NCBI RefSeq assembly: GCF_002017865.1
Contig: NZ_MTJN01000002.1
Location: forward strand, 434,001-498,000
Source of the DNA: Rhodoferax fermentans
Lineage (GTDB): Bacteria; Pseudomonadota; Gammaproteobacteria; Burkholderiales; Burkholderiaceae_C
Length of the DNA: 64,000 bases
Direction of reading: 5' to 3'
Shown here: positions 1 through 64,000 of the stretch, one piece after another
How the letters are laid out: every line of letters begins with the position of its first letter
Numbering within the stretch: the first letter of the stretch is position 1
Made by a program: the position numbers and the translations under genes
Notes under the pieces: model-generated
Databases searched by the model: none
What the model was told of the DNA's origin: nothing
The model's input: only the letters and a program-made list of their open reading frames with translations

Positions 1-272
1 AGGCCGACTTTTCGCCCGCCAGCCAGAACCCAAATGCTGCGCGTTTGATAGCTGACAATGTCCGCTCTGCGAGGGCTCTGATGCTCCAAGGTGCAGCACT
101 CCCGATGAAGGTGCCGGGACGCGCGGGTTGGGAATTACGACTGGTGGTGCAAGGTGGGTTGCGCATCCTGGGCAAGATTGAGGCTTTGGGTTGTGTCACC
201 TGGCAAAAACGGCCCAAGCTGGGTATTTGGGACGTGCCGGTGCTGCTTTGGCGGGCTGTTTGGATGAGATAA
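1..272 (+). CDS. hpnC: Squalene synthase HpnC, C-terminal end (5' partial)
   Basis: The frame is open from base 3 and ends at TAA 270-272, giving about 89 residues. The stretch LRLVVQGGLRILGKIEAL is typical of the end of HpnC, a trans-isoprenyl diphosphate synthase family member. HpnC acts with HpnD and HpnE to turn farnesyl diphosphate into squalene, by rearranging presqualene diphosphate to hydroxysqualene. The TTG at 45 is not a real start, because the frame continues upstream out of the window. hpnD and hpnE follow on the same strand, which strongly supports the call. The gap to hpnD is about 309 bp and holds a dispersed repeat. Confidence 0.85.
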   Translation, partial: ADFSPASQNPNAARLIADNVRSARALMLQGAALPMKVPGRAGWELRLVVQGGLRILGKIEALGCVTWQKRPKLGIWDVPVLLWRAVWMR

Positions 273-273
273 G

Positions 274-323
274 AAATTGGCCTCTAGCCCTTATTTATAA
301 AGGGCGAGTTGCTACTTATTTTG
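274..323 (+). repeat. Dispersed palindromic repeat, copy 1
   Basis: This copy starts right after the hpnC stop. It carries the half-sites GCCTCTAGCCCTTAT and AAAGGGC followed by a GCTACT/TATT end, which is the pattern seen in the other copies in this window. The CCCTTAT and ATAAAGGG parts can pair as a hairpin. The rest of the 273-581 gap holds only the GC-rich hairpin listed next. Confidence 0.75.
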
Positions 324-416
324 CACAACCTGTATTTCGCAGAGCCTATTCCACCACTGGCCAGCCGCCTGGTACGTCCTCCGTTTGGACACACGGCCAA
401 ATACGGCGGTTAAGCT

Positions 417-448
417 CCTCTTTCCGCCCCGGCGGGGGTGGAAAGAGG
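417..448. other. GC-rich hairpin upstream of hpnD
   Basis: CCTCTTTCC at 417-425 pairs with GGAAAGAGG at 440-448, and the inner GCCCC can pair with GGGG. No T-run follows on the plus strand; instead there are G-runs, including eight Gs near 460-467. It is therefore not a standard terminator. Its role is unknown; it could shape the hpnD leader or be a decayed repeat. Confidence 0.45.
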
Positions 449-581
449 CGGGGGAGATAGGGGGGGGATCAACGCGCGTAGCGAAACAACAAAGCAACGA
501 CCCAAGATGAAGTGTCATATTCATTGTCAATGGGTGCGGGCAGAACCAGCCGTATAAACTCAGCCCCAACCAACCAAACCC

Positions 582-1421
582 ATGACTCCCCAAGACTACG
601 TCCAGCAAAAGGCCGCCGCCTCCGGCAGCAGTTTTTATTACGCTTTTTTGTTCCTGCCACCGCCCCGGCGTGCCGCCATCACCGCGTTTTATGCGTTTTG
701 CCGCGAAGTCGATGATGTGGTCGATGACGCCACCGACATCGGTGTGGCCGCCACCAAGCTCGCCTGGTGGCAACAAGAGGTGTCCAAATCTTTTGCTGGG
801 CAAGCCAGCCACCCGGTGATGCAGGCGTTGATGCCGCTGACCCAGGAATTTGCAATTGAGCAGCGCCACCTGCAGGCGGTGATCGAAGGCTGCCAGATGG
901 ACCTGAACCAGACCCGCTACTTGGACTACCCCGGCCTCTCGCGTTACTGCCATCTGGTGGCCGGTGTGGTGGGTGAAGTGGCGGCGCAGATTTTTGGCCA
1001 GACCCAGGCACAGACCACGGCCTACGCCCACACCCTGGGCCAGGCGCTGCAGCTCACCAACATCATCCGCGACGTGGGTGAAGACGCGATGCGTGGCCGC
1101 ATTTACCTGCCGGTCAACGAGTTGCAGCAGTTTGGCGTGACCGCACAAGAGATTTTGAACCGCAGCTATTCGGACCGTTTCACTGCTTTGATGCGTTTTC
1201 AAGCCCAGCGCGCACAAGGCCTGTACGACCAGGCTCTGACCCTGCTGCAGGCCGACGACCGGCGCGCCCAGAAGCCCGGCCTGATGATGGCCAGCATCTA
1301 CCGCGCGCTGCTCGGTGAGATCGAGCGTGAAGAGTTCAAGGTGCTGCACCAACGCATCAGCCTGACCCCGTTGCGCAAGTTCTGGCTGGCCTGGCGCGTG
1401 CAGGCGCTGGGACGCATGTAA
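582..1421 (+). CDS. hpnD: Presqualene diphosphate synthase HpnD
   Basis: This 279-residue protein belongs to the squalene/phytoene synthase family. It condenses two farnesyl diphosphates to presqualene diphosphate. The first Asp-rich motif is seen as REVDDVVDDATD near residues 41-52 and the second as NIIRDVGEDAMRGRIYLP near 155-172; these bind the diphosphates through magnesium. The N-terminal FYYAFLFLPPPRRAAI is typical of HpnD. The ATG start at 582 gives the usual family length. It stands between hpnC and hpnE, with 5 bp before hpnE, so it should be co-transcribed with hpnE for squalene or hopanoid supply. Confidence 0.93.
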   Translation: MTPQDYVQQKAAASGSSFYYAFLFLPPPRRAAITAFYAFCREVDDVVDDATDIGVAATKLAWWQQEVSKSFAGQASHPVMQALMPLTQEFAIEQRHLQAVIEGCQMDLNQTRYLDYPGLSRYCHLVAGVVGEVAAQIFGQTQAQTTAYAHTLGQALQLTNIIRDVGEDAMRGRIYLPVNELQQFGVTAQEILNRSYSDRFTALMRFQAQRAQGLYDQALTLLQADDRRAQKPGLMMASIYRALLGEIEREEFKVLHQRISLTPLRKFWLAWRVQALGRM

Positions 1422-1426
1422 CACCC

Positions 1427-2773
1427 TTGGTTGTGGCCGCAGGTTTGAACATTGCCGTGGTGGGCGCCGGCTGGGCTGGGCTGGCCGCTGCCGTGAACGC
1501 CACACAGGCGGGTCATACCACTACTGTTTTTGAAGCAGCTGAGACTGTGGGTGGAAGGGCCAGAGCCCTCAAAGCCACATTGCCCGATGGCACACCGGTG
1601 ATTCTTGACAACGGCCAGCACATTCTGATTGGTGCGTATTCAGACACCCTGGCGCTGATGCGGCAGGTGGGTGTGGCGCCAGAGCAAACGCTGCTGGACC
1701 TGCCGATGCGCTTGCCGTTCCCCGATGGCCTGGGCATCCGTTTCCCCAAATGGCCAACACCACTCGACGCGCTCGGCGGCATCCTGGGAGCACGCGGCTG
1801 GTCGCTGGTCGACAAATGGTCGCTGTTGCGCGCCGCAGCAAGCTGGCAGCGCCAGGGTTTTGTCTGTGACGACGCGCTCAGTGTGGCCGCTTTGTGCCGC
1901 AGCCTCACACCCCGCATCCTGGCCGAACTGATCGAGCCGCTGTGTGTGTCGGCCCTCAACACACCGGCAGACCAGGCCAGTGGTCGCGTCTTTTTGCGGG
2001 TGTTGCGCGATGCCTTGTTTGGTGTGGCGGGTGGCTCCCATCTGTTACTGCCCACCACCGACCTGAGTGCCTTGTTGCCACAAGCTGCAGCCGATTGGCT
2101 GCAGCAACGCGGCGCTCAGGTGCTGTGCAAAGCGCGGGTGGAGGGCTTGCAGCGCTGCGGCACCCAGTGGCAGCTGGCAGGCACCGGTCTGGGCCCAGCG
2201 GCTGACAAGGGGTTTGACGCGGTGATCTGGGCCACTTCGGCCTCCAATGCGGCTCAGGCCCTTATGAAATATGGGCCAGATGCTCCTGAAAATATATCAA
2301 AGGCGGTGCTGAGCTGGGCCCAGACAGCGCAGGCCCTGCAGTTTGAGGCCATTGCCACGGTCTACGCCTGGTCGGCCAACGCGCACCTCAGCCAGCCCAT
2401 GCTGGCGCTGCGCAGCAGTGCAACGTATCCAGCGCAGTTTGTGTTTGACCGCGCAGCACTGGGTGGCCCGAGAGGCTTGCTGGCCTTTGTGGTGAGTGCC
2501 GCCCAGGGCGACCGCGCCACGCTGCAGGCGCAGGTGCTGGCGCAAGCCAAGGCGCAGCTGGGACTGGACCTGTTGCCGGTGCTCACCGTGGTGGAAAAAC
2601 GCGCCACTTTTGCCTGCACCCCCGGCTTGCAACGCCCGGCACAACACATTGCACCAGGGATCTTGGCCTGTGGCGACTATGTGGAAGGCCCCTACCCGGC
2701 CACGCTGGAAGGCGCCGTGCGCAGCGGCATCGCTGCTATCCAAGCACTGAGCCTGGGCGCCGTGGGCGCCTGA
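1427..2773 (+). CDS. hpnE: Hydroxysqualene dehydroxylase HpnE
   Basis: This 448-residue FAD-dependent amine oxidase-like protein reduces hydroxysqualene to squalene, the last step of the HpnCDE route. The N-terminal VVGAGWAGLAAAVNA is the Rossmann dinucleotide-binding motif, and GDYVEGPYPATLEGAVRSG near the C-terminus is the second FAD-binding segment. No ATG fits the N-terminus: TTG at 1427 is used here and GTG at 1433 is an alternative. Residues of about 275-291 (ALMKYGPDAPENIS) are encoded by a copy of the dispersed repeat, in a region that is probably a variable surface loop. The 5-bp spacing from hpnD indicates coupling. Confidence 0.9.
   Translation: MVVAAGLNIAVVGAGWAGLAAAVNATQAGHTTTVFEAAETVGGRARALKATLPDGTPVILDNGQHILIGAYSDTLALMRQVGVAPEQTLLDLPMRLPFPDGLGIRFPKWPTPLDALGGILGARGWSLVDKWSLLRAAASWQRQGFVCDDALSVAALCRSLTPRILAELIEPLCVSALNTPADQASGRVFLRVLRDALFGVAGGSHLLLPTTDLSALLPQAAADWLQQRGAQVLCKARVEGLQRCGTQWQLAGTGLGPAADKGFDAVIWATSASNAAQALMKYGPDAPENISKAVLSWAQTAQALQFEAIATVYAWSANAHLSQPMLALRSSATYPAQFVFDRAALGGPRGLLAFVVSAAQGDRATLQAQVLAQAKAQLGLDLLPVLTVVEKRATFACTPGLQRPAQHIAPGILACGDYVEGPYPATLEGAVRSGIAAIQALSLGAVGA
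2249..2299 (+). repeat. Dispersed palindromic repeat, copy 2, inside hpnE
   Basis: GGCTCAGGCCCTTATGAAAT followed by ATGGGCC and an A/T-rich AAAATATATC end resembles the repeat consensus. The frame of hpnE is kept through it. This copy is degenerate, so the assignment is moderate. Confidence 0.5.
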
Positions 2774-2832
2774 ACACACACATTGGCCTCGTATGATGCG
2801 GCCATGAAACGGATTTTTGTCGCAGACACACC

Positions 2833-5241
2833 ATGAAGCTGGCTTTCAAAATTTTTGCGGGCCTGTTGCTGGCCCTGCTCTTGGCGGCGCTGGCAGGTGG
2901 CTATTGGTACGTGTCCAACAAACAACCGCAACGCTCGGGTGAATTGACACTGAACCAGCTCAGCGCCCCGGTCACGGTGCGTTATGACGAACGTGGCATC
3001 CCGCACATCAAGGCGGCCAACGAAGCCGACCTGTACCGGGCACTTGGTTATGTGCACGCCCAGGACCGCCTGTTTCAGATGGAAATGGCACGCCGCCTGG
3101 CGCAAGGTGAACTGGCTGCGGTGCTGGGGCCGGATCTGGTCAAAGTCGATAAGCTGTTTCGCACCTTGCGCCTGCGTGAACACGCAGCCCAGGTGGTGGC
3201 CAAGCTCGACCAGAACAGCCCGGCCATCAAGGCACAGCTTGCTTACCTGGACGGCATCAACCAGTACCAGGCCAGCCACCCGGCGCCAATGGAGTTTGAC
3301 TTGGTGGGTATCCCCAAGCGTCCGTTCACCCTGGCCGACACGGTGGCGGTCTCGGGTTACCTGGCCTACAGCTTTGCCGCCGCTTTCAAGACTGAACCGG
3401 TGTTGACCTATGTGCGCGACGAACTGGGGCCAGACTATCTGCGCATCTTTGACCTGGACTGGCATCCCCTGGGGGTGCTGAGCAAAGCCAACACCGCAAG
3501 CCTCCAACCCGACTGGCGGGCCCTGAACCAGTTGAGCCAGGCCGCCAACGAGGTGCATGAGGTGGCTGGTGTGCCGCTGTTTGAGGGCAGCAACGCCTGG
3601 GCCGTGTCGGGGCCCCGCACATCGAGTGGCAAACCGATGCTCGCGGGCGACCCGCACATCAACTTCAGCGTGCCCTCGGTCTGGTACGAGGCGCACCTGA
3701 GTGCACCTGGTTTTGAGCTGTATGGTCACTTCCAGGCCCTCAATGCCTCGGCCCTGATGGGCCACAACCGCCAATTCGTCTGGACACTGACCATGTTCCA
3801 GAACGACGACATGGACCTGGTCAAGTTGCGCACCAACCCCAACAACCCGAACCAGGTGGCCTACATGGGTGAATGGGTTGACCTGCAGACGACCCAGGAG
3901 ACCATCCAGGTCAAGGACGGCAAACCGGTGACCCTGACCCTGCAACGCGCACCCCAAGGCCCGGTCATCACCAGCGCCTTTCGCGACAACCTGGGTGAGG
4001 GGCAGCCCGTGGCCATGTGGTGGACTTTTCTGGAAACCGAAAACCCGGTGCTGGATGCGTTCTACGAACTCAACCGCGCCGACACCCTGCCCAAGGCACG
4101 CGAAGCCGCCAGCAAAATCCACGCACCGGGTCTGAACATCGTCTGGGCCAATGCCAGTGGCAACATCGGCTGGTGGGCGGCCGCCAAGTTGGTGATCCGC
4201 CCGCAGGGTGTGCAGCCGATGTTCCTGCTGGACGGCGAAGAGGAAGAGTCGGACAAGCTGGGCTTTTACCGCTTCAGCGACAACCCGCAGGAAGAAAACC
4301 CGGCGCGTGGTTACATCGTCTCGGCCAACCAGCAGCCGCTGGCCACAAGTGGCCTGCCGGTGGCAGGTTATTACAACGCCTATGACCGCGCCCAGGCGCT
4401 TGAAGACCGCCTGGGTGATGACAAGATCCAGTGGAACGCGCTCAACACCCAGTCCCTGCAACTCAGCACCCAGACCGCCTACTACTGGCGGGTGCTCAAG
4501 CCCCTGCTGCCGCTGCTCAGCGAGGTGGTGCGTGACCCGATGGAGCGCTCGGTGTTTGACAGCCTGACGGTCTGGGATGGGCAATACACCCCGTTCAACA
4601 TCCCACCCACGGTGTTCACCCAGCTCCTGTACGAGCTGACCCAAGCGGCACTGGCCGACGAACTCGGCGAGATGCAGTTCAAGAACCTGCTGAGCACCCG
4701 GGCGCTGGACCTGGCCCTGCCCCGCCTGGCGCAAGACGAGGATTCCCCTTGGTGGGACAACATCAACACCAAAAAGGTCGAGACCCAACAGGACATTGTG
4801 CGCATCGCCTGGCGCGCCACCATGGCCCACCTGAAGGCCACTCTGGGCAACAGTCCCAACGACTGGGGCTGGGGGCGTGCCCACACCCTCACCCACAGAC
4901 ACCCGCTGGCGGTCCAACAACCGTTGAGCTGGCTACTCAATGTCGGGCCGTTTGAGGTGGGTGGTGCACGCGAGGTGCCCAACAACCTGTCACAAGCCAT
5001 CAGCCCGGCCCCCTGGCAGGTGGTGTATGGCCCCTCCACCCGACGCATCATTGACTTTGCCGACCCTGGTCAGGCCCGTGGCATCAACCCGGTGGGCCAA
5101 AGTGGTGTGCCGTTTGACCGCCATTACCAGGACCAGGCCGCCGCCTACGCCGTGGGTGGCTACATGCAGGAATACCTCAACGAGTCCGACGTGGCCATCA
5201 ACACCCGCAGCACCTTGCGCTTTTTGCCGAGCCGGCGCTAA
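2833..5241 (+). CDS. Penicillin acylase family (S45) N-terminal nucleophile hydrolase
   Basis: This 802-residue protein has an N-terminal hydrophobic segment at residues 5-27, an exported signal or anchor. The family makes an inactive precursor that cuts itself into alpha and beta chains; the new N-terminal Ser of the beta chain is the nucleophile that hydrolyses amides. Here FEGSNAWAVSG places this Ser at residue 253. The preceding G and the following N-A-W-A match the family, as does GDPHINFSVPSVWYEAHL. Substrates of family members include beta-lactam side chains, acyl-homoserine lactones and other acyl amides, and the sequence alone does not decide. It lies 59 bp after hpnE, so it may share the transcript, but a functional link to hopanoids is not evident. 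Confidence 0.88.
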   Translation: MKLAFKIFAGLLLALLLAALAGGYWYVSNKQPQRSGELTLNQLSAPVTVRYDERGIPHIKAANEADLYRALGYVHAQDRLFQMEMARRLAQGELAAVLGPDLVKVDKLFRTLRLREHAAQVVAKLDQNSPAIKAQLAYLDGINQYQASHPAPMEFDLVGIPKRPFTLADTVAVSGYLAYSFAAAFKTEPVLTYVRDELGPDYLRIFDLDWHPLGVLSKANTASLQPDWRALNQLSQAANEVHEVAGVPLFEGSNAWAVSGPRTSSGKPMLAGDPHINFSVPSVWYEAHLSAPGFELYGHFQALNASALMGHNRQFVWTLTMFQNDDMDLVKLRTNPNNPNQVAYMGEWVDLQTTQETIQVKDGKPVTLTLQRAPQGPVITSAFRDNLGEGQPVAMWWTFLETENPVLDAFYELNRADTLPKAREAASKIHAPGLNIVWANASGNIGWWAAAKLVIRPQGVQPMFLLDGEEEESDKLGFYRFSDNPQEENPARGYIVSANQQPLATSGLPVAGYYNAYDRAQALEDRLGDDKIQWNALNTQSLQLSTQTAYYWRVLKPLLPLLSEVVRDPMERSVFDSLTVWDGQYTPFNIPPTVFTQLLYELTQAALADELGEMQFKNLLSTRALDLALPRLAQDEDSPWWDNINTKKVETQQDIVRIAWRATMAHLKATLGNSPNDWGWGRAHTLTHRHPLAVQQPLSWLLNVGPFEVGGAREVPNNLSQAISPAPWQVVYGPSTRRIIDFADPGQARGINPVGQSGVPFDRHYQDQAAAYAVGGYMQEYLNESDVAINTRSTLRFLPSRR

Positions 5242-5321
5242 GCTGGGCCGCATCACCTGCCGTCTGCGTCTCAAAAACACCACATGACCTACGGCGTGCC
5301 GCCGTGGGTGAAAATGCAGCA

Positions 5322-6428
5322 ATGTCTCTTTTTCTTCCCCCTTACGCCGCCGAGCCGCCTTTCGCCCATGGACAGGCGCCACGGACCGGTGTTTTGTACT
5401 GCAATCTGGGCACCCCAGACACCCCGACCACCCCGGATGTCCGACGTTTTCTGGCCGAGTTCCTGAGTGACCCCCGTGTGGTCGAAATCCCGCGCCTGAT
5501 CTGGCTGGTGTTGCTGTACGGTGTGGTGTTGCGGGTGCGGCCAGCCCAGTCGGCGGCGAAATACGCCAGCATCTGGAGCGCAGAGGGCTCGCCCCTGAAA
5601 GTCTGGACCGAAAGGCAGACCCGCGCCCTGCAAGCCTGGCTGACACAACGCAAACACCAGGTGCTGGTACGGTATGCGATGCGCTACGGCAGCAGCTCCA
5701 TCCCGAGCCAGCTCGATGCCCTCAAGGCCGAAGGCGCCACCCGGGTGCTGATCGTGCCAGCTTACCCGCAGTACTCAGCCACCACCACCGCCAGCCTGTG
5801 GGATGCGGTCTACAAATGGGCCGCCACGGTGCGCAGCATCCCCGAATTGCGCTTCATCAACCACTACCACGACGACCCGCACTACATCGCGGCACTGGCA
5901 TCAAGGGTGTCGCACCACTGGTTGGCGCATGGCCGCCCGGATGTGCTGGTGATGAGTTTCCATGGGGTGCCAGAGCGCACGCTGCACCTGGGCGACCCCT
6001 ACCACTGCGAGTGTTTCAAAACCGCCCGTCTGCTGGCAGAACAACTGGGCCTGAACGCCAGTGAGTTCAAAGTGACCTTCCAGTCCCGCCTGGGCCGCGC
6101 CAAATGGTTGGAACCTTATACCGAACCGACCCTGATCGAGATGGGCAAAGCGGGTGTCAAACGGGTGGATGTGGTGTGCCCGGCCTTCACCAGCGACTGC
6201 CTGGAAACCCTGGAAGAGATCAACCAGGAGGCCCGCGAGGCCTTCCTGCATGCGGGTGGCCAGAGTTTTCACTACATCCCCTGCCTCAACGACGACGAGG
6301 CCTGGATTGCGGCTTTGGGCGAGATCACCCAGCAACACCTGATGGGCTGGCCTACGCAGTCCCTGCCCGACCCACAAGCACTGGCCGCATCCAAGGCCGC
6401 TGCGCACGCACTGGGTGCCGAGGTCTAG
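5322..6428 (+). CDS. hemH: Ferrochelatase HemH
   Basis: This 368-residue enzyme inserts Fe(II) into protoporphyrin IX, the last step of protohaem synthesis. The N-terminal VLYCNLGTPD is the family start. The signature MSFHGVPERTLHLGDPYHCE holds the metal-binding His, and AYPQYSATTTAS and FQSRLGRAKWLEPYTE are further family blocks. The ATG at 5322 (MSLFLPP) is chosen. An in-frame GTG at 5304 would add six residues and has no better ribosome site. It faces the cheB end of the chemotaxis operon. Haem demand fits the c-type haem chemoreceptor encoded at 25.4 kb. Confidence 0.95.
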   Translation: MSLFLPPYAAEPPFAHGQAPRTGVLYCNLGTPDTPTTPDVRRFLAEFLSDPRVVEIPRLIWLVLLYGVVLRVRPAQSAAKYASIWSAEGSPLKVWTERQTRALQAWLTQRKHQVLVRYAMRYGSSSIPSQLDALKAEGATRVLIVPAYPQYSATTTASLWDAVYKWAATVRSIPELRFINHYHDDPHYIAALASRVSHHWLAHGRPDVLVMSFHGVPERTLHLGDPYHCECFKTARLLAEQLGLNASEFKVTFQSRLGRAKWLEPYTEPTLIEMGKAGVKRVDVVCPAFTSDCLETLEEINQEAREAFLHAGGQSFHYIPCLNDDEAWIAALGEITQQHLMGWPTQSLPDPQALAASKAAAHALGAEV

Positions 6429-6444
6429 GTCCGCTGCAAAATCA

Positions 6445-6462
6445 CCCGGATCGTGATCCGGG
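6445..6462. terminator. Possible bidirectional terminator hairpin between hemH and cheB
   Basis: CCCGGATCGTGATCCGGG forms a perfect short stem between two convergent genes. There is no clear T-run on either side, so it may instead be a 3' end stabiliser. Confidence 0.4.
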
Positions 6463-6464
6463 CC

Positions 6465-7532
6465 TCACCGCACCATCACGCCAGAGAGCTGCTGCATGAT
6501 CTCGCGCCCAATGGCCATCAAAGGCACGGTTTTCTCAACACCCCCACGTTTGACCGCCTCCTTGGGCATGCCGTAGACCACACAACTGGCCTCATCCTGC
6601 GCCACCGTGCGGGCACCCGCTTTGCGCATCTCGGCCAGACCTGCGGCACCATCGTCCCCCATACCGGTCATGATCACACCCAGGGCATTGGCCCCGGCAC
6701 ACTTGGCCACCGAGCGGAACAACACATCAACCGACGGGCGATGCCGATTGACCAGTGGCCCGTCCATCACCTCCACGTAATACTGGGCACCGGTACGGCG
6801 CAGCAGCATGTGTTTGCCACCTGGCGCAATCAGGGCGCGGCTGTTGACCACGCGGTCGTTGTTCTGCGCCTCTTTCACCTCGATCTGGCACAGGCTGTTG
6901 AGCCGCTGGGCAAAGGCCGCCGTGAATTTCTCCGGCATGTGTTGCACGATCACCATGCCCGGCGTCACACGCGGCAGGCTGGTCAACACCACCTCCAGCG
7001 CCTGGGTGCCACCGGTTGAGGTGCCCAGCGCCACCACCCGATCAGTTGTCTGGATCATGGCCACTTGTTTGTCCGCCGCTGGCATGATCACATCGGCGGT
7101 GTTCTTGACCGACACATGCAGCGCCTTCACATTGGCCTTGGCTGCCGCCTTGACTGCCGTCACCATGTCTTCACTGGCGTCTTCCAGAAACTGCTTGAGA
7201 CCAATCTTGGGCTTGGCGATGATGGCCACCGCACCAGCGGCCAAAGCCGCCATCGAGGTTTTGGCACCCGACTCCACCAGGGTGGAGCAGATCACCACCG
7301 GGGTGGGTCGTTCGGTCATCACCATTTTCAGGAAGGTGATGCCGTCCATGCGTGGCATCTCGATGTCGAGCACGATCACATCGGGCCACTGCACCTTCAT
7401 ACGCGCCATGGCCAGGATCGGGTCCGCCACCGCCGCGATGACCTCGATCTCGGGGTCTTGCGCCAACTGGCTGGCAACCACCTGGCGCACCACCGCAGAA
7501 TCATCCACCACCAACACCTTGATGCGACTCAT
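6465..7532 (-). CDS. cheB: Chemotaxis protein-glutamate methylesterase/deamidase CheB
   Basis: This 355-residue protein removes methyl groups from chemoreceptor glutamates. The N-terminal receiver domain has the acidic pair DD at 10-11 and the phospho-acceptor Asp56 in [11 protein letters not shown]. The C-terminal methylesterase has the catalytic triad: Ser in ALGTSTGG, His in [10 protein letters not shown] and Asp in MTGMGDDGA. The ATG at 7532 overlaps the TGA of cheD, which implies translational coupling. An in-frame GTG one codon upstream is less likely. It is the last gene of the operon. CheA should phosphorylate it for adaptation. Confidence 0.96.
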
Positions 7533-8062
7533 CACGCACTTCCTCCAGCGGCATATTCTGCGGCGATCTCCAGCTGAGAAGGCCGGATCTGGCGCGCCCA
7601 GACATCCCCGTTGCTGACATTAAAAATAATCTGCCGATGGCCCACGCCATACAGACTCTCGGTCACCACCTCAATACCCTCATTTTGCAGCAACAAACGT
7701 GCGGCCTCGCCGTTGCGCTGCCCCACGGTGATGGCACTGGCTCGCACCTGGTCTGGAAACATGTTGCCACCCCCAAAAATCTTGGCCTGACACTGTCGGG
7801 GGTTGATGCCTGCAGCTTTCAAGTCCTTGATCATCCAGCGCAAGGCCTCATCCCCATAACGACCGTCCAGCACATTTTCATGTACCGCCACACTGCGGGT
7901 AGGTAACAAAAAATGCGACATGCTGCCGACATGCTCAAACGGATGCCACAGGGTGATGGACACACACGAGCCCAAAATGGTGCGAATCTGAAAGCTGGCG
8001 TCCCCCACAAACAGCTCACCCGGCTGCAGGAAGATGTCCATCAGGTCTTTCAGGCGCGTCAC
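7532..8062 (-). CDS. cheD: Chemoreceptor glutamine deamidase CheD
   Basis: This 176-residue enzyme converts specific chemoreceptor glutamines to glutamates. The motif [12 protein letters not shown] holds the catalytic Cys, and SMSHFLLP holds the catalytic His. [10 protein letters not shown] and [17 protein letters not shown] are further conserved blocks. It sits between cheR and cheB, with 1 bp to cheR and an overlap with cheB. Most enteric bacteria lack cheD. Its presence, together with the absence of a cheZ gene in this window, fits environmental betaproteobacterial systems. Confidence 0.95.
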
Positions 8063-8063
8063 C

Positions 8064-8873
8064 TCAGACTCCTTTGCGGTAAATCGCTGGCGCCACCATC
8101 GTCACCGCCTGGGTGATGTCATTGAGGCTCTCGGAGTGCCCGACACAAAAGTAACCACCCGGCTTGAGGGTGGCAATCACCCTTGCCACCACATCACGCT
8201 TGGTGTCGTTGTTGAAATAAATCATCACGTTGCGCAAGAACACCACATCAAACTGTCCCAGCTCGGGCAGTGCCGCGTTCAGATTGACCTGGCGAAATGT
8301 CACCTTGCTGCGCAGGCCACGCTCCACCAGAAAATACCCATCATAGGGGCCTCCCCCTTTTCGGCAAAAGCGCCGCAGATACTCCGGCGGGATGTGTCGG
8401 CCACGCTCCATCGGGTACAGGGCACGGCGTGCGCCGTCAATCACGCGGGTGCTGATGTCACTGCCCAAAATCTCCCACGGGGTGGTCTGTATACAGTCAG
8501 CCAGCACCATGGCCATGCTGTAGGCTTCCTCCCCACTGGAGCTGGCCGCACTCCAGACCCGAAACGGTTGGGGCCGGCTGCGCTCTTTCAAAGCCTGGCT
8601 GCGCAAAAAATCAAAGTGTTTGGGTTCGCGGAAAAAGTAGGTTTCGTTGGTGGTCAACAGGTCGACCGCCATCTGCACCTCTGCCGGATACTGACCCGAC
8701 TTGAGCAGCTTGAAATACGCGCCAAAGCTGCTGAGCTCATGCGCGGCCAGGCGTTTGCCCAGCCGCCCTGTCACCAGCGCCTTTTTGGCGTCCCCCATGG
8801 TGATGCCGGCCGCGTCAAAGATAAAACGCTGAAACTGGGCAAACTCGGCGTCAGAAATGGAGACAAGCTGCAC
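8064..8873 (-). CDS. cheR: Chemotaxis methyltransferase CheR
   Basis: This enzyme methylates receptor glutamates with S-adenosylmethionine. The N-terminal helical domain is followed by the SAM-binding part with RVWSAASSSGEEAYSMAM, and by FDVVFLRNVMIYF and LKPGGYFCVGHSESL near the end, all CheR landmarks. I choose the GTG at 8873 (269 residues), because AAGGA lies six bases before it. The TTG at 8879 would leave no space for a ribosome site. There is no pentapeptide-binding insertion that I can confirm. A dispersed repeat lies directly upstream, separating cheR from cheW. Confidence 0.93.
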   Translation of the reverse strand: MQLVSISDAEFAQFQRFIFDAAGITMGDAKKALVTGRLGKRLAAHELSSFGAYFKLLKSGQYPAEVQMAVDLLTTNETYFFREPKHFDFLRSQALKERSRPQPFRVWSAASSSGEEAYSMAMVLADCIQTTPWEILGSDISTRVIDGARRALYPMERGRHIPPEYLRRFCRKGGGPYDGYFLVERGLRSKVTFRQVNLNAALPELGQFDVVFLRNVMIYFNNDTKRDVVARVIATLKPGGYFCVGHSESLNDITQAVTMVAPAIYRKGV

Positions 8874-8898
8874 GATCAATCCTTGGGCAATTTTTAAT

Positions 8899-8949
8899 GG
8901 TTTTTGCCTCTAGCCCTTAATATAAAAGGGATAGCAGCTATTAAATTCA
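8899..8949 (+). repeat. Dispersed palindromic repeat, copy 3
   Basis: The sequence runs TTTTTGCCTCTAGCCCTTAA, then TATAAAAGGG, then ATAGCAGCTATTAAA. It lies between cheW and cheR inside the chemotaxis operon and is one of the best-conserved copies. Any RNA through it could fold into a hairpin and change the cheR-D-B to cheW ratio, which is an inference. Confidence 0.8.
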
Positions 8950-9001
8950 TACCAATCCACCAACCTCCCTGCTCCCCTGGGCTCTGGCCCAGCCACCCAG
9001 C

Positions 9002-9535
9002 TCAGCCCGCAGCGTTTGCCAACTGCCCCATCTGGCTGATCTCCTGCATCGACAACACATGGTTGACGTTGAGCAAAATCACAAACTTGCCGTTGACCTT
9101 GGCAATGCCTTCGATGAAGTCCGGGCGGATCTTGGCGCCAAAACTCGGTGCCGGTTCAATCTCACTGGTGGGGATCTCCAGCACCGCCTGCACCGAGTCC
9201 ACCACCACCCCCATGGCATGTTGTTCTCCCTCCTCGTTGGGCACCTCCACAATCACGATGCAGGTGCTCTTGATCACCGGTGTGCTGGGTTTGCCAAAGC
9301 GGTTGGACAAGTCCATCACCGGCACCACCGCACCACGCAGGTTGATCACCCCGCGAATACACGCGGGCATCATCGGCACCTCGGTCAGGTTGGCATACCA
9401 AATGATCTCTTTGATACAAAGGATGCCAATCGAGAACATCTCACCACCGAGCATGAAGGTGAGGTATTGCTTCTCCTCCACCACACTCTGGCTGGCCCCG
9501 GGCTTGGAGGGGTCCGCTTTGGCCACTGTGTTCAT
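9002..9535 (-). CDS. cheW: Chemotaxis coupling protein CheW
   Basis: This 177-residue adaptor links receptors to CheA. The single CheW domain starts near residue 22 (KQYLTFMLGGEMFSIGI). It includes ACIRGVINLRGAVVPVMDL, the conserved core facing the receptor tip and the CheA P5 domain, and FIEGIAKVNGKFVILLNVNHVL near the end. It lies 12 bp downstream of the poly-HAMP MCP gene, so the receptor and its coupler are probably made together. Confidence 0.95.
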   Translation of the reverse strand: MNTVAKADPSKPGASQSVVEEKQYLTFMLGGEMFSIGILCIKEIIWYANLTEVPMMPACIRGVINLRGAVVPVMDLSNRFGKPSTPVIKSTCIVIVEVPNEEGEQHAMGVVVDSVQAVLEIPTSEIEPAPSFGAKIRPDFIEGIAKVNGKFVILLNVNHVLSMQEISQMGQLANAAG

Positions 9536-9547
9536 GTCCGGCTCCTG

Positions 9548-12133
9548 TCAAAACTTGGTGAAGTGGGCTTCATCCAGATCGTCTGCATCACTCGTGCTGT
9601 GACTGTGGCTCAGTCGGACCACTGCCGGTTTATGGGCCAATTTGCTGTTGGCGCTGCTTTTGCGCACCTGTGAACGTACCACCCGCCCCTGGGGGGCACC
9701 ATCAAGCTTGAAGAAGGACATGGTTTGCTGCAGTTGCTCAGCCTGACCACTCATTTCCTCTGAGGTGGCCGCCAACTCTTCGGAGCTGGAGGCGTTTTGC
9801 TGAGTGGTGGTGCTCAGCTGGCTGACCGCCGAGTTGATCTGGCCCACACCGCTGCTTTGCTCGGTGGATGCCGCCGTGATCTCTTGCACCAAGTCACTGG
9901 TTTTGCGAATATTAGGCACAATTTCGGCCAGCAAACGCCCAGCTTTTTCGGCCAGCTCCACACTGCTGCCCGCCACCTCACCAATCTCCTGGGCGGCAAT
10001 CTGGCTGCGTTCGGCCAGTTTGCGCACCTCGGCGGCGACCACGGCAAAACCCTTGCCATGTTCACCGGCCCGGGCGGCTTCAATCGCGGCGTTCAGGGCC
10101 AGCAGGTTGGTCTGCGCGGCGATGTCGTCAATGATGCCGATCTTCTGGGCAATCTGCTTCATGGCCGTGACCGTGGCTTCCACCGCCTCGCCACCATCCG
10201 CCGCGTCCTTGGCGGCCTTGCTGGCCATGCCGTCGGTGATCTTGGCGTTTTCGGTGTTCTGGGCGATGCTGCTGGTCATCTGCTCAATGCTGGCCGAGGT
10301 TTCTTCGACACCGGCTGCTTGTTCGCTGGCGGCCTGGCTCAGGCTCTGGGCGGTGGCGCTCACTTCTTCCGAGGCGCTGGCCAGGGCTTGGGCACCGCTG
10401 TTGACATCGGTCACCACTTCGACCAGCTTCTTCTGCATGTTGGTCATGGCCGATTTCAGCTCGTCCCAGGTGCCGGCGTAGTTTTTCTTCATCGACACGG
10501 TCAGGTCGCCGCCTTCCAGGGCGCCCAAAACTTCTCGCAGCTCTTGCACCGGGCTGTTGACCGCCACCATCACGGCATTGAGGCCTTCCACCACTTTGCG
10601 GAAGTCGCCCTGGTGTTGGGTGGCATCGGCGCGCACAGCCAGGTCACCATCCACCGTGGCTTTGGCCAGCAACATGCCGTCGGCCACCAGCGCGTTCACG
10701 GCCTTGATCACGTCAATCAACGCCTTGGCCAGCATGTCGCCTTCACTGCGCACCGTCACTTGCGCGGTCAGGTCACCCTTGGAGATGGCTTGCGCCGCGG
10801 CGGCTTGGGCGTTGGTGGCGTCGATCAGCGCGTTCAGGTTGTTTTTGATGATGTTGTAGTCGCCGCTGTAGGCTGCAGTGATCTTCGGGGGCATGTCGCC
10901 CTTGGAGATGCGCTCGACATAGTCGGCGGTCACGTTCAGGGGGTTGACGATGTTGGTGACGGTCTCGTTGACACCCAGTACCAGCTTGTTCCAGCCGCCG
11001 ACAAACTTGGTGGCATCGGCCCGCTTTTCCAGCTCGCCGTTGGCTGCGCCTTGAATGATGATGTCGATCTGCGCCAGCAGTTCGCTCATCATCTTGACCA
11101 TGGCATTGAGGTTGTTCTTGATCAGGTTGAAGTCACCGTTGTAGTTGTCGGTGATCACGGGTGGAATCACGCCCTTGGAGATGTCGTCCACATACTTGGC
11201 CGTCACATTCAGCGGGCCGATCACGGCGTCCAGCGTGCCATTGACACCTGAAATAATCTTTTGGAAGTCGCCCTGGTGTTTGGAAGCATCGGCGCGGGTG
11301 GCGAGTTTGCCTTCCACCGCGGCTTTGGAGAGCATGTTGGCATCGGCGATCATGGCTTGCACGGCGGTTTGCATGGCCCCCACGGACTGGGCCAGGGCAC
11401 CGATCTCGTCTTTGTTGGTGATGTCGAGTTTGAAGTCAAAGTTACCAGCCGCCATCTTTTCAGCACCTTCCATCAGCTTGCGGGTGGGGCCGGTGATGCT
11501 GCGGGTGATGATCCAACCCGCCAGCACGGCCAGGATGCCCGCCACAATGGCAAGGATGATCACCAGGTTGGCAGACGACTTGGCCAGCTCATCGGCTGCT
11601 TTGCCCTCTGTGACCATCATTTCGTCCTGAAAATCGATGAGCTTGCGGGTGGCGCTGATGTACTGTGCATAGTTCTTGGCCAAATCACCAAACAAAAGCA
11701 CCTGGGCTTGCGCGTTGTCATTCGCAGCGATCAGCTCGAGGTATTTGTCCAAAACAGCAACATAGTCACTGCGGGCAGTGGTCATGTCCGACAGGATTTT
11801 TTTACCTTCCACCGACTTGACAGTTTCTTCAAGCTTGCCCACGTTGTCCGAAATGATTTTGCGATGCGCCGTCATCTCGACAAGGAGCTTTTGACGTTCA
11901 CCCTGATCAGCCCGGAGCAGCAGGTTGCGGTTGACGAGGGCCACGTTGTTGACCGCGCGAATGATGTCAATGGCTTGTATTGCCTTCGGGTAGCGATCGT
12001 TGACCACTTTGTCAATGCCCTCGTTCAGCGCCCCCAATCGGTTGTAGCTGATGGCTGATACAACGATCAGCAGGATCAATGTCACCGCAAAGCCGATGGC
12101 CAGCCGCACACCAATTTTCATATTCGCAAACAT
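9548..12133 (-). CDS. Methyl-accepting chemotaxis protein with tandem HAMP modules
   Basis: This 861-residue receptor has TM1 at about 8-28, a four-helix-bundle type periplasmic region to about 190, and TM2 at about 191-213. After the membrane comes a classical HAMP and then a long series of HAMP-like repeats to about residue 560, with recurring [37 protein letters not shown] and [13 protein letters not shown] segments. The signalling hairpin follows, with [20 protein letters not shown] at its tip. The C-terminal tail is a flexible linker ending DEAHFTKF. The last five residues fit the loose aromatic-x-x-aromatic pattern of CheR/CheB tethering pentapeptides. It sits between cheA and cheW, so it is the likely main input of this array. 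Confidence 0.93.
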
Positions 12134-12178
12134 GTCAAACCCCTTAAAAAACTGAACAACTCAAACCGCTGACCGGAC

Positions 12179-14362
12179 TCAACCCACCACGGCGCGCTCT
12201 GGCGGTGCCTGGCCACTCTTGCTCATGGCCTGGCGTACCAAGGCTGGCACATCCAGAATCAAAGCCACATCGCCGCTGCCCAGGATGGTGGAGCCGCTGA
12301 TGCATTTGCTTTGCGCAAACATCTGCCCCAGCGGTTTGATCACCGTCTGGAACTCGCCCAACAGGGTGTCCACCACCAGCCCGGCTTTTTGCCCGGCGTG
12401 TTTGAGCACCACAATGTTTTCACCCTTGGCCGGTTTGCCCGGCACCGAGAACAACTCACGAATCCGGATGAAGGGCAACACCTCGCCGCGCAGGTTGGTG
12501 TAGTCATGGCCTGGTTCGGCGCTGTAGGCCACACACTCTTCGATCATGTCCAGCGGAATCGCATACACCTTCTTGTCCACACCCACCAGGAAACCATCGA
12601 TGATCGCCAAGGTCAGCGGCAGGCGTACCGTGACTGTGGTGCCCACACCCTCGGTGCTGCTGATGCCCACGGTGCCGCGCAGCGCCGTGATGTTGCGTTT
12701 GACCACATCCAGCCCCACACCGCGACCCGAGAGGTTGGTCACTTTGTCGGCGGTAGAAAAACCAGGCTCGAAAATCAGCCCAAACACCTCTTCGTCGCTG
12801 AGGTGGTGATTCACATCCACCAAACCGCGCTCGATGGCTTTGGCCAGAATTTTGTCGCGCTTTAAACCACCACCGTCGTCTTCAACACTGATGACGATGG
12901 CGCCCGAGTCGTGGTAGGCGTTGAGCTTCAGAATGCCTTGTGCCGGTTTGCCTGCGGCAGCTCGCAGCTCGGCAGCCTCAATACCGTGGTCCATAGAGTT
13001 GCGTACCAGGTGCATCAGCGGGTCGCCAATTTTCTCGACCACGGTTTTGTCAAGCTCGGTGTCTTCGCCGGCAATCACAAGAGCGATGTCTTTGCCAAGC
13101 TCGCGTGACACATCGTGCACCACCCGCTGGAAGCGGTTGAAGGTGGCACCAATACGCACCATGCGCAACTGCAGGGCACTGTCGCGCACCTCTTCGACCA
13201 GCGTGGCCAACTTCGAGGTAGCCTCAGTGAGCTCGATCACCCGGGAGCGGTGTGCAATCGTGTTGACGCTGGCACCAGCGATGATCAACTCACCCACCAG
13301 GTTGATCAACTTGTCAAGCTTGTCGGCATCAATACGGATCGAACGGCTCTCAGAGCCACCCGTGTCTTTGACTTGTTTTTGCTTGCTCAAGGCGGCATCC
13401 AGCACCTCGGCTTGTATCGAACCCTGTTCAACCAGAATGCTGCCAATCGGCTTGCCGGGCACATCGACCTGGGTGTCGAGTGCCATGTCCAGCTCTTGTG
13501 CAGTGAGTGTGCCGCAGCGCATCAGCATTTCACCCAGCCGGGTGACCTCGCCGTCCTGCTGGTTGATCAGATTGACGTACTCGGAGATGTGGCTGTGCGG
13601 CGGCAGGATCACCAAGCGGCAGTCGTCACGCACAAATTCAAACACCCGTTCAATGGCTGCCTTGTCCACCTCGGACTGAAAGGCCAGCTCAAACCCCAGG
13701 TAACACAGCTCGGGGTCCATGTGCTCGGCGTCCGGCAGGCCATCTGTGACGGTTTCAATCGCCACCACCCGGCCCATGGTGCCCAGGTAGCGGATGAAGG
13801 AAAGCGGGTCCATGCCATTGCGCAGCACATCCGGGCCGAAGCGCACCGAGATGTGCCAGTGGTCGGCGTTGGCGGTGTCGCCGTGGATGCGCTGCACCTG
13901 CTCGGTATCGGCGGTGGGCATCTGGCGCGACGGGTCCGGCGCGTTCTGCGCCTGTGCTGCGGCTTTGGCCGCGTCCAGGAAAGCGCGCAACTGGGTGACC
14001 AGTGGCTCACCCGCTGCCAGCAGCTCGGGCGTGCCCGCCAGTTGACCAGCGGCCACGCCATCGATCAGTGAGCCGATGTGGTCGCTGCAACCGAGCAGCA
14101 ACACCACCAGTTTGTCGGACAGCGCGATCTGGTCGGCGCGCACCTTGTCCAGAACACTTTCCACCACATGGGTGAAGGCCACCACGTGGTCCAGGCTGAA
14201 CAGGCCACTTGACCCCTTGATGGTGTGGGCCGCGCGAAAGATGGCGTTGACCATCTCGGTTTTGTCGTCGGCGCCTTCCAGGGCCAGCAGCGCGGCCTCC
14301 ATGTCTTCCAGCAGCTCACGGCTTTCGACAATGAACAGCTCCAGTGCGTCATCCATGTCCAT
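12179..14362 (-). CDS. cheA: Chemotaxis histidine kinase CheA
   Basis: This 727-residue kinase phosphorylates CheY and CheB. The N-terminal Hpt domain has the phospho-accepting His46 in FRAAHTIKGSSGLF. A long linker and response-regulator binding region follow. The dimerisation and ATPase domains have LIGELIIAGASVN, LMHLVRNSMDHGIE (N-box), VEDDGGGL (G1) and LSGRGVGLDVVKRNI (G2). The C-terminal CheW-like P5 domain has YTNLRGEVLPFIRIRELF. The ATG at 14362 is preceded by AAGGAG; the upstream in-frame TTG at 14380 is rejected. It begins 1 bp after the STAS gene stop, so the two are tightly coupled. Confidence 0.96.
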   Translation of the reverse strand: MDMDDALELFIVESRELLEDMEAALLALEGADDKTEMVNAIFRAAHTIKGSSGLFSLDHVVAFTHVVESVLDKVRADQIALSDKLVVLLLGCSDHIGSLIDGVAAGQLAGTPELLAAGEPLVTQLRAFLDAAKAAAQAQNAPDPSRQMPTADTEQVQRIHGDTANADHWHISVRFGPDVLRNGMDPLSFIRYLGTMGRVVAIETVTDGLPDAEHMDPELCYLGFELAFQSEVDKAAIERVFEFVRDDCRLVILPPHSHISEYVNLINQQDGEVTRLGEMLMRCGTLTAQELDMALDTQVDVPGKPIGSILVEQGSIQAEVLDAALSKQKQVKDTGGSESRSIRIDADKLDKLINLVGELIIAGASVNTIAHRSRVIELTEATSKLATLVEEVRDSALQLRMVRIGATFNRFQRVVHDVSRELGKDIALVIAGEDTELDKTVVEKIGDPLMHLVRNSMDHGIEAAELRAAAGKPAQGILKLNAYHDSGAIVISVEDDGGGLKRDKILAKAIERGLVDVNHHLSDEEVFGLIFEPGFSTADKVTNLSGRGVGLDVVKRNITALRGTVGISSTEGVGTTVTVRLPLTLAIIDGFLVGVDKKVYAIPLDMIEECVAYSAEPGHDYTNLRGEVLPFIRIRELFSVPGKPAKGENIVVLKHAGQKAGLVVDTLLGEFQTVIKPLGQMFAQSKCISGSTILGSGDVALILDVPALVRQAMSKSGQAPPERAVVG

Positions 14363-14363
14363 G

Positions 14364-14675
14364 TCAGCTCCTTGTGCCAACCGCAGGGGCAGGCAAATCC
14401 GTCACCATATGGTCATCAAAATAGGCTGCCACATTGAGCAACTCAAACACGTCCAGCACCGCCGGACTGTGGCCGGTGAACTGCAGCTCACGTCCCTGCG
14501 CCAATGCGGCCTTTTTTGCCAACATCAGCAACTGCAAACCAGCGGTGTCCAACTCGGTCACAGCGGAGAGATCAATCTCGGTGGCAACAACTGCGTCCAG
14601 CAGCAAGGGCTTGAGTTCCGCAGCGCGGAAGATGGTGAGCTCACCCTCCATCTTCAGGACGGTGGGCGCACTCAT
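14364..14675 (-). CDS. STAS-domain protein in the chemotaxis operon
   Basis: This 103-residue single-domain protein has the STAS fold pattern. It has an N-terminal beta pair (LKMEGELTIFRAAELK) and the central DLSAVTELDTAGLQLLMLAKKAA, where anti-sigma-factor antagonists carry a Ser or Thr target after the Asp. Here DTAG has Thr at that position, so it could be a phosphorylation target. The ATG overlaps the TGA of cheY and the gene ends 1 bp before cheA, so it is made in step with both. STAS proteins are found in some non-enteric che clusters, but their role there is not settled to my knowledge; a CheA or CheY partner role is inference. Confidence 0.85.
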   Translation of the reverse strand: MSAPTVLKMEGELTIFRAAELKPLLLDAVVATEIDLSAVTELDTAGLQLLMLAKKAALAQGRELQFTGHSPAVLDVFELLNVAAYFDDHMVTDLPAPAVGTRS

Positions 14676-15040
14676 GGCAGGCACAACCTTTGTACGGCAT
14701 CCACCAACCGCTCTGGCTGGAACGGCTTGACCACCCAGGCACGGGCCCCGGCTGACTGGCCTTCGCGTTTTTTGGACTCATCTGACTCGGTGGTCAACAT
14801 GATCACCGGGGTGAACTTGTAGGCAGGCATCTGCTTGACCGACTTCAGGAAGGTGATGCCGTCCATATTGGGCATGTTCACATCGCTGATGATCAAGTGC
14901 ACCTTCTGCCCGGTGAGTTTGGCCAAGGCGTCCCGGCCATCTGCCCCTTCGAGCACGTCGTAACCCGCGCCCTTGAGCGCAATACTGACCACCCGTCTCA
15001 TGGAGGCGGAGTCGTCAACAATCATGATGGTCTTGGCCAT
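14672..15040 (-). CDS. cheY: Chemotaxis response regulator CheY
   Basis: This 122-residue single receiver domain has the acidic pair Asp9-Asp10 and the phospho-acceptor Asp53 in IISDVNMPNMDG. The Thr/Ser switch lies in VIMLTTES and the conserved Lys in WVVKPF. When phosphorylated by CheA it should bind the flagellar motor switch. The ATG at 15040 has AGGAAA before it; a longer frame up to 15103 is rejected. It overlaps the STAS gene by 4 bp. Confidence 0.94.
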   Translation of the reverse strand: MAKTIMIVDDSASMRRVVSIALKGAGYDVLEGADGRDALAKLTGQKVHLIISDVNMPNMDGITFLKSVKQMPAYKFTPVIMLTTESDESKKREGQSAGARAWVVKPFQPERLVDAVQRLCLP

Positions 15041-15050
15041 GGTATTTCCT

Positions 15051-16199
15051 CTAGAAAAAACTGATGTCGGTGGCGTTGCTCTGAACCACCTTGCCCCCGG
15101 CATGGATGACGTGCTGATCCGCCATCACATAGGTCTTCTTCATCTCCACCAAAGTGTCCTGCGCGTTGGGGGCGGTCAGCACACCGGTCTGGGCATACGC
15201 CAACTGGGTTTCCTGCAACACCGCCGGCAGGCGTTCGATGTTTTTGATCACCTGCGTCAGGATCTGGCTCACCCGATCCTGAAACTGCAGCTGCACCAAG
15301 GCCTCGTTCACCTCGGACTGGATGCTCAGACTCTCTCCCTGCAACACATCACGGGACCTCTGAAACGCCTCGGTGATGCCTTTGAAGTCGGTGATCACGC
15401 GGTCAATGGTGGCGTGGGCCGATTCGAGTGAGCCGTCTTCTGCCACCACCGACTCACGCACGGTGCTGCAGGTGTCCACAATCGCGGTACTGATCACTTT
15501 GACTTTCTCGGCAATCTTGCGCCCGGTCTCGCCCGACTGGTTGGACAACATACGAAACTCTTTGGCCACCACCGCAAAACCACGCCCCAGGTCACCCGCC
15601 CGGGCAGCCTCAATCGCTGCATTGAGCGCCAGCAGATTGGTCTGCTGGGCAATGCGGGCCACGTCGGCCGCCATGTCTTGCATTTCGACCACAAACTGGT
15701 CGAGTTGCTGAACTTTGGCCAGCATCTGCTCCATATTTCCCATGGTGGACTTCTGCACCTCAATCAGCGCACTCAGGTCTTGCTGAGCTTTGGCAAACAG
15801 GGCCAGCAAGCCACCCCCACCTTCCATGCCATCGGTTTCTTGTGTCGCCGTGCGCAAGGCCACGTCGAGTTTGTCAACAATGCCACCAAAGCGTTCAGAC
15901 AGGGCATTGACGGCCACCTCCATTTGCGCGCGGGATGACTCAATGTGGCCGTTCCAGACCGGCACCACGTCCGCACTGTAGGTGCTCTGTCCGACCAAAT
16001 AGTCGGCAACCGCCTGATGCAGGGCCGCCTCCTTTTGGGCCAACAACCACGTGATGACGCCACCACCGGCCAACAGCAAACCGGCCAGCGCCACGGACAA
16101 CAGGCTGGCTTGGCCAACCCACAACAGCGCCAGCACAGCCAAACCACCCCAGAGCAGCGGAAGATACTTGTGTGCACCTTGAGTTGGCAAACGTGTCAT
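15051..16199 (-). CDS. Methyl-accepting chemotaxis protein, short form
   Basis: This 382-residue protein has two closely spaced hydrophobic segments at about 12-52, without a sizeable periplasmic domain between them. A cytoplasmic coiled coil and a signalling hairpin follow, with [25 protein letters not shown] at the tip. It has no visible ligand-binding domain and no clear HAMP, so it probably senses something internal or at the membrane. Its ATG overlaps the TGA of the upstream response regulator and it lies just upstream of cheY. Family length is short for an MCP. The C-terminal part ([20 protein letters not shown]) resembles other short MCP-like proteins of this type. Confidence 0.85.
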
Positions 16200-16582
16200 G
16201 AAGAGACCCCCTTTGGCGAGGCTGCCAGGCCAGCAAGGATGGGCAGCAGTTCGCTCACAAAATTGGACTTGCTCACCAGCCCCAGGCTGCCCAGGGATTC
16301 GGCCGCAAGGCGGTAAGACTCGTTGTCATGCATCGACAAAAACAACACCTGCGGCGCACGCGGCCACACTTGCATGGCTTTGGCCACCTCCAGCCCACTC
16401 AGGCCTGACATCACGATGTCAAGCAGCACCAGATCCGGCTGCAGCTGCTGTGCCAGTGCCAGCGCTTGAACACCGTCATGCGCCTCAGCCAAAACGCTGG
16501 TATTGGATATTAGCCTGAGTGATTTCTTGACGGACGCCAAAAAAGTCAGGTTATCGTCTACCAGCAGAATCTGCAGCGTCAT
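16196..16582 (-). CDS. Single-domain response regulator
   Basis: This 128-residue receiver has DD at 9-10, phospho-acceptor Asp55 in [16 protein letters not shown], a Ser in FLSMHD at the switch position and a Lys in LVSKSN. The fold is closest to the NarL-type receivers, but no DNA-binding domain follows. It is the first gene of the che run and overlaps the short MCP gene by 4 bp. It may be a phosphate sink or a second output next to CheY, which is an inference. The ATG at 16582 is chosen over longer upstream frames. Confidence 0.85.
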
Positions 16583-16714
16583 AAAAGGCTCCGCTGCAGG
16601 TGGGCAACAAGCAGCCGCATGCTGCAAAGCGCTGGTGCCAGTGTCATAGCCAGATGATTCAACATAAGCAGCAATGTAGAGACAGCCGCAACCAGGCGGT
16701 ATCAGTACAACACC

Positions 16715-19408
16715 CTAGTCTGGCGGGGAAAACACCTGAGCAAAAAACTCCACAGAAAAAGCGGCACCAGGCCCGGTGTCAATCGTGAGCTGGCCACCGA
16801 GCTGGCGTGCCAGGTCGGACACCAGTTGCAGGCCCAGTGACAAAGAACGGCGCGCCTCAAAGTCTGGCGGCAGGCCGACCCCGGTGTCAGACACCGACAG
16901 ACACCACCAGCCCGCACGATCCGCAGGCTGCAGGCTCACTGTCACCTGCCCGGCTTGACCGCGCACAAAAGCATGTTTGAGGCAGTTCGACAGCAACTCA
17001 TTCACAAGCAGACCACAAGGGGTGGCCTGGTCCATGCCGACATGCACCTCGGCCAACACCAACACCAGCCGGACATCACCGACCACCCCGGCCTGACTCC
17101 GAAACGCCTGCGTAGCCAGCTGCCGCAGGTAGGCGCCCAGCTCAACTGAGGCAAAGGTACCAGACCGGTACAGGCTCTCGTGCAACAAGGCCATGCTGTA
17201 GATGCGGCCCTGCATGTCCTTGAGCACAGCCCGGGTGTGGGGTTCATCGCTGCGACCCGCCTCCAAGCGCAGCAGGCTGGTGATGATCTGCAAGTTGTTC
17301 TTGACCCGGTGATGCACCTCGTGCAACAAGGCCACCTTGTCTTTGAGCGAGGCTTGTAACGCCAAGTCCGCCTGTTTGCGCTGGGTGATGTTGTCCTTGA
17401 TGGCCACGTAATGGCTGGTCTGCCCCTGGGCATCGAGCACCGGGGCAATCACCGCATGCTCAATGAACAACTCGCCGCTTTTTGTGCGGTTGTGAAGTTC
17501 ACCCTGCCACACGCCGCCCCGGACCAGGGTCTCCCACAAGGCCACATACTGCTCTGGGGGCGTTTGACCGGACTGCAGAAAACGCGGGTTTTTACCAAGC
17601 ACCTCCTCCAGGCTGTAACCCGTCAGGTGACTGAAGGTGGGATTGACGTAAAGGATATTGGCATGCAGATCGGTGATCAGAATCGACACTGGCGCCTGCT
17701 CCACCGAGCGCGACAACTGGCGCAAGCGCTCATCGGCCGCCTTGCGTTCGGTGATGTCAGTGATGAAACCGTGCCACTGGATCGAGCCATCCGCCAGTTG
17801 CTCAGGCAGAGAGTCCCCAAACAACCAGCGTACCGTACCGTCGTCAAAGCTGACGCGGTACTCCTGCTGCCAGGGTGTCAGGTGCCGAGCTGATTGCTCA
17901 ATGGAGTCAAGGACCTGTTGCTGATCCTCAGGATGATGTTTGTCAAAAAGCACCGAGGCATCCAGCTGGGCCTCCTGTGCGCTCACCCGGTAGATGTCCG
18001 AGACTGCATCGCTGACAAAAGGCACGGCGGAGCTGCCATCGGGTCGCCGAACAAACTGGTAAACCATGCCCGGCACACTGTTGGCGAGTTTCTGCAAACG
18101 CTGCAAAGCCTCGTCGCGGGCGGCACTTGCCCGTCGCTGACCCGTGATGTCGAGTGCAATCCAGAGGGAGGTGCCCTTTGTGTTGGCCAGCATGGAACCA
18201 CTGAGCTCAACCCACATGCGGGAGCCATCACTTCGGACAAGTTCGGTCTGCGTGCGATAGATCTTGCCATCCAACAGCATGCCATAGGCCTGGTCGCCAA
18301 ATGCTTGGTAGTCCTGCTCGCTGGCGTAATAACGGCGCATGGCTGTTCCTGCCATCTCACCGGCCCCATAACCCAGCATGCGCTCGATGGCCGGATTGAC
18401 CCAGACAAGCACCCTGTTGTGGACCTTGGCAATCCCCACCATCTCGTTGTCTAGCATGGCTTTTTGTTCGGCCAAAGCACGCTCCAGGCTCTGCCGGGTC
18501 TGCTCCAGAACCTTGACCGAATGCCAAAGGGAGCGGTTTTTTGCCCGAACCGTCTGGCGCAAGACCACATTCCACGCCACCAGCAGCAGCGCGAGTACAC
18601 CCACCGCCAACGCGGCGTCTGCGGCATAACGTGCATACGGCGAAACCAGCACATCAGCCACGCTGGCCCCCAGCCATTTGCGGTCAATCTGCTGCAACTC
18701 GGCCTCGCTGATGCGATCAAAACCGGCCTGTACCAGGGCGAGCAAGGCGGTATCACCCCGGTGAACCGCCCAGTGCAACTCCCCCTCTGCGATCGGCTCT
18801 GAAAAGCGGAAACTGTCGGCCAGATTGCGATGGTTCAGCAGATAAGCCGCAGAGGGCATATCCATACAAAAGACCCGCACCTCGCCGGCCTCGGCCGCTG
18901 TGATCAGGTCCGAGTAGCTGAGGAAGCGCTTGACCGAGTCCACGCCCTTGGACTGCAGCAGGTCGATGCAGGCATCTCCATCCATGGCCCCCACGTTGAA
19001 TCCGCGAGCCGAGGTGATATCCACCACACCACTGATGCTGTGGTGAAAAAACAAGGCCACTTTGACACGGGCATAGGGCCGACCAAAGTCATACAGCTCC
19101 TGGCGCTCGGCTGTTTTGAACGGTGTGTCGATCACATCGGCCAATTCGGCCTGCATGATGCGCTGGGCCTGCGCCCAGTGCTGGGCCCGGAGGTTGACCG
19201 AGATGCCGGTGTGCGCCTGCCACAGCGCCCAGCGGTCTTTCAAACTGCCTTGCAGTTCACCCTTGGCATCACGAAAAAGATAAGGCGGATAGTCGTCGTT
19301 GACCACCACGGTGATCGACTCAGGAGGCGGCATGGGCTGCGTCTGGGCTGGGGCCAGTCCAGCCAAGCAGCACATCAAGAGCAACAGAAGGTAGCGCAAA
19401 TCGCTCAT
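16715..19408 (-). CDS. Membrane sensor histidine kinase with periplasmic SBP domain and PAS domains
   Basis: This protein of about 897 residues has a signal peptide (to about APAQTQ, residues 20-24). A bacterial solute-binding type 3 domain follows from about 30 to 245, with VVVNDDYPPYLFRDAKGELQGSL at its start. A transmembrane helix lies at about 258-280. Then come about three PAS/PAC segments (ITGQRR, ITDITERK and IKDNITQRKQ mark PAC ends). The kinase core is of the HisKA_2 type, with the phospho-His in LLHEVHHRVKNNLQII, followed by an HATPase with NELLSNCLKHAF and VSDTGVGLPPDF. An amino-acid-like or organic-acid ligand is plausible from the SBP domain. No DNA-binding regulator is fused, so a separate receiver must be its partner, perhaps the regulator at 16.2-16.6 kb. 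Confidence 0.88.
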   Translation of the reverse strand: MSDLRYLLLLLMCCLAGLAPAQTQPMPPPESITVVVNDDYPPYLFRDAKGELQGSLKDRWALWQAHTGISVNLRAQHWAQAQRIMQAELADVIDTPFKTAERQELYDFGRPYARVKVALFFHHSISGVVDITSARGFNVGAMDGDACIDLLQSKGVDSVKRFLSYSDLITAAEAGEVRVFCMDMPSAAYLLNHRNLADSFRFSEPIAEGELHWAVHRGDTALLALVQAGFDRISEAELQQIDRKWLGASVADVLVSPYARYAADAALAVGVLALLLVAWNVVLRQTVRAKNRSLWHSVKVLEQTRQSLERALAEQKAMLDNEMVGIAKVHNRVLVWVNPAIERMLGYGAGEMAGTAMRRYYASEQDYQAFGDQAYGMLLDGKIYRTQTELVRSDGSRMWVELSGSMLANTKGTSLWIALDITGQRRASAARDEALQRLQKLANSVPGMVYQFVRRPDGSSAVPFVSDAVSDIYRVSAQEAQLDASVLFDKHHPEDQQQVLDSIEQSARHLTPWQQEYRVSFDDGTVRWLFGDSLPEQLADGSIQWHGFITDITERKAADERLRQLSRSVEQAPVSILITDLHANILYVNPTFSHLTGYSLEEVLGKNPRFLQSGQTPPEQYVALWETLVRGGVWQGELHNRTKSGELFIEHAVIAPVLDAQGQTSHYVAIKDNITQRKQADLALQASLKDKVALLHEVHHRVKNNLQIITSLLRLEAGRSDEPHTRAVLKDMQGRIYSMALLHESLYRSGTFASVELGAYLRQLATQAFRSQAGVVGDVRLVLVLAEVHVGMDQATPCGLLVNELLSNCLKHAFVRGQAGQVTVSLQPADRAGWWCLSVSDTGVGLPPDFEARRSLSLGLQLVSDLARQLGGQLTIDTGPGAAFSVEFFAQVFSPPD

Positions 19409-19410
19409 CA

Positions 19411-19460
19411 AACAATAGCTATCAGCCCTTATTCAATAAGGGCTTGATGCGCTTTTATCA
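19411..19460 (-). repeat. Dispersed palindromic repeat, copy 4
   Basis: The sequence AACAATAGCTATCAGCCCTT followed by ATTCAATAAGGGCTTGATGC has the repeat arms in the opposite orientation to copy 1. It fills the gap between two genes and also encodes the last residues (IKAHQALIE) and the TAA of the GGDEF-EAL protein. Confidence 0.82.
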
Positions 19461-21582
19461 TATGAATTTCAAAAGACAGCAGCGCCTCGGGCGGCATCGG
19501 CCGACCATACAGATAACCCTGGAAAGCATCACAACCGATCCCTGCCAGGAAATCACGCTGCCCCAGTGTTTCCACCCCTTCGGCGATCACCTGCATGCCC
19601 AGATTGTGGCCCAGCGCCACAATGGTCTGGCAGATCATCGCGTCATCCGGATCGGCCAGCAGATCACGCACAAAAGACTGGTCGATCTTGAGCTGGTTCA
19701 TCGGCAGGCGTTTCAAGTGGGTGAGTGAGGAGTAACCGGTGCCAAAGTCGTCCAAGGAGAAACTCACCCCCAAGTCCTGGATGCAACGCATTTTGTCGAT
19801 CACCTGCGGCAGGTCGTCAATCAGCATGCTCTCTGTGAGTTCCAGCTTGAGATGGCTGGCATCGATGCCGTTGCGTGCCACCGCCTGCGCCACAGTGTGG
19901 ACAAAATCATCCTGCGCAAACTGCAGGGCACTGACATTCACCGCCATCGTCCAGTTGGCAGTGTGTGACTGCGTGGCCCACAACCTGAGTTGTTGGCAGG
20001 CCGCATCCAGCACCCAATGGCCCAGCGGCAGGATCAGCCCGGTGTCCTCTGCCACCTCAATGAACTGGCCGGGCATCATCAAGCCGCAGACCGGATGTTG
20101 CCAACGCACCAGTGCCTCCACACCCCGGGGTTTGCCGTGTGCATCCACCTGCAGCTGGTAGTGCAGCACAAATTCCTGCTGGTCCAGACCACGCTGGATG
20201 TCTTTTTCCAGCGCCATGCGGGCCACCGCCAAGGCCTGCAGGTCGGGGTCAAAAAAGCGCACGGTCTTGCGCCCGGCCGATTTGGCCTGGTACATCGCAG
20301 CATCGGCCATCTTCACCAAGCCATCAAAACCAACAGCGTGTTTGTCAAACATCACAATGCCCAGGCTGGCCGAACTGAGGTAAGGGCGTCCCGCCAGTTC
20401 ATAGGGTTGGCTCAGCGCGTGCAGGATTTTTTGCGCCACCGCCTCGGCATGGATGGCGGCGGGCTGCGCACTCACACCCAAGGCTTCGAGCATGACCATG
20501 AACTCGTCCCCACCGAGGTGCGCCACGGTGTCTTCCTCGCGCACACAGGCCAGCAAGCGCCCGCCCGTCTGGCGCAGCAGTTCATCTCCAAACGCGGGCC
20601 CCAAGGTATCGTTGATGCGACGGAAACGGTCCAGGTCGAGCAAAATCAAGGCACCACGCTGGCCTGAACGGGCGGCCGAGACCACCGCCTGCTGCAACCG
20701 GTCCAGCAAACACCTGCGGTTGGGCAGTCCGGTGAGTTCGTCAAAAAAAGCCAGGTTCTCGATGGTCTGCTCGGCCTGGCGGCGCATGCTGATGTCTGAC
20801 AGGATCACGATGTAAGACAACTGGGCTGCCACCACAATGCGCGACACCGTGACCTGCAGCGGGAAAGTGCGGCCGTCCTTGCGCAGCCCCTCCACCTCGC
20901 GCTCATGGCAGATCACCCGGTTGACCAGCTCCGAGGCATCCTGCTGCATGAACCGGTTGTGGCCGTCACGCCAACTCTCAGGGATCAGCATGGCCAGGTT
21001 CTGGCCCACCATCTCTTCGGTCGTGTAACCAAAAATCTCACAAGCCCCCCGGTTGCAGGAGACAACCGCTCCCTGCGGACCCACAGTCAACACCCCGCTG
21101 GCCAGGTTGTCCAGAATGACCCGGTTACGCAGTGCCATGTCTTTTTCGCGCAGGTCCATCTGGTGTTTGTAGAGCGCCATCTGTAGCACAGTGTGTAACT
21201 CGCGCTCGGTAAACGGTTTCAGGACATAGCCGTAGGGCTCGGCCAGCATGGCCCTCTCCAGGATGTCGTCGGCAGCAAAAGCACTCAGGAACACCACCGG
21301 CAGGGCATGCTTGGCACGGATGGTTTGGGCAGCGGTGATGCCATCCATTCCGGCGCCCAGGCCAATGTCCATCAACACCAGGTCCGGTTGCAACTGCTGG
21401 GTGAGCTGCAGGCTTTCCAGCCCGGTAGAGGCCTCCCCCACCACCTGATAACCCAAGATCTCCAGCTGCTGGCGAATATCACGCCGGATGACGGCCTCGT
21501 CTTCCACGATCAGCAGTCGCACCGGCCCTGTTCGCCGTGTGGACAAGCCAGGCGGTCGGGCAAAGTCAGACGATGTGAGCAT
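19429..21582 (-). CDS. Receiver-PAS-GGDEF-EAL cyclic-di-GMP protein
   Basis: This 717-residue protein starts with a receiver domain (residues about 21-140, phospho-acceptor Asp72 in LVLMDIGL). A PAS domain follows at about 165-285. The GGDEF domain has an intact HLGGDEFMV, so cyclase activity is possible. The EAL domain has GVEALVRWQHP, ELTESML, DDFGTGYSSL and IAEGVETLGQ, all needed residues for c-di-GMP hydrolysis. Which activity prevails cannot be read. The ATG at 21582 gives MLTSSDFARPP; longer frames to 21690 have no support. Its receiver is very similar to that of the kinase at 22.4-23.5 kb. The C-terminus comes from repeat copy 4. Confidence 0.9.
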   Translation of the reverse strand: MLTSSDFARPPGLSTRRTGPVRLLIVEDEAVIRRDIRQQLEILGYQVVGEASTGLESLQLTQQLQPDLVLMDIGLGAGMDGITAAQTIRAKHALPVVFLSAFAADDILERAMLAEPYGYVLKPFTERELHTVLQMALYKHQMDLREKDMALRNRVILDNLASGVLTVGPQGAVVSCNRGACEIFGYTTEEMVGQNLAMLIPESWRDGHNRFMQQDASELVNRVICHEREVEGLRKDGRTFPLQVTVSRIVVAAQLSYIVILSDISMRRQAEQTIENLAFFDELTGLPNRRCLLDRLQQAVVSAARSGQRGALILLDLDRFRRINDTLGPAFGDELLRQTGGRLLACVREEDTVAHLGGDEFMVMLEALGVSAQPAAIHAEAVAQKILHALSQPYELAGRPYLSSASLGIVMFDKHAVGFDGLVKMADAAMYQAKSAGRKTVRFFDPDLQALAVARMALEKDIQRGLDQQEFVLHYQLQVDAHGKPRGVEALVRWQHPVCGLMMPGQFIEVAEDTGLILPLGHWVLDAACQQLRLWATQSHTANWTMAVNVSALQFAQDDFVHTVAQAVARNGIDASHLKLELTESMLIDDLPQVIDKMRCIQDLGVSFSLDDFGTGYSSLTHLKRLPMNQLKIDQSFVRDLLADPDDAMICQTIVALGHNLGMQVIAEGVETLGQRDFLAGIGCDAFQGYLYGRPMPPEALLSFEIHMIKAHQALIE

Positions 21583-21732
21583 GCCCAAAGATACTTGCAA
21601 AAGCCCACCTGCGGCATCCGGCAAACACCTGAGTCTGTCAGATGAAACACCTGATCCACCCGGCTGAGCCTGCCAAAGAAGCACGGTCAAACGAACAACA
21701 GTTGGACTGTTGGGCGAACAGTCAATCCTGAA

Positions 21733-21783
21733 TTCATAGCTGCATGCCCTTTATATATAAGGGCCAGAGGCATTTTTCTTTTA
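21733..21783 (-). repeat. Dispersed palindromic repeat, copy 5
   Basis: ATAGCTGCATGCCCTTTATA followed by TATAAGGGCCAGAGGCATTTTT. It lies between the GGDEF-EAL gene and the NarL-type regulator, ending at the TAA of the regulator (21781-21783). Confidence 0.82.
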
Positions 21784-22428
21784 GATGGTGAGCAAACCAA
21801 GCTTCAGGGCGTAACGCACCAGGCCGGTGACCTCGTGCACATCGAGCTGGCGCATCAGACCGGTGCGGTGCGTCTCGATGGTTTTGATCGACAGGTCCAG
21901 CCGACGCGCAATCTCCTTGGTGCTCAAGCCCTCGGCAATCAGTTGCAGCACCTCGCGCTGACGCGGCGACAACTGCTCGCCGGTTTGGTCGTCTTCACGC
22001 AAGCGGTGCACATAATCGGCCAGCACCCCTTTGGAGACCGTCGGACTCAGGTAGGTCTCACCGCGCAAGACAGCGGTCACGGCCAGCTCCAGCTCCATCG
22101 GCGCTGCGTCTTTGAGCAAATAGGCCACCGCACCGTGGCGCAGGGCGCGGCGCACGTACTCCTCACTCTGGTGCATCGACAAAATCATCACCCGGATATC
22201 GGGCATGGACTTGACCAGGCGCGCGGTGGCTTCCAGTCCGTTGAGGCCGGGCATGGCGATGTCCATCAGCACCAGATGGGGCTTGAGTTCCTCCGCCAGT
22301 GCCAGCACGGCCAGGCCGTCACCTGCCTCACCCACCACGGTGATACCGGGCATGGTTTCAAGCAATTTACCCAGACCCGCCCGCACCAGGGCGTGGTCGT
22401 CCGCCAGCAAGACACGGGTGGCGCTCAC
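21781..22428 (-). CDS. NarL/FixJ-family response regulator
   Basis: This 215-residue regulator has an N-terminal receiver with Asp56 in LVLMDIAMPGLNG as phospho-acceptor. A LuxR-type helix-turn-helix follows at about 150-210, with LSPRQREVLQLIAEGLSTKEIARRLDLSIKTIETH. The GTG at 22428 is preceded by a strong GGAGGAG site and overlaps the stop of the upstream kinase gene by 4 bp. The kinase belongs to the HisKA_3 group that pairs with NarL-type regulators, so the two are a pair. The kinase gene carries an in-frame stop, so this regulator may lack its cognate kinase. Confidence 0.92.
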   Translation of the reverse strand: MSATRVLLADDHALVRAGLGKLLETMPGITVVGEAGDGLAVLALAEELKPHLVLMDIAMPGLNGLEATARLVKSMPDIRVMILSMHQSEEYVRRALRHGAVAYLLKDAAPMELELAVTAVLRGETYLSPTVSKGVLADYVHRLREDDQTGEQLSPRQREVLQLIAEGLSTKEIARRLDLSIKTIETHRTGLMRQLDVHEVTGLVRYALKLGLLTI

Positions 22429-23510
22429 AAACGCTCCTCCTGGCTGCGCCAGGGGCAACGCAGCGCCACCGTGCTGCCCTGGCCGGGCCAAGAACGGATG
22501 TCCAACTGCCCCCCCACCAGGGTTGCCCGCTCCTGCATACCCAGCACACCGAGGCTGGCGCCGGTGGTGGCACGCTCCTGCATGGCCACGGTGTCAAAGC
22601 CCAGCCCATCGTCGGTCACGGTCAGCACCATCTCACCGGCCTCGTGACACAAATTGATCTGCACCTTGCTGGCCTGGGCATGGCGGGTGATGTTGGTCAA
22701 GGCCTCCTGAACAATGCGAAAACAGGCGGTTTAGATCGCGGGCGCCAGGCGCTCCAGCGCGCGATCATGGTGAAACTGCACCTCAAAGCCGCTGCGGCTG
22801 GCACTTTGCTCGGCCATCCATTTCAAAGCCGGTGCCAACCCCAAGTCATCGAGCATCGACGGTCGCAGACCGGTTGCCAGCGAACGTACCTGCTGCAGCG
22901 CGTCTTCCACAATGCGGATGTTCTCCTGGTACAGGTCGGGGGGCGCCTGGTCCTTGAAGCGTTCACCGAGTTGCAGGTTGATCTTGATGGCGGTGAGTGA
23001 CTGGCCCAGCTCGTCGTGCAACTCCATGGCCACACGTCGGCGTTCCTGCTCCTGCGCCTCCAGCACACGGTGCGACAGGGCTTGCAGCTGTCGGGTGGTG
23101 GTCAGCAGCCGGGTTTCAGCCTGGTGTTTGTACAGCGCCATGGCCAGCACGGTGTTGAGTTCACGCTCCGAAAAAGGCTTCAGGATATAGCCAAACGGCT
23201 CGGTGAGTTTGGCCCGCTCCAGAATGTCGTCGGCCGCGTAAGCAGTCAGAAAAACCACGGGAATGGCAAACGCTTCGCGCAGTGTGTGTGCCGTGGTGAT
23301 GCCGTCCATCTCACCGGCCAGCTGGATGTCCATCAACACCAGGTCAGGCCGCCACCTGTCAGCCAGTGTGATCGCCTCTTCACCCAGCGCAGTCGAGCCC
23401 ACCACCACATAACCCATGGCCTGTACCTGCAGGCTGATGTCACGCGCCACAATGGCCTCGTCTTCCACAATCAGGATCTTGGACGGCTTTTTGGGTGACG
23501 GGTCGTTCAT
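22425..23510 (-). pseudogene. Receiver-HisKA_3 sensor histidine kinase interrupted by an in-frame TAA
   Basis: The ATG at 23510 starts a receiver domain (Asp61 in LVLMDIQLAGEMDG). The HisKA_3 dimerisation segment follows, with phospho-His165 in RRRVAMELHDELGQSLTAIK. The frame then meets TAA at 22731-22733 after residue 259 (LERLAPAI). The same frame continues beyond it with TACFRIVQEALTNITRHAQA, VTDDGLGFD and LGVLGMQERATLVGG, which is the normal HATPase N-box and G-boxes. The family expectation at the stop is Glu (GAA), so one G-to-T change on the coding strand explains it. Without readthrough the product lacks its ATP-binding part. It could be a true recent mutation or a sequencing error. 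It overlaps the NarL-type regulator by 4 bp. Confidence 0.85.
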
Positions 23511-23529
23511 GGGTGAGAGGGTGTGATCT

Positions 23530-25119
23530 TTAGTTTTCGCGTGCAGGTGGCTTTTTGGCGGACACAGACTTGGCTATTTTGGCCGATTTGTTTGACTTTG
23601 TAACAAACTGTTGCTCTGCGGCACGTTGTGGATGTGCAGGATGCTGTAATGCCGCCTCCAGGCGTTGGCACAAAGTGCGCAAAATCTTGACCCGGGCGTA
23701 GTTCTTGTCATTGGCCTCAACCAGCGTCCAGGGCGACTCTCCGGTGCTGGTGCGCTCCACCATGTCACAGATGGCTTGCTGGTAGTCGTGCCACTTTTCG
23801 CGGTTGCGCCAGTCTTCCTGGGTGATCTTGAAACGTTTGAAGGCGACTTTTTCGCGGTCCTTGAAACGTTTGAGCTGCTCGGCCTGGCTGATTTGCAGCC
23901 AGAACTTCACCACGATCACACCGGCGTCGATCAGCTCGTGTTCAAAGTCGTTGATCTCACCATAAGCGCGCAGCCAGTCGGCCTCGCTGCAGAAGCCCTC
24001 CACCCGCTCCACCAGCACCCGGCCATACCAGGTGCGGTCAAAAATGGCGACATGGCCCTGGCGTGGCAGGTTGCGCCAAAAGCGCCACAGGTGCGGTTGC
24101 GCCTTTTCTTCATCGGTGGGTGCGGCCACCGGCGTCACCTGGTATTGGCGCGCGTCCATCGCCGCCGCAATACGGCGGATGGCCCCGCCTTTGCCTGCGG
24201 CGTCAGCCCCCTCAAACGCACACACCAGAGAACGGTTTTTGAAACGCGCATCACGCAACAGCTCAGACAGCTTGCCCTGCCAGCGCGCCAACTCGTCTTT
24301 GTAGGGTTTGTCAGCCAGCACCAGGCTCAGGTCCAACTCGGACAGGACAGTGCGGCCATCCAAGTCAATACGAACCATCGGCGCCACCGTGGCACGCGGC
24401 GGCTCGGTCTCGGCCAGCTTTTTCTGGATCGCAGACAGCAACACCTGGCCCACGGTCAGGGACCGATACCGATCATCGGTGCCCTCCACCACCACCCAGG
24501 GTGCTGCGGCCGTGTTGGTGACACGCAGCAAATGGCCTGCCACCTCCTGCAACTGGTCATAGGTTTTCAGCCGGTCCCAGTTCCATGGGGTGACTCGCCA
24601 GGCGGTGCGCGGATCGCTGGACAAGGCTTTGAGGCGCTGTTTTTGCCCCTCTTTGGTCAGGTGGAACCAGAACTTGAGCACCAGCGCACCCTCGTTGACC
24701 AGCATCTCCTCAAAGCGGTTGATCTGCTCGGCCCGTGCATCGAGTTCCTTGATTGAGATCTCGCCCTGGATGCGTTCGCGGATCGGGTCGGAATACCACG
24801 AGCCCGCAAACATGCCAATGCGCCCCTTCGGTGGCAGGCTGCGCCAATAACGCCACATCGGTGGGCGCTCACGCTCCTCATCACTGGGTTCTGAGAACGC
24901 CAGCGTGGACATAAAACGGGGGTCCATCCACTCATAGAGCACGTTGATGGTTTCACCCTTGCCGGCACCGTCCTGGCCGCTGATCAGCACCACCACCGGC
25001 GTTTTGCGTTGCTCAAACAGATTCACCTGCGCATCCAGCAAGGCCGCTCGCAATCCTGGCACGGCAGCGCGGTAAACGGACTTTGACAGCTGGTGCCCGA
25101 TTTCGGCAAATTCAAACAT
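23530..25119 (-). CDS. pap: Polyphosphate:AMP phosphotransferase (two-domain PPK2)
   Basis: This 529-residue protein has two PPK2 domains in tandem. The first, at about 10-230, has the Walker A-like ISGQDGAGKGETINVLYEWMD. The second, at about 280-500, has FEGADAAGKGGAIRRIAAAMD and IFDRTWYGRVLVERVEGF. The family uses polyphosphate to phosphorylate AMP to ADP, salvaging energy and nucleotides. In two-domain members the C-terminal half is usually the active one; both Walker motifs look intact here. The C-terminal tail is Lys/Ser-rich and low in complexity. It ends 19 bp from the kinase gene on the same strand, but the functional link is unclear. Confidence 0.92.
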   Translation of the reverse strand: MFEFAEIGHQLSKSVYRAAVPGLRAALLDAQVNLFEQRKTPVVVLISGQDGAGKGETINVLYEWMDPRFMSTLAFSEPSDEERERPPMWRYWRSLPPKGRIGMFAGSWYSDPIRERIQGEISIKELDARAEQINRFEEMLVNEGALVLKFWFHLTKEGQKQRLKALSSDPRTAWRVTPWNWDRLKTYDQLQEVAGHLLRVTNTAAAPWVVVEGTDDRYRSLTVGQVLLSAIQKKLAETEPPRATVAPMVRIDLDGRTVLSELDLSLVLADKPYKDELARWQGKLSELLRDARFKNRSLVCAFEGADAAGKGGAIRRIAAAMDARQYQVTPVAAPTDEEKAQPHLWRFWRNLPRQGHVAIFDRTWYGRVLVERVEGFCSEADWLRAYGEINDFEHELIDAGVIVVKFWLQISQAEQLKRFKDREKVAFKRFKITQEDWRNREKWHDYQQAICDMVERTSTGESPWTLVEANDKNYARVKILRTLCQRLEAALQHPAHPQRAAEQQFVTKSNKSAKIAKSVSAKKPPAREN

Positions 25120-25354
25120 AGGAGGCTTTCAAAAAGGAGGTGTGGCCGGTGCAGCAGCCTGATGCCGTGTGGTGGTCATCACAGTCTGCCTGGCTGAGAC
25201 CGTTGGCTCACACAACACACCTGACGCAACAGGGGGTCAATTTTTCTACCAACGTGGTTTGATTCTAGGGTGGGCAGAACGACCGTGGTAACAACACCGG
25301 ATGAATGGGCAATTTGGACGAGGCACACAGCGCGATGACAAAGCCCGTCCAATC

Positions 25355-25368
25355 TTGACCCACATCAA
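25355..25368 (+). promoter_or_regulatory. FNR/CRP-family type site upstream of the haem MCP gene
   Basis: TTGACCCACATCAA is TTGAC-N4-ATCAA, one base from the perfect FNR/ANR consensus TTGAT-N4-ATCAA. Its centre (25361.5) lies about 49-50 bp upstream of a TATATT hexamer at 25411-25416. If that is the -10, the site is near -61, a position used by FNR-activated class I promoters. No good -35 is seen, which fits an activator-dependent promoter. The rest of the 25120-25443 gap holds no gene that I can support. Confidence 0.6.
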
Positions 25369-25410
25369 ACAAATGCGCCACCTGCCCGGAGAAGCGGGTG
25401 GGATCAAGGG

Positions 25411-25416
25411 TATATT
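25411..25416 (+). promoter_or_regulatory. Possible -10 hexamer of the haem MCP promoter
   Basis: TATATT stands 28 bp upstream of the GTG start, with CCAGGAGA between them as a likely ribosome site (25432-25439). Confidence 0.45.
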
Positions 25417-25443
25417 GCTTGCCAAAGAGACCCAGGAGACGCT

Positions 25444-27009
25444 GTGCAAACAGTCAAATACAAAATATGGATTCAGCTACTGACCACCATCGGCGCTGCG
25501 CTGTTGGTCGTCTGGACCGGCGTCATCATCTGGCAGGGCCACGTGACACGCCAGGCAGCGCTGGACCAGGCCACCGACTTTTCTGAAAGCATGCACGATG
25601 CCACCATGGCCGGCCTGACCGGCATGATGGTCACCGGCACCGTGGCACAGCGCGATGTGTTTCTGGACCAGATCAAACAACTCGGAGCCATCCGTGACGT
25701 ACGGGTGTTGCGCGCCGAAGCTGTGACCAAGATTTACGGCCCTGGCACCGCCACCGAGTCCGCCACGCCTGACGCACTGGAGCAACAGGCGCTGAGCACC
25801 GGCCAAGCGGTGGTAGAAGTGCAATCGGACAGCACCGGCGAATATTTGCGTGCGGTGCGCCCGGCACTGTCCTCCAAAAACTACCTGGGCAAAGACTGCA
25901 CCACCTGCCACGCCGCGCCCGAGGGCACAGTGCTGGGCGTGGTCAGCATGAAGGTGTCACTCGACAAGGTCAACGCCAGCCTGGCCGACCAGCGCTTCAA
26001 GTCGATCCTGGCGGCGCTGATCACCTGCATCCCGGTGCTGATGCTGATTTACCCGTTTATCCGCAAGGTGGTCACCCAGCCGCTGGAATACTGTGTGCAG
26101 GTGGCGCGCGGTATTGCCCAGGGCGACCTGACACAAAAAATCGAGGTCGAAACCAGCAACGAAATGGGTCAGCTGGAACAGGCTTTGAAGGACATGAACG
26201 ACAGCCTGGTGAAAATTGTGCAGCAGGTTCGCCTGGGCACCGACACCATCTACAGCGCCTCCAGCGACATCGCCAGCGGCAACCTGGACCTCTCCAACCG
26301 CACCGAACAACAGGCCAGCTCCCTGGAGAAAACCACCACCTCGATGGGTGACCTGACCACCGCTGTCAACCAGAACGCCGAGAACGCCCGCCGCGCCAAC
26401 GAGTTGGCACAATCCGCCTCCGAAGTGGCGGTCAAGGGGGGCAGCGTGGTGGCCGGGGTGATCAACACCATGGCCTCCATCAACAGCTCGTCCAAACGCA
26501 TTGTCGACATCATCTCGGTGATCGACGGCATCGCCTTCCAGACCAATATCCTGGCGCTCAATGCGGCGGTGGAAGCGGCCCGCGCCGGTGAACAAGGGCG
26601 TGGTTTTGCGGTGGTGGCGGCCGAGGTGCGCAGCCTGGCCAAACGCTCGGCCGATGCAGCGCATGAAATCAAGGCACTGATCGGTGACTCGGTCAACAAG
26701 GTGGATGCTGGCAGCACCCTGGTGCAACAGGCAGGCAGCACCATGAACGAGATTGTCGAGAGCATCCGCCATGTGACCAACATCATGGGCGAGATCGCGG
26801 GTGCCAGCGCCAGCCAGTCGGAAGGCCTTGAAATGGTCAGCAGCTCGATTGCCCAGATGAACCAGGTCACGCAGCAAAACGCCGCCCTGGTGGAGCAAGC
26901 GGCAGCGGCGGCCCAGTCCCTGCAAGACCAGGCAGAAAACCTGGAACAGGTTGTTGGCGCCTTCAAATTGAGCACAAATCCACCTCAAGCCCTTATAGGA
27001 CATGGCTAA
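25444..27009 (+). CDS. Methyl-accepting chemotaxis protein with periplasmic c-type haem motif
   Basis: This 521-residue receptor starts with GTG, with CCAGGAGA upstream. TM1 is at about 9-30 and TM2 at about 186-206. The periplasmic region between them ends with YLGKDCTTCHAAPEGTVLG, a CxxCH motif (Cys152, Cys155, His156) that can bind haem c covalently. HAMP follows at about 207-260, then the signalling domain with IDGIAFQTNILALNAAVEAARAGEQGRG at the tip. Haem-binding MCP sensor domains are known in Desulfovibrio (DcrA) and Geobacter and are linked to redox or oxygen sensing. The C-terminal residues NPPQALIGHG and the TAA come from repeat copy 6. The upstream FNR-like site suggests expression at low oxygen. 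Confidence 0.9.
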   Translation: MQTVKYKIWIQLLTTIGAALLVVWTGVIIWQGHVTRQAALDQATDFSESMHDATMAGLTGMMVTGTVAQRDVFLDQIKQLGAIRDVRVLRAEAVTKIYGPGTATESATPDALEQQALSTGQAVVEVQSDSTGEYLRAVRPALSSKNYLGKDCTTCHAAPEGTVLGVVSMKVSLDKVNASLADQRFKSILAALITCIPVLMLIYPFIRKVVTQPLEYCVQVARGIAQGDLTQKIEVETSNEMGQLEQALKDMNDSLVKIVQQVRLGTDTIYSASSDIASGNLDLSNRTEQQASSLEKTTTSMGDLTTAVNQNAENARRANELAQSASEVAVKGGSVVAGVINTMASINSSSKRIVDIISVIDGIAFQTNILALNAAVEAARAGEQGRGFAVVAAEVRSLAKRSADAAHEIKALIGDSVNKVDAGSTLVQQAGSTMNEIVESIRHVTNIMGEIAGASASQSEGLEMVSSSIAQMNQVTQQNAALVEQAAAAAQSLQDQAENLEQVVGAFKLSTNPPQALIGHG

Positions 27010-27022
27010 GCAGCTATCCATT
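26974..27022 (+). repeat. Dispersed palindromic repeat, copy 6
   Basis: AAATCCACCTCAAGCCCTTA, then TAGGACATGGCTAAGCAGCTATCCATT. It overlaps the 3' end of the haem MCP gene and provides its stop codon. The remaining 27023-27291 is GC-rich and shows no supported gene. Confidence 0.65.
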
Positions 27023-27291
27023 AGGTAGCTACTTACAAAGCCGTCACAGGGCCCCAAGCGCCCGCCAGGCCGCACCGGGTAAACCCTTAGAATCTCCGGT
27101 TCTGGCTGTGCACCACTGACCCGTTCCTTGCGCCTGCGCCTACCTGCGCTGGCGCCTGACCGGCCCGCATCCCGGGCACGCTGAATGGCCGCCGCAGACC
27201 GGAAACAGGTACACCACACGCGCCTGTGCGTTTTGTCGTTGTCCTCCCGCCTGCGTTCGCGCAGCGGTCTCCTACTGCCCAAAGAGTCCAC

Positions 27292-28605
27292 ATGTCCAGC
27301 TCACTTCCGCTTCCCGTCGGCGCGTCTGCCGAAACCTCTCCCTCCCTGTCCCGCAAGGACGTGCAGACCCTTGGCCTGTCGGCCCTGGGCGGCACGCTGG
27401 AGTTCTACGACTTCGTCATTTATGTGTTCTTTGCCACCGTGCTTGGCAAACTGTTTTTCCCGGTGGACATGCCAGACTGGCTGCGCCAGTTGCAGACCTT
27501 TGGCATCTTCGCAGCGGGCTACCTGTCGCGCCCGCTGGGTGGCATCATCATTGCGCACTTTGGCGACATCCTGGGCCGCAAGCGCATGTTCACGCTGAGC
27601 ATTTTCATGATGGCCGTGCCCACGCTGGTGATTGGCCTGTTGCCCACCTACGCCAGCATTGGCGTGGCGGCGCCGCTGCTGCTGCTCGCCATGCGTGTGT
27701 TGCAAGGTGCCGCCATTGGCGGTGAAATGCCCGGTGCCTGGGTGTTTGTGGCCGAACACGTACCCGCCAAGCGTTACGGCTTCGGCGTGGGGGCTCTCAC
27801 CGCTGGCATCACCGGCGGCATCCTGCTGGGCTCGCTGGTGGCGATGGCCATCAACCGGCATTACAGCCCGGCCGACGTCAGCGATTTCGCCTGGCGTATT
27901 CCTTTCATCCTGGGCGGTGTGTTTGGCCTGATCTCGGTCTACCTGCGCCGTTTTTTGCACGAAACACCGGTGTTCCAGGAACTCGCCAAACGCCGCACGG
28001 TGGCGCGTGAGCTGCCGCTCAAGACCATCCTGCGCGAACACCGCGCTGCCTGTGTGCTGGTCGCCCTGCTGACCTGGGTGCTGTCCGCTGCCGTGGTGGT
28101 GGTGGTGCTGATGACCCCGAGTTATCTGCAAAAGGTACACGGCATCGCACCCACGCTGGCGTTGGAGGCCAATGCGGTGGCCACGCTGATGTTGACCCTG
28201 GGTTGTGTGTTGGCGGGCTGGGCCAATGATCGTTTTGGTACCCGGCCGGTGATGTTGTTGGGTTTCGGCGGACTGGTGCTCACTTCTTACCTGTTCTACA
28301 CCGGCCTGCCGGGCACACCCACCTCGCTGATCTGGAGCTACGGTTTGGTGGGCCTGTTCGTCGGCTCAATTGCGATGGTGCCGATTGTGGGTGTGCGCGC
28401 TTTCCCGGCGGCGGTGCGTTTCTCCGGGCTCTCGTTCGCCTACAACATGTCCTACGCGATTTTCGGCGGCCTGACACCGATCATCATCACGCTGTGGGTG
28501 CAAAAGGATGTGCTGGCGCCGGCACATTACGTGGCCGCTTTGGCTGCGATGGGTTTTGTGCTCGGCCTGGTGCCGATGTCCAGCCGCGGTTACCAGAAAA
28601 AATAA
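27292..28605 (+). CDS. MFS transporter, metabolite:H+ symporter (MHS) type
   Basis: This 437-residue inner-membrane carrier has about twelve hydrophobic segments. TLEFYDFVIYVFFATVLGKLFF, YLSRPLGGIIIAHFGDILGRKRMF (the loop 2-3 signature) and GGEMPGAWVFVAEHVP mark the MHS subgroup (ProP, ShiA, KgtP and citrate carriers). The substrate is likely a small organic acid or osmolyte, but the sequence does not decide. The ATG at 27292 (MSSSLPLPVG) is used; the frame extends to 27226 without support. It ends before a strong bidirectional terminator shared with tctA on the other strand. The nearby tct genes also concern organic acids. Confidence 0.88.
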   Translation: MSSSLPLPVGASAETSPSLSRKDVQTLGLSALGGTLEFYDFVIYVFFATVLGKLFFPVDMPDWLRQLQTFGIFAAGYLSRPLGGIIIAHFGDILGRKRMFTLSIFMMAVPTLVIGLLPTYASIGVAAPLLLLAMRVLQGAAIGGEMPGAWVFVAEHVPAKRYGFGVGALTAGITGGILLGSLVAMAINRHYSPADVSDFAWRIPFILGGVFGLISVYLRRFLHETPVFQELAKRRTVARELPLKTILREHRAACVLVALLTWVLSAAVVVVVLMTPSYLQKVHGIAPTLALEANAVATLMLTLGCVLAGWANDRFGTRPVMLLGFGGLVLTSYLFYTGLPGTPTSLIWSYGLVGLFVGSIAMVPIVGVRAFPAAVRFSGLSFAYNMSYAIFGGLTPIIITLWVQKDVLAPAHYVAALAAMGFVLGLVPMSSRGYQKK

Positions 28606-28649
28606 GCCAGGTGGCAATGGGTGGGCGAACAATGGCCACCACGTGAATC

Positions 28650-28682
28650 AAAAAAACGGCCCTTGCAAGGGCCGTTTTTTTT
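28650..28682. terminator. Bidirectional rho-independent terminator
   Basis: A perfect stem CGGCCCTTGCAAGGGCCG is flanked by an A-run before it and a T-run of eight after it. It can stop the MFS gene on the plus strand and the tct operon on the minus strand. Confidence 0.92.
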
Positions 28683-28729
28683 GTTCGGTGCAACCCGTCA
28701 GACCGGCAGAGGGCTGCGGGCTGCTTGGC

Positions 28730-30226
28730 TCACCGCAAACGTTCGGTGTGCCATTTGAGCACCCGTGGCACTGTCAGGATCAACACAATCACCAGCAAGA
28801 TCGACAGTGACATCGGGCGCTCCAGAAAGATCATCGCACTGCCCTCACCGATGGAGATCGCGTTACGCATCTGGGCTTCTGCCAGCGGCCCCAGGATCAT
28901 GCCCACCAACACCGGTGCGGTGGGAAAGTTGAAGCGGCGCATGACCAGCCCCAGAAGGCCAATGCCATAGAGCAAAAACAGATCAAAAGCACTCTGACGC
29001 ATGCCGTAGACCCCCACGGTGGCAAAAATCATGATGCCTGCGTACAGCTGCGGCTTGGGCACTTTGAGCAGTTTCACCCACAGGCCGACCAGCGGCAGGT
29101 TCAGCACCAGCAACATCACGTTGCCGATGTAGAGTGAGGCAATCAGCGCCCACACCAGCGTGGCCGAAGTGGTGAACAGCTGCGGGCCGGGCTGGATGCC
29201 ATAGTTCTGAAACGCACCCAGCAAAATGGCGGTGGTGTTGGAGGTGGGAATGCCCAGCGTGAGCAGCGGGATCATCGCCGCCGTCACCGTGGCATTGTTG
29301 GCCGCCTCTGGCCCCGCCACCCCTTCAATCGCACCACGTGTGCCGAACTCCTCTTTGTGGGCACCTTTGGCCAGTTTTTTCTCAGCCGCGTAACTCAAAA
29401 AGGACGGTATCTCGGTGCCGCCCGCCGGAATACAACCAAAGGGTGCACCAATCGCGGTGCCACGTAACCAGGCTGGCAGCGAACGTTTCCAGTCGCTCAG
29501 CGTCATGCTGACACGGGTCAGGCGGTTTTCGGTGTCGATCACCCGCCCTTCAAACATCACCGCGTGCATGGCCTCGGCCACCGCAAACAGCCCCACGGCC
29601 ACCAACACGATCTCGACCCCATCGAGCATCTCGGGCACACCGGCGGTGTAACGCACCTGGCCAGTGATCTGGTCCATGCCAACCAGCCCCAGCGCCAGCC
29701 CAATGAACAGCGCAGTGAGGCCACGCACCGTGCTTTTGCCCAGCACCGCACTCACCGTGGTGAAAGCCAGCACCATCAGCATGAAGTATTCCGGCGGGCC
29801 GAGCTTGACCGCAAATTCGGCCACCACCGGCGCAAACAGGGTCACCAGCACCGTGGCAATCGATCCGGCGACAAAAGAGCCAATCGCGGCCGTGGCAAGC
29901 GCGGCACCAGCGCGCCCACTCTTGGCCATTTTGTTGCCTTCCATGGCGGTCACCATGGTGGCGGTCTCACCCGGTGTGTTGAGCAGGATCGAAGTGGTCG
30001 AGCCGCCATACATGGCACCGTAATAAATACCGGCAAAGAAGATCATGGAGGCGGTCGCCTCGACCTGGGTGGTGATCGGCAGCAACATGGCCACGGCGGT
30101 GGCCGGCCCGATACCTGGCAACACACCCACTGCCGTACCCAGCGCACAACCGACAAAGGCCCACAACAGGTTCACCGGCGTGCCCGCCGTGGCAAAACCC
30201 TGCAACAACAGATTCCAGACATCCAT
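28730..30226 (-). CDS. tctA: Tripartite tricarboxylate transporter large permease TctA
   Basis: This 498-residue permease has about ten or more membrane segments. The N-terminal [19 protein letters not shown] and the later [17 protein letters not shown] are the two related motifs of the family; [18 protein letters not shown] is also typical. With TctB and the periplasmic TctC it imports citrate or related carboxylates, driven by ion gradients. The ATG at 30226 overlaps the TGA of tctB. The longer frame to 30403 would overlap tctB and is rejected. It is the last gene of tctC-tctB-tctA. Confidence 0.94.
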
Positions 30227-30744
30227 CACAACCACCCTGTTTGGGTCAGACCAGGCAGGTTGATGCCCAGAAATTTGGTAAACGCCCAATAGACAGGTGC
30301 GGCAATCAGCAGGCCAACCAGCACGTCCACGGACAAGGACACCCGCCAGGCCACTGGCTGGCCCTGCGCCAGGCGCATGCCACGCGCTGCCAGCACAAAA
30401 CACAGGGCACAGCTCAAAATAAAACCGATGCTGGTGATCAGCGCCGCATTGAGTAACAAGCCAGCCGACAGCCAGACAAATCCGACCCAGTCGGGGTGGT
30501 CACCCGAGTGGTCATCCATGTGCTGAAAACCACCCCGACCAGCCTTGTAGACCAGCCGAACACCACACAACAGCAGGGCCAGCGTCACCACCCACGGCAA
30601 AAAATTGGGCCCGACACCGGCGTACCCAGCCTGAGCCGGGATGCCATAGGCCCCCAGGCCCATCGCCAGCGCCAACAGCAGCACACCCAGGCCCACCAAC
30701 AATTGCAAACGTGGCGAATGTTTCGCCGGGGCGTGTTGACGCAT
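30226..30744 (-). CDS. tctB: Tripartite tricarboxylate transporter small permease TctB
   Basis: This 172-residue membrane protein has four hydrophobic segments at about 12-32, 45-62, 87-108 and 132-155, the usual TctB layout. GVGPNFLPWVVTLALLLCGV is the conserved part after helix 1. It is the small partner of TctA and it overlaps the tctA start. It lies 16 bp after tctC. Confidence 0.9.
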   Translation of the reverse strand: MRQHAPAKHSPRLQLLVGLGVLLLALAMGLGAYGIPAQAGYAGVGPNFLPWVVTLALLLCGVRLVYKAGRGGFQHMDDHSGDHPDWVGFVWLSAGLLLNAALITSIGFILSCALCFVLAARGMRLAQGQPVAWRVSLSVDVLVGLLIAAPVYWAFTKFLGINLPGLTQTGWL

Positions 30745-30760
30745 GGTGTCTCCTGGGCTG

Positions 30761-31720
30761 TCAGATCATGCCGGACTTGACCATGGTCGCCCGCAAGGAC
30801 GCAAAGTCGTCGTCGACAAATTTCTCGAAAGCTTCACCCGCCAACACCGCCGGGGTCCAGGCGTTTTTCTCCAGCGCCTCGGCCCAGGCCTTGGATTGGG
30901 TGGCCTTGATCACCATCTCGGTCAGTGCCTTGCGTTGTGCTGCGGTGATGCCCGGGGCACCGTACACACCACGCCAGTTGCCAATCTCGACATCGATGCC
31001 CTGCTCTTTCAAGGTAGGCACATTGATGCCTTTCAGGCGGGCGCCCGATGTCACCCCGATGGCGCGCATCTTGCCGGACTCGATGTAAGGCGCAAATTCG
31101 CTATAGCCACTGCCGCCAATCGTCACATTGCCACCCAGGATGGCCGCAGTGGCTTCACCACCGCCCCGGAAGGCCACGTAATTGATCTTGGCCGGGTCGA
31201 CCCCCACCGCACGCGCAATCATGGCGGCGGCGATGTGTTCGGTGGCACCACGCGAACCACCACCCCACTTGACGCTGGCCGGGTCTTTCTTGAGCTGTTC
31301 AACCACCTCGGCCAAGGTCTTGAAAGGCGAGTTGGCGGGCAGCACAAACACGTTGTATTCGCTGGTCAGACGGGCAATCGGGGTCGCGGCGGTGATCGAC
31401 ACCGGCGGCTTGCCCGTGATGATGCCACCCAGCATCACCGCACCCATCACCATCAGGGCGTTGGGGTCACCCTTACTGGCGTTGACAAACTGGGCCAGAC
31501 CCAGGGCACCGGCGGCGCCGCCTTTGTTTTCGTAGACCACGGTATCAACCTGTTTGGCATCAATCAGCGCCTTGCCCAAAGCGCGGCCGGTGGTGTCCCA
31601 ACCACCACCCGGGTTGGCAGGCAGCATCATCTTGAGGTTGGTGGCAGCCAGAGCCGACAGGGGCAGCCCGCTGCTGGCAGCGAGAACCGCCAAAGACTTG
31701 AGAAAAGTATCGCGACGCAT
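30761..31720 (-). CDS. tctC: Tricarboxylate-binding periplasmic protein TctC (Bug family)
   Basis: This 319-residue protein has a signal peptide ending near SALAATN (residues 22-28). The mature part is of the Bug/TctC fold, with LMLPANPGGGWDTT-type N-terminal text (MMLPANPGGGWD) and the Bug hallmark around NKGGAAGALGLAQFVNA. It captures carboxylates in the periplasm and hands them to TctAB. The ATG at 31720 has AGGAG before it. It is the first gene of the operon, divergent from the methyltransferase and tctDE. Comamonadaceae carry many Bug proteins, so the exact ligand is open. Confidence 0.92.
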   Translation of the reverse strand: MRRDTFLKSLAVLAASSGLPLSALAATNLKMMLPANPGGGWDTTGRALGKALIDAKQVDTVVYENKGGAAGALGLAQFVNASKGDPNALMVMGAVMLGGIITGKPPVSITAATPIARLTSEYNVFVLPANSPFKTLAEVVEQLKKDPASVKWGGGSRGATEHIAAAMIARAVGVDPAKINYVAFRGGGEATAAILGGNVTIGGSGYSEFAPYIESGKMRAIGVTSGARLKGINVPTLKEQGIDVEIGNWRGVYGAPGITAAQRKALTEMVIKATQSKAWAEALEKNAWTPAVLAGEAFEKFVDDDFASLRATMVKSGMI

Positions 31721-31760
31721 CAGATTCTCCTAGGGGTTGAGACAGGGCCTGATGATGCGT

Positions 31761-31784
31761 GGACAGCCTGTCAAACACCTGTCC
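31761..31784. promoter_or_regulatory. Inverted repeat between tctC and the divergent gene
   Basis: GGACAG at 31761-31766 and CTGTCC at 31779-31784 form arms, and GACAGcCTGTC at 31762-31772 is itself a palindrome. The site lies 41-64 bp upstream of the tctC start. It could be an operator for TctD, whose gene is close by. This rests on symmetry and position only. Confidence 0.35.
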
Positions 31785-31878
31785 GGATGCACTAGGGAAA
31801 ATACCGAGCCAAGTTGGCGCTGGGGTCCGCGGCGCTCATCTGTTACAACCCTGCCATTCACTTCGAGAGTCCAGTCCC

Positions 31879-33120
31879 ATGTCCGACCCCGTCATCCCCG
31901 AGCGGCCCCTTCCCGTCAGCGCCAACACTGACATCCATTGGCAAGAATCTGGCCGGGCCTGCAGCGCACGCTGGCGCTCAGAACGCGGTGCCACAGCGCC
32001 CCGTCAAGTGGTGCTGGCGGATGACACCTTGACCGCCGACACCGCTTACCGCCTGGCCTGTGCAGGCACCGCTTTGCTGTGGCGGGGCGACTTCCAGAAC
32101 GCGCGTCAACTGTTGCAAGCCATGGCACGCCGAGCCGACCAGGTACCCAAGCGCAAACGTGCCAAGGTGCCAGCCCCTGTCAGCGCCGCCGAGGCCTTTC
32201 ACCAGCAGCGTCTGGCCCAGTCACAACGCGCTCGCACCCTGGGCATGATCCTGATCGAGTTCAACGCCGACTACAGCATCGGGCTGCGCCGCGCACCCGA
32301 TGTCAAAGCCGCCTGCACCGAAGCCTGGGGCGAAGCAGAGGCCAACAGCGACACCACGTCCGGCCACTCGGTGGCCTCGCTGCGTGAACTGCTGGGCATC
32401 ACCAGTGCCTTCGAGTGGCAACGGGTGGGGGTGGAGGTCAGCTCACTCGGTGCCGCGCCCAACAACCGCATCCACCCGCATTACGGCGTGTTCTCACCAG
32501 TGCGTGGTGAATACATCCAGTTGGTGGCCACGGCGCACCTGCCCAAACCTGCCAAAGGCCAGGACGGCCTGACGGCTTTTGACATCGGCACCGGCACCGG
32601 TGTGCTGGCGGCGGTACTGGCACGCCGCGGGGTGCCACACATCATTGGCACCGACATGGATGAGCGGGCCCTGGCCTGTGCCCGCGCCAATGTGGCCCAG
32701 CTTGGCCTGCAGGAGCAGATCAGCGTGGTCCAGGCCGATCTGTTTCCCCCAGGTCGCGCCTCGCTGGTGGTGTGCAACCCGCCGTGGTTGCCGGCCCGGC
32801 CAGGTTCACCGCTGGAGCGCGCGGTGTACGACGAAGGCGGTCAGATGCTCAGCGGTTTTCTGGCGGGTTTGTCGGCGCACCTGGAACCCAAGGGGGAAGG
32901 CTGGCTGATTCTGTCGAGCCTGGCCGAACACCTGGGCCTGCGTTCCCGCGAGGCCCTGCTGGCGCTGTTTGAGCAGCATGGCCTGCGGGTTATCAGCCGC
33001 ATCGATGCCAAACCGCTGCACCCCAAAGCCAGCGATGCCAGCGACCCGCTGCACCAGGCCCGCGCTCAGGAAGTCACCTCACTCTGGCGGCTGGCGGTGG
33101 TGACCAGCAGCACACTCTGA
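31879..33120 (+). CDS. Class I SAM-dependent methyltransferase with NPPW motif
   Basis: This 413-residue protein has an N-terminal part of about 220 residues without a domain that I recognise. A methyltransferase core follows with AFDIGTGTGVLAAVLARRG (motif I), IIGTDMDERALACARANV (acidic loop) and LVVCNPPWLPARPGSPLERA. The NPPW motif marks the group acting on planar nitrogens, such as PrmB/PrmC or the RsmC/RlmG rRNA enzymes. The target is therefore likely an amide, a base amine or a small molecule. The ATG at 31879 is used. The gene ends 15 bp before tctD, so it is probably in the same transcript, although a link to transport is unknown. Confidence 0.8.
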   Translation: MSDPVIPERPLPVSANTDIHWQESGRACSARWRSERGATAPRQVVLADDTLTADTAYRLACAGTALLWRGDFQNARQLLQAMARRADQVPKRKRAKVPAPVSAAEAFHQQRLAQSQRARTLGMILIEFNADYSIGLRRAPDVKAACTEAWGEAEANSDTTSGHSVASLRELLGITSAFEWQRVGVEVSSLGAAPNNRIHPHYGVFSPVRGEYIQLVATAHLPKPAKGQDGLTAFDIGTGTGVLAAVLARRGVPHIIGTDMDERALACARANVAQLGLQEQISVVQADLFPPGRASLVVCNPPWLPARPGSPLERAVYDEGGQMLSGFLAGLSAHLEPKGEGWLILSSLAEHLGLRSREALLALFEQHGLRVISRIDAKPLHPKASDASDPLHQARAQEVTSLWRLAVVTSSTL

Positions 33121-33135
33121 AGGACCCGGTCAACT

Positions 33136-33816
33136 GTGAAACTGCTGCTGATCGAAGACGACGAGGCCCTGCACACCGCACTCACACGCAGCCTGACACG
33201 CTTGGGCTGGCAGGTCGAGGTCTGCCACGATGGGCGTGCTGCACTGGGCCACTGGCGCAGCAGCCAGCCCGATGTGGTGATGCTGGACCTGAGCCTGCCG
33301 GTGCGCGACGGCCTGCACATCCTGGGCCAGGCGCGTGACGAGGGCCTGGCCACCCCAGTGCTGATCCTCACCGCCCGTGGCACCGTGGGCGACCGCATTG
33401 CCGGCCTGAACGCCGGCGCCGACGACTACCTGCCCAAACCCTTTGACCTCGACGAGCTCGAAGCGCGCTTGCGTGCCCTGCACCGCAGGCGTTCAGAAAA
33501 TTATGAAAAAACGGCCTCTAGCCCTTACGCCAAAAGCATTCTCAGCTACGACAAAGAGAGCGGTGCAATCTACCATGCAGGCCAAGTGCTGGAGCTGGCA
33601 CCGCGTGAGTTGAGCTTTCTGAAAACCTTGCTGGCGCGCCCCGGCCAGGCGGTGTCCAAAGAGCGGCTGTTTGAGGTCGTGTTTCCGGGGCAGACCGAGG
33701 TGCAGTTTGAAGCGATCGAGGTGGTGGCCTACCGACTGCGCAAAAAATTGCAAAGTACCGGCGCCACACTGACCACCCTGCGTGGCTTGGGTTACTTGCT
33801 GAAACTGCCAGCATGA
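33136..33816 (+). CDS. tctD: OmpR-family response regulator, TctD-like
   Basis: This 226-residue regulator starts with GTG. The receiver has Asp51 in VVMLDLSLPVRDG and the C-terminal winged helix has LAPRELSFLKTLLARPG and YRLRKKL. Residues about 123-138 between the domains (NYEKTASSPYAKSILS) are encoded by a dispersed repeat and lengthen the linker. It overlaps tctE by 4 bp and lies next to tctCBA, so it likely activates that operon in response to carboxylates. Confidence 0.9.
   Translation: MKLLLIEDDEALHTALTRSLTRLGWQVEVCHDGRAALGHWRSSQPDVVMLDLSLPVRDGLHILGQARDEGLATPVLILTARGTVGDRIAGLNAGADDYLPKPFDLDELEARLRALHRRRSENYEKTASSPYAKSILSYDKESGAIYHAGQVLELAPRELSFLKTLLARPGQAVSKERLFEVVFPGQTEVQFEAIEVVAYRLRKKLQSTGATLTTLRGLGYLLKLPA
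33503..33549 (+). repeat. Dispersed palindromic repeat, copy 7, inside tctD
   Basis: GAAAAAACGGCCTCTAGCCC is a close match to the left arm; the right half (AAAAGCATTCTCAGCTAC) is degenerate. It lies in frame exactly in the interdomain linker. Confidence 0.65.
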
Positions 33817-35273
33817 GCAACCAGGCCTTGGCGGCACCCCGCAAGCTGTCGCTGCGCAGCTACCTGATGCTGGGCATTTTGTTGCCGGTGGTGCTGTTCA
33901 TTGTGCTCGACACCTTTGTGCTCTACCAGCAAGCGCTGGATGCGGTCAACACCGCCTACGACCGCACCCTGCTGGCCTCGGCCAAGTCGATTGGGGAGCG
34001 CATCAGCGCCAACGGCGAGGCAGAGGACGCGCAGCTCAGCGCGGCCGTGCCCTACGCGGCACTCGAGGTGTTCGAAGCCGACAACCGCAGCCGCATGATG
34101 TACCGTATCTCCAACACCCGGGGGGAACTGATCGACGGTTTTGCCGACCTGCGCGCCTGGCACGGCAGCCTGCCGCAACACGGGCCCTATGCGGCGCTGG
34201 TCGATTTTTACAACGATGTCTACCGGGGCGACCCGGTGCGGGTGGCGGTGCTGCTGCAGCCGGTGGCGGTGCAAAACGCCCGCGTCATGGCGGTGGTGCA
34301 GGTGGCCGAAACCCTGGAGCTGCGCCGCACACTGGCGCGCCAGATCCTGATCAACACCTTGCTGCGCCAGCTGGCGCTGGTGTCAGTGATTGCGCTGGTG
34401 GTGTTTGTGGTGGTGCAACGCGCCACCAAACCGGTACGCCAGCTCAGCGACCTGCTGCGCCAGCGCCGGGTGGACGACCTGACCCCCTTGCAGGTGGCCG
34501 ATGCACCCACCGAGTTGCTGCCGCTGATGGACGCCACCAACACCACCATGAGCCGCCTCAAGGACCTGCTGGACAACCAGAAACGTTTTGTGCGCGACAC
34601 CGCGCACCAGCTGCGCACCCCGCTGGCGGTGCTCAAGGTACAGGTGCAGTCGGCGCTGCGCGGCGATGTGGAGCACCAGCAGGCGCTGCAGGAGATCAGC
34701 CACACCGTGCAACGCGCCACTGTGCTGGCCAACCAGATGTTGTCGCTGGCCAAGGTGGCCCAACTCGCGCAGGAGCGATCTGACCCCGGCCCAAGCCTGG
34801 ACTGGGCGCTGGTGCTGCGCGAGGTGGCGCTGGACCTGTCCCCGCTGATTGCCGAACAGGAACTCGACTTTGACATCCAGACCACCCACGCCAGCATCCA
34901 AACCCATGACTGGATGCTGCGTGAACTCACGCGCAACCTGCTGCACAACGCCATCCGCTACAGCCCGCGCGGCGGCCGTCTGCACCTGCGCCTGACACGC
35001 GACCGCCGCTGGGCGACCCTGGTCATTGCCGACAGCGGACCAGGCATTTCGGACGAACTGCGCAAACGTCTGTTCCAGCCGTTCTCGGCCGGCCAGGCCA
35101 GCAGCGGCTCGGGCCTGGGGCTGGCGATCTGCCTGGAAATCACCCGCACCCTGGGTGGCCACATCGAGCTGGTCAACCGCGAAACCCACGGCCAGCGCGA
35201 CGGTCTCGACACCATCGCACGACTGCCGCTGGCGGCCAGCAAGTCCTCCAGCCAGCAGCTAAGGCAACGCTGA
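33813..35273 (+). CDS. tctE: Sensor histidine kinase, TctE-like
   Basis: This 486-residue kinase has TM1 at about 18-38, a periplasmic 2CSK_N-type sensor region to about 175, and TM2 at about 184-202. HAMP-like text follows, then the dimerisation segment with phospho-His265 in RDTAHQLRTPLAVLK. The ATPase has LLHNAIRYSPRGG (N-box), IADSGPGIS (G1) and SGSGLGLAICLEI (G2). It pairs with TctD for control of tctCBA. The last three codons (RQR) and the TGA are contributed by the IS5-family element inserted at CTAA 35259-35262. Without the element the gene would end QQLN-stop. The kinase core is intact. Confidence 0.92.
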   Translation: MSNQALAAPRKLSLRSYLMLGILLPVVLFIVLDTFVLYQQALDAVNTAYDRTLLASAKSIGERISANGEAEDAQLSAAVPYAALEVFEADNRSRMMYRISNTRGELIDGFADLRAWHGSLPQHGPYAALVDFYNDVYRGDPVRVAVLLQPVAVQNARVMAVVQVAETLELRRTLARQILINTLLRQLALVSVIALVVFVVVQRATKPVRQLSDLLRQRRVDDLTPLQVADAPTELLPLMDATNTTMSRLKDLLDNQKRFVRDTAHQLRTPLAVLKVQVQSALRGDVEHQQALQEISHTVQRATVLANQMLSLAKVAQLAQERSDPGPSLDWALVLREVALDLSPLIAEQELDFDIQTTHASIQTHDWMLRELTRNLLHNAIRYSPRGGRLHLRLTRDRRWATLVIADSGPGISDELRKRLFQPFSAGQASSGSGLGLAICLEITRTLGGHIELVNRETHGQRDGLDTIARLPLAASKSSSQQLRQR

Positions 35274-36438
35274 ACAAGTAGAGTCAAAGCAGGCCCCAGC
35301 GGTATCGAGAAACCGAAGTTGTCGAAATTGCGACCAGCTGAGCTCGCTTTTGCCCCCTTTGAGGCTGTTTCAGGGGGAATTCACCCCCTATTGCGCCCTC
35401 ATGGACGCACCTGTGCCATCAGCCTTTGTCGGCAGAGATAGATGTTGGCCAGCGCCAAAGCAGTAAACGCCCGCGTGGCGTTCTTCTGCAACCCACGGTA
35501 ACGCACCTTGCCAAAGCCCCACAGGCGCTTGACCACAGCAAATACATGCTCCACGCGTGAGCGGATCTTGGATTTGTTGCGGTTCTTGGCGCGAATGCCT
35601 TCATCGACCACACCAGAGCGGCGACTGCGCTGGTTGGTGAAGTCTTTGGCCTTGGGTGCTGCACTGCGGATCAGCTCCTTCTGGCTGGCGTAGGCACTGT
35701 CGCCATAGACGCGTTGCTCCTTGCCATGCAACAAACTGGGCAGTGGGTGTTTGTCATGCACGTTGGCTGCTGTGACCACCGCATGGTGGGCCAGACCACT
35801 TTGGCTGTCCACACCGATGTGCAACTTCATGCCAAAGTACCACTGTTGGCCCTTGCGGGTTTGGTGCATGTCCGGGTCGCGCGCCTTATTCGCATTCTTG
35901 GTGGAACTCGGTGCACCAATGATGGTGGCGTCCACAATGGTGCCGGTGTTGAGCTTGAAGCCCTTGCTTTGCAAGACAGCGCCTACTTGGGCAAACAGGG
36001 CTTGGCCAAGTTTGTGCTTGTTGAGGAGTTTGCGAAAGTTCAACACCGTGGTGGCGTCCGGCACAGATTCACGCCCCAGGTCAATGCCCACGAAGCGACG
36101 CAGGCTCACGCTGTCGTACAGAGCTTCTTCACAGGCCAGGTCTGCCAGGTTGAACCAGTGCTGGATGAAGTGGATGCGCAGCATACGCTCAAGCCCGATG
36201 GGGGGACGCCCATTACCGGCCTTGGGGTAAAACGGCTCGATGACTTCGCACAGAGCGGCCCAGGGAACGATGACTTCCATGGTCTTCAAGAACTCATCGC
36301 GCCGCGTGGGCTTGCGGTAGGTCTCAAAGCTTTGTTGTTCGGCCATGGCCAGAGTTTGTTGTTTCATCTGCATCTCCTGCTTGGGATGCCACGAACCATG
36401 CAAGTCATGGGCCAACTGGGGACTTGATCAGTGTTGCC
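35263..36438 (-). mobile_element. Complete IS5-family insertion sequence
   Basis: This 1176-bp element is bounded by terminal inverted repeats GGCAACGCTGAACAAGT (35263-35279) and the complement of ACTTGATCAGTGTTGCC (36422-36438), 15 of 17 bases matching. A 4-bp target duplication CTAA is present at 35259-35262 and 36439-36442, matching the YTAR target of IS5-type elements. It holds one transposase gene on the minus strand. It separates tctE from the glutathione peroxidase gene, which would otherwise start about 25 bp after the tctE stop. Confidence 0.93.
35399..36367 (-). CDS. IS5-family transposase
   Basis: This 322-residue DDE transposase is about the length of the IS5 enzyme. The catalytic residues are seen as the Asp in GTIVDATIIGAPSS, the Asp in RVYGDSAYAS and the Glu in RSRVEHVFAVVKR. 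The N-terminal GRPPIGLERMLRIHFIQHWFNL is the typical IS5 DNA-binding region. The ATG at 36367 has AGGAG seven bases upstream; ATG 36373 is possible. No frameshift or stop is seen, so it looks active. Confidence 0.93.
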   Translation of the reverse strand: MKQQTLAMAEQQSFETYRKPTRRDEFLKTMEVIVPWAALCEVIEPFYPKAGNGRPPIGLERMLRIHFIQHWFNLADLACEEALYDSVSLRRFVGIDLGRESVPDATTVLNFRKLLNKHKLGQALFAQVGAVLQSKGFKLNTGTIVDATIIGAPSSTKNANKARDPDMHQTRKGQQWYFGMKLHIGVDSQSGLAHHAVVTAANVHDKHPLPSLLHGKEQRVYGDSAYASQKELIRSAAPKAKDFTNQRSRRSGVVDEGIRAKNRNKSKIRSRVEHVFAVVKRLWGFGKVRYRGLQKNATRAFTALALANIYLCRQRLMAQVRP

Positions 36439-36470
36439 CTAAACTGAAACAAACACCCAGGAGCTCCACC

Positions 36471-37106
36471 ATGTTGCGCAACACCCAGACACCCGGCTTT
36501 TTGTGGCGCCCATCGATCAGCCCGTGCCTGCTGGCTGGCGCCACGCTGTGTATGGGCCTGCTCACCGGCACGGGCGCCATGGCACAAACCAGCCCGGCCA
36601 CCTCCGCTGCTTCCGGGACCAGCGCAGCCGCCTGCCCGGCCATCCTGAACCACAGCTTCAACCGGCTGCAAGACGAAGCCCCCCAGAACCTGTGCCAATA
36701 CGCGGGCAAGGTGGTGCTGGTGGTCAACACCGCAAGTTACTGCGGCTTCACCGGCCAGTACGAAGGACTGGAGGCGCTTTACGCCAAGTACCAGGCCAAA
36801 GGATTGGTGGTGCTGGGCTTCCCGTCCAACGACTTTGGCCAGCAGGAGCCCGACTCCAACAAACAGATTGCCGACTTCTGCTTCAACACCTACGGCGTCA
36901 AGTTCCCGATGTTTTCCAAATCCGTGGTGTCTGGCGCAGGCCGCAACCCGTTGTTTGCCGAGCTGGCGCAAGCCACCGGCACCGCCCCAAAATGGAATTT
37001 CTACAAGTACCTGATTGACCGCAACGGCAAGGTGGTAGACAGCTACAGCAGCCTGACCGGCCCGACCAGCCGCAGCCTGATCGCCGACATTGAGCGTGCA
37101 CTCTGA
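36471..37106 (+). CDS. Exported glutathione peroxidase-family protein
   Basis: This 211-residue thiol peroxidase has an N-terminal signal peptide (hydrophobic 17-33, cut near AMAQT at 36-40). NTASYCGFTGQYEGLEALY holds the peroxidatic Cys91. GFPSNDFGQQEP holds the Gln and KWNFYKYLIDRNG the Trp of the catalytic set. Bacterial members usually reduce hydroperoxides with thioredoxin-like partners; this one is likely periplasmic. The ATG at 36471 has CCAGGAG before it. The IS5 element ends 32 bp upstream, so any transcript from tctE is now broken and expression may depend on the IS or on a new promoter. Confidence 0.9.
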   Translation: MLRNTQTPGFLWRPSISPCLLAGATLCMGLLTGTGAMAQTSPATSAASGTSAAACPAILNHSFNRLQDEAPQNLCQYAGKVVLVVNTASYCGFTGQYEGLEALYAKYQAKGLVVLGFPSNDFGQQEPDSNKQIADFCFNTYGVKFPMFSKSVVSGAGRNPLFAELAQATGTAPKWNFYKYLIDRNGKVVDSYSSLTGPTSRSLIADIERAL

Positions 37107-37129
37107 GCCGACACAACAGCAGCTGACAC

Positions 37130-37546
37130 ATGGACAAATTGCGCATCGACAAATGGTTGTGGGCCGCCCGCTTCTACAAGACCCGCAGCCTGGCCTGCGA
37201 TGAGATCGACAAGGGCCGGGTCCAGGTCAACGGCGCAACCGTGAAACCCGCACGCGAGGTCAAGGCGGGTGACAGCGTCCAACTGCGCAACGGCGCCATC
37301 ACCCGCACGGTGACGGTACTGGGAGTCAGTGACAAACGTGGCCCGGCGCCGCAGGCCGCCCTGCTGTTCGAGGAAACCGCCGAATCTGTGCAACAGCGCC
37401 AGCAAGCCTTGGAGCAACGCCGCCTGGCACCCGAACCCGCGCTGACCATGACCCAAGGCCGCCCCACCAAACGCGACCGCCGCTACGCCGACAAATTGCG
37501 CGGCGACGCCTGGGGTGACCGCTGGAGTGCGTCGCTGGAGCGGTGA
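37130..37546 (+). CDS. hslR: Heat shock protein 15 (S4 RNA-binding domain)
   Basis: This 138-residue protein has an S4 domain at about 3-62 (LRIDKWLWAARFYKTRSLACDEIDKGRVQVNG). A basic C-terminal tail follows (GRPTKRDRRYADKLRG). Hsp15 binds free 50S subunits that carry nascent chains and helps recycle stalled subunits after heat stress. The start ATG is at 37130, 24 bp after the peroxidase gene, so both may share a transcript. Confidence 0.92.
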   Translation: MDKLRIDKWLWAARFYKTRSLACDEIDKGRVQVNGATVKPAREVKAGDSVQLRNGAITRTVTVLGVSDKRGPAPQAALLFEETAESVQQRQQALEQRRLAPEPALTMTQGRPTKRDRRYADKLRGDAWGDRWSASLER

Positions 37547-37630
37547 ACTGTCACAGTGCGGCTTGGTCTGATGTGTCGTCAACTGTACTTACCGTGACAG
37601 TGATTCAAGAGTGACCAGATAGCAGTGGTG

Positions 37631-37708
37631 GGCCATATGGGGTCAGGCAGAGGGCCTCATACGCGCTCCGCTTTGCGAAATCGGCCCCCTGCCTGCCCCC
37701 ACATGGCC
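37631..37708 (+). repeat. Long hairpin module A with conserved loop
   Basis: Bases 37631-37654 pair with 37685-37708: GGCCATATGGGG and CCCCCACATGGCC form the outer stem, CAGGCAGAGGG and CCCCCTGCCTG the inner stem, with about three mismatches in 24 pairs. The loop, 37655-37684, starts CCTCATACGCGCT and ends CTTTGCGAAATCGG. The same loop recurs in module B in inverted orientation. No gene is supported here. Confidence 0.8.
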
Positions 37709-37782
37709 TGAGACAGTCGTGGCGTTCGGTACTGCCAGGAATCTGAGATTGAAAGCTGGCGAACCTGAACGCTTGCCGCCGT

Positions 37783-37852
37783 GGGTGGGGTATTGGGGAC
37801 CACCGATTTCGCAAAGCGCAGCGCGTATGAGGTGGGCCCCAATACCCCACCC
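37783..37852 (-). repeat. Long hairpin module B with the same loop inverted
   Basis: The arms GGGTGGGGTATTGGGGACC (37783-37801) and GGGCCCCAATACCCCACCC (37834-37852) pair with a single mismatch. The loop between them, read on the minus strand, matches the loop of module A with one difference in 30 bases. The stem sequence is unrelated to that of module A. Confidence 0.8.
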
Positions 37853-37900
37853 GCTGCCACCACAGACCAGAAACAACAGGACAATCAAAACCACCAAAGC

Positions 37901-37935
37901 AAAAACCCCGCACAGGCAGCCGATGCGGGGTTTTC
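37901..37935 (-). terminator. Rho-independent terminator of acsA
   Basis: On the minus strand the stem AACCCCGCA/TGCGGGGTT is followed by a run of Ts. It stands about 85-120 bp beyond the acsA stop and may also act on the plus strand. Confidence 0.8.
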
Positions 37936-37964
37936 GTGGTGACTGGCTCAGCACCAGTCTTATA

Positions 37965-38020
37965 GATCAAAACAGCCTCTAGCCCTTATATAACAAGGGC
38001 CAGTAGCTATTATTTTGATC
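37965..38020 (+). repeat. Dispersed palindromic repeat, copy 8 (best conserved)
   Basis: GATCAAAACAGCCTCTAGCC then CTTATATAACAAGGGC then CAGTAGCTATTATTTTGATC. The outer GATCAAAA and TTTTGATC are themselves inverted, so the whole element can fold into one long imperfect hairpin. It abuts the acsA stop codon (38019-38021). Confidence 0.85.
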
Positions 38021-40013
38021 AGTAGGTCTGCCCCAACTGGCTCAGGATCGCCGGGTTTTCCAGGGTTGAGGTGTCCTGGGTGATGGTTTCACCCTTGGCC
38101 AGGGAGCGCAACAGGCGGCGCATGATCTTGCCGGAGCGGGTCTTGGGCAGGTTCTCGCCAAAACGGATGTCCTTGGGTTTGGCAATCGGGCCGATTTCCT
38201 TGGCCACCCAGTCACGCAGCTCCTTGGCAATCTGTTTGGCTTCGTCACCAGACGGCACACCGCGTTTGAGCACCACAAAGGCGCAGATGGCTTCACCGGT
38301 CAAATCGTCCGGGCGGCCTACCACCGCAGCTTCGGCCACCAGGTCGGTCTTGGCGACCAGGGCCGATTCGATTTCCATGGTGCCCATGCGGTGGCCGGAG
38401 ACGTTGAGCACATCGTCAATCCGGCCGGTGATGCGGAAGTAGCCACGGTCGGCGCTGCGCACCGCGCCGTCACCGGCCAGGTAGTAAGTGCCACCCATTT
38501 CTGCCGGGAAATAGCTCGATTTAAAACGCGCCGGATCGTTCCAGATGGTGCGGATCATCGACGGCCAGGGGCGCTTGATGACCAGCATGCCGCCCGAGCC
38601 ATTGGGCACGTCGTGACCGGCTTCGTCCACGATGGCGGCCATGATGCCGGGCAGCGGCAAGGTGCAGCTACCGGGCACCAGCGGTGTTGCGCCAGGCAGC
38701 GGGGTGATCATGTGGCCACCGGTTTCGGTCTGCCAGAAGGTGTCAACGATCGGGCATTTTTCCTTGCCCACGTTCTTGTAGTACCACATCCAGGCTTCGG
38801 GGTTGATCGGTTCACCGACCGAACCGAGGATGCGCAGGCTCGACAGGTCTGAGCGGTCCGGGTGCACCTTGGGGTCACTCTCGGCCGACTTGATCAGGGA
38901 GCGGATCGCGGTGGGGGCGGTGTAGAAAATGCTGCACTTGTGGCGCTCGATCATCTGCCAGAAGCGCCCGGCGTTCGGGTAGGTGGGCACACCTTCAAAA
39001 ATGATCTGGGTGGCACCGGCGGCCAAGGGGCCATAACCGACATAGGCGTGGCCAGTGATCCAGCCGATGTCGGCGGTGCACCAGAACACGTCGTCAGCGC
39101 GCAAATCAAAGGTCCAGTCCATGGTCAGTTTGGACCACAGCACAAAACCACCCGTGGCGTGTTGCACGCCCTTGGGTTTGCCCGTGGAGCCGGAGGTGAA
39201 CAAGATGAACAACGGGTGCTCGGCACCCACCATCACCGGTGCGCAGGTGGTGCTTTGGCCAGCCAAGGCTTCGGTGAAGGTGATGTCGCGCCCAGCGACC
39301 ATGTTGCATTGGGTCGGGGTGCGCTCAAACACCAACACCGTCTTGATCGACTCACAACCGCCCAGGCCCAGGCCTTCGTCGACGATGGATTTGAGCGGCA
39401 GCTCCTTGCCACCACGCATCTGGAAGTTGGCAGTGACCACCGCCACCGCGCCAGCGTCGATGATGCGTTCTTGCAGCGCCTTGGCCGAGAAGCCACCAAA
39501 CACCACGCTGTGGGTGGCGCCGATGCGGGCGCAGGCCTGCATGGCAATCACACCTTCGAGCGTCATCGGCATGTAGATCAGAACGCGGTCACCCTTCTGG
39601 ATGCCGCGGGCGGTCAGGGCGTTGGCAAACTGGCTGACCTTGGCCAGCAATTCCTTGTAGGTGGTCTTGGTGACTTCGCCACCGTCGGATTCAAAAATGA
39701 CCGCGACCTTGCCCTCGTTGGGCGTGCCCATGTGTTTGTCGAGGCAGTTGTAAGAGGCGTTGAGTTCGCCGTCTTCAAACCAGGTGTAGAACGGGGCATT
39801 CGATTCGTCGAGTACTTTGGTGAACGGCTTGTTCCAGACCACGTTCTCACGCGCCAGGCGCGCCCAGAAACCTTCAAAGTCATTGGCAGCTTCAGCGCAC
39901 AAGGCGTTGTAGGCATCCATGCCGGAAATACGTGCGGCTTTGACAGTCGCCTCGCTGGGTTCGAACACGCGGTTTTCAACCAGCACGGACTCAATAGCGG
40001 AAGGTGTGCTCAC
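38019..40013 (-). CDS. acsA: Acetyl-CoA synthetase
   Basis: This 664-residue enzyme makes acetyl-CoA from acetate, ATP and CoA through acetyl-[24 protein letters not shown] is the adenylate-forming core motif. [18 protein letters not shown] and [22 protein letters not shown] are further core blocks. [14 protein letters not shown] near the C-terminus contains the catalytic Lys that is a known acetylation target. The GTG start at 40013 follows GAGGAGA. Together with the phaCAB genes downstream in the window it supports acetate use and PHA storage. Confidence 0.96.
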
Positions 40014-40144
40014 AGATCTGTCTCCTCTTTGTTAAATGGCGGTCGCACCGTAATGTCAAGGTGCGCACTTACAAGCCACTGACTAGCCAGAGGGAAAGAA
40101 GGGCCACGATAAACTCCGCACATTTCCACCCTGGTTCACCCTCT

Positions 40145-40747
40145 ATGTCCACACCAAGTCCCATTAAAAGTCCAGCTCTTCGCCCGATCCCCCGCCTGAT
40201 TTTTGCCAGCCGCTGGCTGCAATTGCCGCTGTATCTGGGCTTGATCCTGGCGCAATGTGTGTACGTCTACCATTTCTGGGTGGAGCTGGTACATCTGCTG
40301 GAAGCGGTGTTTGGCAGCCAGACCGCACTGGCGGCTTTGGTGGAAAGTATTGGTTACCGCAGTGACGCACCGGTCACCCACCTGAATGAGACCGTGATCA
40401 TGCTGGTGCTGCTGGCGCTGATCGACGTGGTGATGATCTCCAACCTGCTGATCATGGTGATTGTGGGGGGTTACGAGACCTTTGTGTCACGCATGGACCT
40501 CGAAGGCCACCGCGACCAACCTGAGTGGCTGGACCATGTCAACGCCTCGGTGCTCAAGGTCAAGCTGGCCACCGCCATCATCGGCATCAGCTCGATCCAT
40601 CTGCTCAAAACCTTCATCAATGCCGCCAACTACAGCGACAAGGTGCTGATCGCCCAGACGGTGATCCACATCACCTTCTTGCTCTCGGCCATGGCCATTG
40701 CCTACACCGATCGGCTGATGCATCATCCCAGCTCAGACAAACACTGA
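40145..40747 (+). CDS. UPF0114 (YqhA-type) membrane protein
   Basis: This 200-residue protein has about four hydrophobic segments, at about 25-46, 85-108, 140-158 and 168-186. The family signature is seen in LNETVIMLVLLALIDVVMISNLLIMVIVGGYETFVSR and the later KLATAIIGISSIHLLKTFI. The function of the family is not established. The ATG at 40145 is chosen over earlier in-frame codons. It lies between acsA and nhaA, convergent with nhaA. Confidence 0.85.
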   Translation: MSTPSPIKSPALRPIPRLIFASRWLQLPLYLGLILAQCVYVYHFWVELVHLLEAVFGSQTALAALVESIGYRSDAPVTHLNETVIMLVLLALIDVVMISNLLIMVIVGGYETFVSRMDLEGHRDQPEWLDHVNASVLKVKLATAIIGISSIHLLKTFINAANYSDKVLIAQTVIHITFLLSAMAIAYTDRLMHHPSSDKH

Positions 40748-40763
40748 ACCGGGGTGATCGGGC

Positions 40764-41954
40764 TCAGTGGTGGTCGGGCTGCCGCGACTGGGCCAACAAC
40801 AGCGCCACCGCCAGCGTGGCACTGAGCAGCGAGCCCAGCAAGACGCCCATCTTGACCTGGACACCAAACACAGCATCGGCGCCGTCAAACGCCAGCGAGC
40901 CGATGAACAGGCTCATGGTGAATCCCACACCACACAAGACACACACACCAAAAAACTGCAACCAGCTGCTGTGTTCGGGCAGTTTGGCACCACCAAAACG
41001 CATCAGCAGCCAGGAGGCGCCAAACACCCCCACGGTTTTTCCCAGTACCAAACCAGCCGCAATGCCCAAAGGCACGGCCTGTGTCAAGGTGGACAGTGTC
41101 ACACCAGCCAGCGACACCCCGGCATTGGCAAACGCAAACACCGGCAAAACCAGGTAAGCCACCCAGGGGTGCAAGGCGTGTTCAGCAGTTTTCAGGGGTG
41201 AACCACCACGCCCGTCCGACAAAGGCACGGCCAGCGCGGTGATGACACCAGCCAAGGTGGCATGCACACCTGACTTGAGCACAAACACCCAGATCACCAG
41301 CCCCACGATCACATAGGGGCCAATCGCCATCACCCGCAAACGGTTGAGTGCCAGCAGGACAAGGATGCCGACGGCAGCTGCCAGCAACATGGTCAAGGAC
41401 AGGTTGTCGGTGTAAAAGAAGGCAATCACCAGAATGGCACCAAGGTCGTCGATGATCGCCACTGCCGTCAAAAAAATCTTCAGTGAGGCTGGCACCCTGC
41501 TGCCCAGCAACAGCAAGATACCCAGCGCAAAGGCGATGTCGGTCGCCATCGGAATGCCCCAACCACGCAGGCCCACCGGGTCACCGGCGTTAAAAGCGGC
41601 ATAAATCAGCGCGGGCACCAACATGCCACCCAACGCCGCACCGGCGGGCAACAAAGCCTGCGCACGCGAAGCCAGTTCACCTTCAAGCAGCTCTCGCTTG
41701 ATCTCCAGCCCCACCAGAAAAAAGAACACCGCCATCCACAAATCGTTGATCCAGACCAGCGTGGGTTTGGTCAGCACCAACCAGTCACCCGCCAGATGCA
41801 CGGCACTGGGTGTGTTCAGAAAAGAAACGTAATACGGCGCCAGCGGTGAGTTGCTGATGATCAGCGCAACCAGCGCGGCCAAGGCCAGCAACACACCACC
41901 AATGGTCTGTCCGTTGACAAACTGGTTGACACTTCGAACGATGTTTTTGATCAT
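40764..41954 (-). CDS. nhaA: Na+/H+ antiporter NhaA
   Basis: This 396-residue membrane protein matches NhaA in length and about twelve helices. The ion-binding pair is Asp169-Asp170 in LTAVAIIDDLGAILVIAFFY. WINDLWMAVFFFLVGLEIKRELLEGEL and GIPMATDIAFALGILLLLG are family landmarks. It exports sodium in exchange for protons for pH and salt balance. The C-terminal QSRQPDHH is hydrophilic. It is a single gene facing the UPF0114 gene. Confidence 0.95.
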   Translation of the reverse strand: MIKNIVRSVNQFVNGQTIGGVLLALAALVALIISNSPLAPYYVSFLNTPSAVHLAGDWLVLTKPTLVWINDLWMAVFFFLVGLEIKRELLEGELASRAQALLPAGAALGGMLVPALIYAAFNAGDPVGLRGWGIPMATDIAFALGILLLLGSRVPASLKIFLTAVAIIDDLGAILVIAFFYTDNLSLTMLLAAAVGILVLLALNRLRVMAIGPYVIVGLVIWVFVLKSGVHATLAGVITALAVPLSDGRGGSPLKTAEHALHPWVAYLVLPVFAFANAGVSLAGVTLSTLTQAVPLGIAAGLVLGKTVGVFGASWLLMRFGGAKLPEHSSWLQFFGVCVLCGVGFTMSLFIGSLAFDGADAVFGVQVKMGVLLGSLLSATLAVALLLAQSRQPDHH

Positions 41955-42054
41955 GGGCTGGCGACGGGTGAAACCGTGTGTTCTGAAGGGGCTTGGTTAA
42001 ACTGTGATGTTATCGAAGACACCCAAACCCGCTTAACCCTTGAGGCAAATCACC

Positions 42055-43608
42055 ATGAGCACAGCCATACGCCAAGCCGACCTGATTGAATCCGTTGCCG
42101 CCGCCCTCCAGTTCATCAGTTATTACCACCCCGCCGACTACATCGCCCATCTGGCGCGCGCTTACGAGCGGGAACAAAGCGCAGCCGCCAAAGACGCCAT
42201 CGCCCAAATCCTGACCAACAGCAAGATGAGCGCCACCGGCCACCGGCCCATCTGCCAGGACACTGGCATCGTGAACGTGTTCCTCAAGGTGGGCATGGAC
42301 GTGCACTGGGAGGGTTTCACCGGCAGCCTGGATGACGCCATCAACGAAGGTGTGCGCCGCGCCTACAACTTCCCGGGCAACACCTTGCGCGCCAGCGTGG
42401 TGGCCGACCCCGAGTTTTTGCGCAAAAACACCAAGGACAACACCCCGGCGGTCATCAGCTGCGAGATCGTGCCCGGCAACACCGTCGAAGTCACGGTGGC
42501 GGCCAAGGGTGGTGGCAGCGAGAACAAGAGCAAGATGTACATGCTCAACCCCGGCGACAGCGTGGTCGACTGGGTGCTCAAAACTGTGCCGACCATGGGC
42601 GCGGGCTGGTGCCCGCCGGGCATGCTCGGCATCGGCATTGGTGGCACGGCCGAAAAAGCCGTGTTGATGGCCAAGGAAAGCCTGATGGACGACCTGGACA
42701 TGTATGAATTACAGGCCAAGGCGGCCAGCGGTGCCGAACTCTCCAGCGTTGAAAAACTGCGCCTGGAACTCTTCGAGAAAGTCAACGCGCTGGGCATCGG
42801 CGCACAAGGCCTGGGCGGTTTGACCACGGTGCTCGACGTCAAGATCAAGATGTACCCAACGCACGCCGCAAGCAAACCGATTGCGATGATCCCGAACTGC
42901 GCCGCCACCCGCCACGCGCATTTTGTGATGGACGGCAGCGGCCCGGTTTACCTGACCCCACCGTCGCTCGACACCTGGCCCGATGTGGCCTGGACACCCG
43001 ATTACGTCAAGAGCAAAAAAGTCGATCTCAACACCCTGACAAAAGAAGAAGTCGCCAGCTGGAAACCCGGCGATACCTTGCTGCTCAACGGCAAGATGTT
43101 GACCGGCCGCGACGCCGCCCACAAACGCATCCAGCAGATGCTGGCCAAGGGTGAAAAACTGCCGGTCGACTTCACCAACCGGGTGATTTATTACGTCGGC
43201 CCGGTCGACCCGGTCGGTGATGAAGCGGTGGGCCCGGCTGGCCCGACCACCGCCACCCGGATGGACGGTTTCACCGAAATGATGTTGGCCGAAACCGGCC
43301 TGATCGCGATGATCGGCAAGTCCGAACGCGGCCCGGTGGCGATTGAAGCGATCAAGAAACACAAGTCGGCCTATTTGATGGCCGTGGGTGGCGCCGCCTA
43401 CCTGGTCAGCAAAGCCATCAAAACCGCCAAGGTGCTGGGTTTTGCCGACCTGGGCATGGAAGCCATCTACGAGTTCGACGTGGTCGACATGCCGGTCACC
43501 GTGGCAGTGGATGCCGCAGGTATCAGCGTGCACAACACCGGCCCGGCCGAATGGAAAGAGCGCATCGCCAGTGGTGAATTCAAGGGCATCACGGTCACCA
43601 CAGCGTGA
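42055..43608 (+). CDS. fumA: Fumarate hydratase class I
   Basis: This 517-residue enzyme interconverts fumarate and malate with a [4Fe-4S] cluster. Candidate cluster Cys are in GHRPICQDTGIVNVF, GAGWCPPGMLGIGIGG and MIPNCAATRHAHF, the three expected regions. The C-terminal beta region has PVDPVGDEAVGPAGPTTATRMDGF. It is one chain joining the alpha and beta parts, as in the E. coli FumA/FumB type. The ATG at 42055 is chosen over the upstream TTG at 42040. It ends 12 bp before murI. Confidence 0.95.
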   Translation: MSTAIRQADLIESVAAALQFISYYHPADYIAHLARAYEREQSAAAKDAIAQILTNSKMSATGHRPICQDTGIVNVFLKVGMDVHWEGFTGSLDDAINEGVRRAYNFPGNTLRASVVADPEFLRKNTKDNTPAVISCEIVPGNTVEVTVAAKGGGSENKSKMYMLNPGDSVVDWVLKTVPTMGAGWCPPGMLGIGIGGTAEKAVLMAKESLMDDLDMYELQAKAASGAELSSVEKLRLELFEKVNALGIGAQGLGGLTTVLDVKIKMYPTHAASKPIAMIPNCAATRHAHFVMDGSGPVYLTPPSLDTWPDVAWTPDYVKSKKVDLNTLTKEEVASWKPGDTLLLNGKMLTGRDAAHKRIQQMLAKGEKLPVDFTNRVIYYVGPVDPVGDEAVGPAGPTTATRMDGFTEMMLAETGLIAMIGKSERGPVAIEAIKKHKSAYLMAVGGAAYLVSKAIKTAKVLGFADLGMEAIYEFDVVDMPVTVAVDAAGISVHNTGPAEWKERIASGEFKGITVTTA

Positions 43609-43620
43609 GTCAACAACGGT

Positions 43621-44457
43621 TTGACTGAGTTAACCCCTTCTTTCGATAACACGCTGCCAAGGCGCCCGATCGGCGTCTTTGACAGCGGTGTGGGTGGTTT
43701 GAGTGTGCTGCGTGCCTTGCGGACCGAGTTGCCACACGAAGACTTTGTCTACCTGGCCGACAGCGGTTTTGCGCCCTACGGCGAGCGTGACGAGGCCTTT
43801 GTGGTCGAGCGCGCGCGCCGTATCACCCACCATCTGCTGCACGCTGAACAGCCCCCCATTCAAGCGCTGGTGATTGCCTGCAACACCGCCACCGCAGCGG
43901 CGATCCACCTGCTGCGCCAGGAGCTGCCCGGCCTACCCATCGTGGGTGTTGAACCCGCCCTGAAGCCCGCAGTGGCCAGCAGCCGCACCCAACGCATCGG
44001 CGTGATGGCCACCCGTGGCACGCTGGCCAGTGCCAAGTTCAAGACCCTGCTGGCCAGGCTGGAGGGGCAAGCCGAGTTTGTCTGCCAGCCCTGTGATGGC
44101 CTGGCCGATGCCATTGAACATGCGGACACGTCAAAAATAATAGCTCTTTGCTCAATCTACACAAGGGCTATCGGCCAATTTGGCTTCAAAGAGGGCGAGG
44201 TAGACACCTTGGTGCTGGGCTGCACCCACTACCCCTTTGCCAGCGCCACACTGCGTGACTTGTTGCCTGCGGGTGTGCAACTGATCGACAACGGTGCGCC
44301 TGTGGCGCGTCAGACCCGCCGCGTGTTGCCCGACCCGGCCAGTGGCCAACACACCGGCCAAATCAAGCTACTCAGCACCGGCGACCCGGCCCTGTTGGCC
44401 CAGGCCGCAGAGCGCTGGTTGGGGCTGCAGGCACCGGTGCAAGCCTTGCCGGGATAA
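43621..44457 (+). CDS. murI: Glutamate racemase MurI
   Basis: This 278-residue enzyme makes D-glutamate for peptidoglycan. IGVFDSGVGGLSVLRAL has the first acid, VIACNTATAAAI the first catalytic Cys and LVLGCTHYPF the second. No ATG fits before the conserved start, so the TTG at 43621 is taken. Residues about 171-188 (KIIALCSIYTRAIGQF) are encoded by a copy of the dispersed repeat, between the two catalytic halves. The gene is 12 bp after fumA and 76 bp before dapC. Confidence 0.93.
   Translation: MTELTPSFDNTLPRRPIGVFDSGVGGLSVLRALRTELPHEDFVYLADSGFAPYGERDEAFVVERARRITHHLLHAEQPPIQALVIACNTATAAAIHLLRQELPGLPIVGVEPALKPAVASSRTQRIGVMATRGTLASAKFKTLLARLEGQAEFVCQPCDGLADAIEHADTSKIIALCSIYTRAIGQFGFKEGEVDTLVLGCTHYPFASATLRDLLPAGVQLIDNGAPVARQTRRVLPDPASGQHTGQIKLLSTGDPALLAQAAERWLGLQAPVQALPG
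44131..44182 (-). repeat. Dispersed palindromic repeat, copy 9, inside murI
   Basis: AAAAATAATAGCTCTTTGCT, then ACACAAGGGCTATCGGCCAATTTGG. The left arm AATAATAGCT and the right AAGGGCTATCGGCC are close to the consensus; the loop side of the left arm is altered. The frame is kept. Confidence 0.65.
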
Positions 44458-44533
44458 GGGCTGGGCAAATCCCCGCTGGGAGCGGGGCCAGTCGGGTCAC
44501 ACGGCCCAGCGTCATCCGGGATAATCCCCGGCC

Positions 44534-45757
44534 ATGAACCCTCTGTTGCCCCTGCTCCAACCCTACCCGTTTGAACGTCTGCGCCAGCTGTTTGCCGGTG
44601 TCACGCCCAACCCCGCTTACACACCGATCAGCCTGGGCATTGGTGAACCCAAACACGCCACCCCACCCTTTATCCAGCAAGCGCTGTGTGAGGCGATCAA
44701 CCGCGCCCCCAGCGGCCTGGCCGCTTACCCGGCCACAGCCGGTGAACCCGCGCTGCGCCAGGCTTTTGCCGACTGGATCCAAAAACGCTATGGCCTGAGC
44801 GTCAACCCGTTCACCCAGACATTGCCCGTCAACGGCTCGCGCGAGGCGCTGTTTTCACTGACCCAAACCATCATCAACCCGGGTGACAGCGCGGTGACGT
44901 GTGTGAAGCCCATCGTGGTTTGCCCCAATCCGTTCTACCAAATCTACGAGGGTGCTGCACTGCTTGCTGGGGCCGAGCCGTATTACGTGGCCAGTGACCC
45001 GGCGCGCAACTTTGCGCCCGATTGGGACAGCGTGCCCGACGCCGTGTGGGCGCGCACCCAGCTGCTGTTTGTTTGCTCCCCCGGCAACCCCACCGGTGCG
45101 GTGATGCCCTTGTCTGAGTGGCAAAAGCTGCTGGACCTGAGTGAACGTTTTGGTTTTGTGATTGCCAGCGACGAGTGTTACAGCGAGATCTACTTCCGCA
45201 ACGAGCCACCGCTGGGTGGCTTACAAGCCGCAACACAACTGGGCCGCAGCGATTTCAAAAACCTGATCTCACTCACCAGCCTGTCCAAACGCAGCAATGT
45301 GCCGGGGCTGCGCAGCGGTTTTGTCGCGGGTGATGCGGCCATCATCAGCGCTTTTTTGCTCTATCGCACCTACCACGGCTGTGCCATGAGCCCGGTGGTG
45401 CAAACGGCCAGCATCGCCGCCTGGGGCGACGAGGACCACGTGGTGGCCAACCGCACGCTGTACCGAGCCAAGTTTGCCGAGGTGACCCCACTGCTGGCCG
45501 AGGTGCTGGATGTCGCTTTGCCCGATGCCGGTTTTTACCTGTGGGCCAAGGTGGCTGGCGATGAGCTGGCTTTCACCCGCGACCTGTACGCAAATTACAA
45601 TGTGACCGTGTTGCCGGGTTCGTTCCTGGCGCGCGAAGCGCAGGGCAGCAACCCCGGCGCTGGTCGTATCCGCATGGCACTGGTCGCCGACAGCGCCGAA
45701 TGTGTACAAGCCGCTCACCGTATCCGGGACTTTGTCAAACAGCGGTCTGCCGCTTGA
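44534..45757 (+). CDS. dapC: Succinyldiaminopimelate transaminase DapC
   Basis: This 407-residue PLP enzyme belongs to the class I/II aminotransferases. SLTSLSKRSNVPGLRSGFVAG holds the PLP Lys in SLSKRS, and LFVCSPGNPTGAV the Asn that binds PLP. GIGEPKHATPPFIQ is the N-terminal substrate part. It is followed by dapD with 36 bp spacing and later by dapE, so it serves the succinyl branch of lysine and meso-diaminopimelate synthesis. The ATG at 44534 is used. Confidence 0.92.
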   Translation: MNPLLPLLQPYPFERLRQLFAGVTPNPAYTPISLGIGEPKHATPPFIQQALCEAINRAPSGLAAYPATAGEPALRQAFADWIQKRYGLSVNPFTQTLPVNGSREALFSLTQTIINPGDSAVTCVKPIVVCPNPFYQIYEGAALLAGAEPYYVASDPARNFAPDWDSVPDAVWARTQLLFVCSPGNPTGAVMPLSEWQKLLDLSERFGFVIASDECYSEIYFRNEPPLGGLQAATQLGRSDFKNLISLTSLSKRSNVPGLRSGFVAGDAAIISAFLLYRTYHGCAMSPVVQTASIAAWGDEDHVVANRTLYRAKFAEVTPLLAEVLDVALPDAGFYLWAKVAGDELAFTRDLYANYNVTVLPGSFLAREAQGSNPGAGRIRMALVADSAECVQAAHRIRDFVKQRSAA

Positions 45758-45793
45758 CCCACCCTTTTTTTCCTCTGACTCACCACACCTACC

Positions 45794-46618
45794 ATGACCC
45801 AACAATTGCAAACCCTTTTGGACGCCGCCTGGGAAGACCGAGCCAACCTGTCAGCTGCCAGTGCCCCCAAAGAAGTGACCGATGCCGTCGAACACGTCAT
45901 CCACCAGCTCAACAACGGCCAGCTGCGTGTGGCCAGCCGTGACGGTGTGGGCCAGTGGACCACCCACCAGTGGATCAAAAAGGCGGTGCTGCTGAGCTTC
46001 CGTCTGCGTGACAACGAGTTGATGAAAGCCGGTGACCTGAGCTTTTACGACAAGGTGCAAACCAAGTTCTCGGACCTGGACGAAGCCGGCATCAAGGCCA
46101 CCGGCGTGCGCATCGTGCCCCCGGCCGTGGCGCGCCGTGGCAGCTACCTGGCCAAGGGTGTGATCCTGATGCCCTCGTTTGTGAACATCGGCGCCTATGT
46201 GGACGAAGGCACCATGGTCGACACCTGGGCTGCCGTGGGCTCATGCGCCCAGATCGGCAAAAACGTGCACCTGAGCGGTGGCGTGGGTATTGGTGGTGTG
46301 CTGGAGCCGATGCAGGCCAACCCGACCATCATCGAAGACAACTGCTTCATCGGCGCCCGCTCCGAAATTGTCGAAGGTGTCATCGTCGAAGAAAACTCGG
46401 TGATCTCCATGGGTGTCTACATCGGCCAAAGCACCCCGATTTACGACCGCGCCACCGGCACCGTGAGTTATGGCCGTATCCCGGCCGGCTCGGTGGTGAT
46501 CTCCGGCAACCTGCCCAAGGACGGCGGCAAATACAGCCTGTACGCAGCCATCATCGTCAAGCGTGTGGATGCCCAAACCCGGGCCAAGACCAGCCTGAAC
46601 GACCTGCTGCGCGACTGA
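45794..46618 (+). CDS. dapD: Tetrahydrodipicolinate N-succinyltransferase DapD
   Basis: This 274-residue enzyme transfers succinyl from succinyl-CoA to tetrahydrodipicolinate, opening the succinylase route. The left-handed beta helix of hexapeptide repeats is seen from about 105 ([41 protein letters not shown]) to about 240. The start ATG at 45794 gives the typical 274 residues. It comes before the pilU-like gene and dapE. Confidence 0.96.
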
Positions 46619-46668
46619 TCCCCACCCCGCAGCCGCGCCCTCCTCCACTCACCCAAAGGCACACCCAC

Positions 46669-47844
46669 ATGGCCAGCACCGACAGTCCCAACGAGGGCAC
46701 CATGCGCCGTTTGTTGCGGCTGATGTCCGAGAAACGTGCGTCGGACATCTACCTGTCGGCGCACTCACCGGCGCTGATCCGCATCAACGGTGTGTGTGTG
46801 CCGATCAACAGCCAGCTGCTGCCGCCCGATGCGCCGCTGAGCCTGCTGTGTGAAATTCTTCCTGAGCAGCAGATCCAGGAGCTCAAAGCCAACAACGAGC
46901 TCAATGTGGGTTGGTCGATGACGGGGGTTGGGCGCTTTCGTGTCAGCGCCTTGCGCCAGCGTGGCTCGTTTGCGGTGGTGATCCGTTTTATCGTCAACGA
47001 GGTGCCGCCGATGTCGACACTGGCGCTGCCGTCAGTGCTGGCCGATCTGATGCTGCAAAAGCGCGGCTTGATCCTGATGGTAGGCGCCACCGGCTCGGGC
47101 AAAAGCACCACGCTGGCCTCGATGATCGACCACCGCAACGCCAATTTGTCGGGGCACATCCTGACCATTGAAGACCCGATCGAGTTTTTGTTCAAGAACA
47201 AGCGCTCGGTGGTGAATCAGCGCGAGATCGGCACCGACACCGAGTCCTTGCAGGTGGCGCTCAAAAACGCGCTGCGCCAGGCGCCTGACGTGATCATGAT
47301 CGGCGAAATCCGCGACCAAGACACCATGACCGCGGCCATCACCTACGCCCAGACCGGCCACCTGTGCCTGGCCACCTTGCACGCCAACAACAGTTACCAG
47401 GCCCTCAACCGGATCTTGAGCTTCTTCCCGGTGGAAGTGCGCCCCACCATGCTGGGGGACCTGGCCGCCTCGCTACGTGCCATCGTGTCGCAGCGGCTGC
47501 TGCAAACCGTGGCCAGCACCCGCACACCGGCGGTGGAGATCATGCTCAACACCCGACTGGTGAGTGAAATGATCGAAAAAGGCAACTTCTCGGGCATCGT
47601 CGAGGCCATGGAGAAATCCCTGGCCGAAGGTAGCCAGACCTTTGAGCAAGACATTGCCCGCCTCATCATGGCCGGCATCGTCGAGCGCAAGGAAGGCCTG
47701 GCCAATTCGGACTCCCCTACCAACCTGATGTGGCGCCTGCAGAACGACTTCACCAGCCAGGCCAACTCCCTGGCCAAAGCCAATGAGCCCGACCCGGATG
47801 ACCGGGCCACCTTCACCGAAATCACCCTGGACATGAGCCAGTAG
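46669..47844 (+). CDS. pilU: Twitching motility ATPase PilU
   Basis: This 391-residue PilT-family ATPase has Walker A in [17 protein letters not shown] (about residues 139-148), the Asp box [12 protein letters not shown], Walker B in [14 protein letters not shown] and the His box [16 protein letters not shown]. The long C-terminal tail ([11 protein letters not shown]) is PilU-like rather than PilT-like. It powers or modulates type IV pilus retraction. No other pilus gene is in the window, so it is separated from its system. It lies between dapD and dapE with 50 and 13 bp spacings. Confidence 0.9.
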
Positions 47845-47857
47845 CCAGCCCGTGCCC

Positions 47858-49021
47858 ATGACCGCGACCCTCGACCTGGCCCAGCAACTGATTGCCTGCC
47901 CTTCTGAAACACCTCTTGACGCAGGTTGCCTGACCCTGATCGGCCAGCGCCTGGCCGCCCTGGGTTTTGTGCTGGAAACCCTGCATTGCGGGCCCCAAGA
48001 CCAGAGCGTCACCAATTTATGGGCAAAACGGCCTTCAGCTCTCATAAAACAAGGGGGTACAGCTAGCAAGTTGATAGTTTTTGCAGGCCACACCGATGTG
48101 GTGCCCAGCGGCCCGCTGACCAGTTGGCACAGCCCACCCTTCACACCCAGCGTGCGTGACGGCAAGCTCTATGGGCGTGGCGCGGCCGACATGAAAACCT
48201 CGCTCGCGGCCTTCGTCGTGGCCACAGAAGAGTTCCTGCACGCCCAGCCGGACACACCCCTGGCCATTGGCTTTTTGCTCACCAGCGACGAGGAAGGCCC
48301 AGCGCTTGACGGCACGGTGCGCGTGGTGAACCTGCTGCGTGAACGCGGTGAGCGGCTGGACTACTGCATTGTGGGTGAACCAACCTCGGTGCAACGCACT
48401 GGCGACATGATCAAAAATGGGCGCCGCGGGTCACTCAGTGGCCGTCTCACCGTCAAAGGGGTGCAGGGCCACATCGCCTACCCGCATCTGGCCAACAACC
48501 CGATCCATCAACTGGCCCCCGCACTGGCCGAGTTGGTGGCCACCGAGTGGGACGCGGGCAATGCCTTCTTCCCACCCACCAGCTGGCAGGTCAGCAACAT
48601 CCATGGCGGCACCGGTGCGGGCAATGTGATTCCGGGCACGGTGGTGGTGGATTTCAACTTCCGCTTCAGCACCGAGTCGACGCCTGAAGCACTGCAAACG
48701 CGCCTGCAAGAGGTGCTGACCCGGCATGGGCTGGACGTTGACCTGGTCTGGACCCTGAGTGGTCTGCCGTTTTTGACCCCACCCGGCACGCTGGTCGACG
48801 CGGTCGTGGCCGCCATCCAGGCCGAGACCGGCCTGACACCCGAACTCTCCACCAGCGGTGGCGCCAGTGATGGGCGTTTTATTGCCAGCATCTGCCCGCA
48901 GGTGATTGAGCTGGGCCCACCCAATGCCAGCATCCACAAGGTGAACGAACACATTGCCCTGGCCGACATCGAGCCCTTGAAGAACATTTACCGCCGCGTG
49001 CTGGACAACCTGAGTACCTGA
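47858..49021 (+). CDS. dapE: Succinyl-diaminopimelate desuccinylase DapE
   Basis: This 387-residue zinc hydrolase frees diaminopimelate from its succinyl group. [12 protein letters not shown] and [14 protein letters not shown] hold the first metal ligands, [11 protein letters not shown] the catalytic Glu and VGEPTS another ligand. Residues about 55-75 ([20 protein letters not shown]) are encoded by a repeat copy; family members lack most of this and run directly into the HTDVVP strand. The enzyme is therefore longer than the usual 375 or so. The ATG at 47858 is used; the GTG at 47852 is possible. Confidence 0.94.
48020..48082 (+). repeat. Dispersed palindromic repeat, copy 10, inside dapE
   Basis: GGGCAAAACGGCCTTCAGCT, then CTCATAAAACAAGGGGGTAC, then AGCTAGCAAGTTGATAG. 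The arms match the consensus with several changes and the dapE frame passes through. Confidence 0.7.
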
Positions 49022-49026
49022 ACCCC

Positions 49027-50463
49027 ATGCCTTTGTCCCCCTCTCCCACACTGAACCTGCTGCAATGTGTGCAACAAGCCGAACAGCGGCTCACGCAGGC
49101 CGGTGTCGCTTTTGGCCATGGCACCACCAATGCCTTTGACGAGGCCGCCTGGCTGGTGCTGTGGCGCCTGGGCCTGCCGCTGGACACCTCGCTTGATCCT
49201 GACGATGAGGCATCAAAACGTGCTGTAACCCTTGAAGAGCAAGGGCTGATAGCTACTTTAATTGAAGCACGCATCAGCACCCGTCAACCCGCCGCCTACC
49301 TGACCAAAGAGGCCTGGCTGCAGGGCGTGGCTTTTTATGTGGACGAACGCGTCATCGTGCCGCGTTCGCTGATTGCCGAAGTGCTGATGGAAGGCAACCT
49401 GGACTACTGGCTCAGTGCCGAGACCCACCGCGTGCTGGATTTGTGCACCGGCAACGGCAGCCTGGCGGTGATCGCCGCCATGGTCTACCCGGATGTGAAG
49501 GTACAGGCTTCCGACATCAGCCAGGACGCGCTCGATGTGGCGCGCATCAACATCGATCGCCACGGCCTGCACGAACGCATTGCGCTGCGTCAGGGTGACG
49601 GCATTCCCAAAACCGGCAGCCACTACGACCTGATCCTGTGCAACCCGCCTTACGTGAACGCGCAAAGCATGGCCGAGTTGCCGCCTGAGTTCAAGGCCGA
49701 ACCGGCGCTGGCGTTGGATGGCAACACGGCGGGCGGCAGCGATGGCATGGACTTCATCCGCCAGCTGTTGTCGGATGCGCCTGCACAGATGTCTGAAGAG
49801 GCTGTTTTGGTGCTCGAAATTGGCCACGAGAGACCCCACTTCGAAGCGGCCTTTCCCGGGCTGGAAGTGATCTGGCTGGAGACCAGCGCGGGTGAAGACC
49901 AGGTGCTGCTGATGACACGCGAAGCCCTGGTGGCCTACCAAGCGCAGGCCCACCTGAGCAGCGCTCAAGCCTTTACCCTGTGCGGCGTATCGAGCGCCGA
50001 AGACTACGCGCTGTTTGGCCAACTGCTGAAGGAGTACGCGGACAAGGATCTGGCCGACGCCGCCAACAGCAGCATCTGGAAAGATCTGGAGGCCCTGCCT
50101 GAGCGTTATGGCCCGCCCCACGGTGCCGCTGTGCTGGCCTATGCGGGGGAGACCCTGGTTGGCTGTGGCGCCCTCACCAACACCCAACACACCGGCGTGG
50201 CCGAGGTCAAACGCATTTATGTGCGCGAGGCTTTTCGCCGCCAGGGGCTGGCCCGCACCCTGACCCAACAGCTGATGGCCCAGGCGCAAGCCATGGGCTA
50301 CCACACCGCAGCCATCAGCACCTGGCCTGAGAACACCCAGGCCCTGGCGTTGTACCAACAACTGGGCTTTGAGCCCATTGCCCCGTTCAAAGTCCATCCC
50401 TACGCACAACTGGTTTTTCTGGGCGTGCCGCTCAGCCCGGCCACACCCAAGCTCCCTACATGA
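49027..50463 (+). CDS. prmB: PrmB ribosomal protein L3 glutamine methyltransferase fused to a GNAT acetyltransferase
   Basis: This 478-residue protein has two parts. Residues 1 to about 310 are PrmB: an N-terminal helical domain, ARISTRQPAAYLTKEAW, the SAM motif RVLDLCTGNGSLAVIAA and the active NPPY at 206-209. PrmB methylates a glutamine of ribosomal protein L3. Residues about 318-470 form a GNAT domain with VKRIYVREAFRRQGLARTLT (acetyl-CoA loop RRQGLA, 404-409) and ALALYQQLGFEPI. The frame is continuous and no start codon with a ribosome site was noticed at the junction. Residues about 62-80 come from a repeat copy. The 4-bp overlap with the ABC-F gene indicates coupling. The GNAT target is unknown. 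Confidence 0.88.
   Translation: MPLSPSPTLNLLQCVQQAEQRLTQAGVAFGHGTTNAFDEAAWLVLWRLGLPLDTSLDPDDEASKRAVTLEEQGLIATLIEARISTRQPAAYLTKEAWLQGVAFYVDERVIVPRSLIAEVLMEGNLDYWLSAETHRVLDLCTGNGSLAVIAAMVYPDVKVQASDISQDALDVARINIDRHGLHERIALRQGDGIPKTGSHYDLILCNPPYVNAQSMAELPPEFKAEPALALDGNTAGGSDGMDFIRQLLSDAPAQMSEEAVLVLEIGHERPHFEAAFPGLEVIWLETSAGEDQVLLMTREALVAYQAQAHLSSAQAFTLCGVSSAEDYALFGQLLKEYADKDLADAANSSIWKDLEALPERYGPPHGAAVLAYAGETLVGCGALTNTQHTGVAEVKRIYVREAFRRQGLARTLTQQLMAQAQAMGYHTAAISTWPENTQALALYQQLGFEPIAPFKVHPYAQLVFLGVPLSPATPKLPT
49212..49264 (-). repeat. Dispersed palindromic repeat, copy 11, inside prmB
   Basis: ATCAAAACGTGCTGTAACCC, then TTGAAGAGCAAGGGCTGATA, then GCTACTTTAATTG. The AAGGGCTGATAGCTA part is nearly perfect. 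The frame is kept in the helical N-terminal domain of PrmB. Confidence 0.7.
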
Positions 50464-52421
50464 TCACCCTCAAAAATGTCACCCTGCGCCGCAGCGCCAA
50501 AGTCCTGCTCGAAGGCGCCTCCGTCACCCTGAACCCCGGCGAAAAAGTGGGCTTGGTCGGGCGCAACGGCGCGGGCAAATCCTCGCTGTTTGCCTTGTTC
50601 AACGGTAGCCTGCACGAAGATGTGGGTGAGTACTACATCCCGACCCAATGGCGCATGGGCCAGGTGGCCCAGGACATGCCTGAAACCGAGCAATCCGCCA
50701 CCGACTTTGTGGTGGATGGGGACACGGCCCTGCTGGCCGCGCAACAGGAAGTCACCGCGTCTGAGGCCACCGAGGACTATGACCGCATGGCCCACGCTTA
50801 CATGGCCTTGCAGGATGCTGGCGCCCATGATGCACCGGCACGCGCGCAGGCGCTGATCCTGGGCCTGGGTTTCAAAACCACCGAACTCACCAACCCGGTC
50901 AATAGCTTCTCAGGCGGCTGGCGCATGCGCTTGCAACTGGCCCGAGCCCTGATGTGCCCGAGTGACCTGCTGCTGCTGGACGAACCGACCAACCACTTGG
51001 ACTTGGATGCCTTGGTCTGGTTGGAGGCCTGGTTGCAGCGTTACCAGGGCACGATGATTGTCATCAGCCATGACCGCGAGTTCCTGGATGCGGTGACCAA
51101 CGTCACCCTGCACATCGACGCGGGCAAACTGGTGCGTTACGGCGGCAACTACAGCAAGTTTGAGGACATGCGTGCCGAGAAGATGGAGCTGCAACAAGCG
51201 GCGTTTGCCAAACAGCAGGACAAGATCGCCCACCTCAAGAAGTTCATCGACCGCTTCAAGGCCAAGGCCAGCAAGGCCAAACAGGCGCAAAGCCGGGTCA
51301 AGGCGCTGGACCGCATGGAAAAGATTGCACCGCTGCTGTCCGAGGCAGACTTCACCTTCGAGTTCAAGGAACCGGCGAACCTGCCCAACCCGATGTTGTC
51401 GATGACCGGTGTGAGTTTTGGTTACCCGGCGCCTGCAGATGCACCTGAGGGCACACCACCGACCGTCATCGTCCACAACGTCAGCAAATCGGTGCTGGCG
51501 GGCCAGCGCATCGGTATTTTGGGTGCCAACGGCCAAGGCAAATCCACGCTGGTAAAAACCATCGCGCGTGATCTTCAGGCCATTGGTGGTGAGATCACCG
51601 AAGGCAAGGGTTTGAACATCGGCTACTTTGCCCAGCAAGAGCTTGACGTGTTGCGCCCCACCGACACGCCGCTGGAGCACATGATCCGCCTGGTCAAAGA
51701 CATGACTGCGGCTGGCAAGATCGCTGGCCAGCAGACGCGTGAACAGGATTTGCGCAGTTTCCTGGGCACCTTCAACTTCAGCGGCGACATGGTCAAACAG
51801 GCGGTGGGCAGCATGAGCGGCGGCGAAAAAGCCCGGCTGGTGTTGTGCATGATGGTCTGGCAACGCCCCAACCTGCTGCTGATGGACGAGCCCACCAACC
51901 ACCTGGATTTGGCCACCCGCGAGGCGCTGGCGATGGCGCTCAACGAGTTTGAGGGCACGCTGATGCTGGTCAGCCACGACCGGGCGCTGCTGCGCTCAGT
52001 CTGTGACGAATTCTGGATGGTGTCACGCGGCGGTGTGGAACCGTTTGACGGTGACCTGGACGACTACCAGAAATACCTGCTCGACGAAGCCAAACGCCAG
52101 CGTGAAGCCATCAAGGAAGCCAGCAGCGCCGCCGCCAAGGCCGAGCGCAAAGCCCAGGCCGAAGCCGCTGCCGCAGCCACCAAGGCCAAGTCCAAACCCG
52201 CGCCCACCGGTTCCCTCAAACGCAAGTTGCAGGACATTGAAGCGCGTATGACGGTGCTCAATACCGAAGGCGCAGCGCTGGAAGGCCATTTGAGCCAGTC
52301 CCCTCCGCCATCCGACTTTGCCAATTTGGGCAAACGCCTCAAAGCGCTCAACGAAGAGCTGCAGGGCCTAGAGGAACAGTGGCTGGAGGTGTCGCAGCAA
52401 ATAGAATCCGCCACAGCCTGA
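50460..52421 (+). CDS. ABC-F family ATPase (YheS-like)
   Basis: This 653-residue protein has two ABC ATPase domains and no membrane part. Domain 1 has [18 protein letters not shown] (Walker A), [17 protein letters not shown] (signature) and [14 protein letters not shown] (Walker B). A charged linker (about 235-285, [20 protein letters not shown]) joins it to domain 2, with [32 protein letters not shown] and [18 protein letters not shown]-terminal coiled coil rich in Ala and Lys follows. ABC-F proteins act on the ribosome, resolving stalls or guarding the E site. Its 4-bp overlap with prmB fits a translation-related pair. Confidence 0.92.
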
Positions 52422-52450
52422 GTCCGGGCTCGCTTTCACGGGGAAACAAC

Positions 52451-53524
<1,074 letters not shown>

Positions 53525-53561
53525 TGTAATATCTCCTTGTGTTATGACACAGGAGAATTCA

Positions 53562-53822
53562 ATGACCACCGTCACCGCCAAATTGTTCATGAGTGGCCGC
53601 AGCCAGGCGATCCGGCTCCCGGCCAAGCTGCGACTTGCCGCCAAAGAGGTTCAGATCGAGCAGATGGGTGACGGGTTGTTGATTCGCCCCGAGCCCGAAC
53701 CAGGGCAAAACATGGGCGTGTGGCTGCAGCACTTTTATGACAGCACACCGGCACTGCCCGAAGAGTTTTTGGTTGAACGCCAGGATGCACCCGCGCAGAC
53801 GCGTGACTGGTCATTGAGTTGA
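53562..53822 (+). CDS. vapB: VapB-type antitoxin (SpoVT/AbrB fold)
   Basis: This 86-residue protein has an AbrB-like DNA-binding N-terminus (AKLFMSGRSQAIRLPAKLRLAAKEVQIEQMGDGLLIRPE). The C-terminal acidic/aromatic tail (VWLQHFYDSTPALPEEFL) is the likely toxin-binding part. CACAGGAGAA lies just before the ATG at 53562. An ATG at 53544 is in frame but has no ribosome site. The next gene is a PIN toxin 12 bp downstream, so this is its antitoxin. The TAATAT-type text and TTGTGTTATGACACAG palindrome upstream (about 53527-53552) may hold the promoter and operator. Confidence 0.88.
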   Translation: MTTVTAKLFMSGRSQAIRLPAKLRLAAKEVQIEQMGDGLLIRPEPEPGQNMGVWLQHFYDSTPALPEEFLVERQDAPAQTRDWSLS

Positions 53823-53834
53823 CAAGTTACAAAC

Positions 53835-54236
53835 ATGCTGCGTACGCTGGACACCAACATCTGCAGCTATGTGCTGCGCCGTCGGCCAGCGGCTATGCTG
53901 GAACGGTTTGCGACACTGAACCGTCAACAGTTGTGGCTCTCTGGCATCGTGGCGGCGGAACTGCGCTTTGGCGCGGCCAAGCTGGGTGTGCCACGTTTCA
54001 CAAGCGCCGTCGAGACTTGGCTGGCAGGTTTTGAGGTGCAAGCTTGGCCCGTGCAGGCCACAGAACATTACGCCCATATTCGCGCCAAGCTGGAGCGCGA
54101 CGGCAACATCATCGGTGCGATGGACTTGTTGATTGCCGCGCACGCGCTGGCAAACGATTCGGTCCTGGTCACCAACAATGCCCGGGAATTTGCCCGGGTT
54201 CCAGGCTTGGCTATTGAAGAATGGCAACTCAATTGA
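53835..54236 (+). CDS. vapC: VapC-type PIN-domain toxin
   Basis: This 133-residue PIN ribonuclease has the acidic set Asp6 (LRTLDTNIC), Glu42 (VAAELRFGA) and Asp96 (IIGAMDLLIAAHAL). The last position, LVTNNAREF, has Asn where many have Asp or Asn. VapC toxins cut tRNA or rRNA. It follows vapB, as is normal, and it stops 2 bp before the rfbD start. The pair is thus inserted within the rhamnose operon. Confidence 0.9.
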   Translation: MLRTLDTNICSYVLRRRPAAMLERFATLNRQQLWLSGIVAAELRFGAAKLGVPRFTSAVETWLAGFEVQAWPVQATEHYAHIRAKLERDGNIIGAMDLLIAAHALANDSVLVTNNAREFARVPGLAIEEWQLN

Positions 54237-54238
54237 AT

Positions 54239-55141
54239 ATGACAAGAATATTGCTCCTGGGCAAAGGTGGCCAGGTCGGCTGGGAGTTGCAACGCAGCCT
54301 CAGCCCTCTGGGTGAACTCATCGCGCTGGACCACGACAGCACCGACTATTGTGGTGATTTCAGCAACCTGACGGGTCTGGCCGACACCGTGCGTGCCATT
54401 CGCCCGGACCTCATCGTCAACGCCGCTGCCCACACCGCGGTGGACAAGGCCGAGAGTGAACCGGAGCTGGCCCGCACCCTCAACGCCCTGGCGCCCCAAG
54501 TGCTGGCCACTGAGTCCGCCAAGCTCGGTGCCTGGCTGGTGCACTACAGCACCGACTATGTCTTTGACGGCAGTGGTGACACACCCTGGGTCGAGACCGA
54601 CAGACCTGGCCCCTTGAGCGTGTATGGCGCCACCAAGTTAGAGGGTGAGCAACTCATCGCTGCGGCCAACCCGCGCCACCTGATCTTCAGAACCAGCTGG
54701 GTCTATGCCGCACGCGGTGGCAACTTTGCCAAAACCATGCTGCGCCTGGCGCAAGAGCGTGAACGCCTGACCGTCATCAACGACCAGATCGGTGCCCCCA
54801 CCGGGGCTGACTTGCTGGCTGATGTGACAGCGCATGCCATTTGCCAAGTAACGCGCCAGCCAGACGGCGAGAAAGACGCTGGGCTGTACCACCTGGTCGC
54901 CGGTGGCCAGACCAGCTGGTTTGACTATGCCAAACACGTGATAGCCCAGGCCCAGCTTGTGCAACCCGCTCTTCAAATCAAAGCACAGCAGGTTGACCCG
55001 GTGCCCACCAGCGCCTTCCCGACCCCGGCCAAACGCCCGTTTAACTCGCGCTTGAACACCACCAAGCTACAAGCCAGCTTCGGTTTGACCCTGCCGCCGT
55101 GGCAGACCGGGGTCAACCGGATGCTGGCAGAGATTCTTTAA
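54239..55141 (+). CDS. rfbD: dTDP-4-dehydrorhamnose reductase RfbD
   Basis: This 300-residue enzyme makes dTDP-L-rhamnose in the final step. [16 protein letters not shown] is the nucleotide motif, YSTDYVFDG and [14 protein letters not shown] hold the catalytic residues. The ATG at 54239 begins 2 bp after vapC. An in-frame ATG at 54221 lies in vapC. The stop at 55141 is 19 bp before rfbA. Confidence 0.95.
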
Positions 55142-55160
55142 ACCTCCAGGGAGCAGACAG

Positions 55161-56042
55161 ATGAGCAATACAAGCAACCGCAAAGGCATCATCCTGGCCG
55201 GTGGCTCCGGCACCCGTCTCTATCCGGTGACACAAGCTGTCTCCAAACAGTTGATGCCGGTGTACGACAAACCAATGATCTATTACCCCTTGAGCACCCT
55301 GATGCTCTCGGGCATCCGCGAGGTGCTGATCATCTCCACCCCGCAAGACACGCCACGCTTTGCCGAACTCTTGGGTGACGGCAGCCAATGGGGCATGAGC
55401 ATCAGCTACGCGGTGCAACCCTCTCCTGACGGTTTGGCACAAGCCTTCATCATCGGGCGCGAGTTTGTTGGCAACAGCCCCAGTGCCCTGGTGCTGGGTG
55501 ACAACATCTTCTACGGCCATGATCTGGTCAAACAACTGGCCCATGCCAATGAGCGCAGCAGCGGGGCCAGCGTCTTTGCCTACCATGTGCATGACCCCGA
55601 GCGTTATGGCGTGGTGGCCTTTGACGAGCAGATGCGCGCCATCAGCATCGAAGAAAAGCCCAAGGCACCGAAGAGCAACTACGCGGTCACCGGCTTGTAC
55701 TTCTATGACAACCAGGTGTGTGACATTGCCGCCAGTATTCAGCCGTCTCACCGGGGCGAGCTGGAGATCACCGACGTGAACAAACGCTACCTGGAACAGA
55801 ACCAGCTCAACGTCGAGATCATGGGCCGGGGTTATGCCTGGCTGGACACCGGCACCCATGACAGCTTGCTGGAAGCGGCCAGCTTCATCGCGACGCTGCA
55901 AAAGCGTCAAGGTTTGCAGGTGGCCTGTCCGGAAGAGATTGCTTTTGCGCAGAAGTGGATCGATGCGGCGCAGATCCAGAAGCTGGCCACACCGCTGGCC
56001 AAGAATGGGTATGGGCAGTATTTGCTGGGCTTGCTGAGCTGA
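55161..56042 (+). CDS. rfbA: Glucose-1-phosphate thymidylyltransferase RfbA
   Basis: This 293-residue enzyme activates glucose-1-phosphate with dTTP, the first step of the rhamnose route. [41 protein letters not shown] is the RmlA signature, and [10 protein letters not shown] holds the metal-binding Asp. The C-terminal [11 protein letters not shown] is family-like. It follows rfbD and is separated from rfbC by a repeat copy. Confidence 0.96.
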
Positions 56043-56100
56043 GCTTGATGCTGACGTATCTCTCCAGCCAACCAAGCCACCACCTTATTCATTACTTCAC

Positions 56101-56149
56101 TCTTTATAGCTATCAGCCCTTATCAATAAAGGGCTGAAACCACTTTTTA
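56101..56149 (-). repeat. Dispersed palindromic repeat, copy 12
   Basis: TCTTTATAGCTATCAGCCCT, then TATCAATAAAGGGCTGAAAC, then CACTTTTTA. It reaches the A of the rfbC start codon, so the ribosome-binding region of rfbC is repeat sequence. Confidence 0.82.
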
Positions 56150-56700
56150 TGCCCTACACCGTCATCCCCACCTCGCTGCCCGAGGTTCTGATCCTGGAGC
56201 CCAAAGTCTTTGGGGACGCCAGAGGTTTTTTCTTTGAGAGCTTCAATGCACGTGACTTCGCCCAGTGCACCGGACTCGACGTGCAGTTTGTTCAAGACAA
56301 CCACAGCAAATCGGCCCAAGGGGTGCTGCGCGGTCTGCACTACCAGATCCAGCACCCGCAGGGCAAGCTGGTGCGGGTGACACACGGCGAGGTGTTTGAC
56401 GTGGCGGTGGACTTGCGAAAAAGCTCACCCACCTTCGGGCAATGGGCGGGTGTGGTGCTCTCAGCTGAGAACAAACGTCAGCTCTGGGTGCCACCGGGTT
56501 TTGCCCATGGTTTTGTGGTCACCAGCGAGAGTGCCGAGTTCTTGTACAAGACCACCGATTACTGGTACCCCGAGTTTGAGCGCAGCCTGTTGTGGAATGA
56601 CCCGAGCGTGGGCATCACCTGGCCGATTCAGAGTGAACCCTTGCTGGCGGCCAAGGACAAGGCGGCGCTGACGCTGGATACCGCTGAAGTCTTCTCATAA
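56149..56700 (+). CDS. rfbC: dTDP-4-dehydrorhamnose 3,5-epimerase RfbC
   Basis: This 183-residue cupin epimerase has VQDNHSKSAQGVLRGLHYQ with the catalytic His, and VFDVAVDLRKSSPTFGQW and PPGFAHGF. The start ATG at 56149 follows repeat copy 12 without a clear ribosome site (GAAACCACTTTTT). It is the last gene of the operon and a terminator follows at 56751. Confidence 0.95.
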   Translation: MPYTVIPTSLPEVLILEPKVFGDARGFFFESFNARDFAQCTGLDVQFVQDNHSKSAQGVLRGLHYQIQHPQGKLVRVTHGEVFDVAVDLRKSSPTFGQWAGVVLSAENKRQLWVPPGFAHGFVVTSESAEFLYKTTDYWYPEFERSLLWNDPSVGITWPIQSEPLLAAKDKAALTLDTAEVFS

Positions 56701-56750
56701 AACCCGCAAACCTGTAATCAACCGATCTTCCTGCACAGTTTGGACCCAAT

Positions 56751-56780
56751 AAAAAAGCCCGCACAAAGCGGGCCTTTTTG
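56751..56780. terminator. Bidirectional rho-independent terminator
   Basis: GCCCGC and GCGGGC stem with ACAAA loop, an A-run before and a T-run after. It serves rfbC (+) and phaB (-). Confidence 0.9.
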
Positions 56781-56804
56781 TGTCTGGTGACATACCCGTC
56801 GCCA

Positions 56805-57542
56805 TCAGCCCATGTGCAAACCACCATTCACCGAGAACTCTGCGCCGGTGGCGTAACCACCTTCATCGGAGGCCAACCAAGCGATGATGGAGGCAATTTC
56901 GCTGGGTTCACCCAGACGTTTGACCGGCACGGTGGCCACAATCTTGTCGAGCACTTCCTGGCGGATGGCTTTGACCATGTCGGTGCCGATGTAACCCGGG
57001 CTCACCGTGTTGACGGTGACGCCCTTGTTGGCCAGCTCCTGCGCCAGCGCCATCGAAAAACCATGCATACCGGCCTTGGCCGCCGAGTAATTGGTTTGCC
57101 CGGCCTGGCCCTTGACGCCGTTCACACTGCTGATGTTGATGATGCGGCCCCAGCCTTTTTCCACCATGTCACCGACCACCTGCTTGGTGACGTTGAACAT
57201 CGAGTTGAGGTTGGTCTCAATCACCGCGTCCCAGTCTTCGCGGGTCATCTTCAGGAACATGCGGTCACGCGTGATGCCTGCGTTGTTGACCAGCACGTCG
57301 ATGCTGCCATGTTCAGCCTTGGCCTTGCTGAAGGCAGCCACCGTGGAATCCCACTCCCCCACATTGCCCGCCGAGGCATAAAAGGTGAAACCGGCGGCCG
57401 CCTGTTCGGCCAGCCACTTGGCGTAGTCGCGTGTCGGGCCACAGCCAGCAATGACCTTGAAACCCTCTTTGCTCAGCCGCTGGCAGATGGCGGTACCGAT
57501 ACCACCCATGCCACCCGTGACATACGCTACTTTTTGACTCAT
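56805..57542 (-). CDS. phaB: Acetoacetyl-CoA reductase PhaB
   Basis: This 245-residue short-chain dehydrogenase makes (R)-3-hydroxybutyryl-CoA with NADPH. VAYVTGGMGGIGTAICQRL is the nucleotide motif, and NISSVNGVKGQAGQTNYSAAKAGMHG holds the Ser-Tyr-Lys set. The C-terminal GGLHMG is typical of PhaB. The ATG at 57542 has AGGAG. It follows phaA and phaC on the same strand. Confidence 0.95.
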   Translation of the reverse strand: MSQKVAYVTGGMGGIGTAICQRLSKEGFKVIAGCGPTRDYAKWLAEQAAAGFTFYASAGNVGEWDSTVAAFSKAKAEHGSIDVLVNNAGITRDRMFLKMTREDWDAVIETNLNSMFNVTKQVVGDMVEKGWGRIINISSVNGVKGQAGQTNYSAAKAGMHGFSMALAQELANKGVTVNTVSPGYIGTDMVKAIRQEVLDKIVATVPVKRLGEPSEIASIIAWLASDEGGYATGAEFSVNGGLHMG

Positions 57543-57590
57543 CAACTGCTCCTGTTTGTCCATCATTGAGTCGTGATGATAGACGGGGAA

Positions 57591-58769
57591 TCAGCGCTCC
57601 AAGGCGAGGGAAACCCCCATACCACCACCAATACACAGGGCAGCCAGGCCCTTTTTGGCATTTCTGCGCTGCATTTCGTGTAACAGTGTTACCAAGATAC
57701 GACAGCCAGACGCACCAATCGGGTGGCCGATGGCAATCGCACCGCCATTGACGTTGACCTTGGCCGGGTCCACTTCGAGCTGCTGGTTCACCGCACAGGC
57801 CTGGGCTGCAAAGGCTTCATTGAGCTCAAACAGATCAACATCCTGCACGCTCCAACCTGCCCGAGCCAAGGCTTTGCGCGAGGCAGGCACCGGGCCCAGA
57901 CCCATGGTGGCGGGGTCCAGCCCGCTGGTGCCAAACGCGGCAATCCGTGCCAGTGGGGTCAAGCCCAGGGCCGCCGCCTTTTTGGCCGTCATGACCACCA
58001 CAGCAGCAGCACCGTCATTGATGCCTGAAGCATTGCCCGCAGTGACCGTCCCGGCCTTGTCAAACGCCGGGCGCAGACCGGCCAACGCTTCGGCATTGGT
58101 TTTTCGGTTCAGGAACTCGTCGGTGTTGAACACCAATGGGTCACCCTTGCGCTGCGGGATCTGCACACTGACAATTTCATCCTTGAACCGGCCCGAGTCC
58201 TGCGCGGCGGCGGCTTTAAGCTGGCTGCCAAGGGCCAGCACGTCCTGCATGTCGCGGGTGATGCCGCAGGCCTTGGCCACGTTTTCAGCGGTGATGCCCA
58301 TGTGGTAATTGTTGTAGACGTCCCACAAGCCATCCACAATCATCGAGTCGATCATCTTCCAGTCACCCATGCGCTGGCCGTCGCGGCTGCCTTGCAACAC
58401 GTGGGGGCTGGCGCTCATGTTTTCCTGGCCACCGGCAATCACGATCTCGCTGTCACCCCAGGCCACGGCTTGAGCCGCCAACATGACCGATTTCAGCCCC
58501 GAGCCACACACCGCATTGATCGTCAGCGCCGGGGTTTCCTGGGAGAGCCCTGCCTTCAAAGTGGCTTGACGCGCCGGGTTTTGCCCCTGGCCAGCAGCCA
58601 GCACCTGGCCCATGATGACCTCACCCACCTGATCGGCAGACAACTTGGCGCGAGCCAAGACCTCACGGATCACGATGCTGCCCAACTCGGGCGCCGACAC
58701 CTTGGCCAGAGAACCTCCAAACTTGCCCACTGCGGTACGCGCTGCCGAAACGATAACGATGTCTTCCAT
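57591..58769 (-). CDS. phaA: Acetyl-CoA acetyltransferase (beta-ketothiolase) PhaA
   Basis: This 392-residue thiolase condenses two acetyl-CoA to acetoacetyl-CoA. Cys88 in TINAVCGSGLKS is the acyl-carrying residue. ALCIGGGMGVSLALER at the C-terminus holds the second Cys and GHPIGASGCRI holds the His. The ATG at 58769 (MEDIVIVSAAR) is used. It lies between phaC and phaB. Confidence 0.95.
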   Translation of the reverse strand: MEDIVIVSAARTAVGKFGGSLAKVSAPELGSIVIREVLARAKLSADQVGEVIMGQVLAAGQGQNPARQATLKAGLSQETPALTINAVCGSGLKSVMLAAQAVAWGDSEIVIAGGQENMSASPHVLQGSRDGQRMGDWKMIDSMIVDGLWDVYNNYHMGITAENVAKACGITRDMQDVLALGSQLKAAAAQDSGRFKDEIVSVQIPQRKGDPLVFNTDEFLNRKTNAEALAGLRPAFDKAGTVTAGNASGINDGAAAVVVMTAKKAAALGLTPLARIAAFGTSGLDPATMGLGPVPASRKALARAGWSVQDVDLFELNEAFAAQACAVNQQLEVDPAKVNVNGGAIAIGHPIGASGCRILVTLLHEMQRRNAKKGLAALCIGGGMGVSLALER

Positions 58770-58814
58770 GCTGCTTCCAGAGTTGTAGTTAGAAAAAAAG
58801 TCCAAAAAGTAGAA

Positions 58815-60539
58815 TCAGGCCTTGGCCAGCACATACCGACCGGGCGCGGGCTCGATCACCTTGTGTTTGCCCTTGCCATAGGTCTTGGGTGCGGCGATTT
58901 GTTTGCCAGCCTGGGCTGCCAGCCAGGTCGACCAGTCGGTCCACCAGCTGCCCGGATGCTCCACGGCGCCCTGCATCCACTCGTCGTGGGTCTTGGGCAG
59001 CTTGTCGTCATCACGCACCCAGTAACAACGCTTGTTTTTGGCCGGTGGGTTGATCACACCGGCAATGTGGCCCGAAGCCCCCATGACAAAACGCTTTTTG
59101 CCTGGCAGGTATTGCGTGGTGGCGTAGGCGCCGTTGATCGGCACGATGTGGTCTTCACGCGAGCCGTAGATGTACACCGGCATATCGACCTTGCCCAGAT
59201 CCACCTTCTGCCCACACACGGTGGCCTGCCCCGGCTTGGTGAGTTTGTTTTCCAGATAGGTGTTGCGCAGGTACCAGGCGTAGAACGGGCCCGGCAGGTT
59301 GGTGCTGTCGCTGTTCCAGTACAGCAGGTCAAACGGTGGCGGGGTTTCGCCCTTGAGGTAGTTGCCCACCACATAGTTCCAGACCAGGTCATTGGGGCGC
59401 AAAAAGCTGAAGGTGGTGGCCAGATCGCCACCCTTCATCAAACCGCCCTTGCCCATTTCCAGTTCGCGGTAGCTGACAAACGCTTCATCGATGAACAGGT
59501 CCAGCACACCGGTGTCAGAAAAATCCAGCATCGAGGTCAGGAAGGTGGCACTGGCCACCGGCTTTTCACCACGCGCTGCCAGCACCGCCAGCGCGGTCCC
59601 GAGCATGGTGCCACCCACACAAAAGCCCAACGCGTTGATGGTTTTGGCGCCAGACACCTCCTGCGTCACCGTGATGGCCTTGATGACCGCGTTTTCGATG
59701 TAGTCGTCCCAGGTGGCTTTGGCCAAGGAGGCATCGGGGTTGCGCCAGCTCACCAGGAAGGTGCGGTGACCCTGCGCCACCGCATAACGCACTACCGAGT
59801 TGTCGGGCTGCAGGTCCAGGATGTAGAACTTGTTGATACATGGAGGCACCAGCAGGAAGGGTTTCTCGTAGACCTTGTCGGTCAGGGGTTTGTACTCGAT
59901 CAGCTGGAAGAACTCGTTCTCGAACACCACCGCACCTTCGGTGGTGGCCACGTTTTGGCCCACATGGAACAGGCTCTCGTCAGTCATCGAGATGTGGCCT
60001 TGCTGCATATCGTGCAGCAGGTTTTGCAGGCCCTTGCTGATGCTCTCGCCATTGGTGTCCAGCGCCTTTTTCTGCGCTTCGGCGTTGAGTGCCATGAAGT
60101 TGCTGGGGGCGGCGGCGGCGGTAAGTTGCTCTACCGTGAAGCGGATGCGGGCACGGGTTTTGTCATCGGTCTCCACCGCGTCGGCCATGGCTGCCAGCGT
60201 CTTGGCGTTGAGCAGATAAGCCGCAGCGGTAAAAGCCGCCATCGGGTTGGCGGCCCAGGCCGGGTCTGCAAAACGCCGGTCCTTGAGCACATGCTCCCCT
60301 TTGAAGCTGTTGTTCCAGAGCTCGGTCGCATCTTTGAGAAACTGTTGCTGCAACTCCTGCAGCTTGTCTGGCGAGAAGGACACCTGTGGCGGCTTGGTCG
60401 TGGGCGCCATCAGCTTGGCACCGGCCTGGCCCAGGTCCATGTTCTTGAACGACTCAAAGGCTTTGCCCCAGGTGTCAACCATGGATTGCTGAAACTGCTG
60501 CGCCGTTTGCAACCATTGTTGCTGTGTCTCTTCTTTCAT
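58815..60539 (-). CDS. phaC: Class I poly(3-hydroxyalkanoate) synthase PhaC
   Basis: This 574-residue polymerase joins (R)-3-hydroxyacyl-CoA into PHA on granules. The lipase-like box GFCVGG places the catalytic Cys at residue 307. The Asp (YGSREDHIVP) and His (MGASGHIAGVINPP) complete the triad. The length agrees with class I, which works without PhaE or PhaR subunits. It is the first gene of phaC-phaA-phaB. AAGGGTA precedes the ATG. No phaR regulator is seen in the window. Confidence 0.95.
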   Translation of the reverse strand: MKEETQQQWLQTAQQFQQSMVDTWGKAFESFKNMDLGQAGAKLMAPTTKPPQVSFSPDKLQELQQQFLKDATELWNNSFKGEHVLKDRRFADPAWAANPMAAFTAAAYLLNAKTLAAMADAVETDDKTRARIRFTVEQLTAAAAPSNFMALNAEAQKKALDTNGESISKGLQNLLHDMQQGHISMTDESLFHVGQNVATTEGAVVFENEFFQLIEYKPLTDKVYEKPFLLVPPCINKFYILDLQPDNSVVRYAVAQGHRTFLVSWRNPDASLAKATWDDYIENAVIKAITVTQEVSGAKTINALGFCVGGTMLGTALAVLAARGEKPVASATFLTSMLDFSDTGVLDLFIDEAFVSYRELEMGKGGLMKGGDLATTFSFLRPNDLVWNYVVGNYLKGETPPPFDLLYWNSDSTNLPGPFYAWYLRNTYLENKLTKPGQATVCGQKVDLGKVDMPVYIYGSREDHIVPINGAYATTQYLPGKKRFVMGASGHIAGVINPPAKNKRCYWVRDDDKLPKTHDEWMQGAVEHPGSWWTDWSTWLAAQAGKQIAAPKTYGKGKHKVIEPAPGRYVLAKA

Positions 60540-60643
60540 GGGTTACCCTTTCTCAGCCAGGTTGATGACAAAACCCTAGTATGCTGGAAGAAGGCATTCG
60601 GCAAGCTGACAAACGGTTCAAAAGACCCAGACCCCAAGCGGGG

Positions 60644-61777
60644 CTAGGCTGCGGCCACGACCACCCGGTTGCGCCCTGCCCGCTTGGCGCTGTACAAGGC
60701 TGCATCCGCTTTCTGGAGCCAAGCCTTGGCTGCAAGGTCCGCACCGTGCACCCAGGCCAGACCGATACTGACAGTCACCGGGATCGGCAGACCGTCGTGC
60801 TCAATGCGCAAAGCCGCCACCTTCTCACACAAGCGCCGGGCAATGGCCAAGGCCTCGGCCTCGGTCACCACAGGAAGGTAGATCACGAACTCCTCCCCGC
60901 CCACACGAGCCAGCAAGTCCGAGCTGCGCAACTCTTCCTGCAGACAGCGGGCAAAGGCGACCAGCACCTGGTCACCCGCAGCATGGCCGTGCCGATCATT
61001 GATCTGTTTGAAACGGTCGATATCCAGCTGAGCAATGGCACTGTGGGCTGGCAGCACAAGCGGCAGGCGTTGCGCCAGCCAACGCCGGTTTCCGGTACCA
61101 GTCAAGGGGTCGGTCAATGCCGCCAACTCCAGTCGGACTTCTGCGCGCTCGTTGGACAGGGTGGCCACAGCCAGCGCGATGCCAAAGTGACAGAACATCT
61201 GCACATAAAAGGCCCAGGCAAATCCGTCTGATCCGGCGGTACCTGTCACGATGTACACCAGCCGCAGAGCATAGATGCCGCCACTCAGTGCCAGCAAAGC
61301 GGCCAGCAGCGTGCGTGATGGCAGGGGCTCTTGATGGCGGTCGCGCAAGGTGTCAAAGGTACACACCGCCAGCACCAGCGCCGCTGTCCCATGGAAGACC
61401 CCCGCCCGGGTGAGGTTCTGCAAAGGGAAACCAGTGGCAACGCTCATCACAAGAACAGCTGCCAGCAGCATCCACATGACATGCCAGCGCACACGCCAGC
61501 GACCACTGAACTGGCGTACCCCCACCCAGAAGCAGATGTAGCCACCCACGCCCAACAGCAAACTGCCATGGGTCCATAACCATTCGGGCAACACGGCGTA
61601 TTCACCACTCCAGGCCACCGTCGAGCCGAGGGCCAGCAAGAGGTACGCTGCTGCCAGATACCCCAAGCCCTGGGGTCTGCAGGAGTGACGGCGGATGTGG
61701 ACGATGCTCAAGGCGCCCGCCACCAAGGAGGTGTTGTAGACCAGGATAACGGTGGGCAAATCCAGATGGATATTCAT
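60644..61777 (-). CDS. Membrane diguanylate cyclase (GGDEF)
   Basis: This 377-residue protein has about six or seven hydrophobic segments in residues 8-205. The cytoplasmic GGDEF domain (about 215-377) has LTDPLTGTGNRR and the active loop RVGGEEFVIYLP, so c-di-GMP synthesis is likely. There is no obvious RxxD inhibitory site just before GGEEF (LRSSDLLARV holds RSSD, which fits it). The sensed signal is unknown. The start ATG is at 61777. Confidence 0.9.
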   Translation of the reverse strand: MNIHLDLPTVILVYNTSLVAGALSIVHIRRHSCRPQGLGYLAAAYLLLALGSTVAWSGEYAVLPEWLWTHGSLLLGVGGYICFWVGVRQFSGRWRVRWHVMWMLLAAVLVMSVATGFPLQNLTRAGVFHGTAALVLAVCTFDTLRDRHQEPLPSRTLLAALLALSGGIYALRLVYIVTGTAGSDGFAWAFYVQMFCHFGIALAVATLSNERAEVRLELAALTDPLTGTGNRRWLAQRLPLVLPAHSAIAQLDIDRFKQINDRHGHAAGDQVLVAFARCLQEELRSSDLLARVGGEEFVIYLPVVTEAEALAIARRLCEKVAALRIEHDGLPIPVTVSIGLAWVHGADLAAKAWLQKADAALYSAKRAGRNRVVVAAA

Positions 61778-61918
61778 GCGTTTTGCAGATTACACGGTCT
61801 GCGTTGTGTTCAAGCGGGCGAGTCTGTCAGCCTTGCGCTTGGCCAAGCGCCTGATACCCAGAGGGCCAAGGTCCTATTCTGCGACAAGCCTGTTAAAAAT
61901 ACCGGTCAAAATCACGCC

Positions 61919-62221
61919 ATGTACCTTGTTCCCATTGCCTGGCTGTATGTGGCGCTGATGATGGCGCTGGCCGAAGCCACCAACAGCAACGGCACCGTGC
62001 TCGGCGCGGTCATCACCTTTGTGTTTTATGGACTGCTGCCAGTTGGCCTGGTGTTATACCTGATGGGCACGCCGGGACGCAAGCGTGCCATCAAGGCCAG
62101 AGAACAAGCTGAGCGGGCGGCCGCCGGCGCAGCAGCTCAGGCGCAGGCCTCAGGTGTCGCGCCAGATGCTGACCGCCAGCCGACCGCTGACCCGGTCGCG
62201 CCGGTGCGAAAAGAACCATGA
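61919..62221 (+). CDS. Small membrane protein of unknown function
   Basis: This 100-residue protein has two hydrophobic segments, at about 4-20 and 28-48, then a Lys/Ala-rich tail (GRKRAIKAREQAERAAAGAAAQAQ). I do not recognise a named family. The ATG at 61919 is used; the frame extends upstream to 61685 but looks non-coding. Its last 72 bp overlap the 3' end of pgeF on the other strand. Confidence 0.6.
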   Translation: MYLVPIAWLYVALMMALAEATNSNGTVLGAVITFVFYGLLPVGLVLYLMGTPGRKRAIKAREQAERAAAGAAAQAQASGVAPDADRQPTADPVAPVRKEP

Positions 62222-62947
62222 GGACTGCGTTACGGTGCACCAGTCGGCACTGCCGTCATTGCCATAAACCTGGGTGATGCCCATACCTGCCAGCCGTTGA
62301 CGCGCCAGCCCGGCCAAGTTGGCCAGCCATTTGCCGCCACCCAGCGGGACAAACATTTGCTCAGCCTGGGTATCTTGTTCGACAAATGCGGTGCGCACTT
62401 CGTCCCCCACCTCAAAGGCTGTCGGACCAATACACGGCCCCAGCCACGCTATGACTTCTGTATCTACCTGCCCTTTTTCCATAAGGGCTAGAGCACAAAA
62501 AGACTGATAAGTCTGCTCCAATACACCGACACCACCGTTCCCGGCCAGACCGCGCCAACCGGCATGCGCTGCACCCACCCAGGCACCTTTCCTGGTGGTA
62601 AACAGCACCGGCAAACAGTCCGCCACCATGATGGTGCAGGCGATGCCCGGCACATCGGTGATGCAGGCGTCGCCCACGCTGGCGTTGGGGGTGGTCGCAT
62701 CCAGGCGCAGCACCTCGGTGCCGTGCACCTGGGTCAGAAACACCGGCTGGGCGCCGATGGCTTGTTGCAGGATGGCCCGGTTAGCCGCCACTTGGGCCGG
62801 GTCGTCGCCCACATGGTCGCCCAGGTTCAGGCTGTCATAAGGCGCGTTAGAGACACCACCCACGCGGGTGGTGCACACCGCATGCACACCGGCTGGCGCG
62901 GGCCAGTCCGGTGTGAGCCAATCAGTGCGCGCCGTGGACCTTGTCAT
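62150..62947 (-). CDS. pgeF: Peptidoglycan editing factor PgeF (YfiH family)
   Basis: This 265-residue protein matches the YfiH/laccase-like domain (earlier called polyphenol oxidase). VHGTEVLRLD, MVADCLPVLF and GAAHAGWRGLAGNGGV hold the conserved metal and active His/Cys residues, and WLGPCIGPTAFEVGDEV follows. In E. coli it removes misincorporated residues from peptidoglycan precursors. Residues about 149-163 (SFCALALMEKGQV) come from a repeat copy. The ATG at 62947 lies within the end of the ycaO frame (26-bp overlap). Confidence 0.9.
   Translation of the reverse strand: MTRSTARTDWLTPDWPAPAGVHAVCTTRVGGVSNAPYDSLNLGDHVGDDPAQVAANRAILQQAIGAQPVFLTQVHGTEVLRLDATTPNASVGDACITDVPGIACTIMVADCLPVLFTTRKGAWVGAAHAGWRGLAGNGGVGVLEQTYQSFCALALMEKGQVDTEVIAWLGPCIGPTAFEVGDEVRTAFVEQDTQAEQMFVPLGGGKWLANLAGLARQRLAGMGITQVYGNDGSADWCTVTQSSWFFSHRRDRVSGRLAVSIWRDT
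62460..62503 (-). repeat. Dispersed palindromic repeat, copy 13, inside pgeF
   Basis: On the minus strand TTTTTGTGCTCTAGCCCTTA is followed by TGGAAAAAGGGCAGGTAGAT, so both arms are recognisable. The frame of pgeF stays open. Confidence 0.7.
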
Positions 62948-64000
62948 AGGCTTTGAGTAATTGGTGGTGCATCTCACAGCCCTCCAAAGCCAGGCCGGGC
63001 GCGCTCAGACCCATGAAGCGGTCTTCCTGCATGATCAATGCGTGCGCCTGGGCCAGCGGACCGGCGCCATACAACAGTTCCAACGCGTCTAGATACGGGC
63101 CGCTGTCACCCATGTCGGCCAGGTGGATCAGGTTCTGGATACACGCGTAGATCGGTTTGCGCTGGGGGTTGAGCTGGTCAAAGTTCAGTATCCACTCACA
63201 GCCTTCGAGCGTGGCGGCTTCGTCACCCACGGCCAGGGCCAGCAGGGTTTTGAGCTCACCCAGGCGCAGATCGGCCCAGAACGAGCCTGCGTCTGCCGCC
63301 AGGCCAATCAACGCGGGCACCGGGCGATGGTCGGCCAGGTTGGACTCGTTGAGCGTCTCCAACAGGTCGGTGCACTCTTCGTCGTCGAGGTCGCTGAGGT
63401 TCAGGATGGCTTCGCGGATCGGGTTGGCGATGCTGTTGTTCTCGAACTCCAGGTCGTCGATCGGGTAAATCTCGGACAGGCCCGGCACCAGGATGCGGCA
63501 GGCGTACACGCCCAGGTGGGTGAAGTCGGCCACATAGATGTCATGGCCGTCGGCATGTAGGCGCTGCACACACCAGGCGTAGTCTTCGGCCGTGGTGCTG
63601 CTGAAGTTCCAGTCGACAAATTCATAGTCGGGCTGGTTGCCCAGGAACTTCCAGTGGATCACGCCGCTGGAGTCGACAAAGTGGATTTCGATGTTGGTGG
63701 AGCTGGCGGTCTCGTCCAGATCAAAGCCCGGTGCCGGAAAGCCCGACAAGGCATCGAGCGCACGGCCTTGCAGCAACTCGGTCAAGGCGCGTTCCAGCGC
63801 CACCTCAAAACGCGGGTGCGCGCCAAAGCTGGCAAAACAGCCCTGGTCCTGCGGGTTGAGCAGGGTCACATTCATCACCGGGTACTGGCCGCCCAAAGAG
63901 GCGTCTTTCACCAGAATGCCAAAACCAGCCTCACGCAAAGCGGCGATACCCTTGGCAATCCGTGGGTAGCGTGCTATCACTTTTTCAGGCACATCGGGCA
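62922..64000 (-). CDS. ycaO: YcaO-domain protein, C-terminal part (5' partial)
   Basis: The frame is open to the window edge and ends at 62922, giving about 359 C-terminal residues of an expected 580 or so. PEKVIARYPRIAKGIAALREAGFGILVKDASLGGQYPVMNV and CFASFGAHPRFEVALERALTELLQGR match the YcaO of E. coli, linked to methylthiolation of ribosomal protein S12. YcaO domains use ATP to activate backbone amides. The C-terminal region after about residue 220 is the helical tail of this subgroup. The N-terminal ATP site lies outside the window. The GTG at 63992 is not a real start. Confidence 0.9.
   Translation of the reverse strand, partial: PDVPEKVIARYPRIAKGIAALREAGFGILVKDASLGGQYPVMNVTLLNPQDQGCFASFGAHPRFEVALERALTELLQGRALDALSGFPAPGFDLDETASSTNIEIHFVDSSGVIHWKFLGNQPDYEFVDWNFSSTTAEDYAWCVQRLHADGHDIYVADFTHLGVYACRILVPGLSEIYPIDDLEFENNSIANPIREAILNLSDLDDEECTDLLETLNESNLADHRPVPALIGLAADAGSFWADLRLGELKTLLALAVGDEAATLEGCEWILNFDQLNPQRKPIYACIQNLIHLADMGDSGPYLDALELLYGAGPLAQAHALIMQEDRFMGLSAPGLALEGCEMHHQLLKAYDKVHGAH

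Follow-up and report, generated by a model that had tools for sequence, protein, structure and literature searches.

The window analysed here, a stretch of 64,000 nucleotides of Rhodoferax fermentans, sits in a 4.45-Mb contig of a genome of 4.47 Mb. A plus-strand ORF with an S4 domain, which fits hslR (37130-37546), is followed by a gene-free gap of 472 bp (37547-38018) and by a minus-strand acetyl-CoA synthetase ORF, which fits acsA (38019-40013). The gap carries two hairpins, each made of a 26-nt arm, a 28-nt core and a second 26-nt arm. Hairpin A (37630-37709) folds on the minus strand, with its 5′ arm at 37684-37709, its conserved core at 37656-37683 (CGATTT...TATGAG on the minus strand) and its 3′ arm at 37630-37655. 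Hairpin B (37778-37857) folds on the plus strand, with its 5′ arm at 37778-37803, its conserved core at 37804-37831 and its 3′ arm at 37832-37857, which is followed by a semi-conserved CACCCAAGAC-like tail. The spacer of 68 nt from A to B (37710-37777), to which no strand is assigned, contains semi-conserved inner flanks; the one before B, e.g. GGCGAACC..AACGC, recurs before other B-like copies. The two cores, with the consensus CGAT[T/G]TCGCAAAGCGNAGCGCGT[A/C]TGAG (28 nt inside 26-bp stems), are inverted and differ at one base, and the arms of A differ from those of B, each pair being complementary. A sequence-only reading of this stretch had described two hairpins with near-identical loops in opposite orientation and unrelated, self-complementary stems within a gene-free stretch of 472 bp between hslR and acsA. 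All of this was confirmed, both hairpins being slightly longer than proposed; the stems exist, but the length given for them (19-24 bp) was somewhat short, 25-26 bp being nearer. The flanking terminator and further repeat were also found, as a terminator-like inverted repeat at 37902-37934 and near 37960-38022.

The repeat of about 50 bp at 37960-38022 (AGCCTCTAGCCCTTAT..AAGGGCCAGTAGCTAT) adjoins the hairpin pair. A stretch in locus L149 that resembles it has dozens of matches in genomes G078 and G004, which marks it as an abundant repeat of the genus in its own right. A complete minus-strand ORF with the DDE transposase domains PF01609 and PF05598 (35399-36415) lies about 1.2 kb from the hairpins and bears no sign of belonging to them.

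The folding potential of the locus was evaluated against shuffled sequences. The region 37600-37880 reached −141 kcal/mol as compared to −104 ± 5 kcal/mol after shuffling (z −7.0; 0 of 200 shuffles as good). With DNA folding, z was −7.2 for the core strand of A and −6.8 for that of B, as compared to −4.5 and −5.4 for the respective opposite strands.

The genome of R. fermentans contains 12 copies of a 15-base core pattern (at most one mismatch), arranged as five inverted neighbour pairs and two singles, and the reversed control pattern gave none. This excludes chance, and the possibility that the loop occurs nowhere else and that the arms are accidental does not hold. A covariance model gave 37 matches in the same genome, two of which are the reverse strand of others, leaving about 35 structural relatives. 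The model found the family in at least 76 of 89 genomes of the genus, including at least 46 of the 50 with a completeness of 90% or more and a contamination of 5% or less, and an order-wide search outside the genus added at least 4 of 250 genomes; these are lower bounds because 52 candidates were scored per genome in the genus and 18 in the order-wide search. Within the taxonomic family, 7 further genera of 40 were positive, so that the hairpins are patchy across genera outside Rhodoferax. A longer core pattern of 23 bases (at most two mismatches) matched 9 of 36 genomes of the genus, including that of R. fermentans and G009, where the match lies without a hairpin, and none of 24 genomes that represent other families of the order. 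An exact-pattern scan of 84,980 species, with one genome per species, returned 54 stretches, all titled Rhodoferax, Comamonadaceae, Burkholderiales or beta-proteobacterium, and the closest named relatives with the element are recorded as Rhodoferax. The units measure about 76-82 nt, one copy with a larger inner loop reaching 111 nt, and several near-identical single copies lie at unrelated sites. BLA1 and U11-2br are examples of cultured Rhodoferax strains rich in copies. Carriage by plasmids or viruses was rejected, as no plasmid matched 37600-37880 and the exact 28-base core was absent from IMG/VR.

The core has the layout C-GAT[K]T-(short inner hairpin)-[M]TGA-G with conserved ends, and it fixes which strand of each unit is the folding strand. 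The inner hairpin varies among copies, for instance CTGGGCCTTTGACAG, CTGGTACCCCAG or AAAAAGCGAAGC. Among 135 hairpins (de-duplication was by exact sequence only, orthologues being counted separately), the ends read CGATT...ATGAG in 77 and CGATG...CTGAG in 47. The K and M positions covary, with G-C in 45 and T-A in 26 of 72 copies and a single exception.

Other sets of palindromes were also seen. Long palindromes with unlike arms and a shared purine-rich inner sequence, of AGGAGGAGGCC type and its complement, occur in L062 (3458-3543), L070 (1657-1759), L085 (4429-4531) and L086 (7525-7609), and are possibly a second family of the same design. A different repeat family carries a GGGGTC(A/G)GA-type motif at the arms and AT-rich centres (L060, 6259-6320; L066, 3268-3329; L061, 1867-1958). 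Finally, a perfect 22-bp palindrome around CTCCTAC...GTAGGAG in L084 (6787-6866) resembles a REP-type tag.

The stems of 25-27 bp are constrained to pair and hardly constrained in sequence. In an alignment of 44 diverse hairpins, chosen from 90 with thresholds of 19 or more arm matches out of 26 and a mutual identity no higher than 86%, a choice that favours pairing, both-sided (compensatory) changes were observed in 28 of 31 pairs and 95.1% of the cells paired. The covariation score was 0.795, as compared to 0.190 for shuffled and at most 0.143 for slid partners. Without any arm filter, 86 hairpins found by the core pattern showed a median of 23 Watson-Crick pairs out of 26 between their own arms; ten of them paired at 17 positions or fewer, recombinants and decayed copies among them. 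Two stem types, A-like and B-like, cover 71 of the 86 main-core copies and recur at many loci. When arms were swapped within a type, 18.7 pairs were left among the 39 B-like copies and 17.5 among the 32 A-like copies, as compared to 22.7 with own arms. Cores of this kind also occur in other genera, inside stems of comparable length whose sequence is entirely different.

At one orthologous locus, defined by the same flanking genes in many species, the B hairpin of the pair there was followed on 11 contigs (10 distinct sequences); both flanking genes could be aligned for nine of these, and a single one for L043 and L061. Both-sided changes occurred in 14 of 31 pairs, where 5.6 were expected from shuffling and at most 5 from slid partners. 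These data indicate that the evolution of the stems proceeds in situ, with no rebuilding at each insertion, and they contradict a model in which the arms are copied from the target at insertion. The sequence-only reading had left two ways open, selection for structure or an element that copies or rebuilds its arms at each site. The first is supported by the covariation among copies, by the compensation in place and by the mismatch bias of one strand described below, whereas the second is unsupported, since the A-like and B-like types are inherited, recur and change at orthologous sites. The recurrence of these stems at other loci agrees in part with a plain repeat, as that reading had considered; the stems covary, however. 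In L155 (1501-1579), a copy of the R. fermentans genome, the outer stem is wholly unlike that of the sister copies on both arms, and the inner stem, the core and the near flank are kept. This is a block replacement rather than a series of single compensations, and it keeps the idea of arm rebuilding alive for single cases.

Mismatches in the stems are strongly biased towards one strand. Read on the core strand, the inner 25 pairs of the 135 hairpins contain 267 mismatched cells of the G.T type versus 24 A.C. Counted once per stem cluster (16 similarity clusters), position and type, the mismatches were GT 92 versus AC 16, GA 33 versus CT 10, GG 13 versus CC 3 and TT 6 versus AA 3. The arm filter used for the set treats G.T and A.C equally as mismatches, and the hairpins found by the core alone gave G.T/A.C counts of 130/17 with the filter and 147/35 without it. 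The covariance model is not neutral in this respect, as it rewards wobble pairs on the core strand, and the loci that it found or led to gave 116 G.T versus 4 A.C; the bias stands without the model, because the loci found by the core pattern gave 151 versus 20. Concomitantly, the core strand folds more stably than its complement in 128 of 135 hairpins with RNA parameters and in 131 with DNA parameters. After replacement of the core by a neutral cap, the arms alone favoured the core strand in 120 cases and disfavoured it in 12, with 3 ties. Extrusion of a cruciform and template switching are symmetrical and do not predict such a bias. Taken together, the biased mismatches and the stability of the core strand show that a single-stranded fold of one defined strand is, or was, under selection. 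This evidence fits RNA as well as DNA.

We then analysed how the units are arranged. Among 47 adjacent pairs, 40 have their folding strands directed outward (head-to-head), 4 inward and 3 in direct order, one of the latter being an overlap artefact; 44 are therefore inverted, the count leaving aside the pair at hslR in G004, which is also direct. The paired cores are identical in 24 of the 47 (6.4% expected) and of the same type in 42 (40% expected), and their stems are unrelated. In an inverted pair the two hairpins fold on opposite strands, so that neither one transcript nor one single strand of DNA could serve both. A model of strict kissing between complementary cores was rejected, because the cores differ in 23 of the 47 pairs and a few pairs are direct.

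Comparison of loci shows presence in some relatives and absence in others. The element occupies the hslR-acsA gap in G000, G078 and G004, the last of which has the order B-A and carries each core on the minus strand; the syntenic gap in G024, G060 and G084 lacks it. Around position 1500 of L149, L155 and L278, close relatives aligned over one flank only, or over flanks with a wholly different middle, and neither a clean empty site nor a target duplication was obtained at these three loci. The element may sit there at rearrangement breakpoints.

Transposase associations, to which the sequence-only reading had pointed, were searched around genes of the PF01797 (Y1/RAYT-like) family. No hairpin of this family was found in 43 stretches around such genes (sets of 30 and 13, with one gene shared), and the set of 13 also lacked palindromes with arms of 16 nt (at least 14 matches). 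A single-copy RAYT-like gene lies at G000:C2:1287845-1288129. Across the 89 genomes, hairpins and PF01797 occur together in 69, hairpins only in 7, PF01797 only in 10 and neither in 3, the hairpin genomes being a lower bound and some genomes incomplete. The 7 and 10 genomes with one of the two indicate that there is no tight link, and RAYT was rejected as a linked partner given its 43 hairpin-free stretches. An autonomous transposon bounded by hairpin pairs 1.1-1.4 kb apart was likewise rejected. Four such stretches were taken and ORFs listed in three, and no transposase was recognised: in one stretch, hairpins lie within a large MmeI-like methylase gene, and Pfam matched none of three small ORFs taken from the remaining two. 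Direct repeats beside each hairpin, as in a cleavage-site model, seemed likely by eye and proved no better than in shuffled flanks (mean best 12-mer match 7.77 versus 7.73 for 132 hairpins).

The family was compared with known repeats. ERIC, RIME and the hairpins are alike as dispersed intergenic imperfect palindromes; ERIC, RIME and similar elements are conserved along their full length, stems included. The attC sites of integrons, which are also mentioned in PMC8266576, need R′ and R″ boxes, lie in cassette arrays and go with IntI. As with the hairpins, one DNA strand of attC folds and structure outweighs stem sequence. The closest parallel in organisation is provided by REP and REPIN sequences. 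REPINs are described with inverted ends that are conserved and, between them, a spacer whose fold shows compensatory changes (PMC3116915), and TnpA_REP with an action on one strand that relies on a bulge or loop and on GTAG (PMC8266576). The REP/REPIN elements and the hairpins both consist of short palindromic units dispersed mostly between genes, form head-to-head dimers whose partners may differ in stem, with singles beside the dimers, and show strand-specific folding with compensatory changes. The layout is inside out, however: a REPIN keeps its ends and varies in its spacer hairpin, whereas a Rhodoferax hairpin keeps its centre and varies in its long arms, and the unit of about 80 nt is about twice as long as the REP/REPIN unit of 20-40 bp. 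The surveyed REP families carry GTAG or CGTC tags, and the names Rhodoferax, Polaromonas and Acidovorax do not occur in the main text of that survey (PMC3733652). GTAG was found on neither side of any of the 135 hairpins, and CGTC on the 5′ side of 13 and the 3′ side of 7 (background 3.3% per window). The RAYT gene of REP/REPIN systems is often flanked by its REPs, whereas no such hairpin lies beside the RAYT-like genes here. The hairpins thus share the inverted dimers (44/47) and the strand-specific folding with REPINs, and lack the GTAG tag, the 20-40-bp unit and the linked RAYT gene.

A further candidate is the betaproteobacterial repeat element, BRE, for whose Bordetella copies coordinates are published (PMC3110155): elements of 75-91 bp, GC-rich, mostly intergenic and some inside genes, listed from Rhodoferax ferrireducens (4 copies) and from two strains of Polaromonas (29 and 4 copies), with multiple copies per locus and one copy that is part of small RNAs. 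BRE resembles the hairpin family in length, in GC-rich intergenic placing and in its Rhodoferax host. Its copies were identified by similarity (more than 70% sequence identity) and presented as tandem repeats, and a hairpin, a conserved core and covariation are absent from the part of its description compared (PMC3110155). BRE may be a relative of the hairpin family, as judged by description. In the part of the open-access literature covered, no description of the Rhodoferax hairpin family was found.

The explanation that we favour, with a probability of about 0.45, takes A and B as two units of a palindromic element that is interspersed, non-autonomous and probably mobile, REPIN-like and recognised as folded single-stranded DNA. 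We infer both the mobility and the acting protein. In favour of this explanation are the covariation, the selection of one strand, the dispersal of the copies, the order of the dimers, the likeness of paired cores, the presence or absence at the hslR-acsA locus between relatives, the lack of sense bias and the patchy occurrence over genera. Against it are that neither a transposase nor a GTAG tag was found with the hairpins, that the three loci compared yielded no clean empty site or target duplication, and that the folding strands of a pair are opposite. A strand-specific DNA-processing protein, most likely of the HUH or TnpA(REP) kind, would recognise the folded single strand through the internal loop and the pairing, the stem sequence not being read. 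Recognition of this type would leave the stem free to drift by compensatory change, and exchange between the inverted cores would keep the two cores of a pair alike.

The main rival is a structured RNA family, in which the core strand would be transcribed and its internal loop, C-GAUKU / MUGA-G, bound by a protein; head-to-head pairs would then be divergent small RNAs or UTR elements. We regard it as rather unlikely. Compensatory change with G.U-type wobble confined to one strand and the conserved internal loop with its covarying K-M pair are what such a family would show. The gene context, established from gene calls with a home-made codon score, is also in agreement: the clusters lie mostly 3′ of genes, and only 1 of the 60 with both neighbours called is in a divergent context. 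However, the mRNA-sense strand is not preferred, although the numbers are small. Single units between tandem genes are sense in 3 cases and antisense in 6. Ten of 105 clusters lie inside called genes, and the single units there occur in both orientations (4 sense, 5 antisense). This lack of sense bias fits DNA better than mRNA. Furthermore, Rfam gave no match at gathering score in the whole window, the region 37500-38050 returning weak sub-threshold matches only (the best to a microRNA family, E 0.008, far below gathering score), and the mismatch excess on the core strand extends to G.A and G.G, which are mild in DNA. The absence of sense bias, the units lying in genes both ways, the order of the dimers and the G.A and G.G excess all lean towards DNA, none of them being decisive. 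As a separate observation, the stretch 1985-3436 of L158 places three family hairpins in a minus-strand ORF (1275-5567) with MmeI-type methylase domains, the reading frame running through them uninterrupted by a stop.

It is improbable that the hairpins are long inverted repeats with no function, whose perfection would be maintained at replication by template switching or by gene conversion from arm to arm, and whose spread would be due to ordinary recombination. Several copies do look driven by the palindrome itself. In L015 the core is inverted within its stem relative to the orthologues; L019 and L082 are single-core products of core-core deletion at one locus, with a B-like left arm and an A-like right arm; and in L155 a block was replaced on both arms. 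Template switching is strand-symmetric, however, and predicts neither that G.T should be 11 times as frequent as A.C on the core strand nor that the ends of the core should be nearly fixed, so that this explanation is already disfavoured by the strand bias. Insertion of a mobile core alone at the centre of existing palindromes is very improbable: very different stems do surround one core type, and orthologues that keep their A-like and B-like stems differ in core type (in L139, of R. fermentans itself, both hairpins have a core type unlike that of G078 and G084 at the locus of L019 and L082, as compared with L094 and L095), but none of 17 long palindromes lacking the main core in about 0.47 Mb is an A- or B-stem without a core of this kind, and the core types share their ends, so that replacement of the inner part suffices.

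Returning to the REPIN-like element recognised as folded single-stranded DNA, we tentatively propose that it may form a new class, a strand-specific, single-strand-folded element with a C-GATKT / MTGA-G loop and long sequence-free stems, in effect an inside-out REPIN served by a hairpin-recognising enzyme and patchy over genera of this Burkholderiales family. The hairpins constitute a large natural data set in which the hairpin of one strand is kept and the stem sequence is nearly free, and from which structure-only recognition of DNA or RNA can be read in genomes. The matched cores with differing stems, the core inversion and the core-core deletion make the concerted evolution of palindromes testable at single loci. 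Finally, the protein that recognises the conserved internal loop could be sought with this loop, which makes a precise bait.
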